The notes beneath the pieces are model-generated. The model was not told the origin of the DNA. It was given only the letters and a program-made list of their open reading frames with translations, and searched no databases. A stretch of DNA of 33,277 nt, taken from Clostridium sp. (lineage in GTDB: Bacteria; Bacillota; Clostridia; Lachnospirales; Lachnospiraceae). The stretch is from positions 8,827 to 42,103 of the forward strand of contig JAMPEW010000005.1 in the NCBI GenBank assembly GCA_023664775.1, written 5' to 3'. This document shows positions 1 to 33,277 of this stretch, one piece after another. The first letter of the stretch is position 1. Each line of letters begins with the position of its first letter. The position numbers and the translations under genes are program-made.

Positions 1-485
1 TGCCTGAAATGATGAAGCATGAAGGTCCTGCAAGGGTATTTGAATGCGAGGAGGACGCAATTGAGGCAATCAAGGGCGGAAAGATAGTCGAAGGCGATGT
101 CGTTGTTATCAGATACGAGGGACCAAAGGGTGGTCCTGGCATGAGAGAAATGTTAAACCCTACGTCAGCAATTGCAGGCATGGGACTTGGCTCATCTGTT
201 GCACTGATTACAGACGGACGGTTCTCAGGTGCAAGCCGTGGTGCTTCCATTGGACATGTTTCACCTGAGGCAGCAGTGGGAGGACCAATCGCATTTGTGG
301 AAGAGGGAGACATCATCAGCATTGATATCGACGCATGTTCCATCAACCTCAAAATCAGTGATGAGGAATTTGCAAAGCGTAAGGCAGCATGGACGCCAAA
401 GGAACCAAAGGTTACCACAGGCTATCTTGCAAGATATGCAAAAATGGTTACATCAGGTAACAGGGGAGCAATACTTGATATATAA
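1..485 (+). CDS. ilvD: Dihydroxy-acid dehydratase, C-terminal part (partial)
   Basis: This is the 3' end of dihydroxy-acid dehydratase, the Fe-S enzyme that turns dihydroxy acids into 2-keto acids in valine, leucine and isoleucine synthesis. The frame is already open at the window edge (first full codon at base 3), so roughly the last 160 of about 555 residues are present. Family landmarks of the C-terminal half are visible: [20 protein letters not shown], then LITDGRFSG and the GHVSPEAA stretch that follows it. The active-site serine region (GRFSGAS) is intact and the end looks normal (about 20 residues after the conserved GYLARY). It is followed after 78 bases by ilvB, which fits a shared branched-chain operon. 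The N-terminal cysteine ligands lie outside the window and cannot be checked. Confidence 0.95.
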
Positions 486-493
486 TTTACAAT

Positions 494-508
494 ATGTTAT
501 TCTAACAT
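494..508. promoter_or_regulatory. Short perfect inverted repeat between ilvD and ilvB
   Basis: ATGTTA and TAACAT are separated by TTC in the 78-base gap before ilvB. It could be a small operator or a weak RNA hairpin. There is no T-run after it, so it is not a terminator. The short AT-rich arms mean chance is possible. Confidence 0.25.
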
Positions 509-563
509 GTAACGAATTTAGAAAAGTATGCGATAAGCTTTCTATAGAAAAGGAGAAATTACA

Positions 564-2246
564 ATGAAACAATTAACAGGCTCAGAAATCGTGATTGAAT
601 GTTTAAAAGAGCAGGGTGTTGATACGGTTTTCGGTTATCCGGGCGGAACAATACTGAATGTTTATGATGCCCTTTACAAGCATCAGGATGAAATCAGGCA
701 TATTTTGACCTCTCACGAGCAGGGGGCTGCACATGCGGCTGACGGATATGCAAGGGCAACAGGTAAGGTTGGCGTATGTATGGCAACCTCAGGACCGGGT
801 GCAACTAATCTTGTCACAGGTATTGCAACTGCGTACATGGATTCCATTCCCCTTGTTGCAATTACGGCAAACGTAGGCGTGTCACTGCTTGGAAAGGACA
901 GCTTTCAGGAGGTAGATATCGCAGGTGTCGTTATGCCGATTACAAAGCACAGCTTTATCGTAAAAAATGTACATGAGCTGGCAGATACAATCAGGAGAGC
1001 GTTTAAGATTGCACAGACAGGCAGACCGGGTCCTGTTCTTGTTGATATAACAAAGGATGTAACTGCAAATGTTGCAGATTTTGAACCAAAGGCACCGGAA
1101 CCGATTGAGAAGATAACAAACACAATCAACGCAGATGATTTAGAAAAGGCAATCAAAATGATAGAAAAGGCAGAAAGACCGTTCGTGCTTTGCGGCGGCG
1201 GTGTGATTGCAGCGGATGCGTCAAAGGAGCTTGCCAAGTTTGTGGATAAGATTGATGCTCCTGTATGTGATACCCTTATGGGTAAGGGTGCATTTCCGGG
1301 AACTGATATACGGTATACGGGAATGATTGGTATGCATGGTACAAAGGTTTCAAACTTCGGCATCAACATGGCTGACCTTGTAATCGTAGTCGGTGCAAGA
1401 TTTTCTGACAGAGTAATCGGAAATGCATCTAAGTTTGCACATAATGCAAAAATCATACATATTGATGTAGATGCAGCCGAAATTGATAAAAATATCGTTG
1501 TAGACTGCAGCCTTGTAGGGGATGCAAAGGAAGTATTAAAAATGCTTGCCACAAGAATAAAGGCAATCAAGCATCCTGAGTGGGCGAAGGAGATAAGAGG
1601 CTTAAAGGAAAAGTTCCCTGACCACAGCGATATGAAGTCCATGACAGGTCCTGCAATCATAAACAAGATTTATGAGCTTACGGAGGGCAAGGCTACCATA
1701 ACCACAGATGTAGGACAGCATCAGATGTGGGCTGCACAGCATTACTATTACACGGAGCCACGTAAGCTGATTACCTCAGGCGGACTTGGAACCATGGGCT
1801 ATGGCGTAGGTGCATGTATCGGAGCAAAGATAGGTAAGCCTGAAAATACTACAATCAATATAGCTGGTGACGGATGCTTCCGGATGAACATGAACGAAAT
1901 TGCAACGGCAACAAGATATAACATACCGATTATTCAGGTTGTAATCAATAATCATGTGCTTGGAATGGTTAGACAGTGGCAGACCCTGTTCTATGAGCAG
2001 AGATATTCAAGCACCATATTGGAGGATAAGGTTGATTTTGTCAAGGTTGCAGAGGCACTTGGAGCAACAGGTATTCGGGCAACAACCCTGGAGGAATTTG
2101 AGGCTGCATTAAAGAAGGCAATCGAGATGAATGCACCGGTTGTAATTGACTGTGTCATTGACAAGGATGACAAGGTATTTCCAATGGTTGCTGCGGGAGC
2201 TGCACTTGAGACATGCTTTGACCAGCAGGACTTAGATAATAAATAG
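564..2246 (+). CDS. ilvB: Acetolactate synthase large (catalytic) subunit
   Basis: This TPP-dependent enzyme condenses two pyruvates to acetolactate, or pyruvate with 2-ketobutyrate, as the first common step of branched-chain amino acid synthesis. The 560 residues match the usual catalytic-subunit length. The N-terminal pyrimidine-binding domain holds the activating glutamate (TSHEQGAAHAADGYARATG, E52). A central FAD/Rossmann-like domain follows. The C-terminal TPP/Mg site reads GDGCFRMNMNE, ending in INNH, near residues 437-465. AAAGGAG lies 9 bases before the ATG. No regulatory small subunit (ilvN) follows: serC is next, so ilvN must be elsewhere or absent. Upstream ilvD supports the anabolic rather than catabolic (AlsS) assignment, although sequence alone does not fully exclude the latter. 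Confidence 0.95.
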   Translation: MKQLTGSEIVIECLKEQGVDTVFGYPGGTILNVYDALYKHQDEIRHILTSHEQGAAHAADGYARATGKVGVCMATSGPGATNLVTGIATAYMDSIPLVAITANVGVSLLGKDSFQEVDIAGVVMPITKHSFIVKNVHELADTIRRAFKIAQTGRPGPVLVDITKDVTANVADFEPKAPEPIEKITNTINADDLEKAIKMIEKAERPFVLCGGGVIAADASKELAKFVDKIDAPVCDTLMGKGAFPGTDIRYTGMIGMHGTKVSNFGINMADLVIVVGARFSDRVIGNASKFAHNAKIIHIDVDAAEIDKNIVVDCSLVGDAKEVLKMLATRIKAIKHPEWAKEIRGLKEKFPDHSDMKSMTGPAIINKIYELTEGKATITTDVGQHQMWAAQHYYYTEPRKLITSGGLGTMGYGVGACIGAKIGKPENTTINIAGDGCFRMNMNEIATATRYNIPIIQVVINNHVLGMVRQWQTLFYEQRYSSTILEDKVDFVKVAEALGATGIRATTLEEFEAALKKAIEMNAPVVIDCVIDKDDKVFPMVAAGAALETCFDQQDLDNK

Positions 2247-2322
2247 GAAGCCGCTTTCTAAAACGAAGTTTTATGAATTTGAATGCGGCGACCGGCATGT
2301 GCAAAAAAGGAGGATTTAAAAA

Positions 2323-3405
2323 ATGGCAAGAGTATTTAATTTTTCAGCAGGACCGTCAGTGTTGCCTGAGGTTGTTTTAAAGCAGGCGGCAGAGGAAATG
2401 ATGGATTATAAAGGATCAGGAATGAGTGTTATGGAAATGAGCCACCGTTCCAAGGTCTATGACAACATTATAAAAGAGGCAGAGCAGGATTTAAGGGATT
2501 TAATGAAAATTCCTGATAACTACAAGGTACTTTTCCTTCAGGGCGGTGCTTCCCAGCAGTTTGCAGCAATCCCGATGAACCTGATGAAGAACGGTGTTGC
2601 AGATTACATTATTACGGGTCAGTGGGCAAAGAAGGCATACGAGGAAGCACAAAAGTATGGAAAGGCAAATGCAGTTGCATCTTCTGCCGATAAGACATTT
2701 TCCTATATCCCAGACTGCTCCAATCTTCCGATATCAGAGGATGCTGATTATGTGTATATTTGTCACAACAATACAATTTACGGAACGACATACAAGAAGC
2801 TTCCTGATACAAAGGGAAAAATACTTGTGGCTGATATGTCCTCCGACATTCTTTCACAGCCTGTAAATGTATCTGACTACGGACTTATTTTCTTCGGTGT
2901 ACAGAAGAATGTAGGACCTGCAGGCGTTGTTGTCGTTATCATCCGTGAGGATTTAATTAGGGATGACGTAATGAAATTTACGCCAACCATGTTAAAGTAT
3001 AAGACACAGGCAGATAACGATTCTCTTTACAATACGCCTCCATGCTATGGAATTTACATTTGCGGGCTTGTGTTTAAGTGGGTTAAGGAAATGGGCGGAC
3101 TTGATGCCATGAAGGTGCATAACGAGAAAAAGGCTGCAATTTTGTATGATTTCCTCGACAGCTCCAAGATGTTTCGGGGCACTGTTGTTAAGGAAGACCG
3201 TTCCCTTATGAATGTTCCTTTTGTGACAGGCAATGAGGAGTTAGATGCAAAGTTTGTCAAGGAGGCAACGGCAGCAGGCTTCGTAAACCTGAAAGGTCAC
3301 AGAACTGTCGGCGGAATGAGGGCAAGTATTTACAATGCCATGCCGATTGAGGGTGTTGAAAAGCTGGTACAGTTTATGAAGGACTTTGAGGCAGCAAATT
3401 CATAG
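2323..3405 (+). CDS. serC: Phosphoserine aminotransferase
   Basis: This PLP enzyme transaminates 3-phosphohydroxypyruvate to phosphoserine in serine synthesis, using glutamate. At 360 residues it has the family length. The N-terminus FNFSAGPSVLPEVVL is diagnostic of the family. GMSVMEMSHRS and the Gly-rich LFLQGGASQQFAAIPMN are phosphate- and cofactor-binding stretches. The PLP lysine is K195 in FFGVQKNVGPAG. The C-terminus has the HRTVGGMRASIYNAM signature that recognises the phosphate. AAGGAGG precedes the start. It sits one gene before serA, so two of the three serine pathway enzymes are co-directional here; serB is not in the window. Confidence 0.97.
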   Translation: MARVFNFSAGPSVLPEVVLKQAAEEMMDYKGSGMSVMEMSHRSKVYDNIIKEAEQDLRDLMKIPDNYKVLFLQGGASQQFAAIPMNLMKNGVADYIITGQWAKKAYEEAQKYGKANAVASSADKTFSYIPDCSNLPISEDADYVYICHNNTIYGTTYKKLPDTKGKILVADMSSDILSQPVNVSDYGLIFFGVQKNVGPAGVVVVIIREDLIRDDVMKFTPTMLKYKTQADNDSLYNTPPCYGIYICGLVFKWVKEMGGLDAMKVHNEKKAAILYDFLDSSKMFRGTVVKEDRSLMNVPFVTGNEELDAKFVKEATAAGFVNLKGHRTVGGMRASIYNAMPIEGVEKLVQFMKDFEAANS

Positions 3406-3458
3406 TATGAAAAAGCCAATGGGCAATATGATAGAATGTTAGACAGGAGAAAACAAAA

Positions 3459-4622
3459 ATGATAAAGGTGAATTGCTTAAATCCAATTGCAGCATGCGGA
3501 ATGGATTTATTTACTGACAATTATGAGACTACGGATAATTTTGCAGAGGCGGAGGCGGTGCTTGTCAGAAGTGCGGCAATGCATGATTTGGAGCTTTCAG
3601 ACAAGCTTGTTGCAGTTGCCCGTGCAGGTGCAGGCGTAAACAATATTCCGCTTGACAAATGTGCTGAGAAAGGTGTTGTTGTGTTTAATACGCCGGGTGC
3701 AAATGCCAACGGCGTGAAGGAGCTTGTGGTTGCAGGACTGCTTCTTGCATCAAGGGATTTGATGGGCGGTTACAACTGGGTGAAGGAAAATGCTTCTGAC
3801 GAAAACATTGCAAAGGCAGTGGAAAAGCAGAAAGCAAAGTATGCAGGCTGCGAGGTTATGGGAAAGAAGCTTGGCGTCATCGGGCTTGGAGCAATCGGTG
3901 CAAAGGTTGCAAACATCGGTTTCAGGCTTGGCATGGAGGTTTACGGATATGATCCATATGTATCGGTTGATGCGGCTTGGAGGCTTTCCAGCCATGTAAA
4001 GCATATTACAAATGTAGAGGATATATACAGAGAATGTGACTATATTACCATTCATGTTCCTGCCTTGGACGGCACAAAGGGAATGTTGAATAAGGACGCA
4101 TTTGCAATGATGAAGGACGGAGTTAAGGTTCTCAATTTTGCACGTGACATTCTTGTCAATGATGATGATATGTTAGAGGCACTGAAAAGCGGCAAGGTTG
4201 CAAAATATGTGACAGATTTTCCGAATGAAAAAATCGCAGGTGCAGATAATGTTATTACACTTCCTCATCTCGGTGCATCAACTGCTGAATCGGAAGATAA
4301 CTGTGCTATCATGGCAGTAAAGCAGATTATGGACTTTATGGAAAACGGTAATATCAAAAACTCGGTCAATTACCCTGCGTGTGATGCAGGCATTTGTACG
4401 GCAGTGTCAAGAGTAACTGTATGCCATAAGAACATTCCGAACATGATTACACAGTTTACTGGTGCATTTGCATCTAAGGGCATCAATGTATCAGATATGG
4501 TAAGCAAGTCAAAGGGCGACTGGGCATATACAATCCTTGATGTAGGTCAAAAGGCAGATGACGATATTGTAAATGCAATAGAGGCTATTGACGGTGTTGT
4601 CAAGGTAAGGGTTGTAAAGTAA
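3459..4622 (+). CDS. serA: D-3-phosphoglycerate dehydrogenase with ACT domain
   Basis: This enzyme oxidises 3-phosphoglycerate to 3-phosphohydroxypyruvate with NAD, the first committed step of serine synthesis. The protein has 387 residues, the short type found in many clostridia. The Rossmann motif GLGAIG is at 142-147. The catalytic arginine is R229 in NFARDI and the catalytic histidine is H270 in LPHLGAS. The usual ARGG after the arginine is replaced by ARDI, which is worth noting but does not remove the arginine. Residues from about 315 to the end form an ACT regulatory domain, suggesting amino-acid feedback. An AGGAG site precedes the ATG. The gap from serC is 53 bases. Confidence 0.96.
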   Translation: MIKVNCLNPIAACGMDLFTDNYETTDNFAEAEAVLVRSAAMHDLELSDKLVAVARAGAGVNNIPLDKCAEKGVVVFNTPGANANGVKELVVAGLLLASRDLMGGYNWVKENASDENIAKAVEKQKAKYAGCEVMGKKLGVIGLGAIGAKVANIGFRLGMEVYGYDPYVSVDAAWRLSSHVKHITNVEDIYRECDYITIHVPALDGTKGMLNKDAFAMMKDGVKVLNFARDILVNDDDMLEALKSGKVAKYVTDFPNEKIAGADNVITLPHLGASTAESEDNCAIMAVKQIMDFMENGNIKNSVNYPACDAGICTAVSRVTVCHKNIPNMITQFTGAFASKGINVSDMVSKSKGDWAYTILDVGQKADDDIVNAIEAIDGVVKVRVVK

Positions 4623-4642
4623 TAGATAAAATCAGCAGTAGT

Positions 4643-4673
4643 GTAATTAATTATTTATCATGAAATTAATTAC
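4643..4673. promoter_or_regulatory. AT-rich inverted repeat upstream of asd
   Basis: GTAATTAATT (4643-4652) is mirrored by AATTAATTAC (4664-4673) across an 11-base loop in the 72-base serA-asd gap. It is a possible operator or weak hairpin. No T-run follows, and transcription probably reads through into asd, whose ribosome site GGGAGG is just downstream. Confidence 0.3.
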
Positions 4674-4694
4674 GGTTATCGGGAGGACTTATAT

Positions 4695-5780
4695 ATGAGT
4701 GAGAAATTAAAGGTTGGCATACTTGGTGGAACGGGAATGGTAGGACAGCGTTTTATTGCGTTGCTTGAAAATCATCCGTGGTTTGAGGTTACAACAATTG
4801 CAGCAAGTCCGAGAAGTGCAGGAAAGACATATGAGGAGGCAGTGGGTGACAGATGGAAGATGACAACACCGATGCCGGAGGCAGTGAAAAAGCTTGTTGT
4901 ATACAATGTAAATGAGGTTGAAAAGGTAGCCTCCACAGTGGATTTTGTTTTTTCTGCCGTTGATATGTCCAAGGATGAGATAAAGGCAATCGAGGAGGAG
5001 TATGCTAAAACGGAAACTCCTGTTGTATCAAACAACAGTGCTCACAGATGGACGCCTGACGTACCGATGGTAGTACCTGAAATCAATCCTGGGCATATGA
5101 AGGTTATTGAGTTTCAGAAGAAGCGTCTTGGAACGACAAGGGGCTTTGTTGCAGTGAAGCCAAACTGCTCTATTCAGTCATATGCACCTGTGCTTACCGC
5201 ATGGAAGGAGTTTGAGCCATATGAGGTTGTTGCAACAACCTATCAGGCTATTTCAGGAGCAGGAAAGACCTTTAAGGACTGGCCTGAAATGGAAGGAAAT
5301 ATTATTCCGTTTATTGGCGGCGAGGAGGAAAAATCTGAAAAGGAACCGCTTAGAATTTGGGGCGAGATTAAGGACGGCGTGATTGTTCCTGCCGATGACA
5401 TAAAGATTACCTGCCAATGTATCAGGGTTCCTGTTTTAAACGGACATACGGCGGCAGTATTTGTTAAGTTTAAGAAAAATCCGACAAAGGAGCAGCTCAT
5501 TGAAAAGCTTGTAAGCTTTAAAGGTATTCCACAGGAGCTTCATCTTCCAAGTGCACCAAAGCAGTTTATACAGTACATGGAGGAGGACAACAGACCACAG
5601 GTAACCCTTGACGTTGATTTTGAAAACGGAATGGGAATCAGTGTAGGACGTATCCGTGAGGACAGTATATATGACTGGAAGTTTGTGGGGCTTTCCCACA
5701 ATACGGTAAGAGGTGCCGCAGGCGGTGCCGTTCTTTGTGCGGAATTGTTGAAAGCACAGGGATATATTGAAAAAAAATAG
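4695..5780 (+). CDS. asd: Aspartate-semialdehyde dehydrogenase (archaeal/fungal-like type)
   Basis: This NADP-dependent enzyme reduces aspartyl phosphate to aspartate semialdehyde, the branch point to lysine/diaminopimelate, threonine, methionine and isoleucine. The 361 residues and motif order match the archaeal/yeast-like subfamily common in clostridia. The N-terminal nucleotide site is ILGGTGMVGQRF. The catalytic cysteine is C158 in KPNCSIQ and the catalytic histidine is H251 in NGHTAAVF. The C-terminal helix carries HNTVRGAAGGAVL. GGGAGG lies before the start. It is the last gene of the ilv-ser-asd run and is followed by a terminator. Threonine made from its product feeds isoleucine synthesis, which links it to the ilv genes. 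Confidence 0.96.
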   Translation: MSEKLKVGILGGTGMVGQRFIALLENHPWFEVTTIAASPRSAGKTYEEAVGDRWKMTTPMPEAVKKLVVYNVNEVEKVASTVDFVFSAVDMSKDEIKAIEEEYAKTETPVVSNNSAHRWTPDVPMVVPEINPGHMKVIEFQKKRLGTTRGFVAVKPNCSIQSYAPVLTAWKEFEPYEVVATTYQAISGAGKTFKDWPEMEGNIIPFIGGEEEKSEKEPLRIWGEIKDGVIVPADDIKITCQCIRVPVLNGHTAAVFVKFKKNPTKEQLIEKLVSFKGIPQELHLPSAPKQFIQYMEEDNRPQVTLDVDFENGMGISVGRIREDSIYDWKFVGLSHNTVRGAAGGAVLCAELLKAQGYIEKK

Positions 5781-5793
5781 GAATTTTATAAAA

Positions 5794-5833
5794 GTGGGGT
5801 TGCCGCATGATATACGGCAGCTCCATTTTGTTT
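5794..5833 (+). terminator. Rho-independent terminator after asd
   Basis: The stem GGGGTTGCCG (5796-5805) pairs fully, with two G-U pairs, to CGGCAGCTCC (5815-5824) across a 9-base loop. It is followed by ATTTTGTTT. It sits 15 bases after the asd stop, so the amino-acid biosynthesis run ends here. Confidence 0.85.
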
Positions 5834-5848
5834 CCTATAGTTATAAGG

Positions 5849-5930
5849 CAGGATTAAAAATCCTGTTAGGATTCGTCCAAAGTGCCATTAAAGTTATGGT
5901 AGCATAAAGAGTGCCGAAGGCACTTTGTTC
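5849..5930 (+). other. Two further small hairpins in the asd-5975 gap
   Basis: CAGGATT/AATCCTG (5849-5865, 3-base loop) and AGAGTGCC/GGCACTTT (5908-5926, loop GAA, followed by GTTCT) lie in the 194-base gap. The second resembles a weak backup terminator. No convincing promoter for the next gene was found in the remaining sequence. Confidence 0.35.
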
Positions 5931-5974
5931 TAAAGTTAGAAGAAAACTATCATGCAGGGAAGGAGTGTTATAAA

Positions 5975-6613
5975 TTGAAGCTAAAGGAGGCGGCAGAGGA
6001 AGAAAATCAAAGCATGACAGAAAAGGAACAGCTTGATGATTTTGAATATCTGCGTAAGGAACTGCTTGATAAGCTGGAATTTACAAGGATGATGTATCAG
6101 GAGCAGTACGATAAAATAGATAAAAGGCTTGAAAACCGCCGCTCAAAAATGTGGGGCAGTGCTGCGTTATTTATTGTTGTTGTAATGGTTGACATAATTT
6201 TTACGATAATTTTAAGTGCCTCCGAAGGATATATCCTCAGTATGGCATGGGAAACATGGGCTGCGGCTTTTTTACTGTTTATTGCCATTATAAAAACAGG
6301 AAAGGACATGCTGAAAAATATTTTTGCCTATCTTATACATACTGAAAAGCCCTTACTGAAAAAGTATATAATAAAATATAACATTTTTACCATTCAGGCA
6401 GAGGCAAGGTATTGCAGCAGTAAGCTTTCCGAGGTTTCGGGGCTTATTGGACAACTGAAAGAGCCGGGGGCAGAGCTGTCGTATAAAAAATTTTCAGAAT
6501 GTGAATATGTTGGAAGGTATGCCGATGAAGATGTTTATGAGCTGTTTTATTTGTATCGCCCCATATTGATTGTCATTGCAGTAATTTTTTCAGTCGTATT
6601 CTTTCTTATTTAA
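5975..6613 (+). CDS. Small membrane protein of unknown function, N-terminal coiled coil
   Basis: I do not recognise this 212-residue protein. Residues 1-58 are highly charged and helical and likely form a cytoplasmic coiled coil. Hydrophobic spans lie at about 61-82 and 92-108, and a third ends the protein (about 195-212, ending VVFFLI). The middle (110-190) is polar. The TTG start at 5975 is preferred because GGAAGGAG lies 9 bases upstream. An ATG at 6014 is the alternative and would shorten the charged segment by 13 residues. It stands between a terminator and a new promoter, so it may be monocistronic. It could be a membrane scaffold, but nothing in the sequence assigns a role. Confidence 0.7.
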   Translation: MKLKEAAEEENQSMTEKEQLDDFEYLRKELLDKLEFTRMMYQEQYDKIDKRLENRRSKMWGSAALFIVVVMVDIIFTIILSASEGYILSMAWETWAAAFLLFIAIIKTGKDMLKNIFAYLIHTEKPLLKKYIIKYNIFTIQAEARYCSSKLSEVSGLIGQLKEPGAELSYKKFSECEYVGRYADEDVYELFYLYRPILIVIAVIFSVVFFLI

Positions 6614-6647
6614 AAATGGAAAGAAACTCATATTGACATTTTAACGC

Positions 6648-6676
6648 TTGTTTGTACAGGCTTTTTGTGTTAAAAT
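6648..6676 (+). promoter_or_regulatory. SigA-type extended -10 promoter
   Basis: TTGTTT (6648-6653), a 17-base spacer, then TAAAAT (6671-6676) preceded by TGT, which makes an extended -10. It lies about 70 bases before the kinase ATG and is the likely start of the kinase-DUF1015-glgB run. Confidence 0.55.
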
Positions 6677-6747
6677 ACTCTAAATGTTTGCATTTTGTTC
6701 TTTAAATGCCAAAAATCGGAAAAAAATTCAGGAGGATATTACGGATA

Positions 6748-7314
6748 ATGAAGAAGTTAATACTTGTAACGTCGCCACCGGCATGTGGAAAAACCTTTAT
6801 TTCAAGAAAGCTTGCAAAGGCCCTTACGAATTGTGTGTATCTGGATAAGGATACACTTATTGTACTTTCTAAGCAGATATTTAAAGTTGCAGGAGAGGAG
6901 TATAACCGTTCTTCGGATTTCTTCCAAAAGGAAATTAGGGATTATGAGTATTATGCTGTGCTTGATTTTGCATTTGAGGCACTGGAGTACAATGATACCG
7001 TACTCATTAATGCTCCTTTTACGGATGAAATCAGGGATGATGAATATTTGGACAAGCTTAGGGCAAAGCTTAGAGAAAAGGATGCCGAGCTATTTGTAGT
7101 ATGGGTTCATACAGATGAGGAGGTTGCCCATCAGAGAATGATTAAGAGAGCTTCAGACCGTGACAAATGGAAGCTTGAGCATTGGGATGAATATATCGCA
7201 ACACAGAATTTTAAACAGCCGGACAATATTCCTGAGCTTTTTGTATTTAATAATTCATCTGAGGAGGAATACAAAAAGTCCATTGATGCGGCGGTAAAGG
7301 CAATACGAGCTTAA
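6748..7314 (+). CDS. P-loop ATPase/kinase of the AAA_33 (zeta-toxin-like) type
   Basis: A predicted small-molecule kinase or ATPase of 188 residues. Right after the start is a Walker A loop, VTSPPACGKT, at the end of the first beta strand. YLDKDTL follows where nucleotide kinases place their acidic base. Near the middle are VLINAPFTDE and FVVWVHTDEEVAHQRM, an Arg-rich lid of the kind seen in AAA_33 kinases. The ATG at 6748 is chosen over the in-frame ATG at 6706 because AGGAGG lies 12 bases before it and the P-loop strand begins at once. The substrate is unknown. It is 30 bases from the DUF1015 gene and probably cotranscribed with it. The fold-level call is firm; a toxin role is not supported, since no antitoxin gene is adjacent. 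Confidence 0.75.
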   Translation: MKKLILVTSPPACGKTFISRKLAKALTNCVYLDKDTLIVLSKQIFKVAGEEYNRSSDFFQKEIRDYEYYAVLDFAFEALEYNDTVLINAPFTDEIRDDEYLDKLRAKLREKDAELFVVWVHTDEEVAHQRMIKRASDRDKWKLEHWDEYIATQNFKQPDNIPELFVFNNSSEEEYKKSIDAAVKAIRA

Positions 7315-7344
7315 GAATATTATAAAAACAGGAGAAAATCATAT

Positions 7345-8577
7345 ATGGCAGTTGTAAAACCATTCACGGCGTACAGACCGAGAAAAGATATAGTCAGTCA
7401 GGTGGCTGCGCTTCCCTACGACGTTTATAATCGTGAGGAGGCAAAGAAGGCTGTGGAAGGTAACCCTTTGTCATTCCTTAACATTGACCGTGCAGAGACA
7501 CAGTTTGATGACACAGTAGATACATACGCAGACTGTGTTTATGAAAAAGCAAGAGAATTGCTTGACAATATGATTGAGCGTGGGGATTATCTTCAGGAGC
7601 GTAAGCCTGTATACTATATTTATGAGCTCATTATGGAAGGAAGAAGCCAGACAGGAATTGTGGCATGTGCGTCTATAGACGATTATATTGACGGAGTAAT
7701 AAAAAAACACGAAAATACACGGGCAGATAAGGAAGCAGACCGGATAAGGCATGTTGACACATGCAATGCACAGACGGGACCTATATTTCTTGCATATAGG
7801 GCAAAAAAGGAAATAGATGATATTGTTTCAGCTATAAAGCAGGCAGAACCTGAATACAGCTTTGTTTCGGAGGACGGCATAGCCCATAATGTATGGCTTG
7901 TATGTGATGACAGTCATATAAATGCTATATGGAAAGCGTTTGGAGCGCTGTCACAAATTTATATCGCTGACGGACACCACAGAGCGGCTTCCGCAATAAA
8001 GGTTGGTATAAAGCGCAGGGAGGAAGCGGAAACGGAAAATCAGGAGGCGGAGTACAATTACTTCCTGTCGGTGTTATTTCCTGATAACCAGCTTAAAATA
8101 TTACCATATAACAGAGTTGTAAAGGATTTGAATGGATATAATAAGGATGAGTTTTTAAACAGGGTTTCTGAACACTTTAAAGTGGAGGCTGTAGATAAAG
8201 CCTTTTCTCCCCAGAAGAAATATGTTTATGGAATGTATCTTGACGGCAAATGGTACAGCCTTACAGCAGATGAAAGCATAAGGGAGGATGACCCTGTAAA
8301 TGGACTTGATGTTTCAATATTGCAAAACTATTTGCTTGAGCCGATTCTTGGAATCAAGGATCCGAGAACGGATAAAAGAATAGACTTTGTAGGTGGAATC
8401 AGAGGACTTGGAGAGCTTGAAAAAAGGGCGGATACGGATATGAAGGTTGCATTTTCCATGTACCCTACATCCATAGATGAGCTTTTTAACGTAGCAGATG
8501 CGGGATTGTTGATGCCTCCAAAATCTACTTGGTTTGAACCTAAGCTACGAAGTGGAATATTTATTCACAGATTGTAG
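7345..8577 (+). CDS. DUF1015 family protein
   Basis: A 410-residue cytosolic protein that matches the conserved but uncharacterised DUF1015 family (COG4198). It starts VVKPFTAYRPRKDIVSQVAALPYDVYNREEA, quoted in two parts by position: residues 4-16 and 17-33 carry the typical PF-AYRP and LPYDV-N signatures. DGHHRAASA near residue 214 is the most conserved family motif and suggests a metal or phosphate site. The C-terminus FHPKS-like motif appears here as MPPKSTWFEPKLRSG followed by IFIHRL. Family members often sit near serine biosynthesis genes; here serC/serA are about 3 kb upstream. The function is not known. AGGAG lies 9 bases before the ATG and the gene is 17 bases before glgB. Confidence 0.85.
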   Translation: MAVVKPFTAYRPRKDIVSQVAALPYDVYNREEAKKAVEGNPLSFLNIDRAETQFDDTVDTYADCVYEKARELLDNMIERGDYLQERKPVYYIYELIMEGRSQTGIVACASIDDYIDGVIKKHENTRADKEADRIRHVDTCNAQTGPIFLAYRAKKEIDDIVSAIKQAEPEYSFVSEDGIAHNVWLVCDDSHINAIWKAFGALSQIYIADGHHRAASAIKVGIKRREEAETENQEAEYNYFLSVLFPDNQLKILPYNRVVKDLNGYNKDEFLNRVSEHFKVEAVDKAFSPQKKYVYGMYLDGKWYSLTADESIREDDPVNGLDVSILQNYLLEPILGIKDPRTDKRIDFVGGIRGLGELEKRADTDMKVAFSMYPTSIDELFNVADAGLLMPPKSTWFEPKLRSGIFIHRL

Positions 8578-8594
8578 AGAGGAGATAAGCAGTT

Positions 8595-10802
8595 ATGTCC
8601 AAAAGAAAAGAAGTATTTGCAATAAATTGGATGGAGGTTGAAGCGCTGGCAAATGGGCGGCATAATAATCCCCATCATATACTTGGTATGCACGAATGTA
8701 TAGATGATGTATATATAAATGCCTTTGTTCCAGGGGCAAAGGTTGTCACAGCAATAGATAGAGCCACAGATAAAAGGTATACCCTTGTTTCAGACAGAGT
8801 TTCAGGATTTTATTCTGTGGTTATAAAAAATAAAAAAAGCTTTGACTATGTTTTGAATGTAAAATTTGATAACGGGGAAGAAATTACCTATATTGACCCT
8901 TATATTTTTGAGCCTGTGCTCGACCCTATCGATATAAGTCTTTTTAATGAGGGCGAGCATTACAAAATATACGAAAAAATGGGTGCCCACGTTATGACAG
9001 TGGACGGCGTGGACGGCGTTTTGTTTTCGGTATGGGCGCCAAATGCGGAACGTGTGTCCGTTGTGGGTAATTTCAACAATTGGGATGGCAGAAGGCATCC
9101 TATGAGAAAGCTTGATTATTCAGGTATATTTGAGCTTTTTATACCGGGTAAATATATCGGAGAAATCTACAAATACGAAATTTGTGCAAAGTCTGGAAAT
9201 GTGTTTATGAAAAGCGATCCTTACGCCTTTAGCAGTGAGGTAAGGCCTGCGAACGCTTCAAGGATTGTCGATTTGACATACAAGTGGAAGGACAGCAAAT
9301 GGATGGCTGAAAGGGAAAAGACAAACCAGCTTGAAAAGCCGGTTTCCATATATGAGATGCATCTTGGCGCATGGAAAAAGCCTGAGGATGGACGGGAATT
9401 TTACAGCTACAGGGATTTAGCTGTTAAGCTTGCCGACTACCTCATTATGATGAATTACAATTATGTTGAGCTTATGCCGATTATGGAGCATCCCTTTGAC
9501 CCTTCATGGGGCTATCAGGTTACAGGGTATTATGCGCCTACCTCGAGGTATGGACAGCCGACAGATTTTATGTATTTTGTGGACTATCTACACAGTAAGG
9601 GCATCGGCGTCATCATAGATTGGGTGCCTGCACATTTTCCAAAGGATGAGCATGGACTTGGACGGTTTGACGGTACATGTCTTTATGAGCATGAGGATCC
9701 AAGGAGAGGGGAACACCCGCATTGGGGAACCTATATATTCAACTATGGCAGAAATGAAGTGAGAAACTTCCTTGTGGCTAACGCACTTTATTGGGCGGAT
9801 AAATATCATGTTGACGGCATAAGAATGGATGCAGTAGCCTCCATGCTGTATCTGGATTACGGAAGAAACGGCGGACAATGGCTTCCGAACAAATATGGTG
9901 GAAATGAAAATCTTGAGGCGATAGACCTTATTAAGGAGCTTAACAAAAAAATGCATGAGCTTCACAAGGGCGTTATGATGATTGCCGAGGAGTCCACTGC
10001 ATGGCCTATGATGACCCATTCCGTTGAGGAGGGTGGACTTGGCTTTGATTTCAAGTGGAATATGGGCTGGATGAATGATTTTCTCGAGTATATTAAGCTT
10101 GACCCGTTATACAGAAAATATCATCATAACCAGCTTACCTTCAGCATGGTTTATGAGTACAGCGAGCAATTTATGCTTGTGCTTTCCCACGACGAGGTTG
10201 TGCATGAAAAAGGCTCGATGATTAGCAAAATGCCGGGAGGTTATGAGGACAAATTTTCAAATCTCCGTGTTGCATATGGATATATGATGACCCATCCGGG
10301 CAAAAAGCTTCTCTTTATGGGACAGGAGATAGCGCAGTTCGCAGAATTTAATGAGGGGCAGGAGGTTGACTGGTCCCTGTTTGAATTTGATGCACACGTG
10401 TTTATGCAGGGATATGTCAAGGAGCTTAACCAGCTCTATAAAACGGAGCCTGCACTCTATGAGCTTGACGGCAACCCGGAAGGCTTTGAATGGATAAACT
10501 GCAACAGCGCAAATACAAGCCTGCTGTCATATATCAGGCGTGGAAAAAAGGCTGCTGATACCATTGTTGTCATATGTAACTTTACTCCGATAGAGCATAA
10601 GGCTTACAAGCTGGGTGTTCCGTCAGGTGGAAAGTGGCAGGAGATATTCTCAAGCGACAGCTCAAAATATGGCGGTGAGGGAAGAAATAACAAGGTGGCA
10701 AAGCAGGCGAAAAAGGAAGACTGTGACGGGCAGGAGCATTATATATCAGTAAATGTACCGCCACTTTCGATTTGCGTATTCAAGAAAAAGGTTACGAAAT
10801 AA
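8595..10802 (+). CDS. glgB: 1,4-alpha-glucan branching enzyme
   Basis: A GH13 enzyme that cuts alpha-1,4 chains and rejoins them as alpha-1,6 branches during glycogen synthesis. The 735 residues are close to the usual bacterial length. An N-terminal beta-rich module (about 1-100) precedes a CBM48 domain (GVLFSVWAPNAERVSVVGNF), and the catalytic barrel follows. The nucleophile is D412 in GIRMDAVASML, the acid/base is E465 in MIAEES, and the transition-state aspartate is about D533 in LSHDEVVH. The C-terminal beta domain ends in CVFKKK. GAGGAGA lies about 11 bases before the ATG. No other glycogen gene is in the window, so glgC/glgA/glgP lie elsewhere. A strong terminator follows. Confidence 0.97.
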   Translation: MSKRKEVFAINWMEVEALANGRHNNPHHILGMHECIDDVYINAFVPGAKVVTAIDRATDKRYTLVSDRVSGFYSVVIKNKKSFDYVLNVKFDNGEEITYIDPYIFEPVLDPIDISLFNEGEHYKIYEKMGAHVMTVDGVDGVLFSVWAPNAERVSVVGNFNNWDGRRHPMRKLDYSGIFELFIPGKYIGEIYKYEICAKSGNVFMKSDPYAFSSEVRPANASRIVDLTYKWKDSKWMAEREKTNQLEKPVSIYEMHLGAWKKPEDGREFYSYRDLAVKLADYLIMMNYNYVELMPIMEHPFDPSWGYQVTGYYAPTSRYGQPTDFMYFVDYLHSKGIGVIIDWVPAHFPKDEHGLGRFDGTCLYEHEDPRRGEHPHWGTYIFNYGRNEVRNFLVANALYWADKYHVDGIRMDAVASMLYLDYGRNGGQWLPNKYGGNENLEAIDLIKELNKKMHELHKGVMMIAEESTAWPMMTHSVEEGGLGFDFKWNMGWMNDFLEYIKLDPLYRKYHHNQLTFSMVYEYSEQFMLVLSHDEVVHEKGSMISKMPGGYEDKFSNLRVAYGYMMTHPGKKLLFMGQEIAQFAEFNEGQEVDWSLFEFDAHVFMQGYVKELNQLYKTEPALYELDGNPEGFEWINCNSANTSLLSYIRRGKKAADTIVVICNFTPIEHKAYKLGVPSGGKWQEIFSSDSSKYGGEGRNNKVAKQAKKEDCDGQEHYISVNVPPLSICVFKKKVTK

Positions 10803-10818
10803 ATAGTATGTGAAAATG

Positions 10819-10857
10819 ACCGGGAGACTGTCGGGAGGCAGACTCTCGGTTTTTTTT
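10819..10857 (+). terminator. Rho-independent terminator after glgB
   Basis: ACCGGGAGACTG (10819-10830) pairs with CAGACTCTCGGT (10839-10850) with one mismatch and one G-U pair, an 8-base loop and an uninterrupted run of eight T. It separates glgB from the AbiE pair. Confidence 0.93.
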
Positions 10858-10905
10858 CTTTTATGGGATGACGTAAGGCTGCATGGAAGAAAAAATAAAA
10901 AAGGT

Positions 10906-10934
10906 TTGCTAATATGATATAAATAAGATATAAT
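10906..10934 (+). promoter_or_regulatory. SigA-type promoter of the AbiE operon
   Basis: TTGCTA (10906-10911), a 17-base spacer and a perfect TATAAT (10929-10934) lie about 50 bases before the AbiEi start. The surrounding 60 bases are almost pure A/T. AAGGAG precedes the ATG at 10986. Confidence 0.7.
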
Positions 10935-10985
10935 AAACTTAATAATATATATAGAATGTAAGTAAAATATTAAGGAGATATTCGT

Positions 10986-11609
10986 ATGATATATGATTAC
11001 ATCGTCAAAACCTATAAAGAAGGAGAACCGATTTTTTTTTCGGATTTACTTATAGAGGGTGTATCAAAACCAGCAGTTAATCAGCAATTAAAAACATTAT
11101 GCAACAATGGAAAGCTTGTAAAATATGATACAGGCGTGTATTACATTCCAAAAACGTCATTGTTACACACGCCTGTTGGCTTAAGTGCGGATATTGTAGC
11201 AAGGTATAGATTTATTTCTAAAGGCAGTAATATAGATGGGTTTTACACAGGGAATACGTTTGCAAACCAGCTTGGAATATCTACGCAGGTTCCGAGGATT
11301 GTTGAGATTGTAAGCAACAATACGAATTCTGCACCGAGGGAAATTGAGATTGGAAAAAGAAAGTTTTATGTGAGAAAACCAATTGCAACAATTACTGCTG
11401 ACAATGTATATGTGCTTCAAATGTTGGACTTGCTTAAAAGCTTGGATCATTATTTGGATTATTCTTATGAGATTGCAAAGGAGAAATTTGCAAAATACAT
11501 TCGGATGCATGAAATAAAACGCATGGATGTTGATAAGTATATCCGCAAATATCCAGCCATAATCTTTAAAAATTATTATGAATTGGAGCTTGACCATGTA
11601 CTTGCATAA
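10986..11609 (+). CDS. AbiEi/DUF6088-like antitoxin (type IV toxin-antitoxin)
   Basis: A 207-residue protein resembling the AbiEi antitoxin side of AbiE-type systems (DUF6088-like). Residues 1-60 form a winged helix: a helix, then SKPAVNQQLKTLCNNGKLVKY as recognition region and wing, then GVYYIPK. The remainder (about 60-200) is an alpha/beta domain with RYISKGS-like RFISKGSNIDGFY and a PRIVEIVSNN strand. Antitoxins of this class bind their own promoter and neutralise the nucleotidyltransferase toxin without direct protein contact. The coding region overlaps the start of the toxin gene, the usual antitoxin-first order. Base composition is more AT-rich than the neighbouring glgB, consistent with transfer. 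The family call rests on overall pattern plus context. Confidence 0.85.
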   Translation: MIYDYIVKTYKEGEPIFFSDLLIEGVSKPAVNQQLKTLCNNGKLVKYDTGVYYIPKTSLLHTPVGLSADIVARYRFISKGSNIDGFYTGNTFANQLGISTQVPRIVEIVSNNTNSAPREIEIGKRKFYVRKPIATITADNVYVLQMLDLLKSLDHYLDYSYEIAKEKFAKYIRMHEIKRMDVDKYIRKYPAIIFKNYYELELDHVLA

Positions 11610-12507
11610 AGAAAACAAGGAACTTTTCCATGATATGATTACGCTTGCTTCTGAGCGTATGAATGTTGCGGCTGATATTGTAGAGAAGGATTATTATGTA
11701 ACGATGATTTTGCGTCAACTAGCCACTACAAAAAATACGGTTGTATTCAAAGGGGGAACATCTTTATCTAAAGCCTTTGGTGTAATAGACAGATTTTCTG
11801 AAGATATTGATATTACATTTACTGAATATCTTGGAGAGAACAAAAGAAAACGACTGAAATATGATATCCTTAAACCAATTTCAGAGGAGCTGGGATTGAC
11901 AATTGATAACTGGTATCATATTGAGAGTAACAAGGATTATAATTATTATGATTACTACTATAATTCAGTTTTAAGTAATTCCGTTGGTGGTCTACCGCCT
12001 TTTGTAAAGCTGGAAACAGCACTGATGTCTTATGCGTTTCCAACAGAGGAGAGACAAATAAGTAATTATATTTATCAGGCACTTTCAAAGGATGAAAGCA
12101 AATTGCTGGAATTGTATGGTTTGACACCGTTTAATATGAAAGTGCAGGCATTGGAGAGAACGTTAATTGACAAGATATTTGCATTGTGTGATTATTATAT
12201 GCAGGATAAGGCAAGGCGCAATTCAAGACATTTATATGACATTTATAAGTTGTCAAGGCATGTGAGAAAGGATGATGCTTTTAAAAAGCTGGTATCTGAG
12301 GTGCGGGAGCATAGATGTAAAATAAGTGTCAGGATTACACCTTCGGCAAGACCGGATGTGAATGTTAAGGAGTTAATTCATAAAATGTGTCAGGAAGATT
12401 TTTATAAAGAGGATTATGCAGACACAACAATGCGACTGATTTCGGATGGATTAGACTATGAAACCATCAAAAAATTTTATGTTGAATATACGGATGATTT
12501 ATTTTGA
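11596..12507 (+). CDS. AbiEii/AbiGii-type nucleotidyltransferase toxin
   Basis: A 303-residue nucleotidyltransferase toxin, the partner of the preceding AbiEi-like protein. The polymerase-beta-like core is plain: VVFKGGTSLSKAFG (GGTS at 53-56) followed by RFSEDIDITF, where D70 and D72 bind metal. Such toxins transfer nucleotides, to tRNA in characterised relatives, causing reversible growth arrest and phage resistance. I prefer the ATG at 11596 because TTGGAG lies 8 bases upstream; an in-frame ATG at 11578 would add six residues. Either overlaps the antitoxin gene end, so the two are translationally coupled. Both genes look full length and undamaged. Confidence 0.92.
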   Translation: MYLHKENKELFHDMITLASERMNVAADIVEKDYYVTMILRQLATTKNTVVFKGGTSLSKAFGVIDRFSEDIDITFTEYLGENKRKRLKYDILKPISEELGLTIDNWYHIESNKDYNYYDYYYNSVLSNSVGGLPPFVKLETALMSYAFPTEERQISNYIYQALSKDESKLLELYGLTPFNMKVQALERTLIDKIFALCDYYMQDKARRNSRHLYDIYKLSRHVRKDDAFKKLVSEVREHRCKISVRITPSARPDVNVKELIHKMCQEDFYKEDYADTTMRLISDGLDYETIKKFYVEYTDDLF

Positions 12508-12529
12508 CAGTTATATATGCCATATCAAA

Positions 12530-12572
12530 AACATTTCATTTTATTGACAACAAAATAAATGTTCATTATGAT
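12530..12572 (+). promoter_or_regulatory. SigA-type promoter with overlapping inverted repeat
   Basis: A perfect TTGACA (12544-12549), a 17-base spacer and TATGAT (12567-12572) drive the VOC-GNAT-MscS run. The -35 lies in the loop of an inverted repeat: AACATTT-C-ATTTT (12530-12542) mirrored by AAAATAAATGTT (12552-12563). That arrangement could be an operator or a weak terminator of the AbiE operon. AGGAGG precedes the ATG at 12601. Confidence 0.75.
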
Positions 12573-12600
12573 TTAACTATCGTTATTAGGAGGCAGGCAT

Positions 12601-12984
12601 ATGAGGATAGAGCATGTTGCCATGTATGTAAATGATTTAGAGGGCACAAGAGAATTTTTTGAAACGTATTTGGGTGCATCGGCAAATACTATATATCATA
12701 ATAAAACAACTGATTTTAAATCCTATTTCCTTACCTTTGACAGTGGGGCTAGGCTTGAAATTATGAACAAGCCGAATATGGATGATGCGGAGAAGTCCAT
12801 TGCAAGAACAGGGTTGATACATATTGCCTTTAGTGTAGGAAGCAAGGAACAGGTTGATTTGCTGACGGCACAGTTAAAGCATGATGGATATGAGGTCGTC
12901 AGTGGACCGAGAACCACAGGTGATGGATATTATGAAAGCCTGATTATAGGGATTGAGGGAAATCAGATAGAGATAACGGTATAG
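12601..12984 (+). CDS. VOC family (glyoxalase/bleomycin-resistance-like) protein
   Basis: A 127-residue single-domain protein with two beta-alpha-beta-beta-beta modules of the vicinal oxygen chelate fold. It begins [20 protein letters not shown], typical of the first module with the metal-binding histidine (H5). A second module starts near [17 protein letters not shown] (H-I-A-F), and the last strand EGNQIEITV supplies the usual glutamate. These residues suggest a divalent metal site. The substrate is unknown; family members include glyoxalase I, fosfomycin and bleomycin resistance proteins and epimerases. It is 33 bases before a GNAT gene and probably cotranscribed with it. Confidence 0.87.
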
Positions 12985-13017
12985 ATTTTTAATCATTTTG
13001 TTACGGAGGTTACATTT

Positions 13018-13470
13018 ATGGCAATTGAATATAAAAGGCTGACAGGGCAGGAATTAGAGGTATTCATTGATATGAGAATTAACCAACTGCGTGAGGAAGG
13101 TGCAAAGGAAGAAATTGATTTAAAGCCTGCGCTAAGAGAGTATTATAACCGGCATATGGCAGATGGCACATTTGTTGCGTGGCTGGCAGTTGACGGAGAC
13201 AAAATTGTGGGGACAAGTGGTATCTCCTTTGTGGAAAAACCACCGTATTTTGGATGTCCAAGTGGAAAAATCGCTTTGCTATCAAGTATGTTTACCGATA
13301 AGAATTATCGGAGACAGGGAATAGCAAAAAAACTGCTTGCTAGGGTTGTAAAGGAAGCAGGAGAGTACGGTTGCGGAACGGTGCAGATTACGGCGTCTGA
13401 CATGGGCGTACTCCTTTATACGGATTTCGGATTTGTAAGGAATGGAAACTTTATGCAGTATAAATTATAA
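13018..13470 (+). CDS. GNAT family N-acetyltransferase
   Basis: A 150-residue acetyl-CoA-dependent N-acetyltransferase. The core is recognisable from VAWLAVDGDKIVGTSGISF (strands 2-3) through LLSSMFTDKNYRRQGIAKKL, where RRQGIA is the acetyl-CoA pyrophosphate-binding motif A. It ends with the motif B region ASDMGVLLYTDFGFVRNGNF. The acceptor substrate cannot be inferred. ACGGAGG lies 8 bases before the ATG, and the gap to mscS is 11 bases, so the three genes form one run. Confidence 0.88.
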   Translation: MAIEYKRLTGQELEVFIDMRINQLREEGAKEEIDLKPALREYYNRHMADGTFVAWLAVDGDKIVGTSGISFVEKPPYFGCPSGKIALLSSMFTDKNYRRQGIAKKLLARVVKEAGEYGCGTVQITASDMGVLLYTDFGFVRNGNFMQYKL

Positions 13471-13481
13471 ATGGAGGGAAT

Positions 13482-14345
13482 ATGTTTATAACAAACTTAA
13501 GCGATATTGAGAAAAGCAGGCTTGATATATATATGGAGAGATTTTTGGACTGGTTAGTGGATAAGGCGCTTGATATTTTTATTGCACTAATTTTTATTTT
13601 TATTGGAACAAAGCTTGTAAAGCTGATTGTAAAAATAATAAAGCGTTCGTTTGATAAGGCGGGGCTTGAGAGCAGCATTTCAGGCTTTTTGCTGTCGCTT
13701 ATCAGGGGTATTCTTTATGCTGTTGTGCTTATCATGGCGGCAGCCACTATGGGCTTTCAGGTTACGTCGCTTGTCACAATTCTTGGAACGGCAAGTCTTG
13801 CCGTTGGTCTTGCCTTACAGGGAAGCCTTGCAAATTTTGCAGGGGGAGTGCTGATACTTTTAATGAAGCCCTTTCGTGTGGGGGACTACATTATTGAAAA
13901 TGATAAAAAATGTGAGGGAACGGTCGTATCGATAGACATATTTTACACAAAGCTCCGTACCTACGATAACAGGATTGTCGTTATTCCAAATGGAAATATT
14001 ACTGCAAATTCCCTGATTAACCTCACTGCGGAAAAGACTAGAAGACTTGATATAACGGTAGGTGTAGCATATGATTCTGATATTAAGCTTGTTAAGTCTG
14101 TTCTCGAAGCTGTAGTAAGGGCAGGCAAGTATTATGATGCAGAAAGGGAAATAAGAGTATTTGTGGATTCCTTTGGCGAAAGCGCAATCAACATGGGTAT
14201 CAGATGCTATGTAAATACAGAGGATTACTGGCAGGCAAAATGGGAGATGACGGAAAGTATTAAAGAGAGCTTCGATGCGAACAATATATGCATACCATTT
14301 AACCAGTTGGATGTTAAGGTAACCCATGCCGATAACGAAGCGTAA
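13482..14345 (+). CDS. mscS: Small-conductance mechanosensitive channel, MscS family
   Basis: An inner-membrane channel of 287 residues that opens under membrane tension to release solutes during hypo-osmotic shock. Hydrophobic helices lie at about 20-45 and 62-90. They are followed by the pore-lining TM3, which is rich in Gly/Ala (LGTASLAVGLALQGSLANFA). The family signature FRVGDYI marks entry to the beta domain, and VVIPNGNITANSLINLT follows. The C-terminal alpha/beta domain extends to about 285. ATGGAGGGAAT precedes the start. It resembles the short YkuT/MscS class rather than the large MscK type. Confidence 0.93.
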   Translation: MFITNLSDIEKSRLDIYMERFLDWLVDKALDIFIALIFIFIGTKLVKLIVKIIKRSFDKAGLESSISGFLLSLIRGILYAVVLIMAAATMGFQVTSLVTILGTASLAVGLALQGSLANFAGGVLILLMKPFRVGDYIIENDKKCEGTVVSIDIFYTKLRTYDNRIVVIPNGNITANSLINLTAEKTRRLDITVGVAYDSDIKLVKSVLEAVVRAGKYYDAEREIRVFVDSFGESAINMGIRCYVNTEDYWQAKWEMTESIKESFDANNICIPFNQLDVKVTHADNEA

Positions 14346-14443
14346 TGTAACGTAAGTGTTGAGCTATGTGTTGTGTCTTTTGAAAATATTAGGTTAGTTC
14401 CATAGTGTTTTTGTATTCATCTTGATTTATATGAATGTCACCC

Positions 14444-14511
14444 TTATTTGCAATTTATTTATTTGCAACAAATAAAAAAGTTAGCACATGTTTCCAAAAT
14501 AGTGTTATAAT
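14444..14511 (+). promoter_or_regulatory. Extended -10 promoter and direct repeats upstream of cysK
   Basis: TATAAT (14506-14511) is preceded by TGT, an extended -10. A weak TTAGCA lies 19 bases upstream of the hexamer. Upstream, TTATTTGCAA occurs twice in direct orientation (14444-14453 and 14459-14468), 15 bases apart start to start. The spacing and position suggest a regulator site, but no known operator is matched. The remainder of the 200-base mscS-cysK gap shows no gene. Confidence 0.5.
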
Positions 14512-14545
14512 AATAGTTTAGAAAAATAAAAAAGAGGCAAATAGT

Positions 14546-15451
14546 ATGTTTTACAATAATGTTTTGGATTTAATTGGAGACACACCCCTTATGTGTCTGA
14601 AAGAAACAACGGGATTAAATATTTATGCAAAGGCGGAATTTTTAAATCCCGGTGGAAGCATTAAGGACAGAATTGCAAAAAATATGCTTGAGGTGGCAGA
14701 GCGTGAGGGAAAACTGAAGCCGGGCATGACAATCATTGAGCCTACAAGCGGCAATACAGGTATTGGACTTGCACTTTGCGGTGTGAGAAAAGGCTATAAG
14801 GTTATTATTGTGATGCCTGAAAATATGAGCGAGGAGCGAAAGAAAATTATAAAGGCTTTGGGTGCCGAGCTTGTCCTCACGGAGCCGAAGCTTAGTATCG
14901 GTGGTTCTGTAGAGGAGGCGACAAGGCTTTGCGAGGAGGACCCTGAAAAATATTTTATGCCGCAGCAGTTTGAAAATCAGGCAAACCCTGATATACATTA
15001 CAGGACAACGGCTGTTGAGCTTTGCGGGCAGTTAGGGAAGCCGATAGATGTATACGTATCAGGTATCGGAAGCGGAGGCACGCTTGCAGGCGTATCTAAA
15101 TACCTGTTGGAGAAAAATCCCGACACCAAGATTGTGGCAGTGGAGCCAAAGAATGTGTCGGCACTCTTGGGTGACGAGCCGGGACTTCATCAGATACAGG
15201 GCATCGGGGACGGCTTTATACCTGCAATCCTTGACACCAAAATCATTACGGATATTGTTGAGGTTACGGATGACGATGCAATTCATACGGCAAGGGAGCT
15301 TGCAAGGGTTCAGGGGCTTCTTGTGGGTACATCCTCAGGAGCAAATGTATGGGCTGCCATGGAGATGGCAAAAAAATATGGCTCTGATAAGGTAATAGCG
15401 ACTATACTCCCTGACAGGGTTGAAAGATACTTCAGCACGTCGCTCATATAA
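14546..15451 (+). CDS. cysK: Cysteine synthase A (O-acetylserine sulfhydrylase)
   Basis: A PLP enzyme that makes cysteine from O-acetylserine and sulfide. The 301 residues match CysK/CysM length. The PLP lysine is K40 in NPGGSIKDR. The substrate loop TSGNTGIGLAL is at 67-77, and the phosphate-binding GIGSGGTLAG lies near 172-182. The C-terminus ILPDRVERYFSTSL is the CysK-type ending. AGAGGC lies before the ATG. It has its own promoter and no adjacent cysE, so it appears monocistronic. Serine for its substrate would come from the serC/serA enzymes earlier in the window. Confidence 0.95.
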   Translation: MFYNNVLDLIGDTPLMCLKETTGLNIYAKAEFLNPGGSIKDRIAKNMLEVAEREGKLKPGMTIIEPTSGNTGIGLALCGVRKGYKVIIVMPENMSEERKKIIKALGAELVLTEPKLSIGGSVEEATRLCEEDPEKYFMPQQFENQANPDIHYRTTAVELCGQLGKPIDVYVSGIGSGGTLAGVSKYLLEKNPDTKIVAVEPKNVSALLGDEPGLHQIQGIGDGFIPAILDTKIITDIVEVTDDDAIHTARELARVQGLLVGTSSGANVWAAMEMAKKYGSDKVIATILPDRVERYFSTSLI

Positions 15452-15506
15452 AAATAATTTTCATTGCACGATAGGGCAATAAAAAAGGCATTACTTCAAA
15501 AACCAA

Positions 15507-15560
15507 GTTGTACAACATTGACAATATCATAAGCAAGGTGCTTTGTCTATATTGTACAAC
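15507..15560. promoter_or_regulatory. Long imperfect inverted repeat upstream of the metal GTPase cluster
   Basis: GTTGTACAACATTGACAA (15507-15524) is mirrored by TTGTCTATATTGTACAAC (15543-15560) with three mismatches. AAGCA-AGG-TGCTT lies between the arms. TTGTACAA at each end is itself a palindrome. It sits 64 bases before the COG0523 GTPase gene of a cluster that includes a Fur-family regulator, so an operator for that regulator is a reasonable inference. It does not resemble the classical Fur, PerR or Zur boxes I know. An alternative is a folded leader RNA or a cysK terminator. Confidence 0.5.
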
Positions 15561-15623
15561 GAGCGTTTGTGAAAACAGAGTTTTGCTCATGGCTAAATAT
15601 ATACAATATGGAGGTTTTAAAAA

Positions 15624-16868
15624 ATGACAAGGATAGACATTATATCAGGATTTTTAGGAGCAGGAAAAACAACGCTTATCAAAAAGCTCATTAATCAGGT
15701 GTTTCAGGGTGAAAAGCTTGTGCTCATTGAAAATGAGTTTGGTGAGATAGGCATAGATGGAGGATTTTTAAAGGATGCAGGCATAGAGATAACGGAAATG
15801 AATTCAGGCTGTATCTGCTGTTCCCTTGTAGGTGATTTTGGAACTGCATTAAAGAAAGTAATAGATGAGTATGCACCTGACAGAATTATCATTGAGCCGT
15901 CAGGCGTTGGTAAGCTGTCTGACGTAATAAAAGCAGTGGAGGATGTGAAAGCTTCTGCGGACATTGCTGTAAACAGCGCAACAACGGTAGTTGATGTTTC
16001 CAAATGCAAAATGTATATGAAAAATTTTGGAGAGTTTTTCAATAATCAGGTGGAAAGTGCAGGAACAGTTATTTTAAGCCGTACACAGAATGTTTCTGAC
16101 GATAAGGTGGAAGCAGTGGTTCATATGCTGAGGGAGCATAACAGTGATGCGTCAATTATTACAACGCCGTGGGACGATTTGGACGCAAAGGTAATTCTTG
16201 ATGCTATGGAGCATGCAAATTCGTTGGACAAGATGATAGAGGAAGCTAAGAAAATGGCGGAGCATGAGCACCATCATCACGACCACCACCATGAGCATGA
16301 CGAGCATGAGCACCATCATCACGACCACCACCATGAGCATGACGAGCATGAGCACCATCATCACGACCATGACGAGCACGAGCATCACCACGACCATGAC
16401 GAGCACGAGCACCACCACGACCATGACGAGCACGAGCACCACCACGACCATGACGAACATGAACACCACCACGAGCATGATGAACATGAACATCACCACG
16501 ACCATGATGAGCACGAGCATCATCACCACGACCATGGGGAGAACTGCACATGTGGATGCCACGACCACGACCATCACCACCATGCCGATGATGTATTTAC
16601 AAGCTGGGGCGTGGAGACAAGCATGAAATATTCCGAGGAGGAGATGAAAGCCATTTTGGAGGAGCTTGCAAAGGAGGAAAATGATTGCGGAATTATTCTT
16701 CGTGCAAAGGGCATTGTTTCCTCAAATGAAAATGAGTGGCTTTATTTTGACCTTACTCCGGGCGAGTACGAGATAAGAAAAGGAACTCCTGATTACACAG
16801 GAAAGCTTTGCGTGATAGGAAGCAATCTGAATGAAGATAATATTGCAAAGCTGTTTAAATTAAGTTAA
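15624..16868 (+). CDS. COG0523 (CobW/ZNG1-like) GTPase with histidine-rich repeat region
   Basis: A 414-residue G3E GTPase, a predicted metallochaperone. The Walker A motif SGFLGAGKTT is at 8-17. The metal-binding signature GCICC (C63, C65, C66) follows ENEFGEIGIDG. The G4 position reads SRTQ. Residues of about 212-320 are a low-complexity tract of His, Asp and Glu with about 60 histidines in tandem HEHHHDHDE-type units, ending in a CTCGC cysteine pair and another His run. After it comes the CobW C-terminal domain (GIILRAKGIVSS to the end). The His tract likely binds or buffers zinc or nickel. Context with a Fur-family gene supports zinc homeostasis. Metal identity is inferred, not shown. A GGAGG site precedes the ATG. 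Confidence 0.93.
   Translation: MTRIDIISGFLGAGKTTLIKKLINQVFQGEKLVLIENEFGEIGIDGGFLKDAGIEITEMNSGCICCSLVGDFGTALKKVIDEYAPDRIIIEPSGVGKLSDVIKAVEDVKASADIAVNSATTVVDVSKCKMYMKNFGEFFNNQVESAGTVILSRTQNVSDDKVEAVVHMLREHNSDASIITTPWDDLDAKVILDAMEHANSLDKMIEEAKKMAEHEHHHHDHHHEHDEHEHHHHDHHHEHDEHEHHHHDHDEHEHHHDHDEHEHHHDHDEHEHHHDHDEHEHHHEHDEHEHHHDHDEHEHHHHDHGENCTCGCHDHDHHHHADDVFTSWGVETSMKYSEEEMKAILEELAKEENDCGIILRAKGIVSSNENEWLYFDLTPGEYEIRKGTPDYTGKLCVIGSNLNEDNIAKLFKLS
16258..16581 (+). repeat. Tandem repeat encoding His-rich region
   Basis: Inside the GTPase gene, two near-identical 42-base units encode HEHHHHDHHHEHDE. A 30-base unit and five 27-base units encoding HEHHHDHDE variants follow, then a partial unit. Codons CAC/CAT, GAC/GAT and GAG are used almost exclusively. 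Units keep the frame (multiples of 3), so slippage would change the number of histidines without breaking the gene. Confidence 0.92.
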
Positions 16869-16894
16869 TTAGGTGTGAAAGGTTGTGTTATTTT

Positions 16895-17857
16895 ATGAAT
16901 AGAAATGATGAAATTGAAGAAATACCCGTGTATATGTTTCTTGGATTTCTTGAGAGCGGAAAGACAACATTTGCAAAGGAAACCTTGATAGACAGAGGCT
17001 TTACGGAGGGTGAGCCTACGCTTCTTTTAGTCTGCGAGGAGGGAATTGAGGAATATGATGAGGAGGATTTGAAAAAGAGGAATATATTTACTGAATATAT
17101 TGACGAGACAAATCTTAACACGGAGTATCTTCTTGATTTACAGGATAAATATAAGCCTACAAGAGTTATGATTGAATATAACGGAACATGGAAGCTTGAC
17201 AAGCTGTTTGGAATAAGGGTTCCAAAGGGCTGGACGGTTGTACAGGTTATTTCCTTTGTTGATGCCACAACCTTTGATGTGTATATTGCCAACATGAAGG
17301 CAATGATGATTGAAGCCATGTCCGCTGCTGACATGATAATATTCAACAGATGTGATGAAACTACAAGACGGGCTGAATACAGAAGAAGTATCAAGGCTGT
17401 CAACAGAAGGGCGCAGGTTATATTTGAAAATAAGGACGGTCTTGCAGAGCTTGATAATTCGGAATTGGATTTGCCTTACGACATAAACAAATCGGTAATA
17501 GAGCTTGAGGATGACGACTTTGGAATATTTTACATTGATGCCTGCGATAATCCCGATAAGTATGTCGGCAAAAAAGTACAGTTTAAGGCTATGGTTCACA
17601 AGCCGAAGGAATATGCAAAAAATGAGTTTGTCCCGGGAAGATTTGCCATGACCTGCTGTGCTGATGACATCGCATTTATCGGCTTTAAATGTTATTTTGA
17701 CGCCGCAAAGGTTTTGAGGGACAGGCAGTGGATTACCGTGACAGGAACAATAGAAAAGGAATTTTATCCTGAATTTGAGGGCGAGGGACCGGTTATTCGG
17801 GCAACAAAGGTTGATAAAGCCAAGCCTGCCGAGGAGGAAGTTGTATATTTTAGCTAA
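16895..17857 (+). CDS. COG0523-like GTPase fused to YcgQ/DUF1980-like C-terminal domain
   Basis: A 320-residue protein with an N-terminal G domain: Walker A GFLESGKTT (17-25), IEYNGTW near 93-99, a VDATTFDVY stretch as in CobW proteins, and the G4 motif NRCD (151-154). The CxCC metal motif of true CobW proteins is absent. Residues of about 215-310 look like the C-terminal domain of YcgQ (DUF1980/TIGR03943): YVGKKVQFKAMVHKP, then GRFAMTCCADDIAFIGFKC with paired C254-C255, then WITVTGTIEKE. In bacilli, YcgQ and COG0523 genes belong to zinc-limitation regulons, so this fusion supports a zinc role. ATG at 16895 is chosen (GAAAGG about 12 bases before); a TTG at 16883 is possible. Confidence 0.85.
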   Translation: MNRNDEIEEIPVYMFLGFLESGKTTFAKETLIDRGFTEGEPTLLLVCEEGIEEYDEEDLKKRNIFTEYIDETNLNTEYLLDLQDKYKPTRVMIEYNGTWKLDKLFGIRVPKGWTVVQVISFVDATTFDVYIANMKAMMIEAMSAADMIIFNRCDETTRRAEYRRSIKAVNRRAQVIFENKDGLAELDNSELDLPYDINKSVIELEDDDFGIFYIDACDNPDKYVGKKVQFKAMVHKPKEYAKNEFVPGRFAMTCCADDIAFIGFKCYFDAAKVLRDRQWITVTGTIEKEFYPEFEGEGPVIRATKVDKAKPAEEEVVYFS

Positions 17858-17870
17858 GGAAGATGACGCA

Positions 17871-18314
17871 TTGGAAAAAACAGGCTATTCAACAGATAAA
17901 AAAAATAAAATATTGGAATGTTTAAAAAATAATGCAGATTCTGACATGACTGTCAAGGATATTGAGGCATATCTCCTGAATCAATTAGACACAAAGGTTA
18001 ATATTGCCACAATATACCGCAATCTGGATAAGCTTGAAAAAAATGGATGCGTATTAAGACATACGGATGAGGCCGGAAATAAATCAACCTATCAGTATGC
18101 AGGCTCAGAAAATAAATGTCACAAGCACATTCATATGAAATGCAGCATATGTGGACAGGTTTATCATATGGATTGTGATTTTATGGAGGAGCTTGAGCGG
18201 CATATGTATGAGCATCATGGCTTCATATTGGAATGTAAAACATCAATGATTTATGGCACATGTAAAAATTGCAGTTCACAGAATTTTGACAACAACGTCA
18301 AAATTGAAACATAA
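17871..18314 (+). CDS. Fur-family metalloregulator (Zur-like by context)
   Basis: A 147-residue ferric-uptake-regulator family repressor. The N-terminal winged helix includes the DNA-recognition region VNIATIYRNLDKLEKNG (44-60). The C-terminal dimer/metal domain has HKHIHMKC with H84, H86 and H88, a CSIC pair (C91, C94) and a second pair CKNC (C131, C134), the structural zinc site of Fur/PerR/Zur proteins. The start is a TTG at 17871: TAAGGAAG, overlapping the stop of the previous gene, lies 8 bases upstream. A longer frame from 17775 lacks a site and would overlap the GTPase gene. Tight coupling to two COG0523 GTPases suggests zinc (Zur), but Fur or PerR cannot be excluded. Confidence 0.92.
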   Translation: MEKTGYSTDKKNKILECLKNNADSDMTVKDIEAYLLNQLDTKVNIATIYRNLDKLEKNGCVLRHTDEAGNKSTYQYAGSENKCHKHIHMKCSICGQVYHMDCDFMEELERHMYEHHGFILECKTSMIYGTCKNCSSQNFDNNVKIET

Positions 18315-18362
18315 TTTCTTATTATCATAAGATTAATTTAGGAAAAGAAAGGAAGATGTCTT

Positions 18363-19670
18363 ATGAGTAAAGGAAAATCGGGATTTTTAAAACGTACTGC
18401 CACGCTGGTTCTCAGTGCCGTTTTATTTGGTGCTGTTGCGGGAGTAACATTTAATTATGTTGCCGATACGGACAGCGGCAAATATGCCGGCTTGTTTCAG
18501 GAGATGGGCAGAGCTTTGGTGGTTGATGATTCTGAAAATGGATATATAGAAAAAAATGAATCTGACATAAATTCCGATGCTGATAAAGAGGACGATTTCA
18601 GTATACCAACGGCCTCGCTTTCAAATAGCAGTTCTTACGGAAGCATGGATGTATCTGATATTGTAGAAGCGGTAATGCCGTCTGTTGTTTCAATCAATGT
18701 TACGGCTGTGTCCGAGTATAATTTTTGGTATTATGGAAGCCAGGAATATGAATCAGAAGGCTCCGGTTCAGGAATCATTATCGGAAAAAATGATACAGAG
18801 CTTCTTATCGTTACAAATAATCACGTTGTAGAGGATGCAAAAACGGTAAATGTCTGCTTCGTTGACGAGCAATCATACGATGCCGTCGTTAAGGGGACCG
18901 ACAGTGATAATGATGTTGCAATTGTTGTTGTCAAGCTGGAAGATTTATCAAAGGATACGCTTTCAAAAATAGAAATAGCAAGGCTTGGAAACTCTGATGA
19001 AATTTCCGTAGGGGAGCAGGTTGTAGCCATCGGAAATGCACTTGGATACGGACAGTCGGTTACAACAGGCATTGTAAGTGCAAAGGACAGGATTGTAAGC
19101 ACAAATACCACGCCGCTGATTCAGACTGACGCCGCAATCAATCCGGGAAACAGCGGTGGAGCGCTTCTTAACATGAAGGGCGAAGTAATAGGCATTAACT
19201 CATCAAAATACATGTCTACAGAGGTTGAGGGAATGGGATATGCCATACCTGTATCAAAGATAGAAAGCATTTTGGATAACCTTATGAACAGGAAAACAAG
19301 GGAGCTTGTTGAGGATGAAAATGCAAGAGGCTATCTTGGAATAACCTGCAGCACGGCAGGAAGCAGCACATCACAATATTACAATATATATGGCAGCATG
19401 CAGGAAGCTGCCGATACGCCGATAGGGGTTTATGTAAATGAGGTTACAAAGGGTTCGCCTGCATATAAGGCAGGACTTAAGGAAGGAAATATCATCACGG
19501 CATTTGACGGACAATCAGTTAGCAAGGCAGATGACCTTACAAGCCTTTTACAGTATTATGAGGCAGGAGAAACCGTGGAGCTTACGATACTCGTAGAAAA
19601 GGATAATGAATACCAGGAAAGAACAATCAAGGTACGGCTGGGAAGCCGTGCCGACCTTGTGGAGCATTAA
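18363..19670 (+). CDS. HtrA/DegP-like serine protease with PDZ domain, membrane anchored
   Basis: A 435-residue envelope quality-control protease. One N-terminal transmembrane segment (about 13-32) anchors it with the catalytic part outside. An acidic low-complexity linker (50-95) follows. The trypsin-like domain (about 97-300) has the triad H154 (TNNHVV), D184 (DNDVAIV) and S264 (NPGNSGGALL). A single PDZ domain lies at about 320-430 with GSPAYKAGLKEGNIITAFDG. AAAGGAAG lies 9 bases before the ATG. It starts 48 bases after the Fur-family gene. An imperfect CTTAT/ATAAG repeat lies in that gap. It matches the HtrA/YkdA class by length and layout. Confidence 0.95.
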   Translation: MSKGKSGFLKRTATLVLSAVLFGAVAGVTFNYVADTDSGKYAGLFQEMGRALVVDDSENGYIEKNESDINSDADKEDDFSIPTASLSNSSSYGSMDVSDIVEAVMPSVVSINVTAVSEYNFWYYGSQEYESEGSGSGIIIGKNDTELLIVTNNHVVEDAKTVNVCFVDEQSYDAVVKGTDSDNDVAIVVVKLEDLSKDTLSKIEIARLGNSDEISVGEQVVAIGNALGYGQSVTTGIVSAKDRIVSTNTTPLIQTDAAINPGNSGGALLNMKGEVIGINSSKYMSTEVEGMGYAIPVSKIESILDNLMNRKTRELVEDENARGYLGITCSTAGSSTSQYYNIYGSMQEAADTPIGVYVNEVTKGSPAYKAGLKEGNIITAFDGQSVSKADDLTSLLQYYEAGETVELTILVEKDNEYQERTIKVRLGSRADLVEH

Positions 19671-19719
19671 ATATGCGCCCCCTTTTATGCAAAAAATTAA
19701 AAAGATGATGTCTAAAAAC

Positions 19720-19760
19720 GCCCCAAATACAATATATTAAATATATATCGTATTTGGGGC
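19720..19760 (+). promoter_or_regulatory. Strong hairpin covering the ribosome site of the carboxypeptidase gene
   Basis: GCCCCAAATAC (19720-19730) pairs perfectly with GTATTTGGGGC (19750-19760), and an inner ATATAT stem extends it after one mismatch. The right arm contains the only G-rich stretch (GGGG) upstream of the ATG at 19767. No T-run follows on the plus strand, so it is not a normal terminator for htrA. It could sequester the ribosome site, or be a terminator for leftward transcription (minus strand reads GTTTTTAG after it). Confidence 0.6.
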
Positions 19761-19766
19761 AAAGTC

Positions 19767-20942
19767 ATGAGGTACATAAAATCATATATTATAATCCTAT
19801 CAATTCTAATTACGCTTCCGTATAACGAAAACATATGCCATGCCGAAGAAATAAACGAATGGCAGCTTTATTCCATTTCTGCGGTTTTGATGGACGGGGA
19901 CACGGGAAGAATACTGTACGAAAAAAACGGACATGAAAAAAGGGCAATGGCAAGCACCACAAAGATTATGACGCTTATTTTAACGCTTGAATATGGGAAT
20001 TTAGACGATATCGTTACGGTTAGTGATTACGCCTCGAAAATGCCTGATGTTCAGCTTGGAATTAATAAGGGGGAGCAGTATAAGCTTTCAGATTTGCTGT
20101 ATTCCCTTATGCTTGAAAGCCACAATGATTCAGCGGTGGCAATTGCAGAACATGTGGGAGGCAGCAAGGAGGAATTTGCAAACATGATGAACAAAAAGGC
20201 TGCGGAGCTTGGACTTTCTGATACATATTTTATCACTGCAAACGGACTTGATGAGGAGGATGAAAATGGGTTCCATTCAACGACTGCGGCTGACCTTGCA
20301 AGGCTTATGAAATACTGCGTACTTGAATCTCCTAAGAAGGAGGAGTTTATCAATATATGCCGTACAAAAAGTCATACATTTTCCGATTATGAAAACAAGA
20401 GAAATTTTACCGTTGAAAATGCAAATAAGTTTTTAGATATGATGGACGGCGTTATTGCAGGAAAAACAGGCTTTACGACGCAGGCAGGCTACTGTTATGT
20501 TGCGGCTCTGCAAAGGGATAACAAAACCTATATTGTTGCTCTTTTGGGGTGCGGCTGGCCGAACAATAAAAATTATAAGTGGGAAGATACGAAAAAGCTT
20601 TTTAATTATGGAATTGAAAATTACAATTATAAAACACTGATAGATGCCAGTTATCCCTCTGCCAAGATAAAAATAAGGGATGGGATAGAAAAAACGCAGA
20701 TTTCAACCTATGTAAAGGATGAGCTTACGCTTCTTATTTCCGATAACGATACGGTTCAGATAAGTGCCAATATTCCCGATTGCATTGATGCACCTGTAAA
20801 TAAGGGGGATATTGTTGGCACTGTCGACATATATATAAATGAGGACTTATATAGAACATTTCATGTTTATTCCTCGGAGGATGTAAAGAAGGTAACATAT
20901 TATTATTATCTGAAAAAGGTAATGGACTGTTATATTTATTAA
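19767..20942 (+). CDS. D-alanyl-D-alanine carboxypeptidase (DacF-like, penicillin-binding protein 5 family)
   Basis: An exported serine enzyme that trims the terminal D-Ala from peptidoglycan peptides. Signal peptide at about 1-26, ending ICHA. The three active-site motifs are intact: STTK at 63-66, SHN at 118-120 and KTG at 233-235. Residues from about 290 form the beta-rich PBP5 C-terminal domain. The protein ends with a helix (about 375-391), likely a membrane anchor. The 391 residues fit DacA/DacF. Translation starts at 19767, 7 bases after a weak GGGG site buried in a hairpin. The location just before dipicolinate synthase genes suggests a sporulation role such as cortex modification (inference). 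A paralog is present at 24457. Confidence 0.94.
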   Translation: MRYIKSYIIILSILITLPYNENICHAEEINEWQLYSISAVLMDGDTGRILYEKNGHEKRAMASTTKIMTLILTLEYGNLDDIVTVSDYASKMPDVQLGINKGEQYKLSDLLYSLMLESHNDSAVAIAEHVGGSKEEFANMMNKKAAELGLSDTYFITANGLDEEDENGFHSTTAADLARLMKYCVLESPKKEEFINICRTKSHTFSDYENKRNFTVENANKFLDMMDGVIAGKTGFTTQAGYCYVAALQRDNKTYIVALLGCGWPNNKNYKWEDTKKLFNYGIENYNYKTLIDASYPSAKIKIRDGIEKTQISTYVKDELTLLISDNDTVQISANIPDCIDAPVNKGDIVGTVDIYINEDLYRTFHVYSSEDVKKVTYYYYLKKVMDCYIY

Positions 20943-20969
20943 ACATTCAATTTGTGGCAGCATATAATA
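20943..20969 (+). promoter_or_regulatory. Candidate SigK promoter for dpaA-dpaB
   Basis: AC (20943-20944), 16 bases, then CATATAATA (20961-20969), matching the mother-cell sigma-K pattern AC-N16-CATANNNTA. It lies about 30 bases before dpaA. Dipicolinate synthase is SigK-dependent in Bacillus, which supports the call. The -10 also contains a SigA-like TATAAT, without a good -35. Confidence 0.6.
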
Positions 20970-20997
20970 GAGTATCGTAAGGGGGATTTTAGCTTTG

Positions 20998-21771
20998 ATG
21001 GAAAAAAATGTATGTATTCTTGGCAATGATAAGAGAATGGATTATATAGCTGAATATATATACAACGTCGGATATGAAATAAGCAGGGATATAGAAGCTG
21101 TAAATTCCGGCTCAATCATTATATTGCCGCCGCCTGTAAACGAAACGGTAACAATAAAGCTCATTCCATATCTAAAGGAAGGACAGTCTGTGTATGGCGG
21201 GATGCTTTCTAATAGAATGCTGCATGAGTGCGGGCTTAGAAACATAAAGGCATTTGATTATTTAAAGGTAGACAGCCTGACCGAGAAAAATGCAGAGCTT
21301 ACAGCCAGGGGCATTGTCAAAGAGGCACTGGCAAATTCTGCGGTCATAGAAAATAGCAGCTGCCTTTTGACAGGATATGGATTTTGTGGGAAAGCCATTG
21401 CAAGGGAGCTTACGGAATATAATGCTTCAGTGGACATTATGGTGAGGCGGGAGAGCTTAAAAAATGAGATTTTGGAGGCAGGCTTTGGATATGTGCCCTT
21501 GAATGGCTATGATAAGGTGTGCATGGAAAAATATAGCTATGTATTTAATACTGTTCCAGCGCTTATTTTAGATGACAGGCTTCTGTCAAGGCTTTCGCAT
21601 AATGTAATGATATTTGATATTGCGTCGGCGCCGGGTGGATGTGATTTTGAATATTGCAGGGAAAATAATATTTTTGCCATTCTTTCGTTAGGCATACCAG
21701 GGAAGGAATATCCCATGGAGGCAGGCAGAATTATTGCCGATGTCATAGTAAACGATTTAAACCAAGGCTGA
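20998..21771 (+). CDS. dpaA: Dipicolinate synthase subunit A
   Basis: Subunit A of dipicolinate synthase (also called SpoVFA), which makes the spore-core calcium chelator dipicolinic acid in the mother cell. It is 257 residues from the ATG. The N-terminal Rossmann-like domain includes SGSIIILPPPVNE. The second nucleotide-binding domain carries LTGYGFCGKAIARELTEY (about 120-137). The family ending FDIASAPGGCDFEYC, then LGIPGKEYPMEAGRII, is clear. A GGGGG site is 12 bases before this ATG; a TTG one codon upstream (20995) is equally placed. It is directly followed by subunit B, as in Bacillus. Its presence is the best evidence that the organism sporulates. Confidence 0.94.
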   Translation: MEKNVCILGNDKRMDYIAEYIYNVGYEISRDIEAVNSGSIIILPPPVNETVTIKLIPYLKEGQSVYGGMLSNRMLHECGLRNIKAFDYLKVDSLTEKNAELTARGIVKEALANSAVIENSSCLLTGYGFCGKAIARELTEYNASVDIMVRRESLKNEILEAGFGYVPLNGYDKVCMEKYSYVFNTVPALILDDRLLSRLSHNVMIFDIASAPGGCDFEYCRENNIFAILSLGIPGKEYPMEAGRIIADVIVNDLNQG

Positions 21772-21787
21772 CTTTCCCTTCGAAAGT
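21771..21787 (+). other. Small hairpin between dpaA and dpaB
   Basis: ACTTTC (21771-21776) and GAAAGT (21782-21787) flank a 5-base loop at the end of dpaA. No T-run follows. It may affect mRNA processing or the ratio of subunits; the effect is unknown. Confidence 0.35.
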
Positions 21788-21807
21788 AAATATGTGAGGT
21801 TAAAGAA

Positions 21808-22386
21808 ATGAAATTATCAGGGTGCAATGTCGGATTTGGGATAACCGGCTCGTTTTGTACTTTTGATAAAATTAAAACACAAATAAAAGTTCTTAAGGAT
21901 GAAGGTGCTAATGTAATACCCGTTTATTCATTTAATGCTTACAATCTGGATAACAGATTTACTGAGGCGGCAAAGTTCGTTGACGAGATAAAAAATATAA
22001 CTGCTTCCTATGACATTCATACAATTCAGGCTGCGGAGCCTGTAGGACCGAAAAAGCTTTTTGACATTATGATAATAGCACCTTGTACGGGAAATACGGC
22101 GGCAAAGCTTTGTAACGGAATTGTTGATACACCTGTGCTGATGGCGGCAAAGGCTCACATGAGAAATGGAAGGCCGCTTGTGATAAGCATATCGACAAAT
22201 GATGCCCTTGGAATAAATTTTAAAAGTATAGGAAGCCTTATGGTAATGAAAAACATATTTTTCGTGCCATTTGGCCAAGATGACTATATGACTAAGCCTA
22301 ATTCCATGGTTGCAGACGTATCCCTGATAAGGGAAACCCTTGAGGAAGCACTTGAGGGAAGACAGCTTCAACCTGTGGTGCGGTAA
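21808..22386 (+). CDS. dpaB: Dipicolinate synthase subunit B
   Basis: Subunit B of dipicolinate synthase (SpoVFB), a flavoprotein-fold partner of subunit A. The 192 residues fit the family. The N-terminus VGFGITGSFCTF (about 8-19) is the flavin/phosphate-binding start of the flavoprotein family. The conserved block IIAPCTGNTAAKLCNGIVDT lies at about 90-109, with the substrate strand VISISTNDALG after it. GAGG lies 9 bases before the ATG. It is the last gene of the pair and a strong bidirectional terminator follows. Confidence 0.95.
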   Translation: MKLSGCNVGFGITGSFCTFDKIKTQIKVLKDEGANVIPVYSFNAYNLDNRFTEAAKFVDEIKNITASYDIHTIQAAEPVGPKKLFDIMIIAPCTGNTAAKLCNGIVDTPVLMAAKAHMRNGRPLVISISTNDALGINFKSIGSLMVMKNIFFVPFGQDDYMTKPNSMVADVSLIRETLEEALEGRQLQPVVR

Positions 22387-22407
22387 TATATTTATTTTTT
22401 ATTTCTA

Positions 22408-22446
22408 AAAAGGATGCCTGAGGCTGGTGTACTCAGGCATCCTTTT
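22408..22446. terminator. Bidirectional terminator between dpaB and asnB
   Basis: AAAAGGATGCCTGAG (22408-22422) pairs perfectly with CTCAGGCATCCTTTT (22432-22446) across a 9-base loop. T-runs are available on either strand, and it separates two converging genes. Confidence 0.93.
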
Positions 22447-22450
22447 AAGC

Positions 22451-24295
22451 TTACACGGAAAGGGTATATTTCCGCATCCAGTAATCAACCTGAAGCAGGT
22501 ATGCAAGCATCTGAGGTCCTGCCATAAGCTGTCCGTACCAAGGCTTTCCGTATTCCTTTGGGCTGTCAATGAATTTATTTACGGCAGGTAAATTCAGGTA
22601 GCTTCTTATCGGGGACCCTGTATCGTTGATTACTTCCCGTAATCTGCTGCATAAAAGCTCCTCGTATTTCGGGTGGTAGGTTTTTGGATAAGGATTTTTC
22701 GGTCTGTTCATTACCGCATCTGGAAGGAATTTTGCGGCGGCATGGCGGAGAAGGCTTTTCGGCGTTTTATTCTCACATTTTATGCTCCACGGAATGTTAT
22801 ATACATATGACACAAGCCGATGGTCGGCAAACGGAACCCTTGCCTCAAGTCCGCTCTGCATGGAGGTTCTGTCCATTCTGTCCAAAAGCGTCTGCATAAA
22901 CCAGCGTATATTAAGATAAGTCACCTTTCTTATTTTTGCGTCAATTTCTGACTCGGACGGCAGGACGTCAATTTCGGAAACGGTATTGTTGTATGCATTT
23001 GTCACGTATTTTTCCATTTGCAGGGCAGCGGCAAATTCAGGATTTAAAAGCGACTTTCTAAAGCTTAAATCACTCATCCATGGGAAGCTGTCTGACATAT
23101 ACATTTCCTCCCTGTGAAACCAAGGATAACCGCCGAATACTTCGTCAGCACATTCGCCTGTGAGGGCAACCTTGTGGTTTTTTGCCACCTCACTGCAAAA
23201 GTATAAAAGCGAGGAGTCCACGTCTGCCATTGTCGGCAGGCACCTCGAATCAACGGAAGGGTACAGCAAATCTGCAAGCATTTCATATTTACAGCTTAAA
23301 ATTATATGATTTGAGTTAATAAATTCCTTCATAATATCCACGTATGGAGCGTCCTGTGAGGGCTGAAAGCTGTTTGCCTTAAAGTGTATGTCATTGTCCT
23401 CAAAGTCAAAGGAGTAGGTATCAAGCTGTTTTCCGCGAGGCATATTTGCGGCGCAGATTGAGCTTACAAGGGAGGAGTCAATTCCGCCTGAAAGGAAGGT
23501 ACAGATTGGAACGTCGGAAATCATTTGGCGTTTAATGCTGTCCTCTATTAAGAAGGCTGTTTTTTCGATTGTTTCCTCATAGGAATCGGTGTGTGGATGG
23601 CTTTCAAGACGAAAATACAGCCGTTTCTGTATGCCCCGTCCGGAAACCGTTATATATTCGCCCGGAAGCACCTCCTTAATTCCTGCAAATACACCATGTC
23701 CGTGTGTTTTGGCAGGTCCCACGGTAAATATTTCATTGAAGCCGGTAAGGTCAATGCATGGCTTTACCCGTGGATATTCAAAAAGCGTGTCTATTCTTGA
23801 GGCAAAGACAAAGGTTCCCCCTACCTGAGTATAGTAGAGCGGCTTCACGCCGAAGTGGTCCCTGAACAGGTAAAGCGTCTGTTCCATCTCATCATATATG
23901 GCAGTGGCAAATATGCCGATTAATCGTGTCGCAAAAAGCGGACCCCAGTGTATAAATGCCTTGCACATTACCTCTGTATCTGACGTTGTTTCAAAGGAAT
24001 AGCCATTTGCTATCAGCTCCTTTTTTAAGTCGGGATAATTATATATTTCACCATTGTGTACAATGTGATAGCTTTTTCCGTTATGCATAAGCTTCATGGG
24101 CTGGTCGCCCGTATTAAGGTCTATAATTGACAGCCTTGTGTGTGCAAAACAGCAGGAAGGCGTTATGGTGCTTCCGTCTGCGTCAGGTCCACGCTGTTTC
24201 ATCGTAGCTATCATGTTAGAGAGTATATTAAAATTATTCTTTGGATTATTGCTAAAATCTATTTTTGAATTAAAATATCCTGCAATACCGCACAT
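22451..24295 (-). CDS. asnB: Glutamine-hydrolysing asparagine synthetase
   Basis: A 614-residue amidotransferase. The N-terminal glutaminase begins MCGIAGYF, in which C2 becomes the N-terminal nucleophile after Met removal, so the start must be 24295 and not the longer frame from 24352. AAGGA lies 11 bases upstream. RLSIIDL and HNGEIYNY are glutamine-site motifs. The synthetase domain has the ATP loop SGGIDSS at 269-275 and GECADEVFGGYPW. In Bacillus, relatives make asparagine or amidate diaminopimelate in peptidoglycan. The two D,D-carboxypeptidase genes close by make the second role worth considering, but sequence alone cannot decide. Confidence 0.94.
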   Translation of the reverse strand: MCGIAGYFNSKIDFSNNPKNNFNILSNMIATMKQRGPDADGSTITPSCCFAHTRLSIIDLNTGDQPMKLMHNGKSYHIVHNGEIYNYPDLKKELIANGYSFETTSDTEVMCKAFIHWGPLFATRLIGIFATAIYDEMEQTLYLFRDHFGVKPLYYTQVGGTFVFASRIDTLFEYPRVKPCIDLTGFNEIFTVGPAKTHGHGVFAGIKEVLPGEYITVSGRGIQKRLYFRLESHPHTDSYEETIEKTAFLIEDSIKRQMISDVPICTFLSGGIDSSLVSSICAANMPRGKQLDTYSFDFEDNDIHFKANSFQPSQDAPYVDIMKEFINSNHIILSCKYEMLADLLYPSVDSRCLPTMADVDSSLLYFCSEVAKNHKVALTGECADEVFGGYPWFHREEMYMSDSFPWMSDLSFRKSLLNPEFAAALQMEKYVTNAYNNTVSEIDVLPSESEIDAKIRKVTYLNIRWFMQTLLDRMDRTSMQSGLEARVPFADHRLVSYVYNIPWSIKCENKTPKSLLRHAAAKFLPDAVMNRPKNPYPKTYHPKYEELLCSRLREVINDTGSPIRSYLNLPAVNKFIDSPKEYGKPWYGQLMAGPQMLAYLLQVDYWMRKYTLSV

Positions 24296-24456
24296 AATGT
24301 TAAATATCCTTATACATGGCTTTATTGTTAATATATTCAGCTTATAACACAATTTGCTTAAACCCTGTAATTATAATGAAGCACGCCCATTTAATCATAA
24401 TTAAACAAGTTGGACAGTATAATATAGTAAATGCTATTGGGGATATAGGAAGTAAA

Positions 24457-25647
24457 ATGAAAAGAATTATAAGCTTTTTTATTGTATTTGCGCTTGTGCT
24501 TGGTATATGTGTCGTTCAATGTCCCATAAGCCATGCCGAGGAAACGGGAAATAATGATGTTGCAATTGAATCCCGTTCTGCAATTTTAATTGAGGCACAT
24601 TCAGGGCAGGTCATATATGAAAAAAATGCAGACGAAAAATTACGTCCTGCCTCCGTCACAAAAATAATGACACTCCTGCTTATTTTTGAGGAGCTTGAAA
24701 AGGGAAACATCACATATGATGACATTGTAACCGTGTCGGCACATGCCGCCTCCATGGGTGGCTCGCAGTGTTTTTTTGAGGAGGGAGAGCAGCAGACGGT
24801 AAGGGATATGATAAAATGCATAGAGGTTGCCTCAGGAAATGATGCCGCAACAGCAATGGCAGAGCATATATCGGGCAGTGAGGAGGCATTTGTAAACCTT
24901 ATGAATCAGCGGGCAGCAGAGCTTGGCATGGTAAATACCCATTTTGAAAATGCCTGTGGACTTGAGGCTGAAGGACATGTGACAAGTGCAAGGGATATTG
25001 CGCTCATGTCGAGGGAGCTTATATGCAATCATCCTGACATATACGAATTTTCAACGATATGGATGGATTATATTATACATAGAACAAGAAGGGGAGAAAG
25101 CAGGTTTGATTTGGCAAACACAAACAAGTTTTTAAAAAGCTATACGGGAGCCACAGGCTTAAAAACAGGTTATACCTCGCAGGCAAAGTATTGTATGTCG
25201 GCAACGGCAAACAGGAACGGAATAGAGCTGATTGCAGTTATCATGGGCGCTGATACAAAGGAAATAAGGAACAAGGAGGCAGGAAAGCTCCTTGATTACG
25301 GCTTTGCCAAATGCAGCATTTACAGTGATGCGGAGGGAATACCTGCCGATACTGTTTTTCCCGTAAAATTCGGGGAAAGCAAGCAGATAACCCCGAAGCC
25401 CCTTGAGAATTTTCAGCTTGTTATCGTTGACGCATCGCCTGAGCAGGTGGAGAAAAGGGTTATTCCCGCAGAGAATTTAAGCGCTCCCATATTGGAGGGG
25501 GACACGATAGGAATGATACAGTACATGGTCGATGGAAAGGTTATATCCGAGGTTTTCATATATGCGGATGAGGATGTTGATAAAAGCACATATAAAAATT
25601 ACTTTAAAAAATTATGCAGAAAGTTGTTTCTTTTATCGCCGATATAA
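24457..25647 (+). CDS. D-alanyl-D-alanine carboxypeptidase (second copy)
   Basis: A second DacF/PBP5-type D,D-carboxypeptidase, 396 residues. Signal peptide about 1-27 ending SHA. Active-site motifs SVTK (66-69), SGN (126-128) and KTG (236-238) are intact. The PBP5 C-terminal domain and a terminal helix follow. The start at 24457 is chosen because the signal peptide begins there and AGGAAG is just upstream; the open frame extends back to 24316 but that part has no signal features. It is divergent from asnB across about 160 bases. It is clearly paralogous to the protein at 19767 but differs in motif residues (SVTK versus STTK, SGN versus SHN), so a recent duplication is unlikely. Confidence 0.94.
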   Translation: MKRIISFFIVFALVLGICVVQCPISHAEETGNNDVAIESRSAILIEAHSGQVIYEKNADEKLRPASVTKIMTLLLIFEELEKGNITYDDIVTVSAHAASMGGSQCFFEEGEQQTVRDMIKCIEVASGNDAATAMAEHISGSEEAFVNLMNQRAAELGMVNTHFENACGLEAEGHVTSARDIALMSRELICNHPDIYEFSTIWMDYIIHRTRRGESRFDLANTNKFLKSYTGATGLKTGYTSQAKYCMSATANRNGIELIAVIMGADTKEIRNKEAGKLLDYGFAKCSIYSDAEGIPADTVFPVKFGESKQITPKPLENFQLVIVDASPEQVEKRVIPAENLSAPILEGDTIGMIQYMVDGKVISEVFIYADEDVDKSTYKNYFKKLCRKLFLLSPI

Positions 25648-25751
25648 GTTATATTAATAGTCGTGAACAAAACTGCCGCATAGAACTGGCATATTTTGCT
25701 CATCATTTATTATATTAACTTAGGAATAACAAAGGAAAGTGTACAAACAGC

Positions 25752-27347
25752 ATGGACGAAAAATTAAAAAATGAAATAGAAAAAAGAAGAACCTTTGCAA
25801 TCATTTCACACCCTGATGCAGGTAAGACGACGCTTACCGAGAAGTTTCTTTTGTACGGAGGCGCAATCAATACGGCAGGCTCTGTAAAGGGAAAGGCAAA
25901 CGCAAAATATGCCGTATCTGACTGGATGCAGATAGAAAAGGAGAGGGGAATTTCCGTAACCTCCTCCGTATTACAGTTTAATTATGACGGCTATTGTATC
26001 AATATACTTGATACGCCGGGGCATCAGGACTTTTCCGAGGACACCTACAGGACGCTTATGGCTGCCGACTCCGCAGTCATGGTAATAGATGCCTCCAAGG
26101 GTGTTGAGGCACAGACCATTAAGCTCTTCAAAGTCTGCGTTATGAGGCATATTCCGATATTTACATTTATCAACAAAATGGATTTGGAGGCAAGGGATTC
26201 CTTTGAGCTTCTTGATGAGATAGAAAATGTGCTTGGAATCAGAACCTGCCCGATTAATTGGCCTATCGGCTCAGGAAAAAGATTTAAGGGCGTATATGAC
26301 AGAGATACAAAAAAGGTTTCCATGTTTCAGGCTGTCTCCGTAGGAGGAGCAAAGAGTGCGGCAGAGACGGATTATGAGATTACAGATGATGCGCTTAAAA
26401 ATGAGGTTGGAGATGAGCTTTACACGAAGCTTTTAGATGAGATAGAGCTGCTTGACGGTGCAAGTGACGAATTTAATCAGGCGCTTGTTGATAAGGGAGC
26501 GCTTTCGCCTGTATTTTTCGGGTCGGCGCTTACAACCTTCGGCGTGGAAACCTTCCTGACACATTTCCTTACCATGACTCGGTCACCCCTTCCGAGACTG
26601 TCGGATCAGGGACCTGTAGAACCTGTTTCAGATACATTTTCAGGCTTTATTTTTAAGATACAGGCGAATATGAACAAGGCGCACCATGACAGGATTGCCT
26701 TTATGAGAATTTGCTCGGGAAAATTTGAGGCTGACAAGGAGGTTTTTCATGTACAGGGTGGCAGGAAAATGAGGCTGTCACAGCCGCAGCAGATTATGGC
26801 GCAGGACAGGAAGGTTATCGATGAGGCATATGCGGGAGATGTAATCGGAGTTTTTGATCCCGGCATATTTTCAATCGGAGACACACTCTGTACGCCTGGA
26901 AACAAGTTTGTATATGAGGGGATTCCTACATTTGCCCCTGAGCATTTTTGCAGGCTTGTACACTTGGATTCCATGAAAAGAAAACAGTTTATGAAGGGTG
27001 TGACACAGATTGCACAGGAGGGGGCAATCCAGATGTTTCAGGATTACACCCTTGGAATGTCGGAGATTATCGTGGGCGTTGTGGGAACACTTCAGTTTGA
27101 CGTGCTGAAATACAGATTGGAAAATGAATATGGCTGCGACATAAGGCTTGAGCCGCTGCCATACAATTATATCAGGTGGGTGAAGGACAGGACGACTGAC
27201 CTTAATAAAATAAGCCGTATCAGCGATTGCAAGCGTGTAAAGGATATGCGTGATAATCCGCTCTTGCTTTTTGCAAATGAATGGTCCATAAGGCTTCTGC
27301 TGGAGCACAATGAGGGACTTGAGCTTGAAGAATTTGGCAGAAATTAA
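25752..27347 (+). CDS. prfC: Peptide chain release factor 3
   Basis: A translational GTPase of 531 residues that removes RF1/RF2 from the ribosome after termination. GTPase motifs: G1 SHPDAGKT (19-26), switch ERGISVTSS (64-72), G3 DTPGH (87-91) and G4 NKMD (141-144). The RF3-specific domains II and III follow, with GGRKMRLSQPQQIMAQ and GVVGTLQFDVLKYRLENEYG, and WSIRLLLEHNEGL ends the protein. These separate RF3 from EF-G. A weak AAAGGAAAG lies about 12 bases before the ATG. The 3' end overlaps the convergent polymerase gene by 4 bases with no terminator between. Confidence 0.96.
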   Translation: MDEKLKNEIEKRRTFAIISHPDAGKTTLTEKFLLYGGAINTAGSVKGKANAKYAVSDWMQIEKERGISVTSSVLQFNYDGYCINILDTPGHQDFSEDTYRTLMAADSAVMVIDASKGVEAQTIKLFKVCVMRHIPIFTFINKMDLEARDSFELLDEIENVLGIRTCPINWPIGSGKRFKGVYDRDTKKVSMFQAVSVGGAKSAAETDYEITDDALKNEVGDELYTKLLDEIELLDGASDEFNQALVDKGALSPVFFGSALTTFGVETFLTHFLTMTRSPLPRLSDQGPVEPVSDTFSGFIFKIQANMNKAHHDRIAFMRICSGKFEADKEVFHVQGGRKMRLSQPQQIMAQDRKVIDEAYAGDVIGVFDPGIFSIGDTLCTPGNKFVYEGIPTFAPEHFCRLVHLDSMKRKQFMKGVTQIAQEGAIQMFQDYTLGMSEIIVGVVGTLQFDVLKYRLENEYGCDIRLEPLPYNYIRWVKDRTTDLNKISRISDCKRVKDMRDNPLLLFANEWSIRLLLEHNEGLELEEFGRN

Positions 27348-28609
27348 ACACCGCTTTTATGTCCTCCGATTTGCTTGTTTCTATCAAGTGTTGTGGCGGC
27401 ATCCTGAAGGCTTATGCCTTTTAGGATGGCGCTTTTTCCAAATTTTTTCTTGATGGAAAGCGCAGCCTCCTGTAGCCTTCTGTTTCTTTCAAGCTCCTCT
27501 GCGTTGGAAAAAATGCTGTACTGTACATTTTCCTCCGGCATAAGATGATTGCAGCTTAAATTTATCCTGCGGATGGGGTAGTCAGGGTCAACTATTTCAT
27601 CATAAAGGGCAACTACGGCAGGTATTATTACGGAATCCGCATTTGCCGCCATGTCCAAGGAAACGGTTTTGTTTACTGATTTATCCCTGTATCTGTAGGT
27701 GTAACCGATATGCAGCGTAACAGAGCTTGTTAAAAGATGGGCGTCCACAAGGTCAAGGCACATAAGGTCAACCATCTCCTTAACGATAATACGTGCCTCG
27801 TCAACAGTATAATCCCGCATAAGCACCTGCCCGCTTGTAATGCTTTTACTGCCTGAGTGGTAATTTTTAATGTCTGCGATTGTAACATATTCCCTTCCCC
27901 ATGCATGGTCTATGAGAAGCTCCGCATCAATGCCGAAAAGATGATAAAGAAAATCCTCATCGCTTTTCGCAATGTCTTTCATCGTGTGTATGCCATATTT
28001 CTCAAGCTTTTTTGCAGTTCCTGCACCGATACGCCAAAAATCCGTAAGGGGCGTGTGCTCCCAAAGCTGCTCTTTATAAAGGTTTTCATCTAATACGCCT
28101 ATAAAATCAGCAGAGTGCTTTGCCGTAATGTCAAGGGCAATCTTGGCAAGATACATATTTGTGCCTATTCCGCACGTGGCACGTATTCCAAGCTCATTTG
28201 CTATATCATTCATGATTTTTACCGCAAGTTCCTTGGGTTCAAGCTGATAAAGCGTAAGATAAGTCGTCACGTCAAGAAACGCCTCGTCAATGGAGTACAC
28301 ATGGATATCGTTTTTTGAAATATATTTCAGGTATATGGCATAAACCTCTGCGGCATAGTCAATATAAAGCTGCATTCTCGGAGTGGCTTTTATATATTGG
28401 ATATTAGGCGGAATTTCAAAAACACGGCATCTGTTTTTAATGCCGAGGGCTTTCATGGCAGGGGATATGGCAAGGCATATGGTCCCCTCCTTACGCTCAG
28501 GGTCAGCCACCACAAGATTTGTCGTCATGGGGTCAAGCCCACGCATGACGCACTCTACGGAGGCATAAAAGGATTTTAGGTCTATGCATAAAAAAATGTG
28601 TCCGTTCAT
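27344..28609 (-). CDS. Y-family DNA polymerase (UvrX/UmuC-like)
   Basis: A 421-residue translesion polymerase. Motif I is IDLKSFYASVE with D10, and the catalytic pair D108-E109 is in YSIDEAFLDVT. ACGIGTNMYLAKIA and the thumb motif FWRIGAGTAKKLEKYGI follow, then a little-finger domain to the end. It resembles the UvrX/YqjW group rather than DinB because of the long N-terminal form (VVADPERKEGTICLAISP) and its pairing with a YolD-like gene. AAGGAGC precedes the start. It is the second gene of a minus-strand operon, 30 bases after the YolD-like gene. Confidence 0.93.
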   Translation of the reverse strand: MNGHIFLCIDLKSFYASVECVMRGLDPMTTNLVVADPERKEGTICLAISPAMKALGIKNRCRVFEIPPNIQYIKATPRMQLYIDYAAEVYAIYLKYISKNDIHVYSIDEAFLDVTTYLTLYQLEPKELAVKIMNDIANELGIRATCGIGTNMYLAKIALDITAKHSADFIGVLDENLYKEQLWEHTPLTDFWRIGAGTAKKLEKYGIHTMKDIAKSDEDFLYHLFGIDAELLIDHAWGREYVTIADIKNYHSGSKSITSGQVLMRDYTVDEARIIVKEMVDLMCLDLVDAHLLTSSVTLHIGYTYRYRDKSVNKTVSLDMAANADSVIIPAVVALYDEIVDPDYPIRRINLSCNHLMPEENVQYSIFSNAEELERNRRLQEAALSIKKKFGKSAILKGISLQDAATTLDRNKQIGGHKSGV

Positions 28610-28639
28610 TTGTTTGCTCCTTGCTCAGAAAAACTGCAT

Positions 28640-28981
28640 TTATGGTAATTGTTCAACATCTATGGTTAATATATCTGTAAAATTAATTTTCGTATCAACA
28701 ACGGTAAGCGTTTTAGTCTCATTGTCAATTTTTGCAGCCATACCACAGATTTTTACATATTCTTCCTCGTGGTAGTAGACAACTGTTATTATGGTGCCTC
28801 TTTGTATGGATTTCAGCTTGTAGTCTAACAGCTCTGCCATGTCGTCGGTAAGCTCCTGCTTTGGAACGGTAATATGCTCCTTTTTTGCAAGTGCTTCGTG
28901 ATAGCCCTTTACGGCGGCAAAGGGCATAAATTGTTTGGCTCGTTCACTGATTGGCATTTTTGTTCGTGGTTTTTTCGGCAT
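28640..28981 (-). CDS. YolD-like protein
   Basis: A 113-residue protein of the YolD-like family, typically encoded just upstream of UvrX/YqjW-type polymerases in Firmicutes and their phages. It has the KMPISERAKQFMPFAAVKGY entry motif and a C-terminal beta-strand block (IITVVYYHEEEYVKICGMAA). The start at 28981 has a perfect AGGAGG 8 bases upstream; a longer frame from 29044 lacks support. It is probably cotranscribed with the polymerase. The molecular role of YolD proteins is not established; a damage-response link is inferred from the pairing. Confidence 0.85.
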   Translation of the reverse strand: MPKKPRTKMPISERAKQFMPFAAVKGYHEALAKKEHITVPKQELTDDMAELLDYKLKSIQRGTIITVVYYHEEEYVKICGMAAKIDNETKTLTVVDTKINFTDILTIDVEQLP

Positions 28982-29023
28982 GGCAGTATCCTCCTGGAAA
29001 CAATGGAGTGCATTTATAAGATT

Positions 29024-29057
29024 ATTATACAATTTTAAAGGCATTATACAAGTGTAT
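29024..29057 (-). promoter_or_regulatory. Promoter of the YolD-polymerase operon with overlapping palindrome
   Basis: On the minus strand, TTGTAT (29051-29046), 16 bases, then TATAAT (29029-29024). The -35 overlaps ATACAAGTGTAT (29046-29057), a near-palindrome that could be an operator. A second TATAAT on the same strand overlaps the region. No GAAC-N4-GTTC LexA box was found. Confidence 0.55.
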
Positions 29058-29570
29058 TGTAATGATAGTTAAAGAAAAAATGTGGCAGCAGACCGTGTTT
29101 GGATTGTGTCAATTTTTCTATGAAAACTTGACATGCAGTATGTCCGGCGACAAAGTCGCCGTGCCCCGTCGTCGCTTTAAGGTTCTCGATTTACCTCGTA
29201 AATCGGAACATATTGCGAAGCAAAATTAGGATGTGGCGACGTTCAAGGTATGAAAGAAAAGATATGGAAAAATGAGCAGGGATATAACATTTTGTTTTTC
29301 TATAAATGTACTTCTAGTTTGTGTACATGCATTTATAGTTATGTTTATAGTTTATTTATAAAAATATATTGCATTATATACAATCTTATGTTATCATCTC
29401 ATTAAAGCATAAATCTTTCAATTCTGTTTTGAGGCAGATGCCTCATCAAAAAATCAGAAAAATCCGGAACTTCGATGCTTTGAGTTCACTACATTACAAT
29501 TTAAGCAGAGAGGTTGTCCGTATTTGAGAAGGATGCTGTATGCAGATGTTTTACTGGGGATTTTATTGTG
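29058..29570. other. Non-coding stretch with several hairpins, no gene seen
   Basis: About 510 bases without a credible gene. Contents: a GC-rich block at 29145-29241 described separately; a hairpin CTATAAATGTAC (29300-29311) with GTACATGCATTTATAG (29323-29338), two bases bulged; and TGAGGC/GCCTCA (29430-29445, 4-base loop) flanked by TTTT and TCAAAA. The last has no T-run on either side in the right order, so it is not a clear terminator. The rest is AT-rich. I see no tRNA and no transposase remnant. Confidence 0.6.
29145..29241. other. GC-rich nested-hairpin element
   Basis: CGGCGAC-AAA-GTCGCCG (29145-29161) is followed by an outer stem CGTCGC (29170-29175) with GCGACG (29236-29241). The outer stem encloses a perfect CGATTTAC-CTC-GTAAATCG hairpin (29187-29205). 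The GC content contrasts sharply with its flanks. It could be a structured RNA or a dispersed repeat; neither strand has a long reading frame. No known RNA class is recognised. Confidence 0.45.
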
Positions 29571-29835
29571 GTATGAGCAAATTTCGGTGTGAATGGGATT
29601 TTGGTGTGAATGAATTTGTTGTACAGGCAGAAATTTGGCACAAGTGAAATTTAGTATAAATGGAACTTCAATACAAATAAAATTCTAGTATAAGTGAAAT
29701 TCCAGTATGATGAAATTCCAATACAAACGGAATTTTGCTGTAAGTAGTATTAATGCAAGCAAAATTACAGTATGGGCGAATTTTCAATATAAGCGGAATT
29801 TTACTACAAGAATAATTCCAGCAAAACAGATTTGG
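29571..29835 (+). repeat. Array of about 16 degenerate 17-bp tandem units
   Basis: Starting at 29571, the DNA splits into contiguous units of 16-17 bases with approximate consensus GTATAAGTGGAATTCCA. Best-preserved units begin at 29654, 29671, 29688, 29705, 29721, 29770, 29787 and 29804. Each has a purine-rich AAGYGRAA core followed by TTYC. No spacers separate them, and a 17-base period cannot preserve a reading frame. The array ends within 40 bases of the Rpn nuclease start. It may be an iteron-like binding array or a decayed satellite. Confidence 0.8.
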
Positions 29836-29839
29836 GTAA

Positions 29840-29866
29840 CCTCCTGCAGCATTTAGTTAAAGGAGG
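29840..29866 (+). promoter_or_regulatory. Ribosome site with complementary upstream CCTCCT
   Basis: CCTCCT (29840-29845) is the exact complement of the Shine-Dalgarno AGGAGG (29861-29866), with a 15-base loop. Pairing would hide the ribosome site of the Rpn gene. The site itself decides the TTG start at 29874, 7 bases downstream. Confidence 0.5.
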
Positions 29867-29873
29867 AAACCTA

Positions 29874-30896
29874 TTGAAAAACAATGAGAAATCGAAACAC
29901 GACACAAAACAAAAACTGCTCACATGGGAGCAGTGGCAGGAGCTTACAGGTGTACAGGCTGTGATATGGGAATACAGAGATACCGTATTCCGTATGCTCC
30001 TCAGAGATAAGAGAAAGCTTCTTGCACTTTATAATGGCGTAAACGGAACAAATTACGATAACCCTGACGACTTGGAAGTTGTCACGCTTGAAAACGCCAT
30101 TTACATGAGCTGTAAAAATGATGTTGCATGTGTCATAGATTTTACTCTTGATATGTACGAGCAGCAGTCAACGGTAAACCCCAATATGCCGTTTCGATAT
30201 TTGAGATATGTTTCAAGGGTATTTGAAAAGCTTACGGTATATGATAATATTTATTCGAGGAAATTAATTAAGCTTCCAACACCCAAGTTTATCGTATTTT
30301 ACAACGGAAGCGAACCACAGCCTGAATGTAGGGAATACAGGCTGTCGGATGCATATATGACAAAGACGGAAAAAGTAAACCTTGAGCTTATCGTAACACA
30401 GCTTAATATCAATGAGGGTTACAACAGTGCGTTAATGGAGAAATGCCCTGATCTTTGGGAATATATGCAATATGTTTCAAAAATCAGGGAATATAATAAG
30501 GATATGCCCCTTGAGGAAGCTGTGCCAAAGGCTGTTGATGAATGTATCAATGAAGGAATATTAGAGGAATTTCTTTTGCTAAATAAGGCGGAGGTAGTGA
30601 GTATGAGTATATTTGAATATGATGCGGAATTACATATGAAGTTGGAACGTGCGGAGGCTTTTGAGGATGGACGTGCAGAGGGAATGGAAGATGGCGAAAC
30701 GAAAAAGCTTATTACACTGATTTGCCGCAAATTAAGAAAATTGAAGGAGGTAGATGTTATAGCCGAGGAGCTAGAGGAAGACTTTGCGATTATATCAGAA
30801 ATATGTAGAGCCGCCGAAACCTATGCACCTGATTATGATGCAGAGCTTGTATATGAAGCCTATAAGAAACTGGAAGATATAAAGGACTTGATATGA
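29874..30896 (+). CDS. Rpn family PD-(D/E)XK nuclease (recombination-promoting nuclease/putative transposase)
   Basis: A 340-residue member of the Rpn/transposase_31-like group, whose E. coli members are DNA endonucleases that promote recombination. The N-terminal half carries the nuclease core: DTVFRMLLRDKRKLLALYN, then a strand with D89 (VIDFTLDMYEQQST), where E96-x-Q98 replaces the usual E-x-K and is typical of this family. KFIVFYNG follows. The C-terminal part is helical and acidic with a typical FEDGRAEGMEDGE segment. The TTG start at 29874 follows AAAGGAGG by 7 bases. It is directly preceded by the 17-bp tandem array. It looks full length and intact. Confidence 0.85.
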   Translation: MKNNEKSKHDTKQKLLTWEQWQELTGVQAVIWEYRDTVFRMLLRDKRKLLALYNGVNGTNYDNPDDLEVVTLENAIYMSCKNDVACVIDFTLDMYEQQSTVNPNMPFRYLRYVSRVFEKLTVYDNIYSRKLIKLPTPKFIVFYNGSEPQPECREYRLSDAYMTKTEKVNLELIVTQLNINEGYNSALMEKCPDLWEYMQYVSKIREYNKDMPLEEAVPKAVDECINEGILEEFLLLNKAEVVSMSIFEYDAELHMKLERAEAFEDGRAEGMEDGETKKLITLICRKLRKLKEVDVIAEELEEDFAIISEICRAAETYAPDYDAELVYEAYKKLEDIKDLI

Positions 30897-30974
30897 TTAT
30901 TCATCGTAGAGAAGATGGAAAAAAGTGCCAACTCGCCAGTTTACTTGACACAACAGACGACCTAGCCGTATTAT

Positions 30975-30996
30975 AAGAGGGAAGTAACCCCTTTTT
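30975..30996 (+). terminator. Weak terminator after the Rpn gene
   Basis: AAGAGGG (30975-30981) pairs with CCCTTTTT (30989-30996) in a short stem with one G-U, followed by a T-run that forms part of it. The rest of the 172-base gap to the lipoprotein gene holds no clear feature. Confidence 0.4.
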
Positions 30997-31068
30997 AAGT
31001 CTGTGAGTAATTACAAATAGGTACAAGGAAAAAATAAAAAGGCTTAAAGCTAGGAAAGGACTGATTAT

Positions 31069-31620
31069 ATGAAAAAGTTTATACTTACAATAGCAGTTAT
31101 GACAATGGCAGTTGGTTTGACTAGTTGTGCCGATAAGGAGAGTACTGGGAGTGACACCACAGCAGAAGCTTTTGTTACTACTGAGGATGCAGAAAATACA
31201 GAAATTACTACTGAGGAGACAACCACTCGGAAAGCTACTACCGAACAAAGTTCGACATCTGTTCCGCAGACAACCGAGGCATCTGCGCCACAGGTTACTG
31301 AAGCTCCTGTTCATCAGCATACTTGGCCTACAAAGACAGTGGTAGTTAAAGAGGCTTGGACTGAGATAATTGAGCATCCGGCTATGACTCATAAAGAGTA
31401 TGGGTACATGTGTAATTATTGTGGAAATATGGTTTATTCAGAAATTGATGTGCGTGCTCATCAGGATCAATTCTTGAATACTGATATGCAACATGCAGTT
31501 GCTGAGTGGAGTTCATTTAGCAATATAGTATCAGATCAAGAAGCTTGGACAGAGAAAGTCGGACATCCGGCAGAGACTAAGGCAGTAGAGTATTGTACAG
31601 AATGTGGTATAGAAAAGTAA
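31069..31620 (+). CDS. Thr-rich lipoprotein with CxxC pairs
   Basis: A 183-residue predicted lipoprotein of unknown function. The signal peptide has a lipobox LTSC with C20 as the lipidated residue. Residues 21-80 are a Thr/Glu-rich low-complexity linker that would span the cell wall. The C-terminal domain (82-183) has HQHTW, then C115-C118 (CNYC), then C176-C179 (CTEC), with repeated EAWTE-----HPA motifs (95-105 and 158-168). Similar W/HPA/CxxC repeats occur in surface proteins of gut clostridia and could bind zinc. It precedes the serine recombinase. AGGAAAGGA lies before the ATG. Confidence 0.8.
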   Translation: MKKFILTIAVMTMAVGLTSCADKESTGSDTTAEAFVTTEDAENTEITTEETTTRKATTEQSSTSVPQTTEASAPQVTEAPVHQHTWPTKTVVVKEAWTEIIEHPAMTHKEYGYMCNYCGNMVYSEIDVRAHQDQFLNTDMQHAVAEWSSFSNIVSDQEAWTEKVGHPAETKAVEYCTECGIEK

Positions 31621-32549
<929 letters not shown>

Positions 32550-32560
32550 AAAAACACTTT

Positions 32561-32586
32561 GTTTGAAAAAGTGTACTTTTTCGAAC
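32561..32586 (+). other. Left candidate crossover site (inverted site IR-L)
   Basis: Twelve-base half-sites GTTTGAAAAAGT and, on the other strand, GTTCGAAAAAGT (11 of 12 identical) flank a 2-bp core GT at 32573-32574. This matches the 26-bp dyad layout of Hin/Gin-type sites. It begins 12 bases after the recombinase stop. It could also form a hairpin, but there is no GC in the stem to make a good terminator. Confidence 0.75.
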
Positions 32587-32762
32587 AAAAGTAACAGAAA
32601 CATTACATATTCGTTATAATATCATTATGAACAAATTATTTCAAGTGTTTATAAGACATTCATAAAAAATCGACAGAAAACTGAGGATATTCCAACAATT
32701 GTGAGCACCATAACCGATTGTCTGAAAGATATTTTTCCCCTATTTTTTAATTATGAAAAAGT
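32575..32762. other. Predicted invertible promoter segment
   Basis: The 188 bases between the two cores hold no gene. Promoter content is described in the separate promoter entry. The segment would flip between the two states by recombination at IR-L and IR-R. As sequenced, its better promoter points left. Confidence 0.6.
32615..32644 (-). promoter_or_regulatory. Promoter inside the invertible segment, pointing left
   Basis: On the minus strand, TTGAAA (32644-32639), 17 bases, then TATTAT (32621-32616). Each hexamer is one base from consensus. An overlapping plus-strand TATAAT (32615-32620) has only GTAACA 18 bases upstream. After inversion, the stronger promoter would point at the surface protein gene. 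Confidence 0.6.
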
Positions 32763-32776
32763 ACACTTTTACAAAA
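32751..32776 (-). other. Right candidate crossover site (inverted site IR-R)
   Basis: Half-sites TTATGAAAAAGT and, on the other strand, TTTTGTAAAAGT flank core AC at 32763-32764. The 16-base GAAAAAGTACACTTTT (32755-32770) is the exact reverse complement of 32567-32582 in the left site. The cores GT and AC are reverse complements, so the two sites are in inverted orientation. Confidence 0.75.
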
Positions 32777-32861
32777 AACATTATGAATGAAAGGAGGCTA
32801 GATGGTTATCGGACAAGGCAACAGACGTTCATATATTTCCATGGAAATAGGAGGAACAAAA

Positions 32862-33277
32862 ATGAAAAGGAGTTTAAAAAAGACGTTTGCAGCTGTGTTA
32901 TCAGCAGCGGTAATGTTTAGCTCTATTACACCTGTGAATGTATTAGCTGCCCCAAGTGACGACTGTATGCATACTAGGAAAAATGTTAATGCAGAGGCAG
33001 GAACAGATTGCAATACACAGGGAACAATAGCTCACTGGCATTGCGATGAGTGTAGTAAAGATTTTGATGCAGAGATTGGTGGAAACGTGCTTAGTGAAGA
33101 TGATCTGAAAGGAGAGTTCGGAGCGCATACTCTTGGAAGCCTTGTTGCTGGAGAGGCAGGAACAGACTGTGAGCACGAGGGAACGGTAGACCACTATACC
33201 TGCTCAACATGTAACAAGAATTTTGCTGACGACCAGGCAGCAGAGGAGCTTGATAGCATAAGCGACGGAACATTCGG
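32862..33277 (+). CDS. Secreted Cys/His-repeat surface protein, N-terminal part (partial)
   Basis: The frame is open to the window end, with 138 codons visible. Signal peptide about 1-30: positive start MKRSLKKT, hydrophobic core, then VLAAPS. Two repeats of about 48 residues follow: AEAGTDCNTQGTIAHWHCDE with CSKDF, and GEAGTDCEHEGTVDHYTC with STCNKNF. Each has a C-x(5-10)-H-[WY]-x-C-x2-C-x-K-x-F pattern, suggesting a zinc-ribbon-like fold. Such repeats are found in secreted proteins of gut Firmicutes, so a cell-surface protein is likely. AGGAGGA lies 6 bases before the ATG. An in-frame ATG at 32802 also has an AAAGGAGG. Function is unknown. Confidence 0.8.
   Translation, partial: MKRSLKKTFAAVLSAAVMFSSITPVNVLAAPSDDCMHTRKNVNAEAGTDCNTQGTIAHWHCDECSKDFDAEIGGNVLSEDDLKGEFGAHTLGSLVAGEAGTDCEHEGTVDHYTCSTCNKNFADDQAAEELDSISDGTF

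Follow-up and report, generated by a model that had tools for sequence, protein, structure and literature searches.

A probable promoter inversion switch, with its own serine recombinase, upstream of a secreted-protein gene in a Clostridium sp.

Serine recombinases of the Hin/Gin/Cin group act on dyad sites that have an asymmetric 2-bp core and lie in inverted orientation. Mpi of Bacteroides fragilis is likewise a serine recombinase, which flips promoter segments between inverted repeats associated with surface features, and serves as the master enzyme for 13 regions (PMC4747536 and PMC5903667, in excerpt). Wild-type Hin requires Fis and an enhancer (PMC4817059, in excerpt). In Clostridioides difficile, the CwpV switch inverts 195 bp ahead of a gene for a clostridial cell-wall protein, and a terminator model has been given for its OFF state; its promoter is outside the inverted segment (PMC2784873, in excerpt), and its recombinase, RecV, is tyrosine-type and encoded elsewhere (PMC5903667, in excerpt). 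In 2026, csrA-tldR loci in Flavonifractor plautii and relatives were described as having inversions of about 120 bp on the 3' side of 'hin'; at these loci a small recombinase lies immediately upstream and the promoter segment just 3' of it is inverted between related loci (PMC13418256, in excerpt).

The locus analyzed here lies in a 33,277-nucleotide stretch of DNA from a Clostridium sp. (the window), and reads from left to right as a recombinase, a GT-core dyad, a segment, an AC-core dyad and a secreted-protein gene (Table 1). By analogy, it would function like the Mpi-type promoter switches and the hin-csrA-tldR invertons. It shares with Hin, Gin and Cin the serine recombinase and the inverted dyads with asymmetric 2-bp cores, but its segment is 190 bp long and its recombinase is encoded outside the segment; we infer that so short a segment leaves little room for a Fis enhancer. 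It differs from Mpi in that its exact site occurs at one locus only, and from CwpV, which it resembles in inversion length and in preceding a clostridial surface-type gene, in carrying its promoter match inside the segment and a recombinase of the serine type alongside. The small recombinase followed directly by a promoter segment recalls the csrA-tldR invertons, whereas the secreted protein downstream, the longer segment and a promoter match of vegetative rather than FliA type set the locus apart from them; csrA, tldR and flagellin genes were not recognized by eye among the next ORFs, of which the first encodes the secreted protein.

Table 1. Positions of the features of the putative switch, numbered from the first nucleotide of the window.
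Feature	Position	Strand	Remarks
Small serine recombinase, 203 aa	31938..32549	+	PF00239 Resolvase, 3.9e-28
Possible leftward transcription stop	32548..32589	-	Site-1 hairpin, then T-rich tract read leftward; stem -12.9 kcal/mol
Candidate crossover site 1	32558..32589		Dyad, core GT 32573-32574; also 15-pair hairpin; kept in G014 and G036
Predicted invertible segment, core to core	32575..32762		Core centres 190 bp apart, or 18.1 helical turns at 10.5 bp each
Weaker rightward promoter-like match	32591..32620	+	GTAACA-N18-TATAAT, 10/12 bases; overlaps leftward -10
Promoter match of the segment, facing left	32616..32644	-	-35 TTGAAA 32639-32644; TG extended -10 TATTAT 32616-32621
Candidate crossover site 2	32751..32776		Dyad, core AC 32763-32764; from sequence and inverted match
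Secreted-protein gene, cut by window end	32862..33277	+	Signal-peptide-like start MKRSLKKTFAAVLSAAVMFSS

The recombinase carries the serine recombinase catalytic motif, with YGYxRVS (one variable position) and an invariant DRLGR among nine aligned homologues. Its ATG is preceded by a ribosome-binding site, AAAGGAG, and an alternative GTG start at 31920 is also open. Among solved structures, it matches the Tn552 bin3/Sin group best (1.7e-38), followed by gamma-delta resolvase (3.6e-28) and then by the DNA-invertase structures 4m6f (3.5e-21) and 3uj3 (1.8e-20), which we take to be Gin; entry 2r0q is presumably Sin. The name given by the depositors of the Tn552 bin3/Sin structure includes 'DNA-invertase bin3'. 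With the NCBIfam model for Mpi, the window recombinase reaches 39.3 bits, below the model's cut-off of 272. The initial annotation had called on Hin, Gin and Mpi, and the statement that the enzyme works like Hin or Mpi is better supported than the statement that it is one of them, its sequence being nearer to Tn552 bin3/Sin and gamma-delta.

The secreted-protein gene has a ribosome-binding site (GGAGG, 32850-32854); the ATG listed in Table 1 is its likeliest start, with an in-frame ATG at 32802 also possible. On the same contig (locus L023), the gene runs into a stretch of N soon past the window end. Elsewhere in the window, positions 29832-30896 encode a protein that by eye resembles the Rpn/PD-(D/E)XK family and is without a Pfam or NCBIfam match; a relative of it was found downstream of the switch in genome G036 (L025). 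The protein encoded at 15624-16868, presumably a CobW-type GTPase, carries a long His/Asp/Glu repeat tract and is followed by a second gene of that type and then by a Fur-like regulator (17775-18314); the three are possibly a metal chaperone cluster.

The two dyads, their GT and AC cores and their 190-bp separation, as initially annotated, are confirmed in the sequence. Each core is the reverse complement of the other, which makes the two sites inverted. The 26-bp site 1 begins 12 bases past the recombinase stop, again as described. Its arms, GAAAAAGT and ACTTTTTC, are perfect over 8 bp each, and the dyad extends to the 15-pair stem of Table 1 if G-T pairs are allowed. Site 2 is a less perfect dyad than had been claimed, with seven of the eight positions paired between GAAAAAGT and ACTTTTAC. 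The two sites match each other in inverted orientation over 24 nt at 92%, and the 16 exact bases claimed earlier lie within this match. When the 3' flank was dinucleotide-shuffled 1000 times, the inverted-repeat score of 18 was never reached, the highest value being 14. The motif GAAAAAGTNNACTTTT, without mismatch, occurs in the window's genome (G000; 60 contigs, 95.9% complete) solely at these two sites, and with one mismatch at two more single places, which is not above a reversed control pattern. A shufflon built on further exact site copies in this genome was considered and rejected, the motif scan having given none. The 18-base core of site 1 had no matches in the viral contigs.

Between the sites, the leftward TTGAAA-N17-TATTAT of the initial annotation stands, at 32644-32616 on the minus strand, and the fuller match TTGAAA-N17-TGA-TATTAT is kept, facing left, in the window and in both G014 and G036. 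As a conserved consensus match it is a candidate promoter that points away from the secreted-protein gene; by arithmetic, inversion would place it at 32693-32721, facing right. The claim that the switch is mainly off agrees with this leftward match, with the caveat that rightward matches exist both in the window, where the initial annotation lists none, and in G014, where the rightward match is nearly as strong (8.9 vs 9.8). Such matches could leak in the present state and count against a fully OFF switch. In addition, the site-1 hairpin may stop leftward transcription: T makes up 8 of the 10 bases after the stem, read leftward, in the window, 8 of 10 in G014 and 6 of 10 in G036. This stop is tentative, because a strict terminator scan of the region called none and only 23 of 58 strong family hairpins have a leftward tract.

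The features of the locus suggest the following mechanism. The recombinase would bind the two dyads, bend the 190-bp segment into a loop and bring the sites together, after which cutting at the 2-bp cores and rejoining after rotation would complete the exchange. With GT and AC as cores, the ends can pair again only when the joining is inverted, and the segment would therefore flip rather than be lost. As sequenced (OFF), the promoter would face the recombinase end and its transcript may stop at the site-1 hairpin; once flipped (ON), it would face right, RNA would start about 130 bases before the secreted-protein gene, and the gene would thus be phase-variable.

A recombinase match at E 1e-20 was found in 13 of 37 genomes of the genus; half of the 37 are less than 90% complete or more than 5% contaminated. 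Recombinases at least 93% identical are limited to three of the 37, namely the window genome, G014 and G036. All three carriers have the site motif with at most one mismatch, and the other 34 genomes do not; the dyads are thus never absent where this recombinase is present. The segment interiors of G014 and G036 are 86.5% and 74.4% identical to that of the window, in the same orientation. DNA similarity between the window and G014 stops at 32775, inside site 2, while that between the window and G036 continues to 32897, into the signal peptide, and the start region and signal peptide of the secreted protein are similar in G036. By eye, the downstream proteins of the window and G014 differ in their N-terminal parts, and their ends and the next genes are alike; the G014 protein at this position ends in tandem YTYYFQGDGTAM-type repeats. 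The clade thus shows conservation and co-occurrence of recombinase and sites. A flipped copy was not found among its three genomes, which share one orientation, so that the predicted inverted orientation is missing from the window's own clade but does appear in the wider recombinase family.

An all-against-all comparison of family loci brought out some whose collinearity is broken only by a reversed stretch immediately 3' of the recombinase gene. For instance, L077 and L100 are 87% identical over 4.6 kb, with the segment interior matching at 84.3% reversed vs 51.2% forward. The corresponding values are 85.3% vs 48.6% for L053/L054 and 68.0% vs 44.9% for L063/L065. Among high-scoring site pairs, 11 of the 36 segment pairs with similar interiors are in reversed orientation, a count that excludes L077/L100 and whose 11 pairs are not independent events, as five share L054 and the match in some spans no more than 38 to 57 bp. 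L097/L111 as a whole shows a weak flip (52.2% reversed vs 47.5% forward), with a 46-bp block reversed at 85%, and the best promoters of these two loci face opposite ways. The L054 segment is reversed relative to those of L042, L044, L053, L059 and L060, in all five of which site 1 lies within a hairpin of 19-25 pairs that is absent in L054; inversion may therefore also make or break a terminator in this group. The L042 recombinase is 73% identical to that of the window, and this family appears to include the csrA-tldR type of locus. By eye, the order at L042:3899-8573 is recombinase, TnpB/TldR-like, CsrA-like and flagellin. The L042 locus holds a second recombinase, and orientation results that picked it up were excluded.

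How far the arrangement extends was assessed in scans with the nine aligned recombinases, in which the 80 top-ranking genomic loci (of 583) and the 80 top-ranking viral-contig loci (of 163) were retained. The family recombinase is present in 65 of 391 class genomes (E 1e-40), in 63 of 297 genomes of a second order (1e-50) and in 146 of 392 genomes of the window's order (1e-50), counted by recombinase and not by sites; 229 phage records have a recombinase match at E 1e-5, with 63% identity at best. An inverted repeat scoring at least 13 lies 3' of the recombinase at 43 of 77 genomic loci (0/385 shuffles, 1/76 upstream flanks) and at 6 of 43 viral loci (1/215 shuffles, 1/42 upstream flanks). For dyad pairs, 234 of the 313 loci L026-L338 had a usable recombinase and 3' flank, 79 being dropped by the motif rule, a short flank or duplication; the tally of the pair script is 235 distinct recombinases. 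A high-scoring inverted dyad pair is found 3' of the recombinase at 106 of these 235 loci, vs 1/235 shuffles, and 129 loci have none at the threshold. The threshold score, 25, was chosen after the discovery shuffles and retained for a held-out set, where a somewhat broader motif rule gave 73 usable loci out of 87. Of these 73, 43 have a high-scoring pair; the shuffles belong to the discovery set. In one genome, a near-identical recombinase pair (L256/L257) has no site pair nearby; the two loci are 96.6% identical over 1.6 kb and perhaps belong to a mobile element.

The cores of the 106 pairs are GT/AC or AC/GT in 73, AG/CT or CT/AG in 15, AT/AT in 13 and others in 5. The scan scores the whole pair and requires complementary cores; because pair scans favour or require them, complementary cores are not independent evidence. 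Core type matches that of the nearest recombinase neighbour of less than 75% identity for 81 of the 106 pairs; 2000 permutations averaged 53.5 and did not exceed 70. Of the 106 segments, 65 have their best vegetative-type promoter facing left and 11 have it facing right, with 30 unclear, as scored with a matrix written from consensus frequencies that leaves out the FliA type; the held-out segments divide into 21, 6 and 16, and 64 recombinase loci without a site pair into 14, 19 and 31. Read from promoter direction, the sequenced family copies would thus be mostly OFF. A site-1 hairpin of at least 9 pairs is present in 58 of the 106 segments, with a T-rich tract leftward in 23 and rightward in 8, including 5 that have both; owing to these counts, a transcription stop at site 1 is no general family feature.

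Taken together, the locus is very probably a working, mostly-OFF promoter inverton whose serine recombinase is encoded in cis. It would be a variant of a type already known, and we infer that the window copy itself flips. The initial reading as a promoter switch turned by a serine recombinase is supported, as segments lie inverted in relatives whose sites are built alike. These relatives also bear on a different account, in which the dyads are operators, bridged in a DNA loop by the recombinase or another regulator that controls the promoter, with site 1 doubling as a terminator and nothing flipping. The single orientation of the window genome and both close relatives is what such operators would give, site 1 is indeed a hairpin, and loop-forming repressors equally require whole-turn spacing. 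Nevertheless, in relatives of the same design the segment is reversed although its flanks stay collinear, orientation changing at the sites, and inversions have been published beside related genes (PMC13418256, in excerpt), so that we consider this account improbable. Slighter still is the chance that the gene is a leftover transposon or plasmid resolvase and the dyads a deletion or cointegrate-resolution system. The structure ranking, with Tn552 bin3/Sin and gamma-delta ahead of other DNA-invertase entries, would fit a resolvase, as would the self-complementary core AT of 13 of the 106 family pairs, which cannot alone enforce inversion; but the window sites stand in inverted orientation and have asymmetric cores, inspection of the window ORFs by eye recognized neither plasmid nor transposon genes, and a plasmid collection yielded a single weak recombinase match. 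Over all family site pairs, the core AT, which by itself cannot enforce inversion over deletion, occurs in 21 of 149.

What is new here is that the family site spacings fall on whole helical turns. The core spacing is within 2 bp of a 10.5-bp multiple in 91 of 106 discovery pairs (counts that include L065 at 99 bp, a mis-centred value), where about 48% is expected, and in 37 of 43 held-out pairs. Discovery spacings are lacking at 118-122, 129-133, 140-143 and 151-155 bp; the held-out set has one spacing of 118 and one of 155. When each 75%-identity cluster is represented by a single locus (n=46), 38 of 46 are within 2 bp and R is 0.664, a signal reached by none of 5000 smoothed null sets, and the best period is 10.6 (bootstrap 5-95% 10.35-10.7). 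When distinct spacings are each counted once, none of 20000 random sets reaches the signal. Held-out loci less than 75% identical to the discovery set, one per cluster, repeat it (20/25, R = 0.60, p about 1e-4), and low-scoring pairs have no phasing (n=85, R = 0.12, p 0.31). Phasing is weaker at spacings of at least 165 bp, the range of the window (R 0.28 to 0.57 by clustering, n 4 to 13); the window's 190 bp compares with 188 and 198 bp in its relatives.

Whole-turn spacing fits sites that have to meet on the same side of a DNA loop that is both short and stiff. A looping repressor would fit equally well, which is why the flipped pairs matter. Haykinson and Johnson reportedly described helical phasing in Hin looping. 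A whole-turn rule for natural invertible segments was not found among the papers listed in a search of the open-access literature, from which no absence from print is claimed; section 11 of PMC13418256 gives no site-spacing rule. A wider proposition, which we offer tentatively and hold to be rather doubtful at present, is that a clostridial family of short serine-recombinase switches operates enhancer-free by looping 84 to about 200 bp directly, that selection holds their length to whole turns and so to the same rotational face, and that they form a portable module placed before many unrelated genes.

The same switch module does precede unrelated genes. A downstream gene was found for 102 of 106 segments by choosing the earliest plausible ORF, a choice that may be mistaken in some of them. 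These 102 first genes are diverse, and their families include, among the 25 commonest of 104, TnpB/Cas12f-like (9), zinc ribbon (6), SPFH (4), helicase (3), CsrA (3), acyltransferase (2) and von Willebrand A (2); by eye, many encode secreted proteins. L042, L044, L053, L054, L059 and L060 have a TnpB-type first gene (by eye) and spacings of 113-115 bp. At L077, L097 and L111, the downstream genes are by eye the starts of large helicase-like genes. PADLOC returned single defence-type matches among the 102 proteins, to HKD+Snf2, DrmD and PLD helicase (member unnamed), which hint at phase-variable phage defence.

Site 2 might, besides flipping, serve as a joining point at which the recombinase, or homologous exchange ending there, swaps the downstream gene. 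In 13 of 46 comparisons, which form three groups (L026/L027 with L027/L028; L090/L101/L104/L211; and L033 and L034 vs L233 and L035, with L034 also vs L039), DNA similarity through recombinase and segment breaks off 2 to 19 bp beyond the first base of the core of site 2. In L090/L101, about 2.3 kb upstream of the recombinase end is kept at 82% and the two part 2 bp after that base. On the other hand, comparisons inside one group are not independent, 24 of the 46 run more than 100 bp past site 2, including that of the window with G036 (134 bp), eight end before site 2 and one ends 26 bp after. The genome is without another exact site copy as a partner, and a functional boundary alone could set where similarity ends, so this additional role is unlikely.

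The whole-turn rule, replicated in the held-out set, is a simple signature that could help the sequence-only discovery of such switches, and it raises the physical question of how a serine recombinase joins two sites that are closer than the stiffness length of DNA. For the Clostridium sp. itself, the locus probably puts a secreted protein under phase switching, and it belongs with a recombinase family that is widespread among gut-type clostridia.
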